This document shows positions 1 to 64,000 of a DNA stretch of 64,000 nt, piece after piece (the first letter of the stretch is position 1; every line of letters begins with the position of its first letter). The translations under genes and the position numbers were made by a program. Origin of the DNA: Hyphomicrobiales bacterium. Lineage in GTDB: Bacteria > Pseudomonadota > Alphaproteobacteria > Rhizobiales > Beijerinckiaceae. The DNA lies in NCBI GenBank assembly GCA_025351165.1, contig JANXWK010000005.1:1-64000 (forward strand). The letters run 5' to 3'. Under the pieces are notes generated by a model. The model saw only the letters and a list, made by a program, of their open reading frames with translations, made no database searches and had not been told where the DNA came from.

Positions 1-81
1 ACTGAGTACCCAGAAGTAACCCTGCGTGATGCAAAAGCATTGCGGGAGTGGAAGGCGTGTCAGGCATCGGTCGGAACATGA
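1..81 (+). CDS. ileS: Isoleucyl-tRNA synthetase, C-terminal end (partial)
   Basis: An open frame enters from the left edge and stops at TGA 79-81. Its 26 residues include YPEVTLRDAKALREW, which resembles the C-terminal tail I recall for rhizobial IleS. ileS commonly lies just upstream of lspA in alphaproteobacteria, which supports the call. Only the tail is present, so no catalytic motif can be checked. This rests on recall of the family tail plus synteny and is moderately uncertain. Confidence 0.5.
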   Translation, partial: TEYPEVTLRDAKALREWKACQASVGT

Positions 82-102
82 TAATATTATCGCAAGAACA
101 GC

Positions 103-189
103 CGTCATGCGCGGGCTTGACCCGCGTATCCACGTCTTACAAAACAATAGTCAAAGACGTGGATGGACGGATCAAGTCCCTCCATGACG
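103..189. repeat. Imperfect palindromic intergenic repeat (REP-like)
   Basis: A long inverted repeat of about 87 bp. The inner arms ATCCACGTCTT (128-138) and AAGACGTGGAT (154-164) pair perfectly. The outer arms, GTCATG..GGGCTTGA on the left and TCAAGTCCC..CATGAC on the right, pair imperfectly. Elements of this type, with a CTTGACCCGCG..ATCCACGTCTT core, are scattered between genes in many alphaproteobacteria. It sits between ileS and lspA. A half copy lies at 49591-49624. Confidence 0.75.
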
Positions 190-220
190 ATGGTGGGCCA
201 ACACACAGCGTGCAATCCCA

Positions 221-721
221 ATGAAACCCTTCCCCTTCGGCCTTATCATCGCCGCCGCAACAACTTTCATAGATCAGGCTCAGAAGCTTTATTGCCTTAA
301 AGTGCTTGGCATGGTGGAAGGGCAGCGCATTGCCATCACATCTTTTTTTGATATTTGGCTGGTGTGGAATCACGGTATTTCATATGGGCTGTTTCAGCAA
401 AATACAGAGCTTGGCCGCTGGGGATTGGTTGCGTTTAAAATAATTGCCTCCATCGCTCTATTGGTTTGGCTGTGGCAGGCAGTAAACAAGCTGACAGCTA
501 TTGCCCTTGGCCTTATTATTGGCGGTGCAATTGGCAATGCAATAGACCGCGCAAGCTATGGCGCGGTGGCGGATTTCTTTCACCTTCACTATGGTGGCAT
601 AAGCTGGTATGTGTTTAACATTGCAGATTGCGCAATTGTTGTAGGTGTGATGGTTTTGCTGTACGAGGCTTGGATAGCACCAAACTCTGCTAAGAGTTCG
701 TCTGCCACGGATTTGCCATGA
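221..721 (+). CDS. lspA: Lipoprotein signal peptidase (signal peptidase II)
   Basis: This inner-membrane aspartic protease removes the signal peptide from prolipoproteins after lipidation. The 166-residue protein has the normal length and four hydrophobic segments. It carries the family blocks IDQxxK (residues 18-22), WNHGISYG (49-56), GGAIGNAIDR (101-110) and FNIADCAI (132-139). The catalytic aspartates should be D118 (in GAVADFF) and D136. No strong Shine-Dalgarno precedes the ATG, but the N-terminus matches the family. The final step of lipoprotein maturation, lnt, is also in this window at 54.5 kb. Confidence 0.95.
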   Translation: MKPFPFGLIIAAATTFIDQAQKLYCLKVLGMVEGQRIAITSFFDIWLVWNHGISYGLFQQNTELGRWGLVAFKIIASIALLVWLWQAVNKLTAIALGLIIGGAIGNAIDRASYGAVADFFHLHYGGISWYVFNIADCAIVVGVMVLLYEAWIAPNSAKSSSATDLP

Positions 722-761
722 TTTTATGGCTTATGAGGCCTGCACATTTTTTGAGGGTAAC

Positions 762-1400
762 ATGCGTTTAAAAACAGCTTTTACTACAGTCGTTTTGTTC
801 ACCGCTTTTTTAGGGGTGTCTGCGCCAGCTAATGCCCAGATAGGCGAAATCATAGATGGCATAGGCTTTGGCAAGGAAAAAGACCCCATCGAATATCGTG
901 AGCGTGCGCCCTTAGTTGTGCCCCCTTCTTACAAATTGCGTCCGCCAGAGGATAGATCACCAGCAGCCCGTATTACAAACTGGCCAAATGATCCGGACGT
1001 GGCAAAAAAGAAGGCCAAAGACGAAGATAACCGTCGACCACGTGCAACCTCTAATGAAACGGGTGGCCCAAAACTATCTGTTGATGAGCTGCGCGCAGGA
1101 CGTGTTGCAGGTGCAGGTGCGCCTGTTAATGGACAGTTTGACCCGACCCGCCCAGATTCGCGTGGCTGGCTTAATCCAGACGTGGTGCGGTCTCAGGGGC
1201 AGGCCTTCAAGGGCGCCCAGGATCCAGATGTAAAGCCTGGTGAAGAGCCAAAACGCCGTTATCTGACGGATCCGCCAAAAGGTATACGCGCGGCGGCGGC
1301 TGGCGCGCCTGTGACTGCAACGCGTGACAGGTCTGGCCCCTCTCTAGATGAAGAATCAAGCCCTTATTCTTTCCTGCTGCCTAAAAAGCAGGATGAGTAA
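762..1400 (+). CDS. Secreted proline-rich envelope protein (DUF3035/BamF-like?)
   Basis: A 212-residue protein beginning at ATG 762, preceded by TGAGGG at 753-758. An upstream in-frame ATG at 726 has no such site and would bury the signal peptide. The N-terminus is a Sec signal ending in APANAQ. The mature part contains RAPLVVPPSYKLRPPE, resembling the xPLxxPPxxxLRPP block of DUF3035 proteins, a family linked to outer-membrane assembly (BamF) in some alphaproteobacteria. The rest is low-complexity, charged and Pro/Gly-rich, with no catalytic motif. Its place between lspA and the M16 pair fits an envelope role. The family assignment is tentative. Confidence 0.6.
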   Translation: MRLKTAFTTVVLFTAFLGVSAPANAQIGEIIDGIGFGKEKDPIEYRERAPLVVPPSYKLRPPEDRSPAARITNWPNDPDVAKKKAKDEDNRRPRATSNETGGPKLSVDELRAGRVAGAGAPVNGQFDPTRPDSRGWLNPDVVRSQGQAFKGAQDPDVKPGEEPKRRYLTDPPKGIRAAAAGAPVTATRDRSGPSLDEESSPYSFLLPKKQDE

Positions 1401-1651
1401 ATTTCAGGATGATTAAATTCCATGAAGTGTTTCAATAAAAAACGCTTCATCACGTGTGGACATTTAAATCTATCTGTCCTGTTGAGTTAGAACCAGCTGA
1501 CATCTGGAATAAATCTTCTTTTCAGAGAGTTTAAAGCATTTGGCCATAAATCTATTCTGATGATGGACGAAGCCTGCAAAACAGGATAAATTTGTTTGCA
1601 GGGTCACACCAAGAATTTTTTCAGAACTTTTACCTATCTGGATTTAGATAC

Positions 1652-2941
1652 ATGAGTCAAAATCAGCCAGTTTCCTCTACTACAGCAATTACAGATTATG
1701 AACTTGAAAATGGGTTGCAGATTGTGGTGATTGAAGATCATCGTACACCTGTAGCAACCCATATGGTATGGTATAAAAATGGTTCCGCTGATGACCCCCA
1801 AGGCAAGTCTGGCATCGCTCATTTTCTTGAACACCTTATGTTTAAAGGCACTAAAACACACCCAAAGGGTGAGTTTTCCAATATAGTTGCAGAGCTTGGT
1901 GGTCAGGAAAACGCTTTTACCTCTGTTGACTACACAGCTTACTATCAGCGCATAGCCAAAGAGCATCTTGGCACCATGATGAGCTTTGAGGCAGACCGCA
2001 TGATTAATCTTATCCTCAGCGAGGAAGATGTAAATCCAGAGCGTGAAGTTGTACTGGAAGAGCGCCTTATGCGCACTGATAGTGATCCTGGAGCGCAGCT
2101 GCAGGAAAGTATTGCTGCTACTTTATTTACGCATCACCCTTATGGAACGCCAATCATTGGTTGGGAGCACGAAATCAGGGATCTGAACCGCGAGGACGCG
2201 CTGGATTACTATACACGCTTCTACACACCAGAAAATGCCATTCTCATTGTGGCAGGTGATGTATCTCCAGAAGATGTAAAGCGTTTGGCGCAGGAAACAT
2301 ATGGAAAAATTCCACGACACAACCTTGCGCCTCAACGTGTGCGTACACTGGAACCAGCTCCACGCACCGCAAGGCGTGTAAGTATGACAGATGAAAAAGT
2401 CGAGCAGCCCGTTTTTCAGCAGGCTTTCCTTGTGCCAACTTACCGTATAGCCAAAGGTAATGATGCAGAAGCGCTGGATGTCCTCTGCCAGCTTTTAGGT
2501 GGCAGTTCGGTCAGTCGTCTTTATAAAACACTGGTTATTGAAAAAGAAATGGCAACGAATGTCGGCTGTTGGTACATGAGTACGGCGCTGGACCAGGCGC
2601 AGTTCATGCTTTACGGCGTGCCGCGTGAAGGGATTACCCTTGAGGCGCTGGAGCAGGCAAGCAACGCTGTTATATCAGAGCTTGCATCAAATCTTGTCCC
2701 TGAAGCTGAGCTGGAGCGTGCAAAAACTAGACTGATGGCAGATGTCATCTATGCACAGGACAACCAGACGTCTCTTGCCCGTATTTACGGCACAACCTTG
2801 GCAACAGGATCAAGCATTGAAAGCGTGGCTCAATGGCCTCAAATGATTGAGGCTGTTACATCCGAAGATGTGCGAAGGGTTGCTGCAAAATATCTTAACC
2901 CACAGATTGCAGTAACGGGTCATCTTCTAAAAGCTGCCTGA
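1652..2941 (+). CDS. M16 family zinc metallopeptidase, catalytic subunit
   Basis: A 429-residue pitrilysin/processing-peptidase-like protein. The inverted zinc motif HFLEH (H57, E60, H61) is followed by a third ligand at about E137 (VVLEERLM), as expected for an active M16 subunit. I chose ATG 1652 (MSQNQP); an in-frame TTG at 1592 would add 20 residues. With either start there is no clear signal peptide, although many relatives are exported. It is followed 25 bp later by a second M16 gene without the zinc motif, the usual active/inactive heterodimer arrangement. The substrate is unknown. Confidence 0.9.
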   Translation: MSQNQPVSSTTAITDYELENGLQIVVIEDHRTPVATHMVWYKNGSADDPQGKSGIAHFLEHLMFKGTKTHPKGEFSNIVAELGGQENAFTSVDYTAYYQRIAKEHLGTMMSFEADRMINLILSEEDVNPEREVVLEERLMRTDSDPGAQLQESIAATLFTHHPYGTPIIGWEHEIRDLNREDALDYYTRFYTPENAILIVAGDVSPEDVKRLAQETYGKIPRHNLAPQRVRTLEPAPRTARRVSMTDEKVEQPVFQQAFLVPTYRIAKGNDAEALDVLCQLLGGSSVSRLYKTLVIEKEMATNVGCWYMSTALDQAQFMLYGVPREGITLEALEQASNAVISELASNLVPEAELERAKTRLMADVIYAQDNQTSLARIYGTTLATGSSIESVAQWPQMIEAVTSEDVRRVAAKYLNPQIAVTGHLLKAA

Positions 2942-2966
2942 TTATCAAATTCTACGAAAGTATATT

Positions 2967-4262
2967 ATGTCATCCAATTTTACACCCTCATCTCATGCAG
3001 ATGCCAGCGTTAAGCCTTCAAATCGTGTACAGAGCATAGTTTCTGCCAAAGGCATAGAAGTCTGGCTTGTAGAAGATTACACAGTGCCACTTCTAGCGCT
3101 TGAATTTTCGTTTCAAGGCGGCGCGGCGCAGGATGAGCCAGAAAAAGCTGGAACAAGTAATTTGCTTTCTGGCCTGCTGGATGAGGGCGCAGGCCCCTAT
3201 GACAGCGATGCTTTTCAGTCGCGTGTTGAAGATCTGGCGCTTGATCTGTCATTCAATTGTGGGGCAGATTTCTTTGGCGGTACAATGCGCACGCTAATCA
3301 AGCATCGTGATGCCGCGTTTGACATGCTCAGGCTTGCCTTGAATGAAGCCCTTATAAACCAAAATTCAATTGACCGTGTAAAGGCCCAGATTATTTCTGG
3401 CCTCAAGCACGAAGAAAAAGATCCAAACTCCATGGCCGCCAAGGCATGGCGACAAATTAGTTTTCAAGGCCACGTTTATGGCAGGCCAGTACGTGGAAAC
3501 TATGAAACTGTAGACACAATTACCCGTGAAGATATCTTACTCTTTCAATCCAGGATTTTTGCGCGGTCCAACTTAAAAGTAGCTGTTGTAGGCGCTATCA
3601 ATGCCAGCGATCTTCTTAGGCTTATTGATACAACATTTGGAAACCTTGCGGAAAAAGCGCAGTTGATCAATGTGCCTTTTATTGCTCCAGCGGGACAAGG
3701 AACGACCAAAATCATTCCTCTTGATGTGCCGCAATCCGTTATACAGTTTGGATCAGCTGGGCCTTTGCGCAACAGTCCTGATTTTATGTCAGCAAGTGTA
3801 ATCAACCACATTTTAGGCGGCGGCGTTTTCTCAGCGCGCCTGTTTAAAGAAGTGCGCGAAAAACGTGGCCTTGCTTACTCGGTTTATTCAAGCTTGAACT
3901 GTTATCGTTCAGCTGGAGTCTTTGTTGGTGCAACTGCAACTAAAAACGAGCGCGCCCGAGAATCACTGGATGTCATTCAGGAGCAGATTGCGGATCTAGC
4001 ACAAAATGGCCCAACCAGCGAGGAACTGATAAATGCCAAAAAATATTTGACTGGTTCCTACGCTCTGCGCTTTGACACATCCTCCAAAATTGCAGGACAG
4101 CTTGTGCAGATTCAAAATGAGGATCTTGGCATAGATTATATTGATCGCCGTAATAGCGAGGTTGAGGCTGTAACCCCTGAACAGGCTAAAAACGCAGCTT
4201 TTGAACTGCTAGGAAGCGGTAAGCTGCTTGTAACAGTTGTGGGACAACCTGAAGGGTTTTAG
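2967..4262 (+). CDS. M16 family peptidase-like protein, non-catalytic partner
   Basis: A 431-residue M16 homologue in which the HxxEH motif is absent; the corresponding region reads KAGTSNLLSGLLDEGAG. The C-terminal domain keeps the conserved SARLFKEVREKRGLAYSVYS block that helps bind substrate in the partner chamber. In this family, paired genes of this kind encode a heterodimer whose active site is in the first protein. The gene directly follows that catalytic subunit and is probably co-transcribed with it. Confidence 0.9.
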   Translation: MSSNFTPSSHADASVKPSNRVQSIVSAKGIEVWLVEDYTVPLLALEFSFQGGAAQDEPEKAGTSNLLSGLLDEGAGPYDSDAFQSRVEDLALDLSFNCGADFFGGTMRTLIKHRDAAFDMLRLALNEALINQNSIDRVKAQIISGLKHEEKDPNSMAAKAWRQISFQGHVYGRPVRGNYETVDTITREDILLFQSRIFARSNLKVAVVGAINASDLLRLIDTTFGNLAEKAQLINVPFIAPAGQGTTKIIPLDVPQSVIQFGSAGPLRNSPDFMSASVINHILGGGVFSARLFKEVREKRGLAYSVYSSLNCYRSAGVFVGATATKNERARESLDVIQEQIADLAQNGPTSEELINAKKYLTGSYALRFDTSSKIAGQLVQIQNEDLGIDYIDRRNSEVEAVTPEQAKNAAFELLGSGKLLVTVVGQPEGF

Positions 4263-4273
4263 CCATATCTGCA

Positions 4274-5344
4274 TTGCCTCGCATTAACTGGATCGACTAT
4301 GCAAAAGGCATATGCATTGTGATGGTTGTCATGATGCATTCAACGCTGGGTGTTGGTGAAATATTAAAGGGCGAGGGCTGGCTGCATTGGGTTGTTGCAT
4401 GGGCACGTCCCTTCAGAATGCCAGACTTTTTTTTAATCGCTGGACTTTTTCTCTCGCGCAGCATCTTGCATAGCTGGCCACGATACATTGATCGGAAGCT
4501 TGTTCATTTTTTATATTTTTATGTCCTCTGGATGCTCATACAGCTTGTTATGAAGCAGGGACATCTGATATTTGCGGAGCCTGCTGTTTTTCTCAAAGAG
4601 CTTTGCCTTGCTTTTCTTGAGCCTTATGCAACGCTTTGGTTCATTTATATTTTACCCATTATGTTTGTGGTTGTGAAATCAATATCAAATCTGCCAAAAT
4701 GGACAGTTTTATCAGTTGCAGCTCTTGCAGAAACATTTTGCCGCATATTCTATTGGCATACAGGCTGGATAATTCTTGATGAATTTCCAATAAGGTTTGT
4801 CTATTTTTATGCGGGCTATGCTTTTGCCCCTCTGGTGTTTGGCTGGGTCGACTGGGTTCAGAAAAACCAGCTCCGCTCTGTTGCCCTCCTGGTGCTGTGG
4901 AGTTTGGTAAATGGAGCAGCAATAATTATACCCGCCTCTGTTTTACCCTTGGGAATGGTACCTGCGCATATGTTGGCATCCCAAACGTCTGAATTTGGTT
5001 CTTTAGCTTTTTATCCAGGGTTTAGTCTGTTTTTTGGAACTGCAGGGATATTGGCTGTTCTTGCTTTAGCCGGGTTGCTTGCGCAAAAAAATTATTTTGA
5101 AATACTCAGATATACGGGATCTCATTCTCTTGTCGTTTACCTGTCCTTTTTTATACCAATGGCTTTCACCAGAATTATGCTGATAAGGTCAGGGTTTACT
5201 AATGTTACACTGGTTTCGTTTCTTGTAACACTTGCCGCCATAGGTGTACCCCTTGTCTTCTACAGGGCAATTTGTGATAACAAACTAAACATGAAGAAAC
5301 TAAAATTTTTGTACGAACGCCCGTCCAAGTTACGCTTTGCATAG
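4274..5344 (+). CDS. Acyltransferase 3 family integral membrane protein
   Basis: A 356-residue, strongly hydrophobic protein with roughly ten predicted membrane segments. The N-terminal INWIDYAKGICIVMVVMMH block is the acyltransferase-3 / fucose 4-O-acetylase-like signature, with the conserved membrane-embedded His, followed by FRMPDFFLIAGLF. Such proteins O-acylate sugars of surface polysaccharides; the substrate cannot be read from sequence. No ATG is available near the N-terminal motif, so TTG 4274 is the most likely start. It begins 11 bp after the M16 gene and may be read through from it. Confidence 0.8.
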   Translation: MPRINWIDYAKGICIVMVVMMHSTLGVGEILKGEGWLHWVVAWARPFRMPDFFLIAGLFLSRSILHSWPRYIDRKLVHFLYFYVLWMLIQLVMKQGHLIFAEPAVFLKELCLAFLEPYATLWFIYILPIMFVVVKSISNLPKWTVLSVAALAETFCRIFYWHTGWIILDEFPIRFVYFYAGYAFAPLVFGWVDWVQKNQLRSVALLVLWSLVNGAAIIIPASVLPLGMVPAHMLASQTSEFGSLAFYPGFSLFFGTAGILAVLALAGLLAQKNYFEILRYTGSHSLVVYLSFFIPMAFTRIMLIRSGFTNVTLVSFLVTLAAIGVPLVFYRAICDNKLNMKKLKFLYERPSKLRFA

Positions 5345-5417
5345 GAAAACCTCATAATTCCTTGCGTAAGGTAGGTGGTTGTGTCACCAGTAACTTCATT
5401 TTAATCAGGAGTTTTTC

Positions 5418-6398
5418 ATGTCCCTTATCGCAGATCAGATCGTTGATCGTCGTATTTTGAGTAGGCGTGTTTCTTTCTGGCGTATAGTAAGCATACTCAT
5501 GGCAATTGCTCTTGTTGCAGGAGTGGGCATTCTGGCAGGTGGTGGTTTACAGACTGATCACGTTAGGCCACATATTGCACGCGTCAGCATTGCAGGTCTG
5601 ATCACAGGAGATACCGCAACACTCAATCTGCTGGAATCTGTACAAAAATCATCAACTGTACAAGGTGTAATTCTTTCAATTGAAAGTCCTGGTGGTACTG
5701 TTTCTGGTTCAGAAGAACTTTATGAAGGTATAAGGCGCCTATCCGCAGTTAAGCCAGTTGTTGCAGTTGTGGGGAACACAGCCGCTTCAGGCGCTTATAT
5801 TGCAGCCATTGGAGCTGATCACATTGTCTCACGCGGTGGTGCAATCGTTGGATCAATTGGTGTCATTGCCCAGATTCCAAATGCAACCAAACTATTGTCA
5901 AATATTGGCATTGAAATGGAAACAGTTCGTTCATCTCCTCTCAAAGCATCTCCAAGTGGCCTTGAACCGACACCACCAGAAGCACGAAGGGCGTTGGAGG
6001 CCACTATTCTTGACAGTTTTTCATGGTTCAAGGGGCTTGTGAAAGAGCGTCGTAATTTATCAGATGATCAGCTTAAAGTTGTGGCAGACGGGCGCGTATT
6101 TACAGGGCGTCAAGCTCTTCCGCTTAAATTGGTGGACGAATTGGGTGGCGAGATGGAGGCCAAAAGATGGCTTCAAAGGGAAAAAAAATTGCCTGAAAAT
6201 TTGAATATAGAAGATTGGAAGAGGTCGGATTCTTCAAAGTCATTCAATTTTTTAAGGAATTTGGCAAAACTGTCTCAGGCGAGTGGCCTTGAGTCCCTGT
6301 CTAAAGTCTTGAGTGTAATATCTGGAAATATTGAGCAGAATCAGCAGACGGGTCTAATGGTCGTGTGGTCTCCTGCAGGTGAAACCAGCTCAAAATAA
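5418..6398 (+). CDS. sppA: Signal peptide peptidase SppA (S49 serine protease)
   Basis: A 326-residue short-form SppA, which degrades cleaved signal peptides at the inner membrane. One N-terminal membrane anchor lies at about residues 22-43. The Ser/Lys dyad should be S124 (TAASGAY) and K176 (SPLKASPSG), 52 residues apart as in short SppAs; the SIESPGGTVSGSE block at 88-100 is also present. AGGAG at 5408-5412 supports the ATG. In rhizobia sppA normally precedes ihfB, as here. Confidence 0.95.
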   Translation: MSLIADQIVDRRILSRRVSFWRIVSILMAIALVAGVGILAGGGLQTDHVRPHIARVSIAGLITGDTATLNLLESVQKSSTVQGVILSIESPGGTVSGSEELYEGIRRLSAVKPVVAVVGNTAASGAYIAAIGADHIVSRGGAIVGSIGVIAQIPNATKLLSNIGIEMETVRSSPLKASPSGLEPTPPEARRALEATILDSFSWFKGLVKERRNLSDDQLKVVADGRVFTGRQALPLKLVDELGGEMEAKRWLQREKKLPENLNIEDWKRSDSSKSFNFLRNLAKLSQASGLESLSKVLSVISGNIEQNQQTGLMVVWSPAGETSSK

Positions 6399-6541
6399 AT
6401 CTTTTTCAACATTTTTATTCAAAACTTGTTTAAACTATGTAATTTATCCAAAATTTACTTAGTTTAAATTGATTATACGCATAATTTTTGTATGGTCCGA
6501 CTTACACTCTTTTGAGCACCAAGGCGAAAAGGCATATAAAA

Positions 6542-6874
6542 ATGATAAAGTCAGAATTAGTGCTCAAAATAGCCGAGCAAAATCCGCATCTCTATCAGCG
6601 CGATGTTGAAAATATTGTAAATTCAATTCTCAATGAAATTACATCAGCACTTGCCAATGGTGACCGTGTTGAGTTACGCGGGTTTGGGGCATTTTCTACA
6701 AAAAAACGCGAACCTCGTATCGGGCGCAACCCACGTACTGGTGAACAGGTTGATATTACAGGCAAAGTCGTTCCATCCTTCAAACAGAGTAAGGATATGA
6801 AAGCCCGCTTAAATATGGAACCTGAAAAAGTTCAGAAAAAAACGCCTTCCAAAGAACGGGCTAAATCTGCGTAA
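6542..6874 (+). CDS. ihfB: Integration host factor beta subunit
   Basis: A 110-residue nucleoid protein that heterodimerises with IhfA to bend DNA. The start is ATG 6542, giving [18 protein letters not shown], an almost textbook IhfB N-terminus; an upstream in-frame TTG at 6488 would add 18 unrelated residues. [25 protein letters not shown] contains the DNA-intercalating arm, with the conserved Pro in the GRNPRTGE loop. The C-terminus has a Lys/Glu-rich tail. It lies between sppA and lapA, the standard rhizobial order. The preceding 140 bp are very AT-rich and probably hold its promoter. Confidence 0.96.
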
Positions 6875-6884
6875 GGAATAGATC

Positions 6885-7229
6885 ATGCGCAGGATTCTAA
6901 AGCTTATACTGATAATACCAATTGCAGTTTGCATTTTGGTCATCGCCATATCAAACCGATCCCCAATCACGCTGTCCCTGGATCCTTTGTCAGCGAGCGA
7001 TCCTTTTTTTTCACTTAAAGCGCCATTATTTGTGTTTTTATTTTTGTCCTTGATGCTGGGCCTGTTGATTGGAGGTTTTTCAGTGTGGATGGCGCAAGGC
7101 ATTCACAGAAAAGCAGCCAAAAAATTAAATAGGGAAGTTTCAAGTTTGCACAGGGAAACCTCACAACTTAAATCTGAAATTTATCAGGCTAAATCGGCTG
7201 ATACATCAATGTCCACACATGTTTCTTGA
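6885..7229 (+). CDS. LapA-like domain (DUF1049) inner-membrane protein
   Basis: A 114-residue protein with two membrane segments (about residues 4-22 and 45-66) separated by SNRSPITLSLDPL, typical of LapA/DUF1049. It ends in a charged helix likely to form a coiled coil (KAAKKLNREVSSLHRETSQ). In enterobacteria LapA is linked to LPS assembly regulation; in rhizobia this gene is a fixed neighbour of ihfB. It starts 10 bp after ihfB and is probably co-transcribed. Confidence 0.85.
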   Translation: MRRILKLILIIPIAVCILVIAISNRSPITLSLDPLSASDPFFSLKAPLFVFLFLSLMLGLLIGGFSVWMAQGIHRKAAKKLNREVSSLHRETSQLKSEIYQAKSADTSMSTHVS

Positions 7230-7256
7230 GCCTTTAAATATGAGTATGAGTATCTA

Positions 7257-7919
7257 ATGCCAGTTCTTATTAAGATATGCGGATTGAACACACTCCATAG
7301 CCTGCAAGCAAGCCTGAAAGCAGGCGCTGACATGATAGGATTGGTGTTTCACCCTAAAAGTCCACGTTTTATACCAGTGAACGTAGCGGCTGATCTGGCC
7401 GATGAAGCTAGGGGCAGGGCCAAAATTATTGCCTTGATCTGTGATGCGGATGATAAAACCATCCAGCAGATTGACGATATGGTGGAGCCTGATTTTTACC
7501 AGTTACATGGCAAGGAAACGCCGGCCCGCATCAGTGAAATAAAAGCCAAATTCAAGCGTCCTGTCGTTAAGGCCATTGGCGTTTCAACTGCGGATGATCT
7601 GGCGGCTGTCTCGCAATATATGTCTGTTTGTGATCATATTCTACTTGATGCAAAACCACCAGCTGGCGCTGCTTATCCTGGTGGGCATGGCCTGGCATTT
7701 AATTTGAGCATTCTTGAAAAACTTGACCCTAAACAGGCTTTCATTCTTTCAGGCGGCTTAACACCACAGACGGTTGCAGCAGCAATCAAAACTGTTCGTG
7801 GAATGGGACGTAATATTATTGGAGTTGATGTCTCCTCTGGCGTTGAGGGCGCAAAGCAGGGTCAAAAAAGCCTTGAAAAAATTGATGCATTCATCAAGGC
7901 TGCACGTAAAGCGGGTTAA
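7257..7919 (+). CDS. trpF: Phosphoribosylanthranilate isomerase
   Basis: A 220-residue single-domain TIM barrel catalysing the third step of tryptophan synthesis. KICGL (residues 6-10, with the catalytic Cys) and GLVFHPKSPRFI match the family, as do the phosphate-binding LSGGLTP and GVDVSSGVE blocks near the C-terminus. It is in its usual place after ihfB-lapA. The genes normally next in line (trpB, trpA, accD, folC) are absent; they lie 25-38 kb away in this window. It converges on the LpoA-like lipoprotein gene with only 36 bp between them. Confidence 0.95.
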   Translation: MPVLIKICGLNTLHSLQASLKAGADMIGLVFHPKSPRFIPVNVAADLADEARGRAKIIALICDADDKTIQQIDDMVEPDFYQLHGKETPARISEIKAKFKRPVVKAIGVSTADDLAAVSQYMSVCDHILLDAKPPAGAAYPGGHGLAFNLSILEKLDPKQAFILSGGLTPQTVAAAIKTVRGMGRNIIGVDVSSGVEGAKQGQKSLEKIDAFIKAARKAG

Positions 7920-7955
7920 AGCCTGCCTTAAAAGAGTTGTTTTTCAAAATTATGA

Positions 7956-9149
7956 TTATTTTGCAAAACCTTTTGGTGCTGCACTCACGCTGTTCGCCCG
8001 ACCCAGATTTATCTGAAATACAGCTAAGGCACGATCATTTGTGCCATCGCTTCTGAAACGAAACACGCCATCCTGTCCTGAAAAGCCAGATGCATTAGTT
8101 AGCACATTTTCCTGGAACCGGTTTGCGCCTTGTGTTTTGGTAAGAGCTGCGACCAATGCTGTTGCATCAAACGCAAGTGTCGCAATACGTACTGGATTTT
8201 GACCAAACTTAGCTTTGTAACGTTGGGCAAAACTGTTAAAGCCTGTTGTTTCTGGAGCTGGAAACACAGCTCCCTGAAGCTGGGGAATTTTGAAAACAGT
8301 TGGCTGGTTCCAGACGCTTGTGCCAAGAACTGTCACTTTGCTCAAATCAATACCTGCACTGGAAAGGGCTTGGGCAACGGAGGGCAGATTAGCAGCATCC
8401 TCAGGAATAAAAAGGGCATCTGCGCCTGAAATACCTGTTTTGATGCGTTGGGCAGCGCTCGTGACCGCAGACCCGTTATAACGCTCTGTTGCAACAATAC
8501 GCCCACCAGCCTGTCTGACTTTTTGTTCAAAATTCTGCACGGCGATATTGCCATATGCGCTGTCTGGCGCAAGCACTGCAAAAGATTTCCTGCCCTTTTC
8601 CGTAGCATAGCCAACAATCCGCTCAACATCAGCCTGTGGTGTGAAGCTAAGGAGATACACACCTCGTGTTGCAACAGCCTCATCAGATGAAAACGCAATC
8701 ATGCTTTTGCCTGCACTTTGCGCAACACGGCTGGCAGACTGGACGGAACTGGCAAAAAGAGGCCCGATTATAAGCTCAGCACCCTCAGATATTGCCTGTT
8801 TGGTCGCTGCTGCTGCGCCCTCGCCTGTACCAAGATCATCTTTGACCAACAACGTAACATCCTGACTTTGAAATTCACTTAAAGCCAACTCAGCGGAATT
8901 GCGCAGGGCTGTTGCTGCCACTGCACCATTGGGAGAGCTTAGAGGCAGGATAAGCCCAACCTTGACATGGCCGGTTCCAATTGTTGCACCGCTGACAGGG
9001 GCAGTATTTGCAGGAGCCTGTGTTGCAATAACAGCTGGTGGGGCTGGATTAAGTGTATCAAGTCCTGCAAGTCCACTGCAAGACGACAGCACAATGCCTG
9101 AACATACGATACCAAAAACATTGAGTGGTTTGCGAATGGAAAATTGCAT
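7956..9149 (-). CDS. LpoA-like lipoprotein (penicillin-binding protein activator family)
   Basis: A 397-residue protein with a type II signal peptide and lipobox (IVLSSC). The body has a periplasmic-binding fold of the Leu/Ile/Val-receptor type: VGLILPLSSPNG at the start and a repeated two-lobe pattern with GPLFASSVQSASRVAQ. Proteins of this type encoded divergently from rsmI-yraN are annotated as LpoA/YraM-like activators of penicillin-binding proteins, acting at the outer membrane. That role is known for enterobacterial LpoA and inferred here. The arrangement LpoA-like / rsmI / yraN / gshB is typical. Confidence 0.85.
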   Translation of the reverse strand: MQFSIRKPLNVFGIVCSGIVLSSCSGLAGLDTLNPAPPAVIATQAPANTAPVSGATIGTGHVKVGLILPLSSPNGAVAATALRNSAELALSEFQSQDVTLLVKDDLGTGEGAAAATKQAISEGAELIIGPLFASSVQSASRVAQSAGKSMIAFSSDEAVATRGVYLLSFTPQADVERIVGYATEKGRKSFAVLAPDSAYGNIAVQNFEQKVRQAGGRIVATERYNGSAVTSAAQRIKTGISGADALFIPEDAANLPSVAQALSSAGIDLSKVTVLGTSVWNQPTVFKIPQLQGAVFPAPETTGFNSFAQRYKAKFGQNPVRIATLAFDATALVAALTKTQGANRFQENVLTNASGFSGQDGVFRFRSDGTNDRALAVFQINLGRANSVSAAPKGFAK

Positions 9150-9320
9150 GATTAGGCTTGCCCCTTTAAATTTTAGCTGATGCCTTGAAATATGCTACAG
9201 CTTCGAAAATCTAGTTGAACAATGATTCTCGTATTTAATAAAATTTATCAACTGCTAACCATGCTTATGCGCATAAATTATCGTGCAGGGGTTGGAAACA
9301 CAAGTCATGAATGCCCATCC

Positions 9321-10229
9321 ATGAATACCCATGCAACAAAAACGTTTAGCCTGTTTGGGCATATACACTCTGCTCCAAGCCTTTCATCAGGGCTATACAT
9401 AGTAGCAACACCCATTGGCAATTTAGGGGATATAAGCATTCGTGCATTGGCAACCCTTGCCGCCAGCGACATGATTTTAGTGGAGGACAAGCGCGTATCC
9501 AAGGGCCTGATGACCCATTACGGTATAAAAACTAAAATGGTAAGTTATCATGAGCATAACGCCGAAGCTATGCGCCCCGAAATTATGGAAAAGCTGAAAG
9601 CTGGCCAGGTAATTGCCCAGATCTCGGATGCAGGTACGCCTTTAATCTCTGACCCAGGGTTTAAACTGGTAGAAGCTGCATTGGAAATAGGTCAAACTAT
9701 TGTGCCAGTTCCAGGCGCATCTGCAATTTTAACAGCCTTGGTTGGAGCAGGTTTGCCAACCGACAAGTTTTATTTTGAAGGGTTTTTACCAAATAAATCT
9801 TCCGAGCGACGCCGAAGACTGCGAGAGCTTGAAACCGTTCCAGGCACATTGGTGTTTTTTGAAGCCCCCCATCGTGTGCAGGAATCCTTGAATGATCTAC
9901 TGGCAATTTTGGGAAACCGCCCAGCTGCCGCCGCACGTGAATTAACTAAAAAATTTGAGGAAATACGTCGTGGATCCTTGAGCGAGCTAGCACAAATCTA
10001 CGCAGAAGGTGCAGAAATGCGCGGTGAATTTGTACTGCTTGTTGGCGCGCCCATAAGTGTCAATGAAGCATTGTCTGATGCTGATATTGACACTAAGCTG
10101 CAAGAAGCCATGAAACTCCATTCGGCAAAAGACGCCGCAGCCATAGTTGCAAGCGACCTTGGTCTGCCAAAACGGCAGGTTTATGCAAGAGCAATTCAAT
10201 TCAAGAGCAATTCAGTTGAAGAGCAGTAG
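9321..10229 (+). CDS. rsmI: 16S rRNA (cytidine1402-2'-O)-methyltransferase
   Basis: A tetrapyrrole-methylase-fold enzyme that 2'-O-methylates C1402 in the ribosomal P site. GLYIVATPIGNLGDISIRAL, VEDKRVSKGLMTHYGI and QISDAGTPLISDPG are the RsmI signatures; VEDKR replaces the more usual CEDTR. I take ATG 9321 (302 residues); an in-frame ATG at 9222 would add 33 residues without family support. It is divergent from the LpoA-like gene and is the first gene of an rsmI-yraN-gshB-glnD run on the same strand. Confidence 0.92.
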   Translation: MNTHATKTFSLFGHIHSAPSLSSGLYIVATPIGNLGDISIRALATLAASDMILVEDKRVSKGLMTHYGIKTKMVSYHEHNAEAMRPEIMEKLKAGQVIAQISDAGTPLISDPGFKLVEAALEIGQTIVPVPGASAILTALVGAGLPTDKFYFEGFLPNKSSERRRRLRELETVPGTLVFFEAPHRVQESLNDLLAILGNRPAAAARELTKKFEEIRRGSLSELAQIYAEGAEMRGEFVLLVGAPISVNEALSDADIDTKLQEAMKLHSAKDAAAIVASDLGLPKRQVYARAIQFKSNSVEEQ

Positions 10230-10258
10230 TGTTCAAGAGTAACTGGGCAGAGTAAAGC

Positions 10259-10645
10259 ATGAAACCGACACCAAAAAACAAGATCCGTCAAAAATCAAGA
10301 GCCTTTGGTATGCGTGCCGAAAGCCTGGCAGCCCTTTTGCTCATATGTAAAGGCTATCGTATTCTAGCGCGTAATTATCTGCATGGCGGAGGTGAAATTG
10401 ATTTGATTGTTCAGCGGGGGCGCATCATTGCTTTTGTTGAAGTCAAGGCAAGACCCACACAAGGTGCAGCCCTTATAGCCATAGATGATCGTAAACTGGA
10501 ACGTATTGCAAAGGCCGCAAGAAGTTGGGTAAACCGTTCACGAGAGCCTCAAAATCTGGTTTTGCGCTTTGATGCGGTATTGGTGGCTCCTGGAACATTT
10601 CCGCGCCATATGCCAAACATTGCCGAATTACCCGATATTTATTAA
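10259..10645 (+). CDS. UPF0102 (YraN) family endonuclease-like protein
   Basis: A 128-residue protein with the PD-(D/E)XK-like core GGEIDLIVQRGRIIAFVEVKAR, the hallmark of UPF0102/YraN. The family has a restriction-endonuclease fold; its physiological role is not settled. It follows rsmI by 29 bp, the conserved order in proteobacteria. Confidence 0.9.
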   Translation: MKPTPKNKIRQKSRAFGMRAESLAALLLICKGYRILARNYLHGGGEIDLIVQRGRIIAFVEVKARPTQGAALIAIDDRKLERIAKAARSWVNRSREPQNLVLRFDAVLVAPGTFPRHMPNIAELPDIY

Positions 10646-10662
10646 TTTAGAGGGAGACAATC

Positions 10663-11601
10663 ATGACATTGAAAATTGCTGTGCAGATGGATCCGATCCA
10701 GAAAATCAACATTAAGGGTGATTCAACATTTGCCTTGATGCTGGAAGCGCAGGCGCGAGGCCATGAAATACTGTTCTATACGCCCGATAGCCTTGCTATG
10801 ACAGGGGGCAGTATTTATGCTTCCATGCAGCCATGTGAACTGCGTGATGAAGTTGGTAACCACGTAACATTGAAAGAGGCTTCGCGCATCAATTTAACCG
10901 ATGTTGATGTGATTTTACTGCGTCAAGACCCCCCTTTTGATATGGCATATATTACAACAACACATTTTTTAGAGCGGGTGCATCCAAAAACATTAGTGGT
11001 CAATAATCCAGCCCATGTGCGAAATGCTCCGGAAAAAGTATTTGTGACCGAGTTTGCGCACCTTATGCCACCGACCCTGATTACACGTGATCGTGCGGAA
11101 ATTGAGGCCTTTCGCCGTCAAGAGGGCGATGTGGTGATGAAACCGCTTTACGGAAATGGTGGTGAAGCTATTTTCAAGGTCTCTGCCAAAGACCCAAACT
11201 TCAGTTCAATGTTTGAAATGTTCAGCAAAATGAGCCGAGAGCCGTGGGTCATCCAACGGTTTTTGCCTGAGGTGGCTTTAGGTGATAAACGCATAATTTT
11301 AATTGATGGCAAATTTGCGGGCGCAATCAACCGCGTGCCCAGCGAGGGAGAGATTCGTGCCAATATGGTGCGGGGCGGGGCGGCTGAAACAACGCAGCTC
11401 ACAAAACGCGAACATGAAATATGTGAGGCGATAGGCCCAGCCTTGAAAGAACGTGGGCTGATTTTTGTAGGAATCGATGTGATTGCAGGCAATCTGACCG
11501 AAATTAATGTAACCAGTCCGACGGGCATAAGAGCCATTAAACATGCCGGTGGGCCAGATCTAGCGGTAATTTTTTGGGATTGCATAGAGGCAAAAGTTTA
11601 A
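10663..11601 (+). CDS. gshB: Glutathione synthetase
   Basis: A 312-residue ATP-grasp enzyme joining gamma-glutamylcysteine and glycine. The N-terminus [20 protein letters not shown] is characteristic of GshB. The ATP-grasp region includes [17 protein letters not shown], and the glycine-rich [13 protein letters not shown] closes the active site near the C-terminus. AGAGGGAG lies a few bases before the ATG. glnD begins 1 bp after the stop, so co-expression with glnD is likely. Confidence 0.95.
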
Positions 11602-11602
11602 A

Positions 11603-14383
11603 ATGTCAGTAATTGCCACAAACCCTGCTGGCCTTGAACGGCGCAAATCTGAGCGCCCGCAAACTGTAAGCGTACCTTGGCCCTTATCGTTTGATCCTGT
11701 GTCAGAAGATACAGCACCAGCCGATATTCGCGCTGAAATTGTTAAACGTGCCAAGTCTTACCTAAAAGACCACCGTATTATTGCCCAGACCATTTTGCGC
11801 CAGAAGGGCGGCATCGCAGCTGCAAGCTATTTAAGCCAGGCGCAGGATGAGGTAATCCAGGCCTTGTTTGAGCAGGCAGTTTCTACCCACATACCCACCC
11901 CAACTGATAAAATATCCTTCATAGCCGTTGGTGGATATGGACGTGGCACTCTTGCCCCTGGTTCTGATGTCGATCTGCTAATTCTCTATCCAGTTCAAAC
12001 ACCTTGGTCGACAGCAGTTTCAGAAAGCCTGTTATATACATTATGGGATATTGGCCTGAAAGTTGGTCATGCGACACGCACAATTGATGAATGCATCAAG
12101 GCCGCCAAAGAGGATATGACCATTCGCACAGCTGTGCTGGAATCGCGGCTCATCTGTGGGCATGTTGGCTTTTTTGATAAATTCTGGGCACGGTTTAGTA
12201 CTGAGGTCATGCCCAAAACAGGCGCGGAATTTGTTGAGGCAAAATTGCTTGAACGCGATGAGCGGGTAAAAAAGGCAGGATCATCCCGCTATCTGGTTGA
12301 GCCGAATGTAAAAGAGGGTAAAGGCGGTTTAAGGGACCTCAATACATTATTCTGGATTGCAAAATATGTGTATCGTGTACGCGCGGTGGATGAATTGGTG
12401 GAGGCTGGTTTATTTACTAAAAATGAGCTGATTGCCTTTAACCGCTGTGAGGAATTTTTATGGCGCGTGCGCTGCCATCTTCATTTCATTACAAACCGCC
12501 CGGAAGAACGCCTCACCTTTGAAATGCAGCGCTGCGTGGCTGAGCGCATGGGATATCACGACACAAAAGCGCTTTCAAAGGTTGAGCGCTTCATGAAACA
12601 TTATTTTCTGGTGGCAAAGCAGGTTGGAGACCTAACTGCAATAGTGTGCGCCGCTATGGAAGAGCGTGAAGACAAGCCTCGTGCCATGCTGGATCGGTTC
12701 ATGAGCCAACTCAAGCGCCGCCGACGTAAACTGAGTGGGGAAACTGATTTCGTAATTGAGGCTGGGCGGCTCACCTGTGCCAATGAAAATGTATTTGTTC
12801 AAAAACCGCTGAATTTAATCAGAATTTTTACTCTTGCAGATAGCCATGATCTAGCCATTCACCCAGATACAAACTACATGATTGCACGGTCGCTTAAATT
12901 GATTGATGCCAAATTGCGTCAGAATACGGAGGCTAACGCATTATTTTTAAGCATACTGACATCCGATCACAGCCCTGAAATTGTATTGCGCCGTATGCAT
13001 GAAACAGGCGTTCTTGGCAGGTTTATACCAGAATTTGGCCATATAAATGCTATGATGCAGTTTTCCATGTATCATCATTATACCGTTGATGAGCATACAC
13101 TCCGCGCTGTTGGCATTTTATCCGAGCTTGAGGGTGGCAGGCTCAAAGAGCAGCTTCCCGTGGCAACAGAAATTCTGCCCACATTGAGTGCCAGCAACAA
13201 GCGCGTGCTGCGTGCTGCTGTTTTCCTGCATGATATAGGCAAGGGACGGCCTGAAGATCATTCAATCATAGGGCGTGACATTGCTTTGCAAATCTGCCCT
13301 CGACTGGGACTGAATGTAATAGAGACCCAAACGATTGCCTGGCTGATTGAACACCATTTGGAAATGTCCAACATTTCACAGACAAGAGACGTGTCTGATC
13401 CAGCTACAATCAGAAGCTTTGCATCAAAAGTGCAGACGATGGAAAAACTGAAGCTGCTTTTATGCCTGACAGTCTGTGATATTCGTGCCGTTGGTCCAAA
13501 TGTATGGAATGGCTGGAAAGGGCAGTTGCTGCGCTCGCTCTATTGGGAAACTGAGGTGGAATTAGCTGGTGGGCAGACAGTCATTGGGCGCGATGTACGT
13601 GTAAAAGCGGCTCAGGATGAACTGCATAATCATTTGCCTGAAATAGAAGAGGCAAAATATGCAGAATATGCAGCACAGCATTATCCAGCCTATTGGTTAA
13701 AAGTAGATATTGAACATCAGATCAACCATTTTAAACTCATACAAAAAGCAGAACTGTCCAATGAGAGATTTGCCACAACGACGGCAACAGATGCTTTTGG
13801 CGGCATCACAGAACTGACAGTCTATGCAATTGACCACCCAAGACTACTGGCAGTGATAACAGGGGCCTGTGCAGCAGCTGGTGCTAATATTGTTGGCGCA
13901 CAGATTTTTACGACAGCGCATGGCAGGGCATTGGATATAATTGCCATTTCGCGCGCTTTTGAGCGAGATGAGGACGAGCTGCGCCGTGCTGAGCGTGTTG
14001 CTGCCCACATCATAAAAGCGCTGACGGGTGAAATTCAGCTTCCTGACGTTATTGCCACCAGAACAGCGCAGGCAACGCATACAAAAGCGTTTGCCATTGC
14101 TTCACATGTTATGCTGGATAACACCCTGTCGGACAAATTCACCGTGATTGAGGTAACGGGCCTTGATCGGCCAGGTTTACTATACGAGCTGACCTCGGCA
14201 CTGGGTAAGTTAAGCCTGAATATTGCGTCTGCACGTATTGTGACCTATGGCGAAAAAGCGGTTGATGTTTTTTATATCAGTGATCTTACAGGGGGTAAAA
14301 TTCTCAATAATAGCCGTCAAACTGCCGTCAAACGCAGGATTCTTGATGCTTTGGAACCAGATATTTCTGCTAATATAATTTAA
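11603..14383 (+). CDS. glnD: Bifunctional PII uridylyltransferase/uridylyl-removing enzyme
   Basis: A 926-residue sensor of glutamine status that modifies PII proteins. In order it has a nucleotidyltransferase domain with GGYGRGTLAPGSDVDLLIL (110-128), the GlnD uridylyltransferase linker with KEGKGGLRDL, an HD domain (FLHDIGKGRPEDH, about residue 545) for deuridylylation, and two C-terminal ACT domains (about 730-810 and 845-925) that bind glutamine. Length and domains are complete. Confidence 0.96.
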   Translation: MSVIATNPAGLERRKSERPQTVSVPWPLSFDPVSEDTAPADIRAEIVKRAKSYLKDHRIIAQTILRQKGGIAAASYLSQAQDEVIQALFEQAVSTHIPTPTDKISFIAVGGYGRGTLAPGSDVDLLILYPVQTPWSTAVSESLLYTLWDIGLKVGHATRTIDECIKAAKEDMTIRTAVLESRLICGHVGFFDKFWARFSTEVMPKTGAEFVEAKLLERDERVKKAGSSRYLVEPNVKEGKGGLRDLNTLFWIAKYVYRVRAVDELVEAGLFTKNELIAFNRCEEFLWRVRCHLHFITNRPEERLTFEMQRCVAERMGYHDTKALSKVERFMKHYFLVAKQVGDLTAIVCAAMEEREDKPRAMLDRFMSQLKRRRRKLSGETDFVIEAGRLTCANENVFVQKPLNLIRIFTLADSHDLAIHPDTNYMIARSLKLIDAKLRQNTEANALFLSILTSDHSPEIVLRRMHETGVLGRFIPEFGHINAMMQFSMYHHYTVDEHTLRAVGILSELEGGRLKEQLPVATEILPTLSASNKRVLRAAVFLHDIGKGRPEDHSIIGRDIALQICPRLGLNVIETQTIAWLIEHHLEMSNISQTRDVSDPATIRSFASKVQTMEKLKLLLCLTVCDIRAVGPNVWNGWKGQLLRSLYWETEVELAGGQTVIGRDVRVKAAQDELHNHLPEIEEAKYAEYAAQHYPAYWLKVDIEHQINHFKLIQKAELSNERFATTTATDAFGGITELTVYAIDHPRLLAVITGACAAAGANIVGAQIFTTAHGRALDIIAISRAFERDEDELRRAERVAAHIIKALTGEIQLPDVIATRTAQATHTKAFAIASHVMLDNTLSDKFTVIEVTGLDRPGLLYELTSALGKLSLNIASARIVTYGEKAVDVFYISDLTGGKILNNSRQTAVKRRILDALEPDISANII

Positions 14384-14470
14384 GCGTCATAGATAGGCCT
14401 TGATTTTTATGGCAAATCCACCGATATGAAACGCATGAACTTTATTCAGATATTAGGGTAAAAGCGACAC

Positions 14471-15067
14471 ATGACCGATTCAAAAAACAGCGCCCGCAAG
14501 GTATCACCAGTCACCGAAGCTGAAATTGAGGCAACACTTGCACCTCAGGCCAGTGCTGATAATGATGTAAATGCGCAGCCGGAAATTGATGCAATTGCTG
14601 TGCTTGAGTCAGAAAAACTTGACCTTAAAGACAAGCTTTTACGCACACTTGCTGATATGGAGAATCTTCGCCGCCGTACAGCGCGGGAAGTTGAAGATGC
14701 AAGAAGCTATGGGGCCACTAAATTTGCATCAGATATGGTAAATGTGGTCGATAATCTGCAGCGCGCACTTTCAAGCATTCCATCGGAAGATCTTTTAAAG
14801 GCCGAAGGTGCGTTTAAAGCATTGATTGAGGGCGTTGAACTGACTGAGCGCGACATGATGAAGTCGCTGGAACGCCACAATGTCAAAAAGCTGGAGCCGG
14901 TTGGCCAGAAATTTGATCCAAATCTGCATCAGGCCATGTTTGAGGCTCCCGATGACCTTGTACCAAAAGGCCATGTAACTCAGGTTGTTCAATCTGGCTT
15001 TACCATTTCAGGCCGCTCATTGCGTGCTGCAATGGTTGGTGTTTCATCAGGCCCTGTCAAAGCATAA
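14471..15067 (+). CDS. grpE: Nucleotide exchange factor GrpE
   Basis: A 198-residue co-chaperone of DnaK. The acidic N-terminal tail leads into a long coiled coil ([19 protein letters not shown]), and the C-terminal beta domain has [18 protein letters not shown] and the family ending in [12 protein letters not shown]. In rhizobia hrcA normally precedes grpE; here hrcA is about 27 kb away at 41.7 kb. No heat-shock promoter element was recognised upstream. Confidence 0.96.
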
Positions 15068-15110
15068 AGCTTGTTTTGCCTACATTACAGCACGTTCAGG
15101 ACTTCACTTC

Positions 15111-16181
15111 ATGACGCTTGAAAAAGAAAATGAGGGTGCACGTCCTGCACGCGTTCAAAACGATGATACGCTCCTTTTTCGCTCAAATCACCAGACAGTC
15201 TGGCGCATTTTAGGTGCAGTGTTAAGTGTTGCTCTTTTCGGGTTTGCCAGCTTTACTCTTTACGAAATCGTTCAAAAGCTTGATATGAACGAACTTCGTG
15301 CAGGGTTTTCAGCGCTTAGTACGCGTCAGATGCTGCTAGCTGCTGGATTGACCGTTTTAAGCTACATGATGCTCACAGGCTATGATGCCTTGGCGCTTAA
15401 ACAGCTTAATGCGCGTTTTATCGGGTATGGCACAACCGCACTCGCCTCCTTTACCAGTTATGCCGTGAGTTTTACGCTTGGTTTTCCGCTTTTGACGGCA
15501 GGCGCAGTGCGTCTTTGGATTTATGGCAGTAAAGGTCTAAGCGCGCCAAAAATTGCCAGCTTGACTGTTATTGCCGGGCTGACCTTCTGGCTGGGAATGG
15601 GATTGGTCCTTGGTTTTAGTCTTGCTTTCCATGCAGCGGACCTCTCAAAACTCAATCATCTAAGTCCTGTTGTTAATCTTGTGATTGGCTCCTCACTGAT
15701 AGGCATTGTTGGAGCCTATCTCGTGTTTATTGCAGTACGCCCAACGCGTAAAAATCTGAAAAATATAGATGTGCAAGGCTGGAAACTGGTTTTGCCAAGT
15801 TTTAAGGTCACAATAGGGCAGATTGTGCTGGGTGTAACAGATGTTTGTGCCAGCGCAGGTGTTCTATATGTCCTGTTACCAGAAAATTCAGGCGTACCAT
15901 TCGAAATATTTATAGCAGCCTATGTTTTTGGGCATATTCTGGGGCTAGCAAGTCATGCCCCAGGTGGCGCTGGTGTATTTGAAACAACAATGTTGCTGGC
16001 TTTAAATCAAATTTCCTCAAGCAAGCTATTCGGGGCAATCATTTTATACCGAATATTTTACTACATTATTCCCTTTGTTTTTGCCCTGTTCCTTCTTGGC
16101 GCCTACGAAATACATAAGCGGTTAAATGCATTTTTATCCAGTCGCTTTGAAGATGAAAATGAGAATGGTGCAGGTGTCTAG
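15111..16181 (+). CDS. UPF0104 / LPG-synthase transmembrane-domain protein
   Basis: A 356-residue polytopic membrane protein with about eight hydrophobic segments. It contains the motif GHILGLASHAPGGAGVFE that marks the transmembrane part of lysylphosphatidylglycerol synthases (MprF-like). The C-terminal aminoacyl-transfer domain of MprF is absent, so it is probably a flippase/transport-type UPF0104 member rather than an LPG synthase. I chose ATG 15111; the frame extends back over the grpE end, but those residues look non-coding. Confidence 0.8.
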   Translation: MTLEKENEGARPARVQNDDTLLFRSNHQTVWRILGAVLSVALFGFASFTLYEIVQKLDMNELRAGFSALSTRQMLLAAGLTVLSYMMLTGYDALALKQLNARFIGYGTTALASFTSYAVSFTLGFPLLTAGAVRLWIYGSKGLSAPKIASLTVIAGLTFWLGMGLVLGFSLAFHAADLSKLNHLSPVVNLVIGSSLIGIVGAYLVFIAVRPTRKNLKNIDVQGWKLVLPSFKVTIGQIVLGVTDVCASAGVLYVLLPENSGVPFEIFIAAYVFGHILGLASHAPGGAGVFETTMLLALNQISSSKLFGAIILYRIFYYIIPFVFALFLLGAYEIHKRLNAFLSSRFEDENENGAGV

Positions 16182-16341
16182 CATACCGCAGAATGAATGC
16201 CCAAATCCAGGACATGTTAAGTTTTTAAATTATAAATTAGTTTATATATAAACAAAATATATATTGACCATTCCTGATGCTAGTCTACTCTTTTACTCCT
16301 AGGCGAATATTCAATAAACAGATGCCTCCTGGGACAAGTCT

Positions 16342-18132
16342 ATGACCTATCGCGCCCCTGTTGAAAAAATACTCTTTACAATGCGTTATGCCGCTTGCAT
16401 GGACAAAAATATCAGTAATGGACTTTATTCAGATTTGGATGATGAAACAGTAGAGGTCATCCTGGAGGCCGCTGCTAAATTTGCCAATGAACGTTTAGCG
16501 CCGCTAAACAAAACGGGTGACAAGCAAGGTGTCTTTTTCAGCAATGGCGCTATAAAAACACCTGATGGTTGGCACAAAACATACCAGGATTGGGCGGAGG
16601 CTGGCTGGAACGGGCTGGCATCCAGCCCAGAGTTTGGCGGACAGGGATTGCCTTTGCTGCTGAATGCAGCCTGCTCTGAGATGTGGAATGCGGCCAATAT
16701 GGCATTTGCACTTAATCCTCTTTTATCCTGCGGGGCAATTGAGGCATTGCTTGCGCATGGTACATCTGAATTAAAAGAATGCTATCTTGCCAAACTGATT
16801 GCTGGACGATGGACTGGGACAATGAATTTAACAGAACCTCAAGCTGGTTCTGATTTATCAGCTCTGCAAACTAAGGCTGTAAAACAGCAAAATGGCACGT
16901 ATTTCATTTCTGGTACCAAAATATACATTACTTACGGAGAGCATGACTGCGCTGAAAACATTATTCATCTTGTGCTGGCAAGATTGCCAGATGCACCTCA
17001 CGGCACCCGTGGTCTATCCTTATTTTTAGTGCCAAAATTTTTAGTCAACAAAGATGGGTCGCTGGGCGACCATAATGATGTGCGCTGTTCTGGCATTGAG
17101 CATAAGCTGGGTATTCATGCCTCGCCAACCTGCACGATGATTTATGGCGATAAAGGGGGAGCGGTTGGCTGGCTTATTGGCGAAGAAAATAAGGGACTGG
17201 CTTGCATGTTCACCATGATGAACAATGCAAGATTGAATGTTGGCATTCAAGGAGTGGCAATTGCTGAGCGCGCCTATCAACAGGCCCTATGGTTTTCAAA
17301 AGAGCGTCGGCAGGGAAGAGCAGTGGGCACAAACATAGTGGGCATGAGTGCAATAACGGGCATGAGTGCAATAATCGATCATCCTGATGTAAAGCGGATG
17401 CTGCTTGACATGCGCTCCAAAACCTCAGCAGCAAGAGCCATATGTTATGTAACTGCTGCAAAGCTTGATCAATTCCATCGTTTTGAAAATGATAAGGCAA
17501 AACAGGCCGCTTTTGAACAGGCAAGCCTGCTTATTCCGCTGGCAAAGGCCTTTTCAACGGATATTGGTGTTGAAGTTGCATCTACTGGAATACAGGTTCA
17601 TGGCGGTATGGGATATGTGGAAGAAACAGGTGCAGCCCAATATCTGCGCGATGCCCGTATTACTACAATCTATGAAGGCACAAATGGCATTCAGGCCATA
17701 GATCTGATCGCCCGAAAACTGGCTCAGTCTGGTGGGGCGACAGTTAGATCTGTTATTGGGGAATATGTAGATATTTCACAGCAGTTTCTACTGACAGATG
17801 CAAGGCTCGGCACAATTTTAACGAATGCAATAAAAGCGCTTGAGACTGCAACAGGCTGGATGCTGGATGTGTATCCAAAAAATCCCGATGATGCGCTAGC
17901 TGGTGCAACACCCTATTTAAGGCTTTTCAGCATTATAGCTGGTGCGGCTTATCTGGCAAAAGCAGTGATTTTGGCCAAGCAGTCCGGCGACCTGTTATGT
18001 GTTGAGGTAATGCAGGACTGCCAGTTTTTCATGGAAAATTATGTAAGCACTGCTGAAGCACTTGCAGCCTCCATTATTGAGGGCGCAGGTACAGTCAACG
18101 CTGCATATCCAAATGATGGAGTATATTCATGA
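16342..18132 (+). CDS. Acyl-CoA dehydrogenase (DmdC-like long form)
   Basis: A 596-residue FAD enzyme of the long acyl-CoA dehydrogenase subgroup that includes 3-methylmercaptopropionyl-CoA dehydrogenases. MNLTEPQAGSDLSAL (FAD/substrate contacts), GVAIAERAYQQALWF, the GGMGYVEE block and IYEGTNGIQA with the likely catalytic Glu are all present. The real substrate is unknown. A perfect in-frame 18-bp tandem duplication (GMSAI twice) sits at 17340-17375. The stop overlaps the ATG of the following SDR gene by 4 bp, so the two are translationally coupled and probably work in one acyl-CoA or isoprenoid catabolic route. Confidence 0.88.
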   Translation: MTYRAPVEKILFTMRYAACMDKNISNGLYSDLDDETVEVILEAAAKFANERLAPLNKTGDKQGVFFSNGAIKTPDGWHKTYQDWAEAGWNGLASSPEFGGQGLPLLLNAACSEMWNAANMAFALNPLLSCGAIEALLAHGTSELKECYLAKLIAGRWTGTMNLTEPQAGSDLSALQTKAVKQQNGTYFISGTKIYITYGEHDCAENIIHLVLARLPDAPHGTRGLSLFLVPKFLVNKDGSLGDHNDVRCSGIEHKLGIHASPTCTMIYGDKGGAVGWLIGEENKGLACMFTMMNNARLNVGIQGVAIAERAYQQALWFSKERRQGRAVGTNIVGMSAITGMSAIIDHPDVKRMLLDMRSKTSAARAICYVTAAKLDQFHRFENDKAKQAAFEQASLLIPLAKAFSTDIGVEVASTGIQVHGGMGYVEETGAAQYLRDARITTIYEGTNGIQAIDLIARKLAQSGGATVRSVIGEYVDISQQFLLTDARLGTILTNAIKALETATGWMLDVYPKNPDDALAGATPYLRLFSIIAGAAYLAKAVILAKQSGDLLCVEVMQDCQFFMENYVSTAEALAASIIEGAGTVNAAYPNDGVYS

Positions 18133-18989
18133 GCCTCAAAGGTAAAACTGTATTTATTACTGGCGCGTCTCGCGGAATTGGTTTGGCAATTGCCCTTAAT
18201 GCGGCAAAAGAAGGCGCTAATATTGTTGTTGCAGCCAAAACAGTTGAACCTCATGCAAAGCTGGAGGGCACCATTTACACAGCTGCCAGCCAGATTGAGG
18301 CCGCAGGCGGCAAGGCTCTGCCCCTTATGGTGGACATAAGGGATGAGACAAATGTTATTGAGGCTTTTGCAAAAACAGCAGAGTTTTTTGGGGGCATAGA
18401 TATTCTGGTCAATAATGCGAGTGCCATAAATTTGAGTAGCACCAGTGCAATTGACATGAAACGTTATGACCTTATGCAGCAGATCAACCAGCGTGGGACA
18501 TTCATGGTATCTAAATATGCCATACCATATCTGGAAAAAGCGCATAATCCACATATCCTGATGTTGTCGCCCCCATTGGACATGAAAGAAAAATGGTTTG
18601 CAGGCCATGTTGCCTATTCAATGGCAAAATATGGTATGAGCCTTGTTGTGCTGGGCTTGGCTGGAGAGCTTCGTCCCCAGGGTATAGCTGTTAACGCCTT
18701 GTGGCCGCGCACAACCATTGCAACGGCTGCGGTTAAAAACCTGCTTGGTGGCGATATGTTGATGAATGCATCAAGAACGCCTACAATTTTGGCAGATGCG
18801 GCTCTCATGATTTTTAAAAAGCCTGCAAGGGAATTTACAGGACAGTTTCTGATTGATGACAGCTTTATGTATGCGGAGGGCGTCAGGAACTTTGATCAGT
18901 ACAGGGTTGACCCCAGCGTGGCTCTGGCACCTGATTTCTTTGTGCCAGAAGAAAGCCTCCCGCCGACTTCGCTTGCGGCTGTATACTGA
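18129..18989 (+). CDS. Short-chain dehydrogenase/reductase (HSDL2-like)
   Basis: A 286-residue Rossmann-fold oxidoreductase. TGASRGIGLAIA (cofactor binding) and VNNASA are intact, and the catalytic YSMAKYG (YxxxK) follows. The segment with PPLDMKEKWF resembles the HSDL2/peroxisomal SDR subgroup, whose members act on fatty or isoprenoid acyl-CoA derivatives. The ATG overlaps the acyl-CoA dehydrogenase stop (ATGA), indicating coupled translation. Substrate specificity is inferred only from the subgroup and neighbour. Confidence 0.87.
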   Translation: MSLKGKTVFITGASRGIGLAIALNAAKEGANIVVAAKTVEPHAKLEGTIYTAASQIEAAGGKALPLMVDIRDETNVIEAFAKTAEFFGGIDILVNNASAINLSSTSAIDMKRYDLMQQINQRGTFMVSKYAIPYLEKAHNPHILMLSPPLDMKEKWFAGHVAYSMAKYGMSLVVLGLAGELRPQGIAVNALWPRTTIATAAVKNLLGGDMLMNASRTPTILADAALMIFKKPAREFTGQFLIDDSFMYAEGVRNFDQYRVDPSVALAPDFFVPEESLPPTSLAAVY

Positions 18990-19003
18990 CTGTCCCGCGC
19001 TGA

Positions 19004-19498
19004 TTATTTTCCGCCAGGAATTGAAGCAGATGTATGTTTGGCTGCCTGCCCACTCACCTTGCCAAAATATTTATCATCATCACCCAGCATTAAAGTTGGA
19101 TTGCAGGTTGGGGCGCAATGATAGGTTTCGCTCTCCAGCCCACGACTGACGGTAATCATTTCATCTTTAGGCGCAGTTACCTGGATCAGCGTATCTGAAA
19201 TCTGGCGACCCTGACTATCAAGTGCGATGACGTTGGTTAGACCATAGCTTTTACCGGTCACAACCATCAAACCATTTTTTATGATGCTGACATCAGCAAC
19301 AATTGGATTGCCAATCACCAGTGTTTTAGCGGATTCTGGCATTTTAAAAAGCTGGGCACGATCCAGAAGAACTGAAATCTGGTCTCCTGCCTGTGCGTTG
19401 GCTGCTAAACCAAGCAGGCCAAATGTAAAAAATGCGGAGGCAATACACTTTTTTTGAAAAGCAGAGACTGATTTTGGCGTTAACTGAGATAAATTCAT
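19004..19498 (-). CDS. CpaC N-terminal-domain-like periplasmic pilus protein
   Basis: A 164-residue exported protein consisting of one pilus-formation N-terminal domain (ISVLLDRAQLFKMP, VIGNPIVADV, TNVIALDSQG) equivalent to the N-domain of the secretin CpaC. A tail with a Cys pair (YHCAPTCNP) follows. I start at MNLSQL (19498): GGAG lies nine bases before this ATG, whereas an ATG at 19513 has none. It is transcribed away from the pilin gene. Stand-alone copies are common beside rhizobial Flp loci and are thought to accompany the secretin; that role is inferred. Confidence 0.82.
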   Translation of the reverse strand: MNLSQLTPKSVSAFQKKCIASAFFTFGLLGLAANAQAGDQISVLLDRAQLFKMPESAKTLVIGNPIVADVSIIKNGLMVVTGKSYGLTNVIALDSQGRQISDTLIQVTAPKDEMITVSRGLESETYHCAPTCNPTLMLGDDDKYFGKVSGQAAKHTSASIPGGK

Positions 19499-19931
19499 TG
19501 GTCTATGCTCCATTGCACGCAGACATGCCGAGGTGTTTCTTTCACCACTGTAAGGGTAGAATGGTGAATATTTTGCTAAAATAACAAGTTTTAGAATGTT
19601 GTTTTTTGTAAATAGAATGAAATATAGAACTTAAACTGAAAAAATATACTGAACTTGTAAAGTTAAATACAGTTTATATTTTTAATGTACAAAATATACT
19701 GATGTATACTTGAAATATTTCAAGTTTGATTAAAATAAAAAACAATATGTAATTTTGTTTTAATTCAATAATATTTTTTTAACCACGCAAAAAACTTGTT
19801 AAAATTTGAAGTTTTTACGCAATCAAATTAACGAATACGCAATTTTCTGACGGTATTGTCTAGTAGTGCACGGAAAAAGTTATGGTGACTGACACCGGGC
19901 CGCAACTTAAAAAGTTTATTAGGAGCCAAAC
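19499..19931. other. AT-rich divergent intergenic region upstream of the pilin gene
   Basis: About 430 bp with no credible gene. It separates the divergent CpaC-N-like gene from the pilin gene and is markedly AT-rich. It contains a perfect 16-bp palindrome CTTGAAATATTTCAAG (19709-19724) and a direct repeat AAAATATACTGA at 19641-19652 and 19691-19702, exactly 50 bp apart. AGGAG at 19921-19925 is the pilin ribosome-binding site. The repeats could be operators for pilus expression; this is inference. Confidence 0.55.
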
Positions 19932-20114
19932 ATGAAAAATCTTTTCTCACGCTTTATCAAAGACGAATCCGGCGCAACTGCAATTGAATACGGCCTGATT
20001 GCAGCCCTTATCGCAGTTGTGTTGATTACATCACTCTCACTGGTACAAAGTTCATTGAGCGCGACATTTAACAATGTATCTGGTAAACTTGATGCAGCGA
20101 ACGTTGCTAAATAA
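19932..20114 (+). CDS. Flp-family type IVb pilin subunit
   Basis: A 60-residue prepilin. The short basic leader ends at ESG, and cleavage by the CpaA peptidase should leave a mature protein starting ATAIEYGLIAALIAVV, the classic Flp/PilA N-terminal helix with Glu5 and Tyr6. A strong ribosome-binding site (AGGAG, six bases before ATG) and a dedicated terminator suggest high expression as a separate transcript. It corresponds to CtpA/PilA of the Agrobacterium ctp and Caulobacter cpa loci. Confidence 0.95.
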   Translation: MKNLFSRFIKDESGATAIEYGLIAALIAVVLITSLSLVQSSLSATFNNVSGKLDAANVAK

Positions 20115-20142
20115 ACATTTTAAAAAATCATACAATAAAAAG

Positions 20143-20171
20143 CCTCAGTATAAAAGTACTGAGGTTTTTTT
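20143..20171 (+). terminator. Rho-independent terminator after pilin gene
   Basis: CCTCAGTA (20143-20150) and TACTGAGG (20157-20164) form a perfect 8-bp stem with a 6-base loop, followed by seven T. It allows the pilin to be made in excess over the assembly genes downstream. Confidence 0.92.
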
Positions 20172-20226
20172 GAGTAAAATTGAAAATTACGATCGTTTCT
20201 GCCTATAAACTATACAGGGTTATAAA

Positions 20227-20733
20227 ATGTTACTTGCAGGCGCGGTCATTATGTTCCCACTTTTGATGATTTTTGCTGCAATGAGTGATCTTGTAACGAT
20301 GACAATATCCAACAAGGTTTCAGTCACTCTTGTTGCAGGCTTTATGATTATTGCACCATTGGCAGGTTTGCCCCTGTCTGTAATTGGCTGGAACCTGTTG
20401 ACAGGTTTTATAGTGCTGCTATTGGCCTTTGCACTTTTTGCTGCCGGTTGGATAGGGGGGGGCGATGCAAAGCTTGCAGCTGCCACATCAGTCTGGTTGG
20501 GATCAATGCTGACGCTTAGCTACCTTTTACTGGCAACAGTCCTTGGCGGCATTTTAACTTTGAGCATGCTGGCAATGCGCAACTATCCATGGCCCGTAAT
20601 GCTCGACAACGTGCCTTGGATTGCCAGACTCTACAGAGTGGACAAAGGCATACCCTATGGCATTGCCTTGGGTTTTGCAGGCCTCATAACATATCCGTCC
20701 AGTCAAATTTGGCTAGCCGTCACAACAAGTTGA
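20227..20733 (+). CDS. cpaA: Prepilin peptidase CpaA (A24 aspartic protease)
   Basis: A 168-residue polytopic membrane protease that cleaves the Flp prepilin leader. The two catalytic aspartates expected in TadV/CpaA are D21 (SDLVTMTISN) and D80 (GGGDAK). It has the short form without the N-methylation domain, usual for Tad systems. It follows the pilin gene after a terminator and is the first gene of the assembly block. Confidence 0.93.
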   Translation: MLLAGAVIMFPLLMIFAAMSDLVTMTISNKVSVTLVAGFMIIAPLAGLPLSVIGWNLLTGFIVLLLAFALFAAGWIGGGDAKLAAATSVWLGSMLTLSYLLLATVLGGILTLSMLAMRNYPWPVMLDNVPWIARLYRVDKGIPYGIALGFAGLITYPSSQIWLAVTTS

Positions 20734-20766
20734 ACAAAATCTATCAAGATCTAAGAAGGCATGGTT

Positions 20767-21756
20767 ATGTTTGATGAGAAGCGTGTTAAATATCTTGATC
20801 AAATCACACGCTTTGTAATATTTATATGTATACTGATATGTATTGTAGCACCTTTTGTTTCCAACATAAAATATTCGATAGATGAAAAAATAAAAGTAAT
20901 ACCTTTATTGGTATCCACATTTTTTATTGCTTTGACACTTTTTTATTACAATTTTTTTAGGTCTGAAAAAAGAATTGTTGATGGGCTGCAAGCGCTAATA
21001 GAAATGCTTGTATACTCTACCGTATTAGGTATAATTTCCTATATAGCTGCATATACAGGGCTCGAGCTAAAAACAGATGTTGTCTCTGGTATAGACAAGC
21101 TGATAGGATTTAACTGGAAAATAGTTCATGAATTTGTAGAGAAAAACTATTTTTTGAAAGTAGTTTTATTTATCGCCTACAATTCTCTCCTTGTACAATT
21201 TATTGTTGTACTGATTGTATTTTCTTTATTTGGAGATAGAAACTGGCTTAGGGTATTTATAAATTCTTTTACACTGTTGGGTTTTTTAACAATCCTCATT
21301 TCCGTATTTGTGCCAACTATAGAAGTTGATATATTTTGGAATGTGGCACAGGCAATACACACAGGATCCCAATGGGTAGTTGAAAATGGCAAATCGTTGA
21401 ATGGTCTGCCAGCCGAGCATTTTTTAAATTTGCATGGGGGTTTTTTATCGACGCTGCCTCTTTCAAATCTGCAGGGCATAATATCATTTCCAAGTTATCA
21501 TACTGCTCTGGGAATTATATTTATAATATGTTTTTCAAGCGTAAAAAAACTGTTTTTGCCAATATTTGTACTAAACGTACTTCTCATTGTATCGACCCCA
21601 CCAATAGGAGTTCATTATTTTGCAGATATTATTGGAGGATTGCTTGTTGGCATTTTAGGAATGGCCGCAATATTAAAGTTCGTCATGCCTAAAACATATT
21701 TGTTGTCTGTTTTTACAAGGCAAGAGGATTACAAAGGCGAGTTAAGCCAGATTTAA
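20767..21756 (+). CDS. PAP2-superfamily membrane protein, copy 1
   Basis: A 329-residue protein with about eight membrane helices. Near the C-terminus are FPSYHTALG and GVHYFADIIGG, matching the PSxH and HxxxD motifs that carry the catalytic histidines of PAP2 phosphatases (PAP2_3-like, distantly related to inositolphosphorylceramide synthases). I prefer ATG 20767, seven bases after GAAGG, over ATG 20761. It lies inside the pilus locus between cpaA and cpaB and is more AT-rich than its neighbours. A homologue of equal length follows directly. A lipid phosphatase or phosphotransferase activity is inferred; a link to pilus function is unproven. Confidence 0.8.
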   Translation: MFDEKRVKYLDQITRFVIFICILICIVAPFVSNIKYSIDEKIKVIPLLVSTFFIALTLFYYNFFRSEKRIVDGLQALIEMLVYSTVLGIISYIAAYTGLELKTDVVSGIDKLIGFNWKIVHEFVEKNYFLKVVLFIAYNSLLVQFIVVLIVFSLFGDRNWLRVFINSFTLLGFLTILISVFVPTIEVDIFWNVAQAIHTGSQWVVENGKSLNGLPAEHFLNLHGGFLSTLPLSNLQGIISFPSYHTALGIIFIICFSSVKKLFLPIFVLNVLLIVSTPPIGVHYFADIIGGLLVGILGMAAILKFVMPKTYLLSVFTRQEDYKGELSQI

Positions 21757-21776
21757 ACATTCAGAGGCATTTGGAT

Positions 21777-22766
21777 ATGACGCAAATGTTTTGTAAGAAC
21801 AGGATCAAAACTTTAGATAGCATGTGTCGTGGCACGATAATTATATGTATAATAATCATTGCGGCAACGCCTTTTATGTCTGATTTACATTATAAAAAAC
21901 AAGAGTTTTGGTATATATATGTACTCGTATTTTTTTTCTTTGGTTTTCAGGTTTTATCATACTATTATAACTTCAGCAGGAACGAAAAAAAAGTAGCCAA
22001 CATGCTACGGGCTATATCTGAATTTATCACATATATATTTATACTGACTATATTTTCTTACATAGCAGCCTATGCTGGATCCATTACAAATACTGATTTT
22101 TTTATAAAGAGTGATTATTTTTTTAAGTTTGATTGGGTTAAAACATATGAATTTTTATTAGCAAATACTATAGTTTACAACATTTTTTATATTTCGTATG
22201 TATCAATGTTTCCTCAGTTTATTTTTTTAATAATATGGATGTCACTAAGCGGAAATTTTTTTTGGCTTAGAGTTATGGTCAATGCTTTTGTTCTACTGGC
22301 TTTTGTAACAATATGTATTTCGGCCCTGTTTCCGGTAGTTGAGGCAGACGTTGCCTATGGAATAACCAAAATCAGGCATGATGGTTTCAGATGGATAGCA
22401 GACACCTTACCCCAAGCTGAACATTTTTTAAATTTAAATAATAAAATCATGACAGAAATACAGTTTTCAAACTTGCGCGGTATTGTATCTTTCCCAAGCT
22501 TTCACACTATAATAGGGATTGTTCTGATTACATGTTCATCAAATATAAAATATTTGAATGCACTATTTTTGGTGGTAAACACACTTCTCATAGCAGCCAC
22601 ACCGTCCATTGGCGGCCATTATCTGGTTGATACGCTGGCAGGGGCTATCATTGCCTTGCTTGGCATGGCTGCAATTTTAAAATTTGTGCAGCCAGGCGTT
22701 CCCTTATTCACCCCCTGGTGGACGTCAAAATTTTCTGGCAATATTCCGAAAGCTCAAAAAATTTAA
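21777..22766 (+). CDS. PAP2-superfamily membrane protein, copy 2
   Basis: A 329-residue paralogue of the preceding gene, clearly alignable end to end: shared FSYIAAY, WLRV, AEHFLNL and a nearly identical ending GMAAILKFV. The PAP2 residues are conserved (FPSFHT and GGHYLVDTLAG). ATG 21777 is nine bases after AGAGG; a TTG at 21771 is a weaker alternative. The two copies are separated by 20 bp and differ throughout, so this is an old duplication or a transferred pair. The DNA is very AT-rich compared with cpaA and cpaB. Confidence 0.8.
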   Translation: MTQMFCKNRIKTLDSMCRGTIIICIIIIAATPFMSDLHYKKQEFWYIYVLVFFFFGFQVLSYYYNFSRNEKKVANMLRAISEFITYIFILTIFSYIAAYAGSITNTDFFIKSDYFFKFDWVKTYEFLLANTIVYNIFYISYVSMFPQFIFLIIWMSLSGNFFWLRVMVNAFVLLAFVTICISALFPVVEADVAYGITKIRHDGFRWIADTLPQAEHFLNLNNKIMTEIQFSNLRGIVSFPSFHTIIGIVLITCSSNIKYLNALFLVVNTLLIAATPSIGGHYLVDTLAGAIIALLGMAAILKFVQPGVPLFTPWWTSKFSGNIPKAQKI

Positions 22767-22925
22767 TAAATTACGTATTTTTTTAAAAATCTACATTTCA
22801 TTAACCATAATTTGACTATTCCCTGTTCAAGTAGATGTCAGGATCGTGTTCACAAGCGATTGCATTGTTCATTTATTGATCAGGGGGTCACCTGATCTAT
22901 TTTTAAAGAGATTGGGTTATCGCGT

Positions 22926-23714
22926 ATGAAACCTGCACGTATAGCTATAATTGGTGTTGCTCTCATGTGTGGCTTGGGCGCATTCATGCTGACCAGTCGC
23001 AAAGCCCCCACTCAGGTTGTAACAATTTCAGCTCCAAAGCCTGTTTCCCTGACAGACGAGATTCTTGTAATGAATGCTGATGTGTCGATGGGCACACTTA
23101 TTCTTAAAAACAAGGACTTTAGATGGCAGGCCTGGCCAAAGGAAGCTTCATCCTCTTATATGATCAAACGGTCTGAGCAGCCAACAGGCGAAGCAGATGT
23201 GGATGGTTCAATTGTCCGTGGAAACTTTCTAGCGGGAGAACCAGTGCGCAAAGATAAACTGATAAAAGGCTCAGGATCTGGCTTTTTGTCTGCAATATTG
23301 CCAACGGGTATGAGAGCCATGGCAATCAACATTGACAGCAGTGGTGCCAATGCAGCTGGTGGGTTCATTCTACCAAATGACCGCGTTGATATTTTACGGA
23401 CTTTCAAGGATGAGACTGCAGGCAACGCCTTCACTACAGAAACTGTTTTAACCAATGTACGTGTATTGGCAATTGCCCAGACAGTACAGGAAGAAAACGG
23501 CAAGAAAACACTTTCAGGTAATACAGCAACTCTGGAACTGGATCCAAAACAGGTCGAAACAATTACTTTGGCACAACGTACTGGAAGCTTGAGCTTGGCG
23601 CTACGCAGCTTGGTTGACCACAACAAAACTGTAAACATTCCAACAGCTGAGCCAGAAGACAATAAGCTGACCATTGTACGCTTTGGTGTTTCGCAGTCCT
23701 CAGGAGGCAAATAA
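22926..23714 (+). CDS. cpaB: Flp pilus assembly protein CpaB/RcpC
   Basis: A 262-residue protein with one N-terminal membrane anchor (about residues 6-23), then a SAF-like domain (about 45-115, ending FLAGEPVRKDKLI) and the CpaB C-terminal beta region (NDRVDILRTF). In Tad systems it is a periplasmic partner of the secretin. Its stop codon overlaps the cpaC ATG by one base. A possible CtrA half-site (TTAACCAT, 22801-22808) lies upstream. Confidence 0.9.
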   Translation: MKPARIAIIGVALMCGLGAFMLTSRKAPTQVVTISAPKPVSLTDEILVMNADVSMGTLILKNKDFRWQAWPKEASSSYMIKRSEQPTGEADVDGSIVRGNFLAGEPVRKDKLIKGSGSGFLSAILPTGMRAMAINIDSSGANAAGGFILPNDRVDILRTFKDETAGNAFTTETVLTNVRVLAIAQTVQEENGKKTLSGNTATLELDPKQVETITLAQRTGSLSLALRSLVDHNKTVNIPTAEPEDNKLTIVRFGVSQSSGGK

Positions 23715-25282
23715 TGAAAACCTTATTCTCTACATGTTCTTTTTTTGAGGTCTACAGGCTTAAAAGCAAAAATAAGATAATCTCCAAAATGTTGTTATTC
23801 AAAAAAGCCTCTGTGCCGTCCTTAATTATGGCTTCAGTCTGCCTAAGTCTGGTTGCCGCACCAAATTCAGGCTTTGCCCAGGAACGTTCAAACAAACCGT
23901 TTGATATGAAGATTGGTCCAACTCCAAAACTGGAAGCAAGTTCGCAGGATGCCGTGTCAGCACGCAAGATTGACCTTCAGCTGGGTAAATCAATCCTCCT
24001 GGATTTGCCACGCGATGCAAAGGAGGTTTTTGTAGCAAATCCTGCTGTAGCAAACGCCCTTGTGCGCTCGAGCCGTAAAATTTATGTCATAGGCGTTGCA
24101 ACTGGTTCAACGACAATTTTTGTAAATGATGCAGAAGGCAAGCAGATTGCTGTGCTGGACATGACAATTGCCAAAGAGCTTGGCAAAGAATTAAACGTGT
24201 TGCGCGATCTTATGCGTACAACATTTCCAACTGCACAGATTGATGTCAGAAGCGTTGGTAACTCCTTTGTCCTGAGTGGTTTTGTTGATAGCCCCTTGGA
24301 AGCACAGCGCGCGGTTGATATTGCCACAACGATGACAGCTGGTCTCAAAAGTGCGGACGGGAATGCAGGCGCAGGTGGAGTAAGCAGCACCTCAGTCGTT
24401 AACGCCTTGCAGGTACGTGGCCGCGATCAGGTTATGATCAAGGTAACAATTGCAGAAGTTCAGAAAACTGTTCTCAAGCGCCTGGGTCTTGATGTATCAG
24501 GAACATGGAAAGTTGGCTCATCTTCTTTTGGGCTGAACACTGCAGTCGAGCAGAAAAACCCCATTACTGTCAATAATCTGGATTTTAGCAGAACTGGAAG
24601 CTCGGCGGGCACCGCAACACTTCGCGCGCTTGAACAGCAAGGGGCCTACCATACTCTGGCAGAGCCAACCTTGACTGCGATTTCAGGTGAAAGCGCCAAG
24701 TTTTTAGCAGGTGGTGAAATTCCAATTGTTGTTCGTTCATGCTCAGCAACTGGCTGTACAGATACAATAACATACAAACCCGTTGGTGTGTCTTTGGCTT
24801 TTACACCGGTGGTTATGTCTGAGGGGCGCATATCGCTGCACGTTTCAACAGAGGTTACAGAAAGAGACGATAACAATTCTGTTTTGACCAACGCTTTGAA
24901 CATACCTGGGTTTAAAACAAGGCGCACAGAAACAACTGTTGAACTTCCATCAGGCGGATCAATGGCGACAGCAGGTTTGATACAGCAGTCAAGCGGTGTA
25001 ACAACAACAGGTTTGCCTGGTCTCATGAATATCCCGATTTTGGGGGCACTTGCCAGATCGCGCGAATTTCAGCGCAAGGAAACCGAACTGTTGATCGTGC
25101 TCACACCCTACATAGTCAAGCCCACTGAACAGAAAAATTTGCCACGTCCAGATGATGGTTTTGTTGATGCATCTGACCCTGCTGGTATGTTTTTAGGCCG
25201 CGTGAACAAGTTATATGGCGTGAGTGGTAACAGCCGCAATCTTGGAAGCTATCGGGGAAATGTTGGATTTATCACCGAATAA
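23714..25282 (+). CDS. cpaC: Flp pilus outer-membrane secretin CpaC/RcpA
   Basis: A 522-residue secretin forming the outer-membrane pore for the pilus. Order: signal peptide ending GFAQE (about residue 56), pilus N-domain (about 90-155, LDLPRDAKEVFVANP), BON-like region, then the secretin domain (about 290-470) with VELPSGGSMATAGL and VLTPYIV. ATG 23714 follows a very strong AGGAGG six bases upstream and overlaps the cpaB stop; this makes an unusually long N-terminal leader. An ATG at 23789 would give a standard signal peptide but lacks the site. Confidence 0.92.
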   Translation: MKTLFSTCSFFEVYRLKSKNKIISKMLLFKKASVPSLIMASVCLSLVAAPNSGFAQERSNKPFDMKIGPTPKLEASSQDAVSARKIDLQLGKSILLDLPRDAKEVFVANPAVANALVRSSRKIYVIGVATGSTTIFVNDAEGKQIAVLDMTIAKELGKELNVLRDLMRTTFPTAQIDVRSVGNSFVLSGFVDSPLEAQRAVDIATTMTAGLKSADGNAGAGGVSSTSVVNALQVRGRDQVMIKVTIAEVQKTVLKRLGLDVSGTWKVGSSSFGLNTAVEQKNPITVNNLDFSRTGSSAGTATLRALEQQGAYHTLAEPTLTAISGESAKFLAGGEIPIVVRSCSATGCTDTITYKPVGVSLAFTPVVMSEGRISLHVSTEVTERDDNNSVLTNALNIPGFKTRRTETTVELPSGGSMATAGLIQQSSGVTTTGLPGLMNIPILGALARSREFQRKETELLIVLTPYIVKPTEQKNLPRPDDGFVDASDPAGMFLGRVNKLYGVSGNSRNLGSYRGNVGFITE

Positions 25283-25318
25283 AACATTTGATTCATTTTA
25301 CAGGTTTCGAGGCTAATC

Positions 25319-26029
25319 ATGTCGTTTAATATAAAATCTTTTTCCTTTACTGCTTTAACCTGCATTTTGCTTGTTGGAGTTTCGGGCTGCGCAAAGCGTA
25401 CTCAGGATGTTACAGGCTCGGTGGAAGTCAATCCTGATTATCGTGAGCGTCACCCAATTGTTCTTGCAGAGACGCCCCGCGTACTGGAGATTTATGCACT
25501 AAGAGGTGCAACAGGACTTGATCTTCGGCAGGATCAGGACATTCGTGCCTTTGCATCAGAATACAGGTCATCTGGTAAAGGTGCTGTTGTGGCATCTGTT
25601 CCACGCGGAAGATCATCAGATAATACGCTTGCAAACATAAGACGTTCACTGGCAGCGGCTGGAATTTCTGGTCAGTATGTTAAAACAACATCCTACAACC
25701 CTGTTGATTTGGATAGCGCAGCCCCTGTTCGTTTAAGTTTTTTGAAACTACAGGCGAGTGTTGACAGCCTATGTGGTCAATGGAAAACGGATATTACTGG
25801 CGCCAGCACTTCAGAGCGCTTTACAAACTCATCCCCATCAAATTTTGGGTGTGCATATCAAAGCGCTATTGCAGCTCAAGTAGCATCTCCACTTGATCTG
25901 GTCCGGCCACGTCAGGAAGGTGCTATTGATATTGAAAAACGCAATCAGAATATAAAAAGCATAAGATCCTCCAAAGACCCTTCAACTAAGTATAATACCA
26001 ATGCAAGTGCAATTGGTACCAATCAATAA
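25319..26029 (+). CDS. cpaD: Pilus assembly lipoprotein CpaD
   Basis: A 236-residue protein with a lipoprotein signal peptide (LVGVSGCAK). The CpaD family pattern follows: DYRERHPIVL near the N-terminus, then VPRGRSSDN and CAYQSAIAAQVASPLDLVRP towards the C-terminus. It is a Tad pilus component thought to act with the secretin at the outer membrane. It lies between cpaC and cpaE in the conserved order. Confidence 0.92.
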   Translation: MSFNIKSFSFTALTCILLVGVSGCAKRTQDVTGSVEVNPDYRERHPIVLAETPRVLEIYALRGATGLDLRQDQDIRAFASEYRSSGKGAVVASVPRGRSSDNTLANIRRSLAAAGISGQYVKTTSYNPVDLDSAAPVRLSFLKLQASVDSLCGQWKTDITGASTSERFTNSSPSNFGCAYQSAIAAQVASPLDLVRPRQEGAIDIEKRNQNIKSIRSSKDPSTKYNTNASAIGTNQ

Positions 26030-26048
26030 TCAGACCTGATTATGCTTA

Positions 26049-27311
26049 ATGGATATTTCAATCATGATGCAGACTAATAAAACCCTAGGTGGATCGCAGT
26101 ATATTCCATCCCTGCCGCGCGTTTCAATTCAGGTGTTCTGCGAAACCTCTGATTTGTCTGCTGCCATACAAGGAGCTACATCAGACAGGCGCATGGACAA
26201 GGTGCATCTAAAAGTGCAGATGGGCGGAGGTGCGGCGGCTGTAGAAGCCTATCGCCACTCACCTACACCTAATGTAATTGTTCTTGAAACGGTCAGCAGC
26301 CGTAACGAAATTCTGGAGCATTTGGACAGTCTTTCAGAAGTCTGTGATGCGGGTACCAAGGTTCTTGTCATCGGTCATGTCAATGATGTGCTTTTATACC
26401 GTGAGTTGATGCGCCGCGGAGTAAGTGAATATCTGATATCTCCTGTTAGCAGTGTTGATATTATCAACAGTCTTTCCAGCCTTTTTTCTGCATCTGATTC
26501 ACCTCCTGTTGGTCGCTCCATTGCTGTTATGGGAACGCGTGGTGGGGTTGGGGCATCAACAATTGCCCATAACTTAGCGTATACAATTGCAAGATACATA
26601 AATATTGAAACAGTAATTGCAGATCTGGATCTTGCATTTGGAACAGCGGGGCTTGATTTTAATCAGGATCCTGCCCAGGGCATTGCAGAAGCGGTTTTCG
26701 CACCAGATCGCATAGACGCAAATATGGTTGACAGGTTACTATCCAGAATTACGGATTTTTTAAGTATTCTGGCAGCTCCAGCAACTCTGGATCGTGTATA
26801 TGATTTTAATGAGGCTGGATTTGACTCTCTTTTGGAAGTATTAAAAAATACAATTCCGATGATTGTGCTGGATGTACCACATGTCTGGACAGCTTGGTCA
26901 AGACGCCTGGTTATAAACGCCGATGATATATTTATAGTTGCAAGCCCTGATCTTGCATCTCTGCGTAACGCAAAAAATATGCTTGATACATTTGGAATGG
27001 TTAGAAAAAATGATAACCAGCCCAAACTCATTATGAATATGGTGGGTATGCCAAAACGCCCTGAAATCTCTGTAGCAGAGTTTGCCAAGAATCTCGATAT
27101 GCAGATAACATCTGTAATCCAGTTTGACCCCACCCTCTTTGGTGCAGCTTCAAATAACGGGCAGATGATTGCAGAGGTGCAGCCAAAATCCAAAGTAGCT
27201 GAAAGCTTTATGGAACTTGCTGGATTAATTACAGGACGCACAGAAATCAAAGCTCAAAAAAAATCTTTGCTGGAACCCCTGATTTCCAAACTTTCTAAAA
27301 AGAAAGCATAA
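26049..27311 (+). CDS. cpaE: Pilus assembly ATPase CpaE/TadZ (MinD-like)
   Basis: A 420-residue protein with an N-terminal receiver-like domain (about 25-150) lacking an obvious phosphoacceptor site. A ParA/MinD-type ATPase domain follows with deviant Walker A MGTRGGVGAST (about 160-170) and DLDLAFGTAGLD. TadZ/CpaE proteins position the pilus machine at the cell pole. It is 20 bp after cpaD. Confidence 0.93.
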   Translation: MDISIMMQTNKTLGGSQYIPSLPRVSIQVFCETSDLSAAIQGATSDRRMDKVHLKVQMGGGAAAVEAYRHSPTPNVIVLETVSSRNEILEHLDSLSEVCDAGTKVLVIGHVNDVLLYRELMRRGVSEYLISPVSSVDIINSLSSLFSASDSPPVGRSIAVMGTRGGVGASTIAHNLAYTIARYINIETVIADLDLAFGTAGLDFNQDPAQGIAEAVFAPDRIDANMVDRLLSRITDFLSILAAPATLDRVYDFNEAGFDSLLEVLKNTIPMIVLDVPHVWTAWSRRLVINADDIFIVASPDLASLRNAKNMLDTFGMVRKNDNQPKLIMNMVGMPKRPEISVAEFAKNLDMQITSVIQFDPTLFGAASNNGQMIAEVQPKSKVAESFMELAGLITGRTEIKAQKKSLLEPLISKLSKKKA

Positions 27312-27318
27312 ATCATAT

Positions 27319-27344
27319 CTGGGTAAAGTAGTGTAGCTACCCAG
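27319..27344 (+). other. Hairpin between cpaE and cpaF
   Basis: CTGGGTA (27319-27325) pairs with TACCCAG (27338-27344) around a 12-base loop, followed by AAATTTT. It is too weak in U-tract to call a terminator with confidence. It could tune expression of the downstream cpaF-tadBC genes or protect processed mRNA ends. Confidence 0.4.
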
Positions 27345-27380
27345 AAATTTTAAAAAGTTTAAAGCCAAGGGCGTGACATT

Positions 27381-28865
27381 ATGTTTGGAAAAAGAGGCAA
27401 ATCTGACGGTACTGCTACAATATCTGGTCTAACGCAACCAAAGCAGGCATCATCTACACCAATTCCAAACTCCGCCTCGAATGCATCCCTTAATCCCGCT
27501 CGTGTCGCAGATGCACGCAGTAATAAAACCCATGAAATATCATCTCAGGTAATCGCAGATATTGAGCATAATAAGCCTGAAGAGTATTTTGTAACAAAAT
27601 CAATGATTTTTGGTGCATTGATAGAAGCAATTGACCTGTCCCAGCTTTCAAAACTGGATAATGATGGCGCGCGTGAAGAGTTGCGTGATATTATTAACGA
27701 AATTGTTGTCCTCAAAAATGTCGTTATGTCTATAGCCGAGCAGGAAGAAATGCTCGATGATATCTGCAACGACGTTTTGGGGTATGGGCCACTGGAACCT
27801 CTTCTGGCACGCGATGACATTGCAGATATTATGGTGAACGGGGCCAACCGGACATTTATTGAAACGCAAGGACGCATCCAGCTTACCAGTGTCAAGTTTC
27901 GGGACAACCAGCAATTAATGAATATCTGCCAGCGCATAGTCAGTAAAGTTGGCAGACGTGTTGATGAGTCTTCTCCCATATGCGATGCGCGCTTGATGGA
28001 TGGATCACGCGTAAACGTTATTGCGCCACCATTGGCGATTGATGGCCCTGTGCTGACAATTCGTAAATTTCGCAAAGACAAGCTTACACTTGACCAACTT
28101 GTAAGGTTTGGAGCAATTTCGCCAGAGGGTGCCCAAATACTGCAGATTATTGGCAAGGTACGGTGTAATGTTGTTATTTCAGGTGGTACTGGTTCGGGTA
28201 AAACAACACTTTTAAATTGTTTGACAGCTTACATTGAGCCAGATGAACGTGTTATTACATGTGAGGACGCAGCAGAGTTGCAGCTTCAACAGCAACATGT
28301 TGTACGTCTTGAAACACGCCCTCCAAACCTGGAAGGTCAAGGCGCGGTCTTCATGCGTGACCTTATCAAAAATTGCCTACGTATGCGACCTGAACGTATT
28401 ATTGTAGGTGAGGTGCGTGGCCCTGAAGCATTTGATCTGCTTCAGGCTATGAACACAGGCCATGATGGCTCAATGGGTACACTTCACGCCAACTCCCCCC
28501 GTGAATGTCTGTCTCGTCTTGAATCAATGATTACCATGGGAGGATTTTCTCTTCCCTCCAGGACTATCCGTGAAATGATATGTTCATCTATCGACATTAT
28601 TATCCAGGCAACCAGATTACGCGATGGGTCTCGCCGCATAACACATGTAACCGAAGTCATGGGCATGGAAGGTGATGTTATCATTACTCAGGATGTTCTT
28701 GTCTACGAGATTACGGGCGAGGATGCTAATGGCAAGCTTTTGGGCTCCCATAAATCGACTGGAATTGGACGTCCCAAATTCTGGGAACGCGCCAGATACT
28801 ACAATGAAGAAGGCAGATTGGCGGCAGCATTGGATGCTGCTGAAAAACTGGGTGAAGCAGCCTAA
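27381..28865 (+). CDS. cpaF: Flp pilus assembly ATPase CpaF/TadA
   Basis: A 494-residue type II/IV secretion ATPase powering pilus extension and retraction. The Walker A box is SGGTGSGKTTLLN (about 270-282). The Asp box, MRPERIIVGEVRGPE (Walker B region) and a His box (GHDGSMGTLHANSP) are intact. The N-terminal 60 residues are low-complexity. The symbol cpaF avoids confusion with the tRNA deaminase tadA, which is also in this window. Confidence 0.96.
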   Translation: MFGKRGKSDGTATISGLTQPKQASSTPIPNSASNASLNPARVADARSNKTHEISSQVIADIEHNKPEEYFVTKSMIFGALIEAIDLSQLSKLDNDGAREELRDIINEIVVLKNVVMSIAEQEEMLDDICNDVLGYGPLEPLLARDDIADIMVNGANRTFIETQGRIQLTSVKFRDNQQLMNICQRIVSKVGRRVDESSPICDARLMDGSRVNVIAPPLAIDGPVLTIRKFRKDKLTLDQLVRFGAISPEGAQILQIIGKVRCNVVISGGTGSGKTTLLNCLTAYIEPDERVITCEDAAELQLQQQHVVRLETRPPNLEGQGAVFMRDLIKNCLRMRPERIIVGEVRGPEAFDLLQAMNTGHDGSMGTLHANSPRECLSRLESMITMGGFSLPSRTIREMICSSIDIIIQATRLRDGSRRITHVTEVMGMEGDVIITQDVLVYEITGEDANGKLLGSHKSTGIGRPKFWERARYYNEEGRLAAALDAAEKLGEAA

Positions 28866-28899
28866 ATTAAAGTGATGTAAATTTAACGGAATTACAAAA

Positions 28900-29889
28900 A
28901 TGCTCGCTGACCTGCTAGATAACCCAATAATTTTTGCAAGCCTCATAGCAGCCTGTGGTGGATTGCTTGCCTATGCACTGATTTATCCGCTGCTGTCTGG
29001 AGAGGCAAGATCTCAAAAGCGCGTTGATAATTTTGCGGTTGCACCGAGGCGTTCAATGCGAAGCACCAGCATCACAATGGGTATGCGCAAGAAAAAAATA
29101 TCTGAAACTTTGAAAGATATTGAACAGAAACAACGGTCAAGCACACAGTTGACACTTGATGATCGTTTGCGTCATGCAGGACTTGACTGGACAAAAACAA
29201 AGCTGATTTTAATATCACTAGCAGCGGGATTATCTCTTGCAGGCCTCATTTTTATTTTCAAGAAAAATCCAGTTGCAGCATTGGTGGGTTTTATGATTGC
29301 TGGAGTCATATTACCCTTTTTCATATTGAACTACTTGCGAAAAAAGCGGACGAAAAAATTTGTAAGTGAATTTCCCAATGCTCTGGACATTATAATCAGA
29401 GGCGTCAAGTCAGGCCTTCCACTTGGGGATTGCCTTAAAATAATCAGTGTTGAAGCAGAAGAGCCCGTAAGTAGTGAATTTAAACATATCGTTGACATTC
29501 AACAGATGGGTGTCGGCATGGGCGAGGCATGCTGCGAAATGTACAAAAGAATTCCAGTGGTGGAAGCAAATTTTTTTGGAATTGTTATCCAGATACAGCA
29601 GAAGGCTGGTGGGAATCTCGGTGAAATATTAAGCGGTCTGTCAAAAGTCATTCGCGAACGACGCAAGATGAAGGGCAAGATTCTGGCAATGAGTATGGAG
29701 GCTGTTGCATCGGCCGGCATTATTGCATCCTTGCCTTTCATAGTCGGAATAATGGTTTTTTTAGCGGCACCGAATTACATAGAAAAATTATGGACAACTG
29801 ATGCAGGCTATAATGGTTTGCTGGCAGCAGCTGTCATGATGACAATAGGCACTCTGGTCATGAAAAAAATGATTAACTTTGATATTTAG
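28900..29889 (+). CDS. tadB: Flp pilus inner-membrane platform protein TadB
   Basis: A 329-residue GspF-family (T2SSF) protein with one N-terminal helix, a cytoplasmic T2SSF domain (SEFPNALDIIIRGVKSGLPLG, VVEANFFGIVIQIQQKAGGNLGEIL) and two C-terminal helices. It pairs with TadC to form the assembly platform driven by CpaF. It follows cpaF by 34 bp. Confidence 0.93.
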   Translation: MLADLLDNPIIFASLIAACGGLLAYALIYPLLSGEARSQKRVDNFAVAPRRSMRSTSITMGMRKKKISETLKDIEQKQRSSTQLTLDDRLRHAGLDWTKTKLILISLAAGLSLAGLIFIFKKNPVAALVGFMIAGVILPFFILNYLRKKRTKKFVSEFPNALDIIIRGVKSGLPLGDCLKIISVEAEEPVSSEFKHIVDIQQMGVGMGEACCEMYKRIPVVEANFFGIVIQIQQKAGGNLGEILSGLSKVIRERRKMKGKILAMSMEAVASAGIIASLPFIVGIMVFLAAPNYIEKLWTTDAGYNGLLAAAVMMTIGTLVMKKMINFDI

Positions 29890-29921
29890 ACCATTGAATT
29901 TTAATTTGGGGACGCGCGATC

Positions 29922-30887
29922 ATGTTTGGTGCTTTTGATGAGACAAAAATTATATATGCACTTGTGTTCGCTCTGTCTATTTCACTGGTTTTGTGGGTCG
30001 TAGCGACACAGTTTATTGAACGTGACGAACGTACAAAAAGAATGAAAGCCGTTGCACTTGAGCGTGAAAGTATTCGTATTCGTGAAAGGGAAAGGCTGCT
30101 TATTACTAAGGAAACAGCTGCAAGACGCGTTGGGCCAAAATCATACGTAAAAAAAATAGTTGAAAAATTCAATCTCAGTAAATGGCTTGGAACAGAAACG
30201 GCTAAAGCAAACCTCATTATGGCAGGCTATCGCAGTAATGGAGCGGAGTATGTTTTTCTTGTATTTAGATTGGTAACGCCCATAGTTCTGATGATTACAA
30301 CCATATTGTATATATTTGTTCTTTTCCCCATTAATCAAACTGCGATGGTAAAAGTTGGAGCTGTAATTGCGGCAATTTTTGTTGGAATCAAAATGCCGGA
30401 ATTCTTTTTATCCAATCAGATAAAAAAACGTCAGTTTTCGATGAAAAGGGCATTTCCTGATACTCTTGACCTTATGCTCATCTGCGTCGAGTCAGGTATG
30501 TCAATAGAGCATGCCTTTCGGAAAGTCAGTGAAGAAATAGGTATGCAGTCAATACCTATGGCAGAAGAGCTGGCTTTAACAACAGCAGAGCTGTCCTATT
30601 TGCCTGTGCGCAGACAGGCATTTGAGAATCTCTCTGTAAGAACTGGACTTTCGAACATCAGGGCAATTTGCACGGCCCTCATTCAGGCTGAAAAATATGG
30701 CACGCCTGTAGGAACAGCCTTGCGCGTGCTAGCTCAGGAAAACCGCGATGATCGTATGAACGAGGCAGAAAAAAAGGCAGCAGCCTTGCCGCCAAAACTG
30801 ACAGTACCCATGATCCTTTTTTTCCTCCCTGTTCTTTTTATAGTCATTCTGACACCAGCCCTTGTTCAGATCTTTAAATGGAAATAG
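29922..30887 (+). CDS. tadC: Flp pilus inner-membrane platform protein TadC
   Basis: A 321-residue GspF-family protein paralogous to TadB: KRAFPDTLDLMLICVESGMSIEHAF and a second core block YGTPVGTALRVLAQENRDDRM. It is the last pilus gene in the locus; no tadD, tadE, tadF or tadG follows here, as in the nine-gene Agrobacterium ctp locus. The following gene is an unrelated LysR regulator on the same strand, 29 bp away. Confidence 0.93.
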   Translation: MFGAFDETKIIYALVFALSISLVLWVVATQFIERDERTKRMKAVALERESIRIRERERLLITKETAARRVGPKSYVKKIVEKFNLSKWLGTETAKANLIMAGYRSNGAEYVFLVFRLVTPIVLMITTILYIFVLFPINQTAMVKVGAVIAAIFVGIKMPEFFLSNQIKKRQFSMKRAFPDTLDLMLICVESGMSIEHAFRKVSEEIGMQSIPMAEELALTTAELSYLPVRRQAFENLSVRTGLSNIRAICTALIQAEKYGTPVGTALRVLAQENRDDRMNEAEKKAAALPPKLTVPMILFFLPVLFIVILTPALVQIFKWK

Positions 30888-30916
30888 CCTAAGATAAACA
30901 AAACTGTGAAGATGAT

Positions 30917-31825
30917 TTGGGGCTTAGCTTGGACATTCGCTGGTTACAGGATTTTTTGACAGTTGCCGAAACTGGTAACTTTACGCGTGCAGCAGAAAAT
31001 CGCAATGCATCACAAGCAGCGTTTAGCCGTCGTATCCAGTCTTTGGAGGCTTGGCTTGGAGCAACCCTTATAGATCGCGGAGTGTTTCCAACGCGCCTTA
31101 CCCCCCAAGGAGAACGCTTCAAGGAATATGCAGGAGAAATTCTTCGCCGTGTAATGGATGCAAGGAGTGAGCTCACAGGTAAGCCAACGCAGGACCATAT
31201 CCGTGTAGCTGTTCCCTATGCAATTGCAACATCAAGCCTGCCTGCATGGTGGTCAAACTGGTCTAAGGATCGTAATATAGCCTGTAGTATCGTCGTTGGC
31301 AATGTACATGACATGATGACAGCGCTTGTATCAGGTGGCGTTGACATATTGATATGCTTTCATACAGCGCAGCAACCCATACAGCTGGATCCTGCACGCT
31401 ACGAACGTCTCGATTTGAAAAATGAATCCATTAGGCCTTACGCCTCTCAAAAGCTGGTCGAAAAGGGCCATGCTACATTGCCAGGACACCCAGCCAAACC
31501 GCTTCCACTGCTTATGTATTCCCCAGGCGTATATTTTGCCCGAATGACAGAGCTTATTATTGATGCTGCGCCTCAAAAACTAATAGGCGAATGTGTAATA
31601 GAAAGCGACATGTCGGATGTATTGCGCGAAATGGCCATAAAAGGGTTTGGTATCGCATGGCTCCCGGAATGCACTGTTGAAGCTGCTTCTGGACATGATC
31701 TTGTCCCAATCGATGATGGCAGCTGGAGCCTTTGTATTTCAACAGTTGCAATACGTGCTCATGTTAATGAGCGACCAGCGGTCAATCGGCTTTGGACAAA
31801 ATTGCAGTCATTTACCACACTCTAA
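30917..31825 (+). CDS. LysR-family transcriptional regulator
   Basis: A 302-residue regulator with an N-terminal winged helix-turn-helix (WLQDFLTVAETGNFTRAAE, then SQAAFSRRIQSLE) and a C-terminal effector-binding domain. No ATG is available near the N-terminus; TTG 30917, or TTG 30929 directly before DIRWLQ, must serve as start. Lying 29 bp after tadC, it may be partly read from the pilus operon. Its stop abuts the first copy of the duplicated hairpin element. Target genes are unknown. Confidence 0.87.
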   Translation: MGLSLDIRWLQDFLTVAETGNFTRAAENRNASQAAFSRRIQSLEAWLGATLIDRGVFPTRLTPQGERFKEYAGEILRRVMDARSELTGKPTQDHIRVAVPYAIATSSLPAWWSNWSKDRNIACSIVVGNVHDMMTALVSGGVDILICFHTAQQPIQLDPARYERLDLKNESIRPYASQKLVEKGHATLPGHPAKPLPLLMYSPGVYFARMTELIIDAAPQKLIGECVIESDMSDVLREMAIKGFGIAWLPECTVEAASGHDLVPIDDGSWSLCISTVAIRAHVNERPAVNRLWTKLQSFTTL

Positions 31826-31826
31826 T

Positions 31827-31967
31827 AAAAAATAGCCATTCAGAACATTTTAAGGTTTCTGAATGGCTATTAAGTGCGGCTTAACAAGAGAGGAGAAATC
31901 TCTGTTAAACTATATATAAACCCCTATTCTTACATGAACCTTACAAGATTAAAAAAATATCACTTTT
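31827..31967 (-). ncRNA. Duplicated hairpin element, copy A (candidate small RNA/terminator)
   Basis: A perfect 15-bp stem, AATAGCCATTCAGAA (31831-31845) with TTCTGAATGGCTATT (31857-31871). On the minus strand it is followed by six T, so it reads as a Rho-independent terminator in that direction. Upstream (minus sense) a second stem, TTAAC-AGAGA against TCTCTTGTTAA, shows a TTTCTCC loop. The flank to about 31967 matches copy B. The element could be a small RNA or a decayed folC 3' end plus terminator. Copying is certain; the RNA call is inferred. Confidence 0.5.
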
Positions 31968-32105
31968 TTTAAATTAAATTTAGACGGAAAAACCCTCATG
32001 TACAAAATTTACTTTGGTGATTGTACATATTATCTCAACTGCACCACTCGCAGTGATTTATGAAAGGCAATTAGTGTTCAAAAATAAGGATTTACTTGCA
32101 CGGCT

Positions 32106-32246
32106 AAAAAATAGCCATTCAGACACTGAGGAGGGATAAACATCTGAATGGCTATTAAGTGCGGCTTGACAAGAAAGGAGAAATTCCCTGCCGCTTTCAG
32201 TGCTAAGCGCCCAACCTTACAGGAACCTGACAAGATTAAAAAAATA
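32106..32246 (-). ncRNA. Duplicated hairpin element, copy B (candidate small RNA/terminator of folC)
   Basis: This is the second copy. The stem AATAGCCATTCAGA (32110-32123) with TCTGAATGGCTATT (32143-32156) is followed on the minus strand by six T. Its loop there contains CCCTCCTC, an anti-Shine-Dalgarno-like motif. A second hairpin (GCGGC..GCCGC in plus sense, 32160-32200 region) holds TTTCTCC. It directly follows the folC stop and probably terminates that operon; it may also yield a 3'-UTR-derived small RNA. The spacer between copies (31968-32105) holds no gene. Confidence 0.55.
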
Positions 32247-33557
32247 TTACTTTTTCTGATTTATTTTAAGAACTTCTCCTGCAAGGTAAAGCGAGCCACA
32301 TATAATAATCCTGGGAGCGTTAACCCAGCTTCTTGCGGATAAAAAATGTAAAACGTCGTTTATGTCACCAACTACAGCAGAGTTTAATCCGGATTTGCGG
32401 GCAATCTGGGCAATTTCAGTTGCAGGGCGGCAGTTAGAGTGTTCAGGTATATCAATTGCATAAAGTTCCTGGGCAAGACCAGAAAACGACCTGAGAAAGG
32501 CCTCGGTTTCCTTGTGGGCCAACATTCCAACTATCAGAATGAGCGGTTTGGACAGTTTTTCTTCCAACTCCCCAACCGAATCAGCAAGAGCCTTGCCCCC
32601 TGCTGCATTATGGCCTCCATCAAGCCAGATTTCAGCACCTTTTGGTGCAGTTTTTACCAGATTGCCTTGATTGAGCCGCTGCATTCTGGCAGGCCATTCA
32701 ACTTTGGTTAGCCCAGCTTCAATGGCCGGAACAGGAAAATCAGGTCCAAAACAGGTACGTAAAGCTGCAATGGCGGTAGCTGCATTATTATACTGGTGTC
32801 TTCCAAACAGTTTTGGCAGTGGCAGGTCGAGCAACCCGTGCGCGTCTTGATAAATCAGCCTTCCATGCTCTTCAAAACACGTATAGTCTTGATCTGCAAT
32901 TACAAGCGGGGACCCAATACGCGCAGACTCATTCTCAATGAGCTGCCGCACATCTTCACTTTGAGTAGCGATAATGGCTTGAACATTCCGTTTTAATATT
33001 CCTGCCTTCTCATACGTAATCTTGTCAATCGTATCACCAAGATATTCCCTATGGTCAATTGAAACAGGTGTGATAACGCTGGCAAGCGGGGTCTCAATAA
33101 CATTTGTTGCATCATATCGACCTCCAAGACCCACCTCAAGGAGCAGTATGTCAGCAGGCACTTCACTGAACAGTAAAAATGCTGCAACAGTTGTCATTTC
33201 AAAAACGGTGATTGGCGCGCCATTATTTACAGCTTCGCAACGTTTAAATGCATCAATCAGCTGATCTTCATGCACAAGCTGACCAGCAAGCCGGATGCGC
33301 TCGTTGAAATCCACCAGATGGGGTGAGGTGTAGACATGCACTTTTTTGCCAGCAGCTTCCAGCATTGCGCGCATGAAGGCAATTGTCGATCCCTTGCCAT
33401 TGGTACCAGCCACATGAATGACAGGTGGCAAAGATTTATGCGGACACCCAAGTTTTTCAAGCAGGTTGAGGGTGCGCTCCAGTTTTAAATCTATAAGTTT
33501 TGGATGCAGGGCTAAAAAGCGCTGCATGTAGTCAGCAGATGTCAATAACGCGTTCAC
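32247..33557 (-). CDS. folC: Bifunctional folylpolyglutamate/dihydrofolate synthase
   Basis: A 436-residue Mur-ligase-fold enzyme adding glutamate to folates. [14 protein letters not shown] is the P-loop (about residues 49-62), and [14 protein letters not shown] and [10 protein letters not shown] are the other family blocks. The ATG overlaps the accD stop by 4 bp. This is the last gene of a trpA-accD-folC operon on the minus strand. Confidence 0.95.
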
Positions 33558-34441
33558 GCAGCATCCTGATCAGGAGAAGCTAGATTGTTGATTTTTGGCG
33601 TTTTGGTCAAAACGTTCAGCAGAGTGCTAAGAGTGCTGCGCATGTCTTTGCGTGGCACCACCATATCTACCATCCCATGGTCTTTTAAATACTCTGCCCG
33701 CTGAAAACCCTCTGGCAGTTTTTCACGTATGGTTGCTTCAATAACGCGTGGACCCGCAAAACAGATAAGTGCACCAGGCTCTGCAATATGGACATCCCCA
33801 AGCATGGCATAAGACGCTGTAACACCTCCCGTTGTTGGGTTGGTGAGCACAACAATATAAGGCTTTTTACTGAGTTTAAGACGTTGGACAGCAACTGTTG
33901 TGCGTGGTAGCTGCATGAGCGAGAAAATCCCCTCCTGCATGCGTGCACCACCTGATGCGGTAAAAATAATATAGCCAGTGCCCCGTCGAACAGCTTCTTC
34001 CATGCCAGCAATAATGGCTTCGCCCGCGCCCATACCAAGGGATCCAAGAATAAAATCAGAATCCTGTACACTGATGGTAACTGGTGTGCCATCCAGTGTG
34101 CCATAGCCTGTGCGCACACATTCGTGCATGCCTGTGCGGGTACGGGCATCCTTCAGACGGTCTGTGTAACGCTTTGCATCCTTGAACTTGAGGGGGTCAG
34201 TGGGCACATCGCGTACTTTGATTTCATCAAACTGCCCACCATCAAACATATGCTTCAATCGTGCGTCGGAGGGCATACGCATATGATAGCCAGAGCCTGG
34301 AATGACATTAAGGTTCTGTTCTACATCCTTGTGAAACACCATTTGCCCTGTTTCAGGGCATTTGATCCAGAGGTTATCAGGCGTTTCACGTCTTAAAAGA
34401 CTTTGGATTTTAGGGCGAACAATGGAGGTGATCCAGTTCAT
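33554..34441 (-). CDS. accD: Acetyl-CoA carboxylase carboxyltransferase beta subunit
   Basis: A 295-residue subunit that pairs with AccA to make malonyl-CoA. [22 protein letters not shown] and [17 protein letters not shown] are the carboxyltransferase signatures. The N-terminal zinc ribbon seen in E. coli AccD is degenerate: only C28 of the four cysteines remains (KCPETGQ, then VIPGSGYH). I recall the same in other rhizobial AccDs. It lies 2 bp after trpA and overlaps folC by 4 bp. Confidence 0.95.
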
Positions 34442-34443
34442 GA

Positions 34444-35268
34444 TTAACCTTTATCTTTTATGGCCAAAGCCAGTGATCTTACTAAATCCAGCACATTCTT
34501 TACAGTGTCTGGTGTTGCCTGACCAGTCTCATCAAGCGATTTTTGTAAGCAATCAATAAGGGCAGAGCCGACAACAACGCCCTCAGCACCCTTTGATATT
34601 GCTTTTGCATCTTCTGGCGTCTTAACACCAAACCCAACGACAACAGGTAGATCCGTATGTCGTTTTATACGCGCAACAGCAGCAGACACCAAGGAATAGT
34701 CTGGCGTTGCAGTGCCTGTAATACCATTAATTGAGACATAATAGACAAAACCGGATGTATTGCTGAGCACTTTGGGCAAGCGGGCTTCATCTGTCGTTGG
34801 TGTTGCCAGGCGTATAAAACTTAAACCTGCCTTGAGAGCTGGAAGGCAAAGCTCACTATCTTCTTCAGGCGGCAGATCAACAATAATCAGCCCATCTACA
34901 CCAGCTTTTTTGGCATCATTTAGAAATGTTTCAACCCCACATACATAGACAGGATTGTAATAACCCATGAGAATAACAGGTGTAATACTGTTGATTGTCC
35001 GAAACCAGGCAATATCCTCAAGGGTTTTTCGCAAAGTTTGCCCAGCTTTAAGTGCACGCAACCCTGCTTTTTGTATGGCAGGGCCATCAGCCATTGGGTC
35101 AGAAAATGGCATTCCAAATTCAATAATGTCACTGCCTGCAGCAGGCAATGATTCAAGCAGTGCCCGTGCGGTCTCACGGTCAGGATCCCCTGCCATGATG
35201 TATGTAACAAGCGCTGCGCGTTTTTCACTTGCAACAGTAGAAAATGTGTCAAAAAGGCGTGTTGTCAT
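34444..35268 (-). CDS. trpA: Tryptophan synthase alpha subunit
   Basis: A 274-residue TIM barrel releasing indole from indole-3-glycerol phosphate. [15 protein letters not shown] carries the catalytic Glu, [12 protein letters not shown] the catalytic Asp, and [11 protein letters not shown] binds phosphate. Normally trpB lies just upstream; here trpA heads the operon and trpB is about 10 kb away on the other strand. No leader peptide rich in Trp codons or attenuator was seen upstream. Confidence 0.96.
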
Positions 35269-35472
35269 GGTTGGCTTCTAGCACAGCTTATAAAAAAGGG
35301 GAGAGGTTTTTAAAGCCCTGCGCATCCTTTAAAAAGATATGTCAAAAAATCCAGGCCAATAAGCAACATTAGAACTTTTAAAATCAATTAAAATAGATAT
35401 GTGATTTGAATGCTTTAAAACAAGATGTGCATCCAGTTTAAAATTAGAAGAATTATAAAGTAAAAACAAACA

Positions 35473-35501
35473 GTTGACATCTTTTTTTTAGGCACGTTAC
35501 A
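35473..35501 (+). promoter_or_regulatory. Candidate promoter of the histidine phosphatase gene
   Basis: A consensus-like TTGACA (35473-35478) is followed after 17 bases by TTACAG (35496-35501), a poor -10 element. It lies about 30 bases before the ATG, after AT-rich DNA. Weak support. Confidence 0.3.
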
Positions 35502-35533
35502 GGGCATTCATATGATCTTGAAAGGACATTGAA

Positions 35534-36169
35534 ATGCTTAAAAAATTACTTTTTCCAGTTTTGGCAGGGGCTGCACTAACTTTGGTTCTTGCCACATCAA
35601 CAATTGCACAGCCCCAAATTACGAGTGACCGCCTGTTGGCTAAAGCTTTGCAGCAGGGTGGATACGTTATTTATTTTCGTCATTTTCAAACAAGCGCTGA
35701 CTATAACGACCAGCATACCCTGACATTGGGCCAATGTGCGACGCAGCGCCAGCTTATCGCAGCTGGAGCTGCACAGGCAATTGATGTAAGGGAAGCGTTT
35801 GTAAAAGCCAACATTCCAGTAGGGAGTGTTTTATCCAGCCCGTTTTGCCGCGCATGGCAGTCCGCAGATTTGGCTTTTGGCCGTCACACAGTCGTTGATG
35901 GTCTGAAATTGCCACCATCCAAAGTCTACACTGATGCTGATAAGCAAACAATGAAAACAGCACTTTTGCCTCTTGTCTCGACACCCCCTGAACAAGGTAA
36001 AAACACGATCATCATGTCACATGACGATAATATCCCCACAATTGGAGGGCCTGATGTGAAAAAACAGGGTGATGCAGTTGTTTTCAAACCATTGGGAAAT
36101 GGTAAGTTTGAAGTTGTTGCAGAACTAAAAGCTGCCAGATGGGCCAAGCTTGCCAGAACTGCGCAGTAG
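35534..36169 (+). CDS. Secreted histidine phosphatase family protein
   Basis: A 211-residue protein with a cleavable signal peptide (ending STIAQP). The catalytic RH motif is R49-H50 in YFRHFQTSAD. SSPFCRAWQSA supplies the second Arg and MSHDDN the second His, so the phosphatase core appears complete. It belongs to the periplasmic branch of the family; substrates are unknown. AAAGGA lies eight bases before the ATG. It is a single-gene unit between trpA (divergent) and the porin gene. Confidence 0.85.
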   Translation: MLKKLLFPVLAGAALTLVLATSTIAQPQITSDRLLAKALQQGGYVIYFRHFQTSADYNDQHTLTLGQCATQRQLIAAGAAQAIDVREAFVKANIPVGSVLSSPFCRAWQSADLAFGRHTVVDGLKLPPSKVYTDADKQTMKTALLPLVSTPPEQGKNTIIMSHDDNIPTIGGPDVKKQGDAVVFKPLGNGKFEVVAELKAARWAKLARTAQ

Positions 36170-36426
36170 TTTGGGTCAACAGAATACAGATTTACGAACA
36201 CTGATAATCAGTAAGCTGATCATTTTTTATACAAAGCGCCTGTGAAGTAGTCATTTTGACTGAATTGCCTTCATAGGCCTGTGCGATATGTGCAACAGTT
36301 CAATCATAATATGACTATTGGCTTTAATAAAAATTGTTAAACGGGAACAAAACTATAATTCTTTAACCATAAGGTTTCAGAATACATACAAATCAAATAC
36401 TTTTTTGGCTGGATCAAGGGTACTAA

Positions 36427-37788
36427 ATGAAATATTCAAAACTGCTTGCAGCATCAGCTGTACTATTTTCTGTAACACCCGTTATGGCAGCCGATCTTGG
36501 TGTCAAGAAGCCCTCAAAAATAGAATATCTCAAAATCTGCTCTGCCTATGGGGAAGGTTTCTTTTACATTCCTGGGTCTGAAACATGCGTCCAGATCAAT
36601 GGGCGCGTACGGGCTGAATATCTTTACGGCAGTAACACAACCAGAAATGACAGCCGAGGTGGCTTCGTAACTCTTGGCCGTATTGGCCTTGAAGCCCGTA
36701 CACCCACAGCCTACGGAGATTTAAAAACGGTAGTTAGGTTACAGTTCGGCAATTCCACTGGGCAGGGTCTTTCAGCACAAGCTGTTCCCTACTCGGCGCT
36801 GGGCAATGCAACTGTTGCAACAGGCGCTGATTTTTTTGGCAAAGCTTCAACCTCAACATCGCTTGATGCAGCCTACATCCAGTTTGCGGGCCTAACCGCA
36901 GGTCGTACAACCTCGTTCTTTGAATTTTATGCCAATTATATCACATGGTATGGTATCGCTGGTTCCGATCATGGCCCTACAAACCTGCTGGCCTACACAG
37001 CAACGTTTGGGGATTTGGCTGCGACAATTTCAATGGAGGATCCAGTTCAGCGCCGTCAGCTTGTATTGGATCGCACACCTGCTTTTGGGGCATCATCACT
37101 GGTAAATTATACATTTCCAGGAACAGGTCCAGGCTATGGCGGCAGTCAGATGCCAGATATTATCGGTGCCTTGCGGTACGAGCAAAAATGGGGCGTGGCC
37201 CAGCTTTCTGGCGCCCTTCACCAGATTCCCTACGCACTTCCAGCTGGCTTTTCAGCAATCAGACCAGGGTCTGATTACGGATTTGCCATTAATGGAGGCT
37301 TGAAAATCAATATGCCTTTCATAGCAGAAGGTGATTCTCTTCAGCTTCAGGCGGCTTACGGCAAAGGCGCATCAAACTACGTAACCTCTGGATATTGTGG
37401 ACAGGGTGGTCTAAACTGCGCCCCAGACAGTAGCCGTAACCTTGTTTTAAATACTGATGCGGTTGCCTTGCCAAACGGCAGGACATATCTAACTGAATCC
37501 TATTCATTTGCTGGTGCATTCCTGCATTACTGGAAGCCAACAGTCCGTCAGGCTCTGTTTGCATCCTACACAGGCATTAATTACTCAAATGCTGTAAACC
37601 TGTGGAATGGTTCAACAGTACAGGTTGGAACGAACGTTATCTGGTCTCCAGTAACCAATCTCGATATTGGTGCAGAGGTTCAGTACAATTATGTAAACGC
37701 AAACAGGAACATTCTGGCTGTAAATCCAGGTGCACCCAAAACACAGGATCAGATTGTCGGCCGTGTGCGTGTACAGCGCGATTTCTAA
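36427..37788 (+). CDS. Rhizobial-type outer-membrane porin (porin_2 family, Omp2-like)
   Basis: A 453-residue 16-strand porin. The signal peptide ends TPVMAADLG, and the mature N-terminus has the family hallmark ICSAYGEGFFYIPGSETCVQI with its Cys pair, then GRVRAEYLYG. The C-terminus ends in VRVQRDF with terminal Phe for BAM recognition. A possible CtrA half-site TTAACCAT (36363-36370) lies about 60 bases upstream, and a clear terminator follows. It is probably the major general porin. Confidence 0.95.
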   Translation: MKYSKLLAASAVLFSVTPVMAADLGVKKPSKIEYLKICSAYGEGFFYIPGSETCVQINGRVRAEYLYGSNTTRNDSRGGFVTLGRIGLEARTPTAYGDLKTVVRLQFGNSTGQGLSAQAVPYSALGNATVATGADFFGKASTSTSLDAAYIQFAGLTAGRTTSFFEFYANYITWYGIAGSDHGPTNLLAYTATFGDLAATISMEDPVQRRQLVLDRTPAFGASSLVNYTFPGTGPGYGGSQMPDIIGALRYEQKWGVAQLSGALHQIPYALPAGFSAIRPGSDYGFAINGGLKINMPFIAEGDSLQLQAAYGKGASNYVTSGYCGQGGLNCAPDSSRNLVLNTDAVALPNGRTYLTESYSFAGAFLHYWKPTVRQALFASYTGINYSNAVNLWNGSTVQVGTNVIWSPVTNLDIGAEVQYNYVNANRNILAVNPGAPKTQDQIVGRVRVQRDF

Positions 37789-37810
37789 GCGCATCCTGCT
37801 TGAACAGTAA

Positions 37811-37840
37811 AAAGCCCTTCAGAGTTTGAAGGGCTTTTTT
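37811..37840 (+). terminator. Rho-independent terminator after porin gene
   Basis: AAAGCCCTTC (37811-37820) pairs perfectly with GAAGGGCTTT (37828-37837) around a 7-base loop, with a T run. The A-rich left side makes it usable for the convergent mepA gene as well. Confidence 0.92.
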
Positions 37841-37852
37841 GTTTTATATAAG

Positions 37853-38803
37853 CTATCGTGCCACCAGAACATCCCTGCATTCCTGCGGCAGGGCATCCAG
37901 TGTCATAGGCGGCTTGGGCTGGCCTGGCACATTTGGGCGTTTTGGCGAGAACATGGCTTTGTGCTGCTGGGCAAGCCAGTCGGACAGTTCCTTGCCGCAA
38001 CCATCACCATCTTTTGGTATTGCCTGGTCTTCACAGTTTTCACTTCCTTGCGGGCAGGCCATACGAATATGAAAATGGTAGTTATGCCCCCACATGGGCC
38101 TAACCTTTGATAGCCAGCTGCGATCTGCGCCACCATATCTGCACAAAGCGACCTTGATGGCTGGATTGACAAATATACGGGCAACAGATGGCTCGCTTGC
38201 TGCAGCTTTCACAATACTCACCTGATTTTTGGTAAAGACCTTCTGGTCAACATCCATCCACTGCGCATTGACCATATTGGTTGCAGACATATTCTCGCGC
38301 TCAGACGTATTTAGCCTGCGCTCTGGCATGGGTGTCAACCAGACATCCGCGTCCAGCCCTACCTGGTGCGAAGCATGGCCTGTCAGCATGGGGCCGCCGC
38401 GTGGCTGGGACATATCCCCCACCAGAATTCCGCTCCAGTTGGATATGCTGGGCACTTTGCGGGCAAGGCGCTCCAGCAGGTTGACAAGATCAGGGTGTCC
38501 CCAGTTGCGATTGCGCGAAAGACGCATCACCTGCCAGCTTTCACCATCAACAGGCAGAGCCGATGCTCCTGCAAGACAGCCCTTGGCGTAGGATCCAATG
38601 GCCCTGGACTCAAGAGAAGCTGGCCTGCGGGCAGAGCCAAACTGTTTTTTGGCTGCATAATCTGGCAGGTTTTCCAGGGTCTGCGCCCGTTTTGCGGCCT
38701 CTTCGGATTGGGTTTCCTGCGCAACAGCCAAAGCCTGATAGAGCATAAAACTGAAGACTGTACCAACTAGCAAAGTTTTTGAGGCAGTTTTCATACTGGG
38801 CAC
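37853..38803 (-). CDS. mepA: Penicillin-insensitive murein endopeptidase (M74)
   Basis: A 316-residue periplasmic LAS-type zinc hydrolase cleaving D-Ala-mDAP cross-links in peptidoglycan. A signal peptide is followed by the MepA blocks PRGGPMLTGHASHQVGLDADVW (zinc ligands H and D) and WGHNYHFHIRMACP (HxH ligands). The Cys-rich C-terminus CxxxxxxCxxQ..GDGCGKELSDWL is typical. Convergent with the porin gene. Confidence 0.95.
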   Translation of the reverse strand: MPSMKTASKTLLVGTVFSFMLYQALAVAQETQSEEAAKRAQTLENLPDYAAKKQFGSARRPASLESRAIGSYAKGCLAGASALPVDGESWQVMRLSRNRNWGHPDLVNLLERLARKVPSISNWSGILVGDMSQPRGGPMLTGHASHQVGLDADVWLTPMPERRLNTSERENMSATNMVNAQWMDVDQKVFTKNQVSIVKAAASEPSVARIFVNPAIKVALCRYGGADRSWLSKVRPMWGHNYHFHIRMACPQGSENCEDQAIPKDGDGCGKELSDWLAQQHKAMFSPKRPNVPGQPKPPMTLDALPQECRDVLVAR

Positions 38804-38916
38804 CTGTTATATTGAACGCTCTACATATGGCCTGCATAAACCTTAATGAATCATAAATTTTATCACTTGCTTTAAAGAGTTTTGGCTTGACTCAGCGTGC
38901 CCTTTGCTTTTTGTAA

Positions 38917-39097
38917 GCCTTGATGGTTCTCGAAAGAGATCAAAAGGGAACGTGTGTAGGAATATTTTATATTCGATGCCATGGCTGCCCCCGCAACTGT
39001 ATGTAGTGAGCTGATATTCGTTGACACCACTGGCGTTCGCGCTGGGAAGGTTGGATAAAAGCATTGACCTATAAGCCAGGAGACCTGCCATCAAGCC
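38917..39097 (+). promoter_or_regulatory. Cobalamin (adenosylcobalamin) riboswitch
   Basis: This matches the cobalamin aptamer in order: the closing stem CTTGATGG (38919-38926) with CCATCAAG (39088-39095), AAAAGGGAACG, the B12-box-like GCTGCCCCCGCAACTGT (38984-39000), CCACTGG, GGGAAGG and AGCCAGGAGACCTGCC (39074-39089). It stands directly upstream of btuB and should switch it off when cobalamin is plentiful. Confidence 0.96.
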
Positions 39098-39176
39098 GTG
39101 GTCACGTGCGATAACTTTGGGCGGGGTGTCCTGGGGTGGTAGAAAAACATCTGAAGCCTTCAGGTGCTTGAACCAT

Positions 39177-39214
39177 TCGCAAGTGGCGTATCCACGTTAA
39201 CTTGCGAGCTTTTT
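39177..39214 (+). terminator. Riboswitch expression-platform hairpin overlapping the btuB start
   Basis: TCGCAAG (39177-39183) pairs with CTTGCGA (39201-39207), with an inner GTGG..CCAC stem, followed by GCTTTTT directly before ATG 39215. The hairpin can act as an intrinsic terminator and also hides the only possible ribosome-binding bases (GCGAGC), so it could block both transcription and translation. Confidence 0.75.
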
Positions 39215-41152
39215 ATGATTTCCCCTAAATTTTATGCTGCTTTGGGCAGCTGTGCAGTTTTGTCTGTTTTCTCCTCGGTATCAGCTGTTTTTGCCCAATC
39301 CACTCTTAATCAATCTTCTCCTGTCATATTGCCTGAAGTCACTATAAGTGGTGCACGTATTGAGCAGCCAGTGGCGCAGGCTGGCAATGCAGTCACCATA
39401 ATCACCGCCAAGGATATTGAGGCACAGCAGCGCCGCTCTTTTCCTGAGCTTTTGGAAACCGTACCAGGTGTTCATGTTGTGCAGGCAGGTGGTATTGGCG
39501 GCAATACAGCAATTTTTATGCGTGGTACAAACTCCAACCATGTTAAAGTGCTGATTGACGGAATTGATGCAAGCAACCCAAGCAGTGTTGATCGGGTATT
39601 TGATTTTGGACAGCTTCTAACAAGCGATGTCGCACGGATTGAAGTGCTGCGTGGGCCGCAAAGTGGTATTTATGGAGCAGATGCCATTGGTGGTGTGATT
39701 TCCATAACCACCAAAAAAGGAGAGGGTGCTGCCAAGGCCACAGCTTCAGTCGAAGGTGGATCATTTGGCACATTTAATCAGACATTGGGCTTGAGTGGGT
39801 CAGTTTCCAGATTTAACTATGCATTTGTTGTTGCGCATACGCGCTCAACTGACACACCTGCAACACCCAAAGAGCTTTTGCCAATTGGGGTACGTGTCAA
39901 AGGCAATGCCTATGATAACTGGACAGCATCTTCCAGGCTTGGAGCTGAAATCAACGAACGGATCAGTGTGAATCTGATAACGCGTTACACTGGTGCAACG
40001 CTCAAGTTCACAGGAGATGATTTTTCAAGTTTTCCCGCAACGCCAGCTAGCGCGCAAAGCCAGCAGATATCAAAACAGTATTACACACGTGCTGAACTGC
40101 TTTGGAACCTGTTTGACGGTAAATTTAAAAACAGGTTTGGCGTTAACTACACACTTGTGGATACAAAACAGAAAAATCCGGATTTAGGCTTTGGAGCGCC
40201 TGATCCCACATCCTATACTGGAGAACGTCTTAAATATGACTGGCAGGGTGAGCTTGATCTAACACATGGTCAGACCCTTGTTGCGGGGCTGGAGGCTGAA
40301 AATGAAAAACTCCAGCAGTCGCCAGACAAATACAGCAACACCAACCGTGCAGCCTATGTACAGTTATTGTCCAGATTCAATAATATGCTGTTTGTCACAT
40401 CCAATGCCAGAGTCGATGATAATGACCGTTTTGGCACGCATGCAACGTATCGTATTGCACCAGCTTTTCATGTGCCTGTCAGCGGCACAATTTTAAAAGC
40501 AAGTTTTGGTACAGGTTTCAAAGCGCCAACGCTTAACCAGCTTTACGTCAGCTATCCCAGCTTTTTCTTTTTTGCCAATCCCAATCTCAAACCTGAAAAA
40601 TCTCAGGGCTTTGATGCAGGGTTTGAACAGCCATTGCTGAATGACAAAATACGCTTTGGTGCAACTTATTTCCAGAATGATATCAAAGACCTTATTACAA
40701 GTAACGCAAGTTTTACATCCTACGCAAATATAGGCAAAGCCAAAACCTATGGTGTTGAAAGCTTTGCCGCCTGGCAGGCAACCGATACTGTAAAATTGCG
40801 CGGTGACTATACTTATACAATGGCGAGGGACGACGTTCAGCATAATGGCCTTCTGCGTCGTCCACGGCATAAGGCAAGTGTACAGGCCAACTGGCAGCCA
40901 ATGGATAGATTGACATTAAGCGCAACGCTCATTGCGGTTAGCAGCTTCATTGATGGCAATAGGGACTTTTCTGTGCAGCGCCTTAAAGCGCCTGGCTATC
41001 AGATTGTAAATTTGGCCGTAAGCTATGAGGTCAATAAAACGTTTACCGCATTTGGACGTGTGGATAATCTGTTCGACAGACGCTATCAAAATCCCACGGG
41101 CTTTTTGCAGTCAGGCCTTGCTGCCTATGCAGGTTTAAAAGCAGTTTATTAA
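39215..41152 (+). CDS. btuB: TonB-dependent vitamin B12 receptor
   Basis: A 645-residue outer-membrane receptor. Signal peptide ending SAVFAQ; a TonB-box-like segment PEVTISGAR at 40-48; plug domain with FPELLETVPGVHV, MRGTNSNHVKVLIDGI and VEVLRGPQSG-type block (IEVLRGPQSGIYGADAIGG); then a 22-strand barrel ending in Tyr. I start at ATG 39215, right after the riboswitch hairpin; an in-frame TTG at 39164 lies inside that regulatory region. The B12 riboswitch upstream makes the cobalamin call firm. No btuCDF-type ABC transporter is present in this window. Confidence 0.94.
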   Translation: MISPKFYAALGSCAVLSVFSSVSAVFAQSTLNQSSPVILPEVTISGARIEQPVAQAGNAVTIITAKDIEAQQRRSFPELLETVPGVHVVQAGGIGGNTAIFMRGTNSNHVKVLIDGIDASNPSSVDRVFDFGQLLTSDVARIEVLRGPQSGIYGADAIGGVISITTKKGEGAAKATASVEGGSFGTFNQTLGLSGSVSRFNYAFVVAHTRSTDTPATPKELLPIGVRVKGNAYDNWTASSRLGAEINERISVNLITRYTGATLKFTGDDFSSFPATPASAQSQQISKQYYTRAELLWNLFDGKFKNRFGVNYTLVDTKQKNPDLGFGAPDPTSYTGERLKYDWQGELDLTHGQTLVAGLEAENEKLQQSPDKYSNTNRAAYVQLLSRFNNMLFVTSNARVDDNDRFGTHATYRIAPAFHVPVSGTILKASFGTGFKAPTLNQLYVSYPSFFFFANPNLKPEKSQGFDAGFEQPLLNDKIRFGATYFQNDIKDLITSNASFTSYANIGKAKTYGVESFAAWQATDTVKLRGDYTYTMARDDVQHNGLLRRPRHKASVQANWQPMDRLTLSATLIAVSSFIDGNRDFSVQRLKAPGYQIVNLAVSYEVNKTFTAFGRVDNLFDRRYQNPTGFLQSGLAAYAGLKAVY

Positions 41153-41739
41153 ATATAATGTGTAAGGAGCTTACCCTTGGATGTGATCCAGGGGTGAAAA
41201 TACAGACTGCATTTGGGGTTTACTAAAATGCATGATAATTAAATCCTAAGCATGGGTGAAGTGCCTAAATAGATAGATTTGCAAAAAATTCCGGAGCGTA
41301 CTATTCATAAAAAAGTAAAGCCAACAGAATGATATAGCAATGACTACTTTTAACTCTCAAACGGCTTTGCGTTCTCAGCAACTATTAACCAGGAAACTTT
41401 CAACACACGTTTAACGCAAAAAAATCTGATTTGTAAAAGTTGCAGAAGTACTTTTATTTATCACGCTCAGGTTTTATGATCTGCGCCTGAATCCTAAATT
41501 TATTTGAAACGCATACCTTACATCAAAGGGCACCAAGATATATTTGCGCCTAAGCTAAAATATTATATTCAGGCAGGGATTACACGATGTAATTCTTTAT
41601 TTAAATATGGTACTTGATCAAAACAGGATAGAATATGCATAGTTTTGGCTTGGCTATAAACTGAACGGCTCCGAAGGTTTAAGCTAACAGTAAACATTAA
41701 ATATTATCGGGTAATAGGCGACTTAAACGTAGACTGCAC
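41153..41739. other. Long intergenic region between btuB and hrcA
   Basis: 587 bp without a convincing gene. It contains an imperfect hairpin CCCTTGGAT/ATCCAGGGG at 41174-41194 just after btuB (no T run) and a perfect ATTACA-CGA-TGTAAT palindrome at 41579-41593. No tRNA, CIRCE operator or recognised riboswitch was found. The sequence looks like decayed or regulatory DNA. Confidence 0.5.
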
Positions 41740-42801
41740 ATGGAAAAAACCGCCCTTACCGACATTGACCAACGCTCGCGCGAGATATTTCGTACGATTG
41801 TTGAAACCTATCTATCCTCTGGTGAGCCTGCTGGATCACGCAATATTGCTAAGCTGCTCCCCATGAGCCTGTCAGCGGCTTCAGTGCGCAACGTGATGTC
41901 CGATCTTGAAATGCTTGGTTTACTCTATGCGCCTCACATAAGTGCAGGACGCCTGCCAACAGATCTGGGTCTGCGGTTTTTTGTGGATTCGCTGCTGCAA
42001 ATTGGCGATATTGAGCAAAATGATCGTGCCCAGATTGAGGCGCAGGTCGCAGCCTCTGGCAAATCGCAGTCCATTGAAGATATTTTGAGCGATGCGTCAC
42101 TAATGTTGTCTGGCCTGTCCCAGGGCGCTGGCGTTGTACTTGCCACCAAAACCGACAAGCGTCTCAAGCACATAGAATTTGTACGGCTTGACCCAACGCA
42201 GGCCTTGACTGTGCTGGTTGGCGAGGATGGGTCTGTTGAAAACCGTGTGCTCAAATTACCCATGGGATTACCAGCATCCACTCTTGTGGAAGCCGCCAAT
42301 TTTTTAAACGCTCGGCTTAAAGGGCGCACCTTGAGTGAGCTGCGTTTTGAGATTGATACCAGCCGTAAAGCTATGGAGAGTGAACTTGATGAAGTGACAA
42401 CACGCCTGATTGAGGCAGGGCTCGCCAATTGGGGCGATTCAAAATCTGGACATCCACAGCTGATTGTGCGGGGGCAGTCAAATCTTCTTCATGACCTTAC
42501 AGCCATTGAAGATCTTGACCGGATCAGACTGCTTTTTTCAGATCTGGAAACACAAAAAGACGTCATTGATTTGTTGAGCCGCGCTGAAATTGCTGATGGT
42601 GTACGCATTTACATAGGCTCTGAAAATCAGCGGTTTTCTTTTTCAGCCTCTTCAATGATTGCAGCGCCCTTCAAGGACAGCTCGCAGAAAATTGTTGGCG
42701 TTTTAGGCGTAATTGGCCCTACACGCCTCAATTACGGTCGCATTGTGCCTGTTGTTGATTACACCGCCAAGCTCATCAGCCGAATGCTTGAGACTGGGTA
42801 A
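41740..42801 (+). CDS. hrcA: Heat-inducible transcription repressor HrcA
   Basis: A 353-residue repressor that binds CIRCE operators of groE/dnaK genes. The N-terminal winged helix includes YLSSGEPAGSRNIAKLL and SAASVRNVMSDLEMLGLL, then HISAGRLPTDLGLRFFVD; the C-terminal part has IGPTRLNYGRIVPVVDYTA. It is not next to grpE as usual, and no CIRCE palindrome precedes it. Its 3' end overlaps that of nth by 26 bp on the opposite strand. Confidence 0.95.
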   Translation: MEKTALTDIDQRSREIFRTIVETYLSSGEPAGSRNIAKLLPMSLSAASVRNVMSDLEMLGLLYAPHISAGRLPTDLGLRFFVDSLLQIGDIEQNDRAQIEAQVAASGKSQSIEDILSDASLMLSGLSQGAGVVLATKTDKRLKHIEFVRLDPTQALTVLVGEDGSVENRVLKLPMGLPASTLVEAANFLNARLKGRTLSELRFEIDTSRKAMESELDEVTTRLIEAGLANWGDSKSGHPQLIVRGQSNLLHDLTAIEDLDRIRLLFSDLETQKDVIDLLSRAEIADGVRIYIGSENQRFSFSASSMIAAPFKDSSQKIVGVLGVIGPTRLNYGRIVPVVDYTAKLISRMLETG

Positions 42802-43477
42802 TGGGCTTGGCGGTACTGCTCTGGCACATATCGTTGATTGGACAGATGTCACAGTCGGGTTTTCTGGCCTTGCAGATATAGCGGCCGTGTAAAATAAGCC
42901 AGTGATGGGCATGCATCATAAATTCCATTGGGATGCGTTTCATCAGGCCCGCTTCAATCTGCTCTGGCGTTGTACCTATGCTTAAGGGAATACGGTTTGA
43001 GACACGGAACACATGCGTATCCACCGCCATTGTTTTATGCCCAAAAGCCATGTTCAATACAACATTTGCGGTTTTACGCCCAACACCTGCAAGTTTTACC
43101 AAATCATCCAGATTTTCTGGTACGCTTCCAGTGTGGTCATTCATAAGTTTTTCGCATAAAAGCATGACATTCTTGGCTTTTGCCCGAAACAGTCCAATTG
43201 TTCTGATATGTTCGCGCAAACGCTCTTCGCCAAGGTCAAGCATTTTTTGAGGCGTATCAGCTATGGCAAACAGGGCTTTAGTTGCTTTATTGACACCAAC
43301 ATCAGTAGCTTGAGCCGATAATACCACCGCTACCAAAAGGGTAAAGGGATTTACATGATCCAGCTCGCCTTTTGGTTCTGGCGAGCTTGCTTGAAAGCGT
43401 ATAAAAATTTCTCTGACAATAGCCTGCGACACTGGTTTTAATTTTTTAGGCTTTTTCGTTTTCATAAAATCATTCAT
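42776..43477 (-). CDS. nth: Endonuclease III (DNA glycosylase/AP lyase)
   Basis: A 233-residue base-excision repair enzyme for oxidised pyrimidines. The helix-hairpin-helix LAGVGRKTANVVLN carries catalytic K135, and D153 lies in AVDTHVFRVSNR. The [4Fe-4S] ligands C202, C209, C212 and C218 have exact C-x6-C-x2-C-x5-C spacing. It is divergent from the DUF2244 gene (10 bp apart) and convergent with hrcA. Confidence 0.96.
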   Translation of the reverse strand: MNDFMKTKKPKKLKPVSQAIVREIFIRFQASSPEPKGELDHVNPFTLLVAVVLSAQATDVGVNKATKALFAIADTPQKMLDLGEERLREHIRTIGLFRAKAKNVMLLCEKLMNDHTGSVPENLDDLVKLAGVGRKTANVVLNMAFGHKTMAVDTHVFRVSNRIPLSIGTTPEQIEAGLMKRIPMEFMMHAHHWLILHGRYICKARKPDCDICPINDMCQSSTAKPITQSQAFG

Positions 43478-43486
43478 ATTATAAAC

Positions 43487-43993
43487 ATGAATGAAAACAA
43501 CCTAAAAATTCATGATGAAACCGTGCTTGATGCAAAGCTCATTCCGCATCGATCATTAAACGCGCGGGGCTTAAGCATTATACTTAGCTGCGTGGCAATA
43601 GTAAGCCTTTGCGCCAGCCTGCCATTTTTTCTTATGGGCGCTTGGCCTGTGGCTGGCTTTTTCGGGCTGGATGTTTTTTTGCTCTACATTGCCTTTAGGG
43701 CAAGTTCGCGCTCAGCGCGTGCCTACGAGCATATTGTCCTTACCCATTTTGACATGAGCTTGCGTAAAGTGTCTGCCAAGGGACGTGAACAGCTCTGGCA
43801 CTTTATACCCTGCTGGACACGCATGAAACTGGATGAACACGAAGAGTTTGGTGTGCAGCGCATTTTGCTGGTTCAAAAACAGAAAGAAATTGAAGTTGCC
43901 AGTTTTTTAGGGGCTGAAGAAAAAGCTGAGTTTGCTAACCGCCTTAAATCTGCCTTGTCTGAAGCACGGCGTGGGCCAACCTATAATTATTAG
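43487..43993 (+). CDS. DUF2244 membrane protein
   Basis: A 168-residue protein with two membrane helices (about 31-50 and 55-72) after a hydrophilic N-terminus with PHRSLNARG. A cytoplasmic beta-rich part containing WHFIPCWTRMKLDEHEE and ASFLGAEEKAEFANRLKSAL follows. This is the DUF2244 pattern common in alphaproteobacteria, often next to nth. Function unknown. Confidence 0.85.
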   Translation: MNENNLKIHDETVLDAKLIPHRSLNARGLSIILSCVAIVSLCASLPFFLMGAWPVAGFFGLDVFLLYIAFRASSRSARAYEHIVLTHFDMSLRKVSAKGREQLWHFIPCWTRMKLDEHEEFGVQRILLVQKQKEIEVASFLGAEEKAEFANRLKSALSEARRGPTYNY

Positions 43994-44066
43994 CCTCTAC
44001 AGAATTCGAGTGGTAATCAAGCTTCTTTTAACCCAATATAAATCCTGAAATCTAACAGGATTGCCC

Positions 44067-44972
44067 ATGCTTTTACCCTCCCTTCAGCCGCCGCAAGATA
44101 GTGCCATACCTTTACAAGGTATAATGCCTTTACAGCATGAGGCTGGGGATGATTATAAAATCATCCAGCGCACCATAGAGTTTATGTCCCACCAGTGGCG
44201 CAAACACCCCTCAACAGAGGCGATAGCGCAGAACGCAGGCATATCGCCCACGCAGCTTCATCACATATTTGCACGGTTTGCAGGCATAACTCCAAAAGCC
44301 TTCATGCAGGCAATTATGCTTGACCATGCGCGCATATTGCTTAAATCCACCTCGGTAATGGACACAAGTTACGAGCTTGGCCTCTCTGGCCCCTCACGCC
44401 TACATGATTTATTTGTAACGCACGAGGCAATGTCACCAGGCGAATACCGCACAGGCGGTCAGGGACTTGTCATACAGTATGGCTGGCACGTTTCGCTGTT
44501 TGGTAACGCCCTGATTATGATCACAGCTCGCGGTCTTTGCGGCCTTGCTTTTGCTGATGAAGGGCAAGAGCAGGCGATATTCGAGGATATGACAAGACGC
44601 TGGCCCAAAGCTAATTTTGTGCAGGATGTGCCCGCAACTGCTCATTTTGCCACACGCGTTTTCAATCCAACCCAGTGGTGCGCGAGCCAGCCTTTGCGCG
44701 TGGTTCTTATCGGCACTAATTTTGAGCTGCGGGTTTGGCAGACACTGCTGAAAATTCCATTGGCCAAAGCCAGTACCTATTCAGACATTGCAACGAGAAT
44801 CGGCAATCCAAAAGCTGCGCGTGCTGTAGGCGCAGCCATTGGCAGAAACCCCATTTCGTTTGTGGTTCCCTGCCACCGCGTTATTGGAAAATCTGGCGCG
44901 TTAACTGGCTATCATTGGGGGCTGACCCGCAAACGCGCCATGCTGGGCTGGGAAGCAGGCAAAGTTGGCTAA
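44067..44972 (+). CDS. Ada-like protein: AraC HTH + O6-methylguanine-DNA methyltransferase
   Basis: A 301-residue fusion. The N-terminal AraC-type DNA-binding domain (about 40-135: STEAIAQNAGISPTQLHHIF, GLSGPSRLHDLF) is followed by a methyltransferase with the acceptor Cys in PCHRVIGKSG and the AARAVGAAIGRNP helix. The Cys-rich N-terminal zinc domain of E. coli Ada, which senses phosphotriesters, is missing. It should repair alkylated guanine, possibly with a regulatory role. ATG 44067 follows AGGA; TTG 44061 is a weaker option. Confidence 0.9.
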   Translation: MLLPSLQPPQDSAIPLQGIMPLQHEAGDDYKIIQRTIEFMSHQWRKHPSTEAIAQNAGISPTQLHHIFARFAGITPKAFMQAIMLDHARILLKSTSVMDTSYELGLSGPSRLHDLFVTHEAMSPGEYRTGGQGLVIQYGWHVSLFGNALIMITARGLCGLAFADEGQEQAIFEDMTRRWPKANFVQDVPATAHFATRVFNPTQWCASQPLRVVLIGTNFELRVWQTLLKIPLAKASTYSDIATRIGNPKAARAVGAAIGRNPISFVVPCHRVIGKSGALTGYHWGLTRKRAMLGWEAGKVG

Positions 44973-45077
44973 AGTAAACTTGGCTAAGGTAAATCCAGCA
45001 CTATTTTTTGATTTATCTTGTTGTATTGCAGGTCTATAGAGGAAGCAGCATTTTCAAACTAAATCAGGATTATCCCC

Positions 45078-46337
45078 TTGAACGCTCCTCTTGACGCCAC
45101 CTCCCTTAATTCTCTCCGCATTGGCCCAGATGAAAACGGCCGCTTTGGCATATATGGTGGGCGTTTTGTGGCAGAAACCCTGATGCCACTCGTGCTTGAG
45201 CTTGAGCAGGCCTATGCAACTGCTAAAACTGATCCTGCATTCAAAGCTGAGCTGGATGGCTATTTAAAGACCTATGTGGGTCGCCCCTCGCCCCTTTATT
45301 ATGCAGAACGCCTCACAGCCCATGTGCGTGCTTTGGCAAAAGCCAAGGGGCTGTCAGGTGGGGCTAAAATTTACTTCAAACGCGATGAGCTGAACCATAC
45401 AGGTGCACATAAGGTCAATAACGTCACTGGTCAGATTATGCTTGCCATGCGCATGGGCAAAAAACGCATTATCGCAGAAACAGGCGCAGGCCAGCACGGA
45501 GTTGCAACCGCTACCCTGTGTGCACGGTTTGGCCTGGAATGTATTGTGTATATGGGCGCTGTTGATGTTGAGAGGCAAAAGCCAAACGTGTTCCGCATGG
45601 AAATGCTGGGCGCCAAGGTTGTGCCTGTGCAATCAGGCTCACGCACGCTAAAAGATGCGATGAACGAAGCCCTGCGCGACTGGGTAACCAATGTAGACAC
45701 GACCTTTTACTGCATTGGCACAGCGGCAGGCCCCCACCCATACCCGATGATGGTGCGTGATTTTCAATGTGTGATTGGCAATGAGGTGCGCGTGCAGATG
45801 ATGGAGGCTGAAGGCCGATTGCCCAATAGTTTGATTGCAGCTATTGGCGGCGGCTCTAACGCGATTGGCTTGTTTCATCCATTTTTGGATGATCGCGATG
45901 TTGAAATTTATGGCGTGGAAGCTGCAGGGCGCGGTGTGGACAGCGGCGAACATGCAGCCTCACTGACGGGGGGCAAACCAGGTGTCCTGCATGGCAACCG
46001 CACCTATCTGCTGATGGATGATGATGGGCAGATTGTTGATGCGCATTCCATTTCAGCTGGACTTGATTACCCAGGCATTGGGCCAGAACATGCCTGGCTT
46101 AAAGACGTTGGGCGCGTGCAGTATATTTCCTCCACCGACCAGGAAGCGCTGGATGCGTTTCAGCTCTGCTCAAAACTGGAGGGAATAATTCCAGCCCTGG
46201 AGCCTGCCCACGCCATTGCCAAAGTGGTGGAACTGGCACAGCTGAAATCGCAGGATCACCTGATGGTGCTGAACATGTGCGGCCGTGGCGACAAGGATAT
46301 TTTTACAGTGGCTGAGCATTTAAGAGGTGGGATGTGA
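45078..46337 (+). CDS. trpB: Tryptophan synthase beta subunit
   Basis: A 419-residue PLP enzyme. The PLP-binding lysine is K112 in HTGAHKVNN, with GGGSNAIG binding the phosphate and [14 protein letters not shown] near the N-terminus. The start appears to be TTG 45078, nine bases after AGGA; no in-frame ATG is close enough. It is separated from trpF (at 7 kb) and trpA (at 34 kb), with which it is usually clustered. The accessory HipA-like gene follows it. Confidence 0.95.
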
Positions 46338-46424
46338 TACCAACTATTTAACTATCTAAGGTAAAAATATTATATGTCTGATGATTGAAACGAAAAGCCA
46401 GCACCCGAAGCAAAATTCGCTGAA

Positions 46425-47204
46425 ATGGCATCCGCTATGCTCCCACAGCAGATGACTATGTTTGCCAGAAAAGCTGTAGTTGAATATCCGCCACGCGGTG
46501 ATTCAGCCGATTCTTCAGGTGAAGTAGAAGCTGAAGATAGACATCGATATTATATCAAAGACGATTCTAATGGGAGACCCGTTCGAGCTAGTGAATGGGT
46601 AAGTACACTAATGTCTGAAGCCGTAATTATTTCTGCTCCATCTCAATCGGTTATAGAATTGTCAAACGGTAAATTAGTGTTTGGTTCAAGACGTGTTGCA
46701 AATGTTTCAGACCGAGTTGCAACAGACAGTTATTTGATTTCACCTACGATTTCAAATGCTGATCCTGCATCAACTACTGGGTTAAAAAAGATTCTGTCTT
46801 CCATATACACTTTTGATATGTTTATTAATAATGTCGATCGTCATTTTGGTAATTATTTGTCAGTCGACGACAATGGCATACGTCGCTTATATGCTTTTGA
46901 TTATAGCCGAGCTTTGTTTTGGAATTGGCCTTGGAGCGATTTTCCTGCAATAAATGAACATACGAGAGTTTATGGTTCTATATTACGCAATTTGCACGGA
47001 TTTGATGAAAAATCTTCCGCCGATATAATAAATCGTATTGAAGGTCTTACGCAAGACACTATTAAAGGGTTTGTTAACTCTATGCCTACTGATTGGATTT
47101 CATCTGCTCCAACAGCACAGTTTATTAAATGGTGGGGCAGTAGAGCTTGGAAAACGCGTTTAGTAGATCTTAGAAAGGGGATTAGTGATGGTACACTGCT
47201 ATAA
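46425..47204 (+). CDS. HipA-like kinase-fold protein
   Basis: A 259-residue protein resembling the HipA-like (HipA_2) group, not full HipA. RHRYYIKDDSNGRPVRASEWV matches the N-lobe Lys strand. MFINNVDRHFGNYL supplies the catalytic loop (Asp-Arg-His...Asn) and LYAFDYSRALF the metal-binding Asp. There is no clear ribosome-binding site. An in-frame ATG at 46374 is followed four codons later by TGA and then by coding-looking residues up to this start. It overlaps the DUF3037 gene by 17 bp. The pair is AT-rich and looks acquired. The substrate is unknown. Confidence 0.75.
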   Translation: MASAMLPQQMTMFARKAVVEYPPRGDSADSSGEVEAEDRHRYYIKDDSNGRPVRASEWVSTLMSEAVIISAPSQSVIELSNGKLVFGSRRVANVSDRVATDSYLISPTISNADPASTTGLKKILSSIYTFDMFINNVDRHFGNYLSVDDNGIRRLYAFDYSRALFWNWPWSDFPAINEHTRVYGSILRNLHGFDEKSSADIINRIEGLTQDTIKGFVNSMPTDWISSAPTAQFIKWWGSRAWKTRLVDLRKGISDGTLL

Positions 47205-48084
47205 ATTCTCCATTATCCGCTTTGCTCCAGATGACGCTAGAGATGAGCGCATAAATATTGGCGTAATTATTTTCTCAGAAGAAAATTTAGATATTAGAAT
47301 ATCAAAAAAGCTTGAAAAAGTAAGGGCTTTATCCACTGCGCTTGACATAGAAATGCTTCGTAATTTAGTTGAAAATATTAAGGTTGTAGATGAAAAATTT
47401 CAAGCTGCTGGAGCGTCTCTAGATGAAAGAGTAAGATTTCTATCGCGTATTGGTTCATTAACATTATCAAATCTAGGTACATTTAGCGCAGAAAATGCAA
47501 CTGTGTATGAAAATAGAATAAGTTCGATTTTTAAATCAATGGTTGACCCTGAGCCACAATTTCCTAGATTTCGTGAAAAGCGTTCAAGATTATTAACGCA
47601 GGTCAAGTCATTTTTTAGACAAGAAGGTGTCCTTGCTAGCAGGGATGAAAGTTTAGATTCTCATCGTATTGTCGCTGGTTACGAATTGGATAAAGGTCTA
47701 GTAGCAGATTTAGCTCTTAAAAATGGTGCTATGCATATAATAGAGACTATTGATGCATCAGGGGAAGAAAACACTATTCGCAAAGCAATAGGAGAAATTG
47801 GCATTGCTGCTTTAGTGCTTGAAAGCGCAAGAATGAAATTTGGTGAAACAAATACTAAAACAAAACTAGTTTATAATGCTTCATCCGCGCTTGAAAATAT
47901 TGCAAGACCTGCAATCGAAGCTGCCGTTAATCAAGGCGCTGAGCTAGTGAATTGGGCAAGTGTAACTGACCGCAATAAATTTATTAATGTTTTATCATCT
48001 TTAGCTACACCAATAGAACGGAAAAAACTTAAACCATTAGTTAAATTTGAAAATGTTACAAATCAGGCGTTCAAATTCCAATAA
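47188..48084 (+). CDS. DUF3037 domain protein, partner of HipA-like kinase
   Basis: A 298-residue protein whose N-terminus YKFSIIRFAPDDARDERINIGVIIF is the DUF3037 signature. The remainder is helical and charged with no catalytic motif seen. ATG 47188 is seven bases after AAGGGG, inside the end of the kinase gene; a GTG at 47185 is less likely. DUF3037 genes recur beside HipA-like kinase genes in many bacteria, so a functional pair, possibly toxin-antitoxin-like or defensive, is plausible but unproven. Confidence 0.78.
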   Translation: MVHCYKFSIIRFAPDDARDERINIGVIIFSEENLDIRISKKLEKVRALSTALDIEMLRNLVENIKVVDEKFQAAGASLDERVRFLSRIGSLTLSNLGTFSAENATVYENRISSIFKSMVDPEPQFPRFREKRSRLLTQVKSFFRQEGVLASRDESLDSHRIVAGYELDKGLVADLALKNGAMHIIETIDASGEENTIRKAIGEIGIAALVLESARMKFGETNTKTKLVYNASSALENIARPAIEAAVNQGAELVNWASVTDRNKFINVLSSLATPIERKKLKPLVKFENVTNQAFKFQ

Positions 48085-48542
48085 TAATTAAACCTTTTCT
48101 GATTTCTAATTTTAAGTTGTCAGTTAAATGGTGGTTTATGGGAAGTAAGATCATCATTGCCAAACCGAGTAGAGGCAAGAGTCTTTTTGGTTTTCATGGT
48201 AGTAAGTTAACTACACTTCACGCATTTATCAAAAAACACAAAAGACCTATAGTTACGATCTATTCCTTGCAAGACACTGCTTAAAATAGGTTTTATCCTG
48301 ACCACACTCAATCTCCATCAAAACTCAACATTTGAAAGCTCGCTTGCCGCGGAAGGCTTTAGCGGATGCACGGGAATTCACGATAGAAATATCAGCGGGT
48401 AAGCTTGTCCTAGCACTGTTTACTGGGTAAACCTCCTTTGTCCAGCACAATAAGCTTTGCAAAATGCAATCATTGTCACATCCATATACGACGTGCTTTA
48501 AGACGTGATTTTATCAATAGGGCAGAGAATAAGGCAGAGTTT
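48085..48542. other. Non-coding or decayed segment between DUF3037 gene and corA
   Basis: About 460 bp with no recognisable gene. A 48-codon open frame at 48138-48284 (plus strand) and a short minus-strand frame around 48310-48430 have protein-like composition, but I recognise neither. They could be remnants of a mobile element or of further islet genes. No terminal inverted repeats or tRNA were found. Confidence 0.45.
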
Positions 48543-49541
48543 ATGATCATAACGCATCGCATTCGTTATAATGGTAGCGAGAGTAAACCGTTATTTGAGC
48601 GCCATGTGTTGGAGCTAAATGAAAGCCTGCCCGATGATTCTGTGTGGTTTGATTTATTTGAACCCACTGGCGCAGAGGATCACAGGGTTGAAGAAGTGTT
48701 ACATATCAGCATTCCAACCCGCGCCGAGATGAAAGACCTTGATCCTTCAGGCATTCTTTATAAAGAGGGTGAAGCGCTCTACATGACAGCGCGGGTGTTT
48801 TGCCAGCCTGAGGGTGGCAACGCGACTTTGGCGGATGTATCGTTTATTTTAACGCAAAAAGCGTTGGTAACAGTGCGCTATGATGATCCTAAAGCCTTCC
48901 AAATGTTTGCAACCCGCTTAGCCCGGCCTAATGCTTGCGGCCATGCGGCGGCGGCTGTGCTGGATGGCTTATTGGATTCAGTTATAGACCGTTCAGGCGA
49001 AGTGCTGCGCCAGGTTGGCGATAAAATTGAGGCTCTCTCGCATTCAGTTTTTTCCAAACGCGATAAATCCAATATGATCAGCAATTCTTTAAATGACACA
49101 ATCCGTGAACTTGGCAGCATGGGTGATCTCATCTCACATGTGCGTGAAAGCATGGTGTCTTTGGAGCGGATGTTGCTGTTCTTGGGTGTCCAAGCCAAAA
49201 TTGGGCTAGACGGGTTTAATCTGGCAGCAGAATGGGAAGCGGATGCAAAAGATGTGCGCGCTATTGAGGATCACGCTTCGTTTTTAGCGGGTAAAGTGCA
49301 GTTTCTGCTGGATGCTACTTTGGGGCTGGTGAGCTTGGAGCAAAATAATGCGGTGAAGATTTTCTCGGTTATGGCTGTTATTTTTATGCCTCCAACACTG
49401 ATTTCATCGATTTACGGCATGAATTTCAAAAAATGGATGCCGGAACTGGAATGGGAATACGGCTACCCTTATTCATTGATGATGATGGTGCTCTCCGCAG
49501 TGGTGACATATAGCTTTCTAAAATGGAAAAGATGGTTATAG
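48543..49541 (+). CDS. corA: CorA-family magnesium/divalent metal transporter
   Basis: A 332-residue pentameric channel subunit. A long cytoplasmic alpha/beta funnel leads to two C-terminal membrane helices separated by the signature YGMNF. It ends with a basic tail (KWKRWL). I chose ATG 48543 (MIITHRIRY); an in-frame upstream TTG at 48438 adds 35 residues of doubtful quality. Confidence 0.92.
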   Translation: MIITHRIRYNGSESKPLFERHVLELNESLPDDSVWFDLFEPTGAEDHRVEEVLHISIPTRAEMKDLDPSGILYKEGEALYMTARVFCQPEGGNATLADVSFILTQKALVTVRYDDPKAFQMFATRLARPNACGHAAAAVLDGLLDSVIDRSGEVLRQVGDKIEALSHSVFSKRDKSNMISNSLNDTIRELGSMGDLISHVRESMVSLERMLLFLGVQAKIGLDGFNLAAEWEADAKDVRAIEDHASFLAGKVQFLLDATLGLVSLEQNNAVKIFSVMAVIFMPPTLISSIYGMNFKKWMPELEWEYGYPYSLMMMVLSAVVTYSFLKWKRWL

Positions 49542-49590
49542 ATCAGGCAGCAGATAGTGGATAAAATCTTAGACCTAATAACAGGTTCCC

Positions 49591-49624
49591 TCATGCACGG
49601 GCTTGACCTGGTGTTTCACGTCTT
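49591..49624. repeat. Half copy of the palindromic intergenic repeat
   Basis: TCATGCACGGGCTTGACC (49591-49608) continuing to TTTCACGTCTT matches the left arm of the element at 103-189 with several changes. The right arm is missing or degenerate. It lies between corA and the toxin gene. Confidence 0.55.
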
Positions 49625-49662
49625 GCAATTTTAAGATTGCTAAAACAAAGAGCTATAATTTT

Positions 49663-50058
49663 TTACCCCACCATTATTACCGTATCGCTATATCGTGCCA
49701 CAACAGCATCTGCCGTCAATAATCGCATGGGTTCAGATAAAGCCTGTGCTACAAGCAGTCTATCGAACGGATTGCCATGCAATAATGGTAGGGTTTCAAC
49801 ATAGGCTGCATGGGTTGGTGTTATGTCCAGCATTGTAAAAGCAGTCTCTTGAAAATAATCAATTGCCTCTGGTGATGAAAACGCAAACGCGTCTTTTTTC
49901 TTGGGTTGGGCTGATTTAATCGCAATTTCCCAAACTGTAACGGCTGAAACAAAAACAGTGTTTTGGCTGTCCGTTACAAGATCAAAAGCATGTGAAGATA
50001 ACCTCTTACACCCCGTTACAAACCAGATTGCGATATGAGTATCCAGTAGCAGGTTCAT
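49663..50058 (-). CDS. PIN-domain toxin (VapC type)
   Basis: A 131-residue PIN ribonuclease. The four acidic residues expected for metal binding are D6 (LLLDTHIAIW), E44 (VWEIAIK), D99 (NPFDRLLVAQAL) and D117 (LLTADAVV). The toxin start overlaps the antitoxin 3' end by 53 bp, indicating coupled expression. It should act as an RNase restrained by the upstream antitoxin; the RNA target is unknown. Confidence 0.9.
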   Translation of the reverse strand: MNLLLDTHIAIWFVTGCKRLSSHAFDLVTDSQNTVFVSAVTVWEIAIKSAQPKKKDAFAFSSPEAIDYFQETAFTMLDITPTHAAYVETLPLLHGNPFDRLLVAQALSEPMRLLTADAVVARYSDTVIMVG

Positions 50059-50308
50059 GCATCGTTACCATAAAACAAGTTTCAAACGCTTTATCGTCTT
50101 CATCAAAGGTTTCAAGCTCAACAGGCGGGTATTTTCCAGCTTGCAAGCCAAATCTTACTTTCGATATTGGCTGATTTTGCATCGCTACCAACCTTACCGC
50201 AGGGCGGCCATTGCGGGCAATGATGATTTCTTTTTCAGTGCCGCACTCAACGGCGTCCACTAAACGCAATAAATGGGTTTTAGCTTCCAGCATATTGACG
50301 GTTTTCAT
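50006..50308 (-). CDS. Phd/YefM-type antitoxin
   Basis: A 100-residue protein with the Phd fold N-terminus (TVNMLEAKTHLLRLVDAVECG, EIIIARNGRPAVRLV), which dimerises and binds the operator. The usual C-terminal toxin-binding acidic stretch (ELETFDEDDKAFE) is present, but the frame continues about 22 residues into the vapC gene. Most relatives stop before the toxin, so a lost stop codon is possible. First gene of the pair. Confidence 0.88.
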   Translation of the reverse strand: MKTVNMLEAKTHLLRLVDAVECGTEKEIIIARNGRPAVRLVAMQNQPISKVRFGLQAGKYPPVELETFDEDDKAFETCFMVTMHEPATGYSYRNLVCNGV

Positions 50309-50448
50309 TTTAAGTCTTCTTGGTCAAACTTGACTAGTACCACATTTTTTGCATTTTTCACCACTCAAAAACCATCTCTCAACAAACCATGTGGGCAAGC
50401 CCGCATTTATGTTCACTTGTTTGTAGAAAAGGTATATCGTAGATCAAT

Positions 50449-51855
50449 ATGGACTCAGCGCATTTTAAAACCAGCCCACAAACACCCCTGCCAGTTGTAG
50501 CAACAGGCGAAAACAAGCGCCGTGTATTCATCAAATCCTTTGGCTGCCAGATGAATGTGTATGATGCAGACCGCATGGCGGATGTTCTTGCGCCAGAAGG
50601 CTATGACACAACAAACACGCCAGAATCAGCTGATCTCATTATTCTCAATACGTGCAATATTCGTGAGAAAGCCGCTGAAAAAGTCTATTCCGAGCTTGGT
50701 CGGCTGCGCGAAATCAAGCTGGATCGGGCAAAATCAGGCAAGGAGACGCTTGTAGCTGTGGCTGGCTGCGTAGCGCAGGCTGAAGGCGCGGGTCTGCTGC
50801 GCAACACAAAAACCGTTGATCTGGTTGTTGGCTCACAAAGCTATCATAAATTGCCAGAGCTTTTGGCAAAAGTGCGCACCAAGCAGCGCGTGGTCGATAC
50901 AGAATTTCCGACAGGCGATAAATTTGCGTCCCTTCCCATGGCGGCGCGTGAACGTGTACAGGCACGCGGCGCGTCTGCTTTTCTCACTATCCAGGAAGGC
51001 TGTGATAAGTTTTGTACGTTCTGTGTGGTGCCCTACACAAGAGGGGCGGAAATTTCCCGCCCTGTTGCCAAAATAGTTGAGGAGGCAACACATCTTGCGA
51101 GCGCTGGCGTGCGTGAAGTTTCACTTTTGGGTCAAAATGTAAATGCCTATCACGGGCAGGGCCCCAATGGTGGCAGCGCCACACTCACACAGCTGCTCTA
51201 TGCTCTGGCAGATGTGCCCCACCTGGAGCGTTTGCGTTACACAACCAGTCACCCAAACGATATGAGCGACGAACTGATTGAGGCACATAAATATCTTCCT
51301 AAGCTCATGCCATCCCTGCATTTGCCTGTGCAGTCTGGATCAAACCGCATACTTAAGGCCATGAACCGCAAGCACACGCATGAAGAGTATAGATGTATTA
51401 TTGACAAAGTTCGCCAGGCACGCCCAGATATTGCGCTTACATCCGATTTTATTGTGGGATATCCAGGTGAGACAGATGCTGAGTTTGAAGACACTGTGAA
51501 GCTGGTGCATGATATTGAATTTGCGGCAGCCTATTCCTTCAAATACAGCCCGCGCCCTGGTACGCCTGCGGCGGATCACAAAACACAAATTTCAGAAGCA
51601 GTCATGCAGGAACGCCTGCTGCATCTGCAAAGCCTGCTGCGTCAACAGCAGATTGCATTCAATCAACAAACCATTGGTAGAACGGTTAATGTTTTGGTAG
51701 AAAAGCAGGGCCGTATGGATGGGCAGATGGGGGGGCGTTCTCCTTATGCGCAGGCCGTACATTTCAATGGGAACATATCAATGATTGGCACAATTGTGCC
51801 AGTTACAATAACAACTCTGATGCCAAACAGTTTAACAGGACTATACACACCATAA
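50449..51855 (+). CDS. miaB: tRNA-2-methylthio-N6-isopentenyladenosine synthase MiaB
   Basis: A 468-residue radical-SAM methylthiotransferase acting on A37 of tRNAs. The N-terminal UPF0004 domain ([13 protein letters not shown]) has conserved Cys ligands, the radical-SAM [15 protein letters not shown] is intact, and a C-terminal TRAM domain follows. It starts the conserved run miaB-phoH-ybeY-corC-lnt, with gaps of 11 bp or overlaps, so it is probably one operon. Confidence 0.96.
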
Positions 51856-51866
51856 AGGAGAGCAGC

Positions 51867-52943
51867 TTGAGCAGATCTTTGAGTGAGCCAGCAAAACTTG
51901 CAGCAGCCCTGACAGCCGCCGGACATGGCGCAATAAATGGACAGGCAGGCCCACCCCAGGAAATAACGGAGCAGAGCCTCTCTTTTGAAGACAATAAACT
52001 GGCAGGGCTGGTTTTTGGACTTTACGACCAAAACCTGGCACACATAGAGCGCCGCTTGGGAATAATAGCCAATGCCAGCGGCAATCATGTTACAATCAAA
52101 GGTGGCAAGGATATTGTTGGACGTGCGCGGAGAGTGCTTGAAAACCTGTATCGTGAGGTCAAAAAAGGCAAGGCCCTGTCGCTTGGCGATATTGATGGCA
52201 TTATTCAGGAAAGTGCCATGCAGGGTAGCCTCTTTCCTTCAAAAGCTGAAATTACAGACATTAACGCCCGCCCCAGTTTTGAGCAGATCAGCACCCGTAA
52301 ACGCGGCCCGGTCAAAGCCAGGAACGCAGCGCAGGATGCCTACCTGCGTGCTTTACGCAAAAATGAACTGGTTTTTGCCGAAGGACCAGCAGGAACTGGA
52401 AAAACCTGGTTGGCGGTTGGTTATGCAGTGTCCCTTATGGAGCAGGGGATCTGCGAGCGGTTGATCCTCTCGCGTCCAGCCGTAGAAGCTGGTGAGCGTC
52501 TGGGATTTCTGCCTGGGGACTTGCGTGAGAAGGTCGATCCATACTTGCGCCCAGTCTATGATGCACTTTATGATTTTATGGATGGACGCGCTGTGGAGCG
52601 CGGTCTTCAAACAGGGCAGATTGAAGTTGCGCCTCTTGCCTTTATGCGTGGGCGTACCCTGACCAGAGCTGTTGTGCTTCTGGACGAAGCGCAGAACACG
52701 ACAACCATGCAAATGAAGATGTTTTTAACGCGTCTTGGAGAAGGGTCCCGTATGATTGTTACAGGTGATCCATCTCAGATTGATTTGCCGCCTGGACAAA
52801 AATCAGGACTTGTTGAAGCTGTGTCCATTCTAGATGGCGTGGATGGTGTTGGGCGCATTCAGTTCAAGCATCAGGATGTTGTACGGCATGATCTTGTACG
52901 CCGTATCGTGCAGGCCTATGAGGAGGCAGGCGTTAAACTGTGA
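51867..52943 (+). CDS. phoH: PhoH-like ATPase
   Basis: A 358-residue protein with a KH-like N-terminal segment and a PhoH ATPase domain: Walker A EGPAGTGKTWLAV (about 172-184) and Walker B VVLLDEAQNTT, followed by MIVTGDPSQIDLP. The start is TTG 51867, five to six bases after AAAGGAG; no nearby in-frame ATG exists. The stop overlaps the ybeY start. Thought to act in RNA metabolism with YbeY. Confidence 0.94.
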   Translation: MSRSLSEPAKLAAALTAAGHGAINGQAGPPQEITEQSLSFEDNKLAGLVFGLYDQNLAHIERRLGIIANASGNHVTIKGGKDIVGRARRVLENLYREVKKGKALSLGDIDGIIQESAMQGSLFPSKAEITDINARPSFEQISTRKRGPVKARNAAQDAYLRALRKNELVFAEGPAGTGKTWLAVGYAVSLMEQGICERLILSRPAVEAGERLGFLPGDLREKVDPYLRPVYDALYDFMDGRAVERGLQTGQIEVAPLAFMRGRTLTRAVVLLDEAQNTTTMQMKMFLTRLGEGSRMIVTGDPSQIDLPPGQKSGLVEAVSILDGVDGVGRIQFKHQDVVRHDLVRRIVQAYEEAGVKL

Positions 52944-53437
52944 GCAATTTAGTTAGTCTGGACCTGCAATCAGAAGATGATGGCTGGCTTGCAGTTGAAA
53001 ACATTGAGAGCCTTTGCGAGCGTGCAGTTTTTCAGGCTAGCATGGAGGCTCAACCAAAACCCATGCAGGGTGCCGAGCTGTCCATATTATTGACAAATAA
53101 TACAAAAATTCGTGTCTTGAATAAACAATGGCGTGGAATAGATAAACCAACGAATGTATTGTCCTTTCCAGCTGTATTACCAGAAAAAATAGCCAAAAGT
53201 CCAATATTGGGAGATATTGCGCTTGCCTTTGAAACAATTGAGCTTGAAGCTCAAACTGATCAAAAATCCATGAATAACCATATAACCCATCTGGTTATTC
53301 ATGGATTTTTGCATATTTTAGGCTATGATCATGAAACCGAAAAAGATGCAGCGTTAATGGAAGCGCTGGAAATAAGTATTTTGGAAAAACTCAATATTGC
53401 AAACCCTTATATAGATTGCGATTTGCTCAACACATAA
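52940..53437 (+). CDS. ybeY: Endoribonuclease YbeY (rRNA maturation factor)
   Basis: A 165-residue zinc RNase involved in 16S rRNA 3'-end maturation and quality control. The zinc ligands H121, H125 and H131 lie in HGFLHILGYDH. TNVLSFP is the other family block. The start is GTG 52940, overlapping the phoH stop (GTGA). Confidence 0.95.
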   Translation: MSNLVSLDLQSEDDGWLAVENIESLCERAVFQASMEAQPKPMQGAELSILLTNNTKIRVLNKQWRGIDKPTNVLSFPAVLPEKIAKSPILGDIALAFETIELEAQTDQKSMNNHITHLVIHGFLHILGYDHETEKDAALMEALEISILEKLNIANPYIDCDLLNT

Positions 53438-53457
53438 ATGATAAGTATAGAAGATTT

Positions 53458-54522
53458 ATGCCAGACGAACCATCACAGCCCCCGCAAGAACCATCTAGTT
53501 CGCATTCAGACTATTCTGATCAAAACCAGCGGCACGAGGGGGTGCTGCATAAAATAAAATCACTTCTTGGATTAAAGTCCGGAACATCGTTGCGTGAAGA
53601 CTTGAAAGATGCTTTGGCTGAGGGTGTAACCGACCAGGCATTTAGCCCTCAAGAATGCATTATGCTGGAAAACGTGTTGGGTCTGCGGGAGCGCCGTGTA
53701 GCAGATGTCATGGTTCCTCGTGTTGATATCATTGCCGTATCCATAGAAACGTCCCTTGCAAATCTACTGAAGGTTTTTCGAAGCGCCAGTCATTCACGCT
53801 TGCCTGTTTATGGTGAAACACTGGACGATCCTAAGGGAATGCTGCATATTCGAGATTTTCTTGATTTTTTATCTGCACGTGCAGAGGTTGGTGCAGCAAA
53901 GCGCAGGAGTAAAAATACATCTGAAACAACAGCTTTTGATTTGGGAAATGTGGATCTGGCGCAAAAACTATCAAGTACCAAACTTGTCCGTCCCATTTTA
54001 TACGTACCTCCATCCATGCCAGCTATGGATTTGCTAAGGCGCATGCAGTCTACAAGAACTCACATTGCCCTTGTGATTGACGAATATGGTGGAACGGATG
54101 GCCTTGTATCCAATGAAGACCTGGTTGAAATGATTGTGGGTGATATTGAAGACGAGCACGACGAGACAGGTCTTGCCATCAAATCTATTGCAGGTGGCTA
54201 TCTGTTGATTGATGCAAGAGCATCTCTTGAGGAAGTTAGTGAAGCGCTTGGCACAAACCTTGAAATAGACGAAGCTGCTGAAGATGTAGATACAATTGCG
54301 GGGTATCTGGCAACAATAGCTGGTCGTTTGCCAGCACGTGGTGAATTGATTCTGGCACCAAGTGGTATTGAATTTGAAATTATTGATGCAGATCCGCGCC
54401 GTATTAAGCGCGTAAAAGTGCATCCAAACAGAGTTCAAGGTTCTAAATCAAAAGCTTTAGACGCAGGTTCTCTTAAGAATATATCGACAGAGGCGGCGCC
54501 AACAGCTAACAGCACCTTGTAA
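53458..54522 (+). CDS. corC: CorC/HlyC-family CBS-domain protein
   Basis: A 354-residue cytoplasmic protein with two CBS domains (about 80-215: MVPRVDIIAVS, HSRLPVYGETLDDPKGML and HIALVIDEYGGTDGLVS) and a C-terminal CorC_HlyC transporter-associated domain (about 235-320). The N-terminal 40 residues are disordered. I chose ATG 53458; an in-frame TTG at 53416 overlaps ybeY. Implicated in magnesium/cobalt efflux in enterobacteria; the role in rhizobia is less certain. Confidence 0.92.
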   Translation: MPDEPSQPPQEPSSSHSDYSDQNQRHEGVLHKIKSLLGLKSGTSLREDLKDALAEGVTDQAFSPQECIMLENVLGLRERRVADVMVPRVDIIAVSIETSLANLLKVFRSASHSRLPVYGETLDDPKGMLHIRDFLDFLSARAEVGAAKRRSKNTSETTAFDLGNVDLAQKLSSTKLVRPILYVPPSMPAMDLLRRMQSTRTHIALVIDEYGGTDGLVSNEDLVEMIVGDIEDEHDETGLAIKSIAGGYLLIDARASLEEVSEALGTNLEIDEAAEDVDTIAGYLATIAGRLPARGELILAPSGIEFEIIDADPRRIKRVKVHPNRVQGSKSKALDAGSLKNISTEAAPTANSTL

Positions 54523-54547
54523 AGTACAAAATAGGGCTGCATCTGAC

Positions 54548-56209
54548 ATGTTTGAAAATAGTTTGACGCTGACAGCCCATCGTATCATTTTATGTCATGG
54601 CTGGGAAAGACGGATTACTGCCTTTATGGCAGGGGCAGTCGGCGTCCTGGCTATGCCTCCTATTGGTTTGCTTCCGTCTTTGTTTATCACAATGACAATA
54701 GCTGTTTGGCTGATAGATGGCTCAACTGGTGATAAAAAATATGCATGGTTTAAGAAAATACTGAGCGCAGCCTCTGTTGGGTGGTGGTTTGGTTTTGGGT
54801 ATTTCCTTTGTGGCTTATGGTGGGTGGGAGCGGCCTTTCTTGCAGAAGGCGAGGAATTTATTTGGGCTATGCCCCTTGGAGTGGTAGGTCTGCCCGCTGC
54901 CCTTGCAGTGTTCCATGCACTTGGATTTGGAATTGCACGTGTTTTATGGTCAACAGGTCTAGGTCGTATTTTCGCATTTACTGCTGGACTTGGTTCAACG
55001 GAATGGCTGCGCGGTCATATTTTAACCGGCTTTCCATGGAACACGTTCGGGCAGGCTTTTGGCGAATACGTCATTACAGCACAGTTTGCTTCATTAATCG
55101 GCATAGAAGGGCTGAATGTTCTGGCAATCCTTATTTTTGCAACTCCAGCTTTTATTGCAACAGGGGCTACTTTTAAATCAAAATACAGGCCTTTGATTTG
55201 GGCTTTATGCGGTCTTGTAATTATTGTTGGGTATGGCGGGTTAAGGCTTGGACTAAATGGCGGCCTTTATCCCCAGCTTGACAAGGCCAACATTGTAAAA
55301 AATGTAAGGCTTCGCGTTGTTCAACCTAATATCTCAATCTTAGAAAAACATAATGTAAAAAATGGAGAAAAACTGCTCGAAACTTATTTAAAGTTGAGCG
55401 ATAAGGCTACCTCAGCTGGTACATCAAGCATCACTGATGTAACGCATGTTTTTTGGCCAGAATCCCCCTTTCCTTTTTTGTTGGCGCAAACCCCACAAGC
55501 TCTTAATCAGATGAGTGCAAAACTGCAGGGCAAAGTAACACTGATAACTGGGGCAATTCGGGCTGATTCATCAGGTATCGCTAAAACGCAGAGAGTTTAT
55601 AATTCAATACATGTTGTTTCAAAAGAGGGGGTAATCGCCGACTCGTATGATAAAGTTCATCTTGTGCCGTTTGGAGAGTATCTTCCAGCCCCTTTTCAGG
55701 TAGCTTTGAACAAATTAGGGCTCAGGCAGTTTGTGCATGTACCAGGTGGATTTGAAGCAGGAAGCCTTTTACGGTCGATACATGCAGATGGCATGCCCGC
55801 AATTTTGCCAATGATATGTTACGAGGCGATTTTTCCTGGCGAGTTTACAAGGGATTTAATTCCAGGAAATGCGTCACCTGGAGTTATTGTCAACGTAACA
55901 AATGATGCGTGGTTTGGAAATAGTTTTGGCCCTTACCAGCATTTTTCACAAAGCAGAATAAGATCAATTGAACAGGGTTTACCCATGATACGTTCGGCAA
56001 ATACGGGCATTTCTGCGGTGATTGACCCATACGGTCGAATATTAAAATTTTTGCCAATTGGTGTAGCAGATGTAATAGACTCTCCCTTGCCAGTAGCATT
56101 GGCTATGACGATCTATTTAACCTACTGTAAAAGTTTTGCAATCTGGCTATTGCTCATTTGTGCAAGTCTCGCTATATTTTCAAGTCTAACATGCCGAAAA
56201 ATAAGTTAA
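54548..56209 (+). CDS. lnt: Apolipoprotein N-acyltransferase
   Basis: A 553-residue inner-membrane enzyme adding the third acyl chain to lipoproteins. About six N-terminal helices precede a periplasmic nitrilase-like domain with the catalytic Glu in WPESPFPF, Lys in KVHLVPFGEYLP and Cys in MICYEAIFPGE. A final helix follows. Downstream is the PraR-like regulator; in Sinorhizobium the corresponding lnt gene (actA) also sits beside phrR. Confidence 0.95.
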   Translation: MFENSLTLTAHRIILCHGWERRITAFMAGAVGVLAMPPIGLLPSLFITMTIAVWLIDGSTGDKKYAWFKKILSAASVGWWFGFGYFLCGLWWVGAAFLAEGEEFIWAMPLGVVGLPAALAVFHALGFGIARVLWSTGLGRIFAFTAGLGSTEWLRGHILTGFPWNTFGQAFGEYVITAQFASLIGIEGLNVLAILIFATPAFIATGATFKSKYRPLIWALCGLVIIVGYGGLRLGLNGGLYPQLDKANIVKNVRLRVVQPNISILEKHNVKNGEKLLETYLKLSDKATSAGTSSITDVTHVFWPESPFPFLLAQTPQALNQMSAKLQGKVTLITGAIRADSSGIAKTQRVYNSIHVVSKEGVIADSYDKVHLVPFGEYLPAPFQVALNKLGLRQFVHVPGGFEAGSLLRSIHADGMPAILPMICYEAIFPGEFTRDLIPGNASPGVIVNVTNDAWFGNSFGPYQHFSQSRIRSIEQGLPMIRSANTGISAVIDPYGRILKFLPIGVADVIDSPLPVALAMTIYLTYCKSFAIWLLLICASLAIFSSLTCRKIS

Positions 56210-56282
56210 AATTTAAACAGGTTGTATCTTTAAAGTATACAACCAGATGCGTCTGAGATGACGCTGAATAACGAGATAAATA

Positions 56283-56729
56283 ATGAAAAAAATACCCAAT
56301 CCAGTAGACAAGCATGTTGGAAGTCGTGTGCGCATGCGCCGTGTTCTTTTGGGGATGAGCCAGGAGAAACTTGGGGAGGCTTTAAACTTGACCTTCCAGC
56401 AGGTGCAAAAATACGAAAAAGGCACAAACCGGATTGGTGCAAGTCGCTTAAGCCAGATTTCAAAAATACTTGGTGTACAGGTGGCGTTTTTTTTCGAGGG
56501 TGCACCAGTTGATTCCAGTTTTGATGACACCAGTTCTTTGATGGCGGGTTTTGCAGAAGGGGAACAGGCCTCTTATATATCGGATATTATGTCAACGCCT
56601 GATGGCTTACAGCTTGCACGAGCTTTTAGTCGCATTCGCGATCCTAAACGCAGGCGTCTGGTTATTACAATGGCAAACACACTTGCCGATGAAGATCCAG
56701 TCAATACCACTCCTATCTCGGACGAGTAA
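56283..56729 (+). CDS. praR: PraR/PhrR-like XRE-family repressor
   Basis: A 148-residue regulator with one HTH_3 domain (about residues 10-68: VGSRVRMRRVLLGMSQEKLGEAL, LTFQQVQKYEKGTNRIGASRLSQIS). The position between lnt and metK is that of PraR/PhrR in rhizobia, where it affects biofilm formation, symbiosis and acid response. The symbol follows synteny and sequence feel. It has its own upstream gap of 73 bp and a strong terminator after it. Confidence 0.82.
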   Translation: MKKIPNPVDKHVGSRVRMRRVLLGMSQEKLGEALNLTFQQVQKYEKGTNRIGASRLSQISKILGVQVAFFFEGAPVDSSFDDTSSLMAGFAEGEQASYISDIMSTPDGLQLARAFSRIRDPKRRRLVITMANTLADEDPVNTTPISDE

Positions 56730-56751
56730 TCAAAACCATTATATTATTTGG

Positions 56752-56785
56752 AAAACCGTTCTTTATTAAGAACGGTTTTAATATT
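56752..56785 (+). terminator. Rho-independent terminator after praR
   Basis: AAAACCGTTCTT (56752-56763) and AAGAACGGTTTT (56768-56779) form a perfect 12-bp stem with a 4-base loop, then AATATTTTT. It isolates praR from metK. Confidence 0.9.
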
Positions 56786-56903
56786 TTTGCTTGACCATTT
56801 CCCCTAATTTGGTTCAAACAAGTAATGCTTGCTTGAATATAATGATTTTTATCCGTTATTTCAAACGTTGTCCGTTTAAATGTACGGATCCATCCAAGGA
56901 CAC

Positions 56904-56930
56904 TGCAGAAAGTACAAGCGGTTTTCTGCA
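56904..56930 (+). promoter_or_regulatory. Leader hairpin upstream of metK
   Basis: TGCAGAAA (56904-56911) pairs with TTTCTGCA (56923-56930) around an 11-base loop, about 40 bases before the metK start. It does not match the SAM-II or SAM/SAH aptamers I know from alphaproteobacteria. It may be a simple mRNA stabiliser or a metK control element. Confidence 0.35.
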
Positions 56931-56971
56931 TTAAATATAAGACGCATTACTGCATAACATGGAGCCGTTCA

Positions 56972-58180
56972 GTGGCACGTTCAAATTACCTTTTTACTAG
57001 CGAATCCGTTTCTGAAGGCCATCCTGATAAAGTCTGCGATCGCATTTCAGATGAAGTTGTTGACCTGTTTTTCAAAGAGGCTGCCAAATCTGGGATGGCG
57101 GCATCAGAGGTGCGTGTCGCTTGTGAAACACTCGCAACAACAAACCGTGTTGTGATTGCAGGAGAAGTGAGGACATCCCTCTCCGAGAAAGACATGAAAA
57201 GTAAAGTAAAGTCAGCAGCTCGCCGTGCCATAAAGGCAATTGGTTATGAGCAGAGCGGCTTTCATTGGAAAACTGTAAAAATTGATGTGCTTCTGCATTC
57301 TCAAAGCGCAGATATTGCTGTTGGGGTTGACTCAACCAGCAACAAGGAAGAAGGCGCCGGCGATCAGGGCATTATGTTTGGATATGCTTGCCGCGAAACA
57401 CCAGAACTTATGCCAGCTCCAGTGTATTATGCGCATCAAATTCTGGAAGTCCTAGCAGTCGCCCGTAAATCCGGCGAAGGTCCAGCTGCTAAACTTGGCC
57501 CCGATGCCAAGAGCCAGATTACAATCAGATATGAAGATGGCAAGCCGGTTGGTGTGACCCAGATTGTTCTTTCAACGCAGCACCTTGATGAAAAACTTTC
57601 CTCAAAAGATGTTCACAATATTGTTGAGCCTTACATCCGTGCAACACTGCCAGATGGCTGGATTTCCAAGGATACGGTCTGGCATGTTAACCCAACTGGC
57701 AAATTTGTCATTGGTGGCCCTGATGGCGATGCGGGTCTTACAGGCCGCAAGATTATTGTAGACACTTATGGCGGTGCTGCGCCCCATGGTGGTGGCGCGT
57801 TTTCTGGTAAGGATCCAACAAAGGTTGATCGCTCAGCAGCTTACGCGGCACGATATCTGGCTAAAAATGTAGTTGCTGCCAAGCTTGCAGAGCGCTGCAC
57901 AATACAGCTCTCCTACGCTATTGGCGTTGCCAAACCATTGTCAATTTATGTTGATATGCACGGGACTGGCAAGGTGGATGAGGCAAAACTGGAAGCTGCA
58001 TTGCTTCAGGTTATGGATTTAACACCGAGCGGTATTCGCAATCACCTTGGCCTCAACAAAGCCATCTATGCACGAACAGCTGCTTATGGTCATTTTGGTC
58101 GTAAAGCATCGCGTGATGGTGGCTTCTCATGGGAAAAAACTGACCTTGCGCCCGCAATCAAAGCAGCTTTAGCTGCTTAA
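56972..58180 (+). CDS. metK: S-adenosylmethionine synthetase
   Basis: A 402-residue enzyme making SAM from methionine and [24 protein letters not shown] (N-terminal signature), [12 protein letters not shown] and [23 protein letters not shown] are intact. The start is GTG 56972, seven to eight bases after GGAG; the ATG at 56959 is out of frame. It includes the internal extension characteristic of alphaproteobacterial MetK. trmB, which uses SAM, starts 5 bp after the stop. Confidence 0.96.
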
Positions 58181-58185
58181 TTAAA

Positions 58186-58941
58186 ATGCCTGAGACAAAC
58201 TCATCACCTGAACCTCTTGCTGGCTTAAGTGAAAAACGGCGTGAGGTCGGTGGTGGGCTGTTTGGACGGCAAAAAGGCAAAAGACTGCGTGAGGAGCAGC
58301 AGAGCCTCATGGAGACATTGCTGCCTAAACTGCAGATTGAAAATATTCAGTCAGTTCTTAGCAATCAGTCTATTCAATATATAAATCCTGAAACCTTATT
58401 TGCTCTACCCAAAAAAGAGCTTCATCTTGAAATTGGTTTTGGGGGCTCCGAGCATCTCGTTCATCGTGCTATAGAAAGTCACGACATTGGCTTTATTGGC
58501 ATTGAACCTTTTGTAAATGGTGTGGCCAAAGCTGTTTCTGAAATAGCACGGCGCAATATTCAAAATATTCGTCTTCACCATGGCGACGCTGTAGATATAC
58601 TTAATTGCCTGCCATCCAACTGTCTTTCCAGAGTGTATCTGCTTTACCCTGATCCTTGGCCAAAACGCCGCCAACGTAAACGCCGTTTTGTAAGTTTGCC
58701 AACATTAAAAGCCATGCACCGTGTATTAAAACCGCGGGGGCAGTTTTATTTTGCGTCTGATATTGATGATTATGTAGGTTGGACACTTGGCATGGTAAAG
58801 GCTGCTGGATTGTTTGATTGGCAGGCGGAAACTGCCAAGGATTGGCAAAAGCCCTATGATAACTGGCCTGGAACCCGGTACGAGGCAAAAGCCTATCGGG
58901 AATGTCGTATGCCAAGCTATTTACGGTTTACAAAAATCTAG
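58186..58941 (+). CDS. trmB: tRNA (guanine-N7-)-methyltransferase
   Basis: A 251-residue SAM-dependent enzyme forming m7G46 in tRNA. LEIGFGGSEHLVH is the SAM site, YLLYPDPWPKRRQRKRRFV the catalytic/RNA-binding signature, and GTRYEAKA the C-terminal motif. Probably co-transcribed with metK, as in other rhizobia. Its 3' end overlaps the convergent glycosyltransferase gene by 4 bp. Confidence 0.95.
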   Translation: MPETNSSPEPLAGLSEKRREVGGGLFGRQKGKRLREEQQSLMETLLPKLQIENIQSVLSNQSIQYINPETLFALPKKELHLEIGFGGSEHLVHRAIESHDIGFIGIEPFVNGVAKAVSEIARRNIQNIRLHHGDAVDILNCLPSNCLSRVYLLYPDPWPKRRQRKRRFVSLPTLKAMHRVLKPRGQFYFASDIDDYVGWTLGMVKAAGLFDWQAETAKDWQKPYDNWPGTRYEAKAYRECRMPSYLRFTKI

Positions 58942-60137
58942 CCTTTACGCTCAATCAAGGCTGCATAGATGTCAAGTGTATCACCAACCATGCGATCCAG
59001 CGAGAACAGCTGTCCAACATGACGCCTTGCTCGCACAGCCAAAGCTTCAAGTGAGGACGGGCGCAGGGAAAGTGCGGATTCAATTGCATCAGCCAGTTCT
59101 TCGGGGTCTGCTGGTTTAACGTGCCAACCTGTACGCTGTTCAGCTGGTACAGAGGGGGGTGCAAGCACCGTTTCTGGCACTGCCCCCAGATCTGAAACAA
59201 TAACAGGTGTCCCAAGGGCCTGTGCTTCAACTGCAACACGTCCAAATGCTTCCGGCGCGGTAGATGGAACTGTAATAACAGAGGCTGTAAAGACAGCAGC
59301 GGCAATATCATCAACATGGCCAACGCGCCGTACAATACCGCTCAGGCCTCTGCGCAAAACCATATCATCCAGCTCTTTGATGTAGGATGATCGACCTTGA
59401 GGATCGCCCGCTAGAACATAGACTACATTTTGTACACCGCGCTTTTTTAGCAGGCATGCAGCTTCAATCAGTACGCGCGCGCCTTTCCAGGGTGTAAGTC
59501 GGGCAGCAAGCAAAACAACACGCTCATCTGCAATTAAACCCCAGCTGGAGCGCATTTTAAAAACTCGGTCAGAGCTGATGTTGGAACTGGAAAAAGCATT
59601 TAGGTCCGTACCACGGTAAATGACACGGATTTTCCCATTGCTGACAGGATGATTGGCGCGGATCAGTTCGCCTGTATAAATGGAATTGGCAATCACCACA
59701 TCCCCACGTGCCATGATGGAATTGTAAAGCGTTTTAGCCGCAGATTTTGCACTATAACTTCCGTGATAGGTCGTAACAAACGGTAGTCCAAGACGTTTGG
59801 CTGCAAAATAGGCAACCCAGGCTGGTGCACGGGATCTGGCGTGAATAAGCTGCACATTTTCTTTGCGCAAAATTTTTGTAAGCTTGCGGATATTCCAGTA
59901 CATGCGCAGCGGATTTTTTGTTTTTGCTGGAAATTCAATCCAGTCTCCGCCTTTGGCCTGTAGTTCAGCCACAAGGCGCCCGCCTGTTGTTGCAACCAGT
60001 GCGCGTGCACCTGCATGCACAAGCCCACCTGCAATGTCCACTGTTGTGCGTTCAGCCCCGCCTGCTTCCAGTTCAGGGATAATCTGCATGATAGTTGCGC
60101 CTTGCAACGACGTTGAAGCTGTGCTTGGAAAAGTCAT
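58938..60137 (-). CDS. Glycosyltransferase family 4 (LPS/polysaccharide type)
   Basis: A 399-residue GT-B fold enzyme. PELEAGGAERTTVDIAGGL near the N-terminus and the C-terminal lobe AARLTPWKGARVLIEA, followed by STAPEAFGRVAVEAQALGTPVI (EX7E motif), identify GT4. Probably adds a sugar to LPS core or another surface glycan; the donor and acceptor cannot be read. A single gene here with no other glycan genes nearby. Confidence 0.88.
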   Translation of the reverse strand: MTFPSTASTSLQGATIMQIIPELEAGGAERTTVDIAGGLVHAGARALVATTGGRLVAELQAKGGDWIEFPAKTKNPLRMYWNIRKLTKILRKENVQLIHARSRAPAWVAYFAAKRLGLPFVTTYHGSYSAKSAAKTLYNSIMARGDVVIANSIYTGELIRANHPVSNGKIRVIYRGTDLNAFSSSNISSDRVFKMRSSWGLIADERVVLLAARLTPWKGARVLIEAACLLKKRGVQNVVYVLAGDPQGRSSYIKELDDMVLRRGLSGIVRRVGHVDDIAAAVFTASVITVPSTAPEAFGRVAVEAQALGTPVIVSDLGAVPETVLAPPSVPAEQRTGWHVKPADPEELADAIESALSLRPSSLEALAVRARRHVGQLFSLDRMVGDTLDIYAALIERKG

Positions 60138-60191
60138 AATAACGCTGAATACACTGATGATGTTAATAACTAAATTAAAGATATTCTGAAA

Positions 60192-60953
60192 ATGTCCAGT
60201 TTACCAAATTCAATAACACCTCATTACCATAACATCAATAATCGCCGTATCGCCTACGAATTTATCGCAGGAGAGGGCCCAGTAACTGTGTGGCTGGGAG
60301 GCTATAAATCTGATATGAAGTCTACCAAGGCAGAAGCACTTATGGAATGGGGGCAAAGGAATAATCGGGCTGTTTTACGCTTTGATTACTCGGGCCATGG
60401 CTTGAGCTCTGAAAAATTTGAAAATGGTACAATTTCAACATGGCTAGAAGATGCTTGCAGTGTAATTGAAGCATATGCTGGCACAGCACCTGTATTGGTT
60501 GGCTCTTCAATGGGGGGCTGGATTGCAATACTGGCTGCTCTTAAAATGAAAACTAAAAATATACCATCAGCTCTTGTGCTTATTGCTCCTGCCATAGATT
60601 TTACAGAAGAACTCATGTGGAAAGCTTTCTCACCTGAAATTCGGGATCAAATTGAAACAGCAGGCGTTTGGCTGCGCTATTCACAATATTCACCAGATCC
60701 AACACCTGTGACGCGCAGGTTTATAGAAGACGGACGTAAACATCTGCTCTTTGGCAAAAGTTTTGAGCTTGGTTGCAAAGTTCATATTCTCCAAGGACAA
60801 AAAGATCCAGATGTGCCGTGGCAGCACACAATGAAACTTGTAAGCCATTTGCCTCACGATGAAGTCGTCATAACCATAATCAATGATGGAGATCACCGCC
60901 TCTCGCGTGGAGACGATATTGCTAAACTGGTGGAAATTGTAGCGTCTTTTTAA
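60192..60953 (+). CDS. Alpha/beta hydrolase
   Basis: A 253-residue serine hydrolase. The nucleophile is S106 in VGSSMGGW, the acid is in QGQKDPDVPWQ and the histidine in GDHRLSR. RFDYSGHGLSS is the oxyanion-side motif. It resembles the BAAT/ABHD10-like small esterases; the substrate is unknown. Its stop overlaps the end of the convergent LysR gene by 4 bp. Confidence 0.88.
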   Translation: MSSLPNSITPHYHNINNRRIAYEFIAGEGPVTVWLGGYKSDMKSTKAEALMEWGQRNNRAVLRFDYSGHGLSSEKFENGTISTWLEDACSVIEAYAGTAPVLVGSSMGGWIAILAALKMKTKNIPSALVLIAPAIDFTEELMWKAFSPEIRDQIETAGVWLRYSQYSPDPTPVTRRFIEDGRKHLLFGKSFELGCKVHILQGQKDPDVPWQHTMKLVSHLPHDEVVITIINDGDHRLSRGDDIAKLVEIVASF

Positions 60954-61849
60954 ACAGCCTTTATTGTATCCTTGATGGAAATATTATCCAGACTCTGTCG
61001 AATATGGCCTGCAAGTGCCTCAATTAAAGGAGAAGCTTCAACCAGGGCAGAAGATTGCACCCGCCCACGTGCCAGTGCAATCTTGACAGAAGGGAGCAGA
61101 GGAAATCCTTCACCTTCCCCAAGAATACGCATTCCAGTCCGAATGGCAGTTTCTGGTAAAACACCAACTGCAAGCCCTGCCAGAATTGCAGCCCCTACAG
61201 CAGATGAATTCCAGCTTGAATACAAAATCCTAAAGCTCCGCCCGTCTGCTTCAAGGCGCTCAGTGACAGCTTGACGCCATTGGCAGGTTGGACGACCCAA
61301 AGCCAAGGGAAGGGGCGTTTCCTCATGGGCAGAGTGCTTGGAAGATGTCACAAAGAGCAGGCGCTCCTTGCGGATAATTTCGGCTTGAGGGCGATTCTGG
61401 GCATGGGTTATAATGGCAAGATCAAGATCGCCAGACTGGATACGTTCCATAAGCATAGGAGTGGGTTCACACATGACTGCCACTTCAACTTTTGGATTTG
61501 TCCTTGTGAAACGCCCAAGTATCTCGGGCAGGTAACGATCTGCATAATCATCTGGTACGCCAAGCCGAACATGGCCTGAAAGAGCTGCATTTGAAAAACT
61601 GTTCATGCATTCGTGACTAAGGCGTACAATGCGCCGCGCATAATCCAGCAGGCGTCTTCCATCTTCAGTAAATTTGACGGAGCGGCCGTCTTTGGTAAAA
61701 ATAGGGCGGCTTATATCTTCTTCCAGCCGTTTCATCTGCATCGAAACCGCACTTTGCGTTTTATGGACAGCCTCGGCTGCCTTGGTAAAAGAGCCGCTAT
61801 CTGCAATCGCCATAAGTGTTTTTAACTGATCAACGTCAATAAGATGCAT
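60950..61849 (-). CDS. LysR-family regulator (LrhA-like)
   Basis: A 299-residue LysR protein: DVDQLKTLMAIADSGSFTKAAE and KTQSAVSMQMKRLEED form the HTH, followed by an effector domain with LRLGVPDDYAD-type start (VRLGVPDDYADRYLP). It resembles the LrhA/HexA-like subgroup. It is divergent from the DUF1127 gene, which may be a target. Confidence 0.88.
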   Translation of the reverse strand: MHLIDVDQLKTLMAIADSGSFTKAAEAVHKTQSAVSMQMKRLEEDISRPIFTKDGRSVKFTEDGRRLLDYARRIVRLSHECMNSFSNAALSGHVRLGVPDDYADRYLPEILGRFTRTNPKVEVAVMCEPTPMLMERIQSGDLDLAIITHAQNRPQAEIIRKERLLFVTSSKHSAHEETPLPLALGRPTCQWRQAVTERLEADGRSFRILYSSWNSSAVGAAILAGLAVGVLPETAIRTGMRILGEGEGFPLLPSVKIALARGRVQSSALVEASPLIEALAGHIRQSLDNISIKDTIKAV

Positions 61850-62000
61850 GCGATAAAAGCCTTTATCTTGGGATGCAGTAATAATACATAAGATATAATG
61901 ATGAATAACATAAGAAACACTTGAATGTCTAATGGTTCATTCAATGATATGTAATTTTACACCACAAAAATCTGGTGCGTCATACATTTGGAGAGTTAAG

Positions 62001-62258
62001 ATGATACTGTTGTTTTTAAAAACTGGTGCTGAGCGGCTTGCCTCATTAAGCCCAAGATTTTTGAAAGTAATGAGCGCTTGGAACCGCCATCAGGCTGTGA
62101 AAAAGCTAAATAGTTTTGATGATCATTTGCTTGAAGATATTGGTGTAACCAGAGCAGATATTAAAAAAATAGTGAACGGGCCTTCAATAAAAACTGTATC
62201 ACACTCCAATACACCTTTACCTTACTTTTCATCGTTTTTGTCTAAAAAAATCGGTTAA
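62001..62258 (+). CDS. DUF1127 (YjiS-like) small protein
   Basis: An 85-residue protein with an N-terminal hydrophobic stretch, then SAWNRHQAVKKLNSFDDHLLEDIGVTRADI, the DUF1127 motif. GGAG precedes ATG 62001; an earlier in-frame ATG at 61932 is not supported. DUF1127 proteins are short, Arg-rich regulators or RNA-binding proteins; in rhizobia and Brucella several are under LysR and small-RNA control. It lies next to a divergent LysR gene. Its 3' end overlaps tadA by 30 bp on the other strand. Confidence 0.82.
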   Translation: MILLFLKTGAERLASLSPRFLKVMSAWNRHQAVKKLNSFDDHLLEDIGVTRADIKKIVNGPSIKTVSHSNTPLPYFSSFLSKKIG

Positions 62259-62684
62259 AAGGTCAGCAGCTTCTTTTTCTCTGAAATTACCATACACTTC
62301 AGGAAAATGGTGACAGGTGGGGGTGCCAAAAAAACGCACCCCACTTTCAACGGCACCGCCTTTTACATCAGTTGCCCCAAAATAAAGTCGTCTAATTCTG
62401 GCAAAGGATATGGCTGCGGCGCATAATGTACAAGGCTCCAATGTAACATACAGATCGCAATCAACCAATCGTTCTGATTTAAGGTAATTGCAGGCACGCC
62501 GTATTGCTACAATTTCTGCATGAGCAGTTGGATCACACCATTCACGCGTATGATTGCCACCCCTGCCAATAATTTGGTTTTTGTAAACGATAACAGCGCC
62601 AACAGGTGTTTCCCCACGGGCTGCAGCTTGCCTTGCTTCGTTAAAAGCGTCATCAAAAAACAGGGTCTGCGGGCTAAAGTTCAT
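62229..62684 (-). CDS. tadA: tRNA-specific adenosine-34 deaminase
   Basis: A 151-residue zinc deaminase making inosine at the wobble position of tRNA-Arg. The zinc ligands are H55 (HAE, with E57 as proton shuttle), C85 and C88 (PCTLC). Divergent from the rluB-like gene; in rhizobia these two genes are normally neighbours. Confidence 0.94.
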   Translation of the reverse strand: MNFSPQTLFFDDAFNEARQAAARGETPVGAVIVYKNQIIGRGGNHTREWCDPTAHAEIVAIRRACNYLKSERLVDCDLYVTLEPCTLCAAAISFARIRRLYFGATDVKGGAVESGVRFFGTPTCHHFPEVYGNFREKEAADLLTDFFRQKR

Positions 62685-62778
62685 TTTTTCTCTCAGCTGT
62701 AATAAATAATCTCAAAAAACATTTATTTGCATTTAGCTTTTGATTCCATCAGAGACAAAGATAGTCTACAAGACCTTT

Positions 62779-64000
62779 ATGACCCAGTATGACAATGATA
62801 AAACCGACAAGCCCAACTCTTTTAACAGAACGCCACGTTTTGGCAAAAACAGTGAAGGTGCAGGACGCGAAGGTGCAGGACGTGAACGTCCCTCCTACGA
62901 CAAAAAGCCTGTCCCTAAAGCCCGCATTTTTGATGAATCTGGTGCGGAGGTTATGCCACAGCGTGTAAGCTACAATGGCCGTACTTCTGAACGTGCATCA
63001 CGTGAAGAGTCAGATGCCAAAACAGGGCGTAAATCTTATGACGATAAACCAGGCACTGATAAAAAATTTGGTGCAAAGCCAGCTGGGAAATTTGGGGGTG
63101 CCAAACCTTTTGGGGCCAAACCCAGTGGAGATCGTCCACCACGCAAGCCTGAGCGCGATGATGCAAGTGAGTTTGCTCGTCTTTTAGGCCCACGTGGATT
63201 CAGCTCCGAAAGACCAAGATCCAATGACGGGTACAAAGCCAAACCCGCCTTTGATAAAAAATCATCGGGTAAAAAGTTTGGTAAGAAAGCGGAACTGGAG
63301 CCAATTGACCAAATTCGCCCACGCGAGCTGACACCCCAGAAATATATCTACCGAAGCGGCGAAATTATTGATAATGGCGCAAAAGGTGAGGGTAAAAGCG
63401 GTGCAAAAAGCGCAGAGCGCATTGCCAAAATAATGGCGCGTGCAGGCTTATGCTCACGCCGTGATGCTGAGGAATGGATTCTTGATGGACGTGTTACAGT
63501 TAACGCCCGTATAATTGACAGCCCAGCTCTGGATGTTACTCCGCAGGATACAATTCTTGTCGATAATAAACCTTTACCGCAGCGCGAGCGTACACGCCTA
63601 TGGCTGTTCCACAAACCTGCTGGACTTGTGACAACCGAAAGCGATCCAGAAGGCAGGCCAACAGTCTTTGATAATCTGCCAAAACATCTGCCCCGCGTGG
63701 TCTCTGTTGGACGTTTGGATATAAATACAGAAGGCCTGCTGCTTTTAACAAATGATGGTGGGTTGGCCCGTGTACTGGCACATCCAACAACGGGTTGGCT
63801 GCGGCGTTACCGTGTGCGCGTAAATGGCACATTGAAGCCAAGTATGATTGAAGAACTGCGTAAAGGCCTTACCGTTGATGGTGTCCACTATGAACCCATT
63901 ATTGCAACGCATGATCGCAGTAAAGGTCATAATTCGTGGCTTACACTGGATTTGACAGAAGGTAAAAATCGCGAAGTTAAAAAAGTGCTTGAGCATTTTG
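62779..64000 (+). CDS. rluB: 23S rRNA pseudouridine synthase RluB-like (3' end beyond window)
   Basis: A frame from ATG 62779 stays open to the window edge (over 400 residues). The N-terminal ~200 residues are low-complexity, rich in Gly, Lys, Pro and Ser, as in long rhizobial RluB proteins. An S4 RNA-binding domain follows ([21 protein letters not shown]). The catalytic domain has [12 protein letters not shown] and [16 protein letters not shown] with the catalytic Asp. A 15-bp in-frame tandem repeat (EGAGR twice, 62854-62883) lies in the N-terminal region. Confidence 0.9.

What the first reader, a model, noticed from the sequence alone, without database searches (positions are those of the whole stretch)
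31826..32255. Tandemly duplicated hairpin element after folC: candidate pair of anti-Shine-Dalgarno small RNAs
Two copies about 280 bp apart share the same order of elements: a 14-15 bp stem (AATAGCCATTCAGA..TCTGAATGGCTATT), AAGTGCGGCTT-ACAAG, a second hairpin, and an AT-rich flank that in copy B runs into the last codons of folC. In both, the stem is perfect although the loops differ in length and sequence, so pairing is being conserved. On the minus strand each hairpin ends in T6, and the loops expose CUCC-type motifs (CCCTCCTC and TTTCTCC), a known feature of alphaproteobacterial regulatory RNAs. I recognise no known family.
Basis: partly seen in the sequence, partly recalled or inferred. 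Interest (0 to 1): 0.65.

Follow-up and report, generated by a model that had tools for sequence, protein, structure and literature searches.

The report
Twin small RNAs in secretion regulon
Two neighbouring copies of a short, self-terminating RNA gene carry the same promoter switch that this bacterium appears to use for dozens of genes of its host-injection (type III secretion) system, so they are probably regulatory RNAs made when the bacterium meets its host.

Summary
On the minus strand each copy (31826-31984; 32105-32271) reads: A/T tract, promoter box, 5' hairpin with a UUUCUCC loop, AAGCCGCACUU linker, 14-bp terminator hairpin plus T6. No Rfam family matches. The "AT-rich flank" is a promoter element with 39 exact hits in this 2.29-Mb genome (reversed pattern 0). 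Of the other 37 sites, 35 precede an ORF (random 52%) and two are cut by contig ends. The products are mostly orphan proteins. The genome has a rhizobial-type T3SS, and the box aligns gap-free over 30 bp with the TtsI-bound tts box of Sinorhizobium NGR234 (0 of 20,000 permutations as similar). Only the window copies combine box, terminator and no gene. Best reading: a duplicated small RNA co-regulated with T3SS substrates. The best single target lead is the leader of a Gly/Ser-rich regulon protein, with 13 perfect base pairs to copy A (maximum 11 in 100 shuffles). Regulon mRNAs as a group are weaker partners than controls, the apparatus operons read lack the box, and the activator is not identified. 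Transcription and pairing are untested. No homologue was found in 297 other family genomes.

The parts
31827..31908 (-). small RNA gene A (predicted transcript about 80-87 nt; 5' end inferred, +/-10 nt)
   Evidence: box, -10-like TTTA and terminator positions; no transcript data
32106..32195 (-). small RNA gene B (predicted transcript about 89-95 nt; 5' end inferred)
   Evidence: no transcript data
31917..31946 (-). tts-like promoter box of A (30 bp; 19-bp core 31929-31947)
   Evidence: exact pattern hit, PWM score 42.0 bits
32204..32233 (-). tts-like promoter box of B (30 bp; 19-bp core 32216-32234)
   Evidence: PWM 38.3 bits
31948..31984 (-). A/T tract upstream of box A (A-run, then T-run)
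   Evidence: shared with other box sites
32235..32271 (-). A/T tract upstream of box B, overlapping the 3' end of folC
31881..31908 (-). 5' hairpin of A; loop UUUCUCC at 31892-31898
   Evidence: folds; pair counts against B
32168..32192 (-). 5' hairpin of B; UUUCUCC at 32177-32183; in the shorter transcripts an alternative fold pairs GCGGC with GCCGC of the linker
   Evidence: hairpin; alternative
31872..31882 (-). linker AAGCCGCACUU of A; mostly unpaired
   Evidence: identical in both copies; unpaired probability
32157..32167 (-). linker AAGCCGCACUU of B; partly paired in the MFE fold
31875..31887 (-). 13-nt stretch of A perfectly complementary to the leader of the C34:21110 gene (L055)
31827..31871 (-). 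intrinsic terminator of A (14-15 bp stem, T6)
32106..32156 (-). intrinsic terminator of B (14 bp stem, T6; loop with CCCUCCUC)
32247..33557 (-). folC, upstream neighbour on the same strand
   Evidence: TIGR01499 363.5 bits, cut-off 162.65
30917..31825 (+). convergent LysR-type regulator gene
   Evidence: PF00126 and PF03466; none of the 25 NCBIfam families shown (of 45) reaches its cut-off

Best explanation
The element is a tandem duplicate of one small-RNA gene. Each copy is transcribed on the minus strand from its own promoter, whose control box is a variant of the rhizobial tts box, and ends at its own intrinsic terminator after about 80-95 nt. The same box precedes about 50 genes for mostly orphan proteins, which I take to be substrates of this genome's type III secretion system. 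The two RNAs should therefore be made together with those proteins when the activator (a TtsI-like OmpR-family regulator) is on. They most likely act by base pairing, through the linker AAGCCGCACUU and the UUUCUCC loop. The best single candidate is the leader of a Gly/Ser-rich regulon protein (13 perfect pairs to copy A), which would give feedback inside the regulon. Shown: anatomy, shared box, its match to the tts box, presence of a T3SS, rarity of box-terminator sites. Inferred: transcription, 5' ends, the activator, the substrate status of the proteins, the pairing and its sign.
For: Box: 39 exact hits in the genome, reversed-pattern control 0; a slightly narrower pattern has 0 hits in 59 relatives. 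35 of 37 non-window exact sites have an ATG ORF of at least 60 aa within 260 nt (random 0.52); with a Shine-Dalgarno 24 of 37 (random 0.13); the other two sites are cut by contig ends. 15 of 15 one-mismatch sites precede ORFs of at least 110 aa, one of them with a TTG start. tts box: gap-free over 30 bp; similarity 8.0 at register 0, best of the other 49 offsets/strands 2.63, 0 of 20,000 column permutations; literature consensus from passages of PMC3009519. T3SS: SctV 805.6 bits, cut-off 692.25; SctJ and SctQ over cut-off; SctN 57% identical to NGR234. Terminator-like hairpin within 260 nt: 5 of 39 exact sites and 0 of 22 looser ones; only the window copies have no ORF with it. Target: 13-nt match, null maximum 11 in 100; best linker partner of A among 51 regulon and 64 control leaders (-21.6 against -16.3 and -16.2).
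Against: No transcript data. No homologue of the RNA in 297 other family genomes, so no evolutionary test of the structure beyond two copies. Regulon start regions are on average weaker partners than controls (one-sided p for 'stronger' 0.9987 for A, 0.9999 for B). For B two control leaders beat L055. The 13-bp duplex (-20.0) nets only about -2.9 kcal/mol after opening costs of 8.7 and 8.4; the extended duplex nets +1.8 for A and +9.2 for B. C31:15442 holds another 13-nt complement to A, antisense to a gat operon. The L055 leader holds a terminator-like hairpin before the pairing site. The apparatus operons read here (nopB-position/sctJ and sctV) have no box of 12 bits or more upstream, unlike nopB of NGR234. 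In the loci held, tblastn found no match to ten NGR234 proteins, NopB, NopX, NopL, NopP and RhcC1 among them. The best TtsI-like regulator (C17, 40-41% identical) lies away from T3SS genes, keeps its phosphorylation Asp (by eye) and is closer in identity to unrelated regulators.
Confidence: 0.75

Rival explanations
1. Not autonomous RNAs: the hairpins are folC transcription terminators (duplicated), and any short RNA is a processed folC 3' end.
For: On the same strand, box B begins 13 nt beyond the folC stop codon, so folC transcripts would run into both hairpins; both are good minus-strand terminators.
Against: Each copy has its own full promoter box, shared with tens of gene starts elsewhere; a pure terminator would not keep the loop and linker identical.
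Confidence: 0.12
2. General anti-Shine-Dalgarno regulators in the style of alphaproteobacterial NfeR1/AbcR, acting mainly on transport and metabolic mRNAs through CUCC loops; the T3SS promoter only sets when they are made.
For: UUUCUCC loop in both copies, CCCUCCUC in copy B; control start regions are stronger partners than regulon ones.
Against: Any C/U-rich RNA pairs with Shine-Dalgarno sites, so the control result is weak evidence; the identical linker is not explained; the best linker partner of A is a regulon leader.
Confidence: 0.3
3. The RNAs are decoys or sponges that bind a protein (for example an RNA-binding regulator) rather than mRNAs.
For: Two near-identical copies and a repeated loop would suit titration.
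Against: Only one or two such motifs per RNA; no motif of a known RNA-binding protein was tested.
Confidence: 0.08
4. The boxes are a dispersed mobile repeat and the hairpins a chance passenger.
For: Many near-identical copies in one genome, none in 59 relatives searched.
Against: 35 of 37 exact sites point at an ORF start nearby (two are cut by contig ends), as do 15 of 15 one-mismatch sites; similarity ends at the promoter, and the box matches a known activator site of another bacterial family.
Confidence: 0.03

Closest known systems
InvR of Salmonella SPI-1 (PMC11925239; abstract and section list seen)
   Same: A small RNA switched on by the activators of a T3SS regulon, acting back on a leader inside that regulon.
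   Different: HilD/HilC-activated, target is the activator gene hilA; no sequence or promoter relation was looked for or seen here.
HrpG/HrpX-controlled small RNAs of Xanthomonas (PMC3771888; passages seen: eight of 24 sRNAs)
   Same: Small RNAs as members of a plant-associated T3SS regulon; sX13 of the same paper works through C-rich loops.
   Different: sX13 itself is independent of HrpG/HrpX; other activator and other promoter signal.
tts-box/TtsI regulon of rhizobia (PMC3009519, PMC3973906, PMC5793154; passages seen)
   Same: Same 30-bp box layout upstream of T3SS substrate genes; T3SS core genes in the NGR234 order.
   Different: Members named in those passages are protein genes; here two small RNAs; GTAAG rather than GTCAG at 87% of sites; activator not identified.
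NfeR1 / alpha-r14 family (PMC10746234; passages seen)
   Same: Short alphaproteobacterial RNA with anti-SD loops, part of a feedback loop.
   Different: Three hairpins each with CCUCCUCCC; LsrB/NtrC control; no Rfam match here.
AbcR1/AbcR2 (PMC7486931, PMC8844928; passages seen)
   Same: Tandem homologous pair beside a LysR gene.
   Different: AbcR lies downstream of vtlR/lsrB and AbcR1 needs that regulator; here the LysR gene is convergent and the promoter box is tts-like.

Membership tests
alpha-r14 (NfeR1) | three hairpins each with CCUCCUCCC | tested here: not met
   two hairpins; no CCUCCUCCC in A or B, only CCUCCUC in one loop of B (sequences; definition)
alpha-r14 (NfeR1) | match to an Rfam covariance model | tested here: not met
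   no such family among the 8 matches at E up to 10 or at gathering
AbcR (alpha-r15) | match to an Rfam covariance model | tested here: not met
AbcR (alpha-r15) | located downstream of vtlR/lsrB | tested here: inconclusive
   a LysR gene is adjacent but convergent; orthology to VtlR/LsrB was not tested
tts-box regulon | tts box upstream | tested here: met
   30-bp gap-free match, 0 of 20,000 permutations; the consensus equals 7 of 8 (NGR234) and 9 of 10 (B. japonicum) highly conserved positions, the exception being C5, which is A at 87% of sites
tts-box regulon | genome encodes an Rhc-type T3SS | tested here: met
   SctV, SctJ and SctQ over cut-offs; SctN, SctR, SctS, SctT and SctU match NGR234, SctU below its NCBIfam cut-off; a T3SS secretin was not found in the loci held
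tts-box regulon | box upstream of the nopB operon | tested here: not met
   no site of 12 bits or more before the nopB-position ORF or sctV
tts-box regulon | TtsI ortholog present | tested here: inconclusive
   best match C17, 41%, 179 bits, next 108.6; not specific to TtsI
tts-box regulon | activator-dependent transcription | not testable with these tools
   needs RNA
base-pairing trans small RNA | own promoter and intrinsic terminator, no ORF | tested here: met
   sequence level only; the ATG ORF that starts inside B is 21 aa and runs past the terminator
base-pairing trans small RNA | base pairing with a target in the cell | not testable with these tools
   prediction only

The most novel reading that the evidence does not exclude
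These are the first small RNAs driven by a tts-type box: a duplicated RNA that the T3SS activator makes together with its effectors, and that feeds back on the leader of a co-regulated secreted protein by a bipartite contact (13-nt anchor plus anti-SD loop), timing or capping one substrate within an effector regulon of about 50 genes.
Probability: 0.27. Interest if true: 0.75.

Novelty: new variant of a known kind. Interest (0 to 1): 0.58.

Why it matters
Small RNAs inside T3SS regulons are known in Salmonella and Xanthomonas. For the TtsI/tts-box systems of rhizobia and relatives my searches of the open-access library showed none (one search showed 15 of 34,567 papers; passages of PMC5793154 and PMC4842269 checked). 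If real, this adds a post-transcriptional layer to symbiosis-type T3SS control. The box that reveals it also yields about 50 candidate T3SS substrates in a small-genome relative of Beijerinckiaceae.

Tried and rejected
Rfam at gathering and at E up to 10: at the locus only 8 sub-threshold matches, best E 0.96. DNA relatives of the RNA in 99 other genomes: none. Covariance model R1 in 298 family genomes (drawn from a larger group, stricter filters): own copies, plus one hit at E 0.74 taken as chance. VtlR/AbcR synteny as the explanation: dropped once the box was found; orthology of the LysR gene not tested. General anti-SD action on the regulon: not supported. Genome sites like the anchor complement, up to 1 mismatch: 8 hits, 2 being the RNA genes and 1 the L055 leader; of the other 5, L175, L177 and L180 lie on the sense strand inside ORFs, L178 and L176 lie antisense to ORFs. 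Pfam on 30 of the 37 box-driven ORFs at E up to 0.05: one match over its cut-off, DUF1521 in L074 (not scanned: L004, L073, the 92-aa ORF of L028, L039, L047 and two contig-end fragments). NCBIfam on 10 box-driven or cluster proteins: matches for SctJ, SctQ and SctU only. The five NGR234 boxes used as the yardstick are 5 of 9 pattern matches on that locus, kept because they stand before T3SS genes; the other four were dropped before the test. The first structure string given to the pair counter was out of register for the long stem and was repeated correctly. The first genome-contig scan with FolC found nothing; AccD gave named relatives. The terminator scan saw less than 260 nt downstream at 2 of 39 exact sites and at 2 of 22 looser sites (contig ends).

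Full report
What is there. On the minus strand each copy has the order: A-run and T-run tract, 19-bp core box CTTGT(A/C)AGGTTC(A/C)TGTAAG, a TTTA or CTTA motif, a 5' hairpin with UUUCUCC in its loop, the invariant linker AAGCCGCACUU, and a perfect 14-bp hairpin running into six T. Copy A folds far better than dinucleotide shuffles (z -4.55), copy B less so (z -2.77). Rfam knows neither copy. The long stem is identical in both copies, so it carries no compensatory evidence. The 5' hairpin has 2 of 10 pairs changed on both sides, but with two sequences this is not significant (124 of 500 shuffles reach it), and 4 of 10 pairs are broken in B in that alignment. For the shorter transcript of B the best fold is another one, which pairs part of the linker.

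The flank is a promoter. A DNA search of the window's own genome (2,288,463 bases, 65 contigs) with copy A gave 26 matches, 23 of them to the AT-rich flank only. Lined up, they share the box and mostly a spaced A/T tract, and lie before start codons. The pattern CYTGTMAGGYTNVTGTAAG has 39 exact hits in the genome and none for the reversed pattern. A slightly narrower pattern has none in 59 relatives, including the one same-genus genome, which is 82% complete. Of the 37 sites other than the two in the finding, 35 have an ATG ORF of at least 60 aa starting within 260 nt; random positions do in 52% of 3000 trials. With a Shine-Dalgarno required it is 24 of 37 against 13%. The remaining two sites stop at contig ends 154 nt after the box. 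All 15 one-mismatch sites precede ORFs of at least 110 aa, one with a TTG start; the seven two-mismatch sites are mixed, against 2 hits of the reversed control at that stringency. The box-end to ATG distance has a median of 70 nt in 51 genes. In a log-odds scan of the 64-kb window the only hits of 12 bits or more are the two boxes of the finding.

The regulon is tied to type III secretion. Thirty of the 37 box-driven proteins were scanned with Pfam; one passed its cut-off, L074 with DUF1521, a domain I recall from the Bradyrhizobium T3SS protein NopE (recalled, no call). N-termini of 49 box-driven proteins are rich in S, T, N and Q (0.313 against 0.213 in 64 control proteins). The genome has a non-flagellar SctV (805.6 bits, cut-off 692.25) besides a second homologue below the cut-off, presumably flagellar, and an SctJ over its cut-off. 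On contig C5 sctJ, an ORF at the place of nopU, sctL (weak), sctN, an ORF at the place of nopZ, sctQ, sctR, sctS, sctT and sctU follow in the order of NGR234. Two boxes stand 2-4 kb before this cluster (C5:54238 and 55803), and boxes lie 6-8 kb on either side of sctV on C34 (5088 and 21110). Against the link: no box of 12 bits or more precedes the nopB-position ORF or sctV themselves, and NopB, NopX, NopL, NopP, NopU, NopZ, RhcC1 and three more of the 21 NGR234 proteins had no match in the loci held. A SctV over the cut-off occurs in 10 of 100 genomes searched, own included; the same-genus genome has only a sub-cut-off match.

The box is a tts box variant. The published consensus is tcGTCAGcttntcGaaAGctnngccncnta for NGR234 and tcGTCAGcTtntcGacAGctagnccnnntA for B. 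japonicum (passage of PMC3009519). The 39 sites give TTGTAAGGTTGGTGTAAGGTTGGGGnTTTA. I compared them with five NGR234 boxes, which are 5 of 9 pattern matches on the T3SS locus of the plasmid, kept because they stand before T3SS genes. The similarity is 8.0 with no gap or shift; the best of the other 49 offsets and strands is 2.63, and none of 20,000 column permutations reaches it. I had noticed the register by eye before the test; the offset scan is the control for that. The candidate activator is unsettled. NGR234 TtsI best matches a C17 regulator (41%, 179 bits; next 108.6). It lies between an epimerase-like gene and a hypothetical ORF, with a TlyA-like gene beyond (names by eye), keeps the receiver Asp (by eye), and has plasmid relatives of higher identity than TtsI.

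Why small RNAs. Among 39 exact sites a terminator-like hairpin within 260 nt occurs five times: the two window copies, the long leader of L055, one inside the ORF of L049, and one at L051 that is inside the ORF if it starts at an early codon and in the leader if it starts at the ATG 197 nt after the box. None of 22 looser sites has one; four of the 61 sites could be read only partly. Only the window copies lack a gene after box and terminator. Predicted transcripts are about 80-95 nt. The 5' ends are inferred from the position of the box and TTTA.

What they may pair with. The longest perfect complement between RNA A and 37 regulon leaders is 13 nt (UUGUUAAGCCGCA with TGCGGCTTAACAA, starting 59 nt before the ATG of L055). 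In 100 Markov-shuffled leader sets the maximum was 11. L055 is the best linker partner among 51 regulon and 64 control leaders for A (-21.6 against -16.3 and -16.2); for B it is best in the regulon (-17.5) but two control leaders reach -17.7 and -17.6. Genome-wide, 8 sites match the anchor with at most one mismatch: the two RNA genes, L055, three inside ORFs and two antisense to ORFs; one of the antisense sites (C31, gat operon) also gives 13 perfect pairs with A. L055 is the only one of these in a box-driven leader. L055 is Gly/Ser-rich and has no Pfam or NCBIfam match. The extended duplex of A reaches the Shine-Dalgarno of L055 with the UUUCUCC side as a second contact, but its net energy after unfolding is +1.8 kcal/mol, and +9.2 for B; the 13-bp contact alone nets about -2.9. 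Against a regulon-wide role, start regions of 37 regulon genes are weaker partners than those of 70 control genes. I therefore commit to co-regulation with confidence and to the L055 target only as the best lead.

Where it lives. The nearest named AccD is 87% identical, in a Beijerinckiaceae MAG (JAIELD010000079.1, locus L092). That contig has 64% G+C against 45% for the window, and a blastn of window bases 28001-36000 against it gave no hit over the RNA copies. The RNA model finds nothing convincing in 297 other family genomes. The RNAs and this form of the box are thus specific to this lineage as far as sampled.

Known kind or not. InvR (PMC11925239, abstract) and the HrpG/HrpX-dependent RNAs of Xanthomonas (PMC3771888, passages) show that T3SS regulons can include small RNAs. 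For tts boxes I found none: 'tts box' with 'small RNA' and 'rhizobi' gives one paper, where the term stands in a reference; 'TtsI' with 'sRNA' gives six papers by listing, none about such an RNA by title; a broader search matched 34,567 papers of which 15 were shown, and added PMC5793154, whose passages mention tts boxes for protein genes. Subscription papers are not covered.

Noticed in passing
L055 (G000:C34:21110-21300): Leader of the Gly/Ser-rich regulon gene holds a terminator-like hairpin with T6 directly before the 13-nt anchor site: possible attenuator or third short RNA.
   Followed up: partly
G000:C5:54046/54238 and C34:20915/21110: Two strong boxes each have a degenerate (two-mismatch) box 192-195 bp upstream on the same strand, followed by no ATG ORF over 25 aa.
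   Followed up: no
L037 and L064: Two box-driven proteins share an ATIAHELMH.LT zincin-like motif (by eye; weak M48 match for L037 below the Pfam cut-off); possible metalloprotease substrates.
   Followed up: no
G000:C23 and C62 contig ends (L031, L028): Nearly identical box plus MSTINNAAPVQTQ start at two contig ends: probably a duplicated gene that broke the assembly.
   Followed up: no
38907-39106: Cobalamin riboswitch, 107.8 bits (gathering 31.5).
   Followed up: no
23981-25279 and 28900-30887: Secretin-like stretch (35% to RhcC2 of NGR234) and two TadB/TadC-like ORFs (names by eye): probable Tad pilus locus in the window.
   Followed up: no
window against L092: Window G+C 45% against 64% in the nearest named relative's contig: the genome seems AT-shifted, and at 2.29 Mb smaller than the same-genus genome (3.5 Mb).
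   Followed up: no
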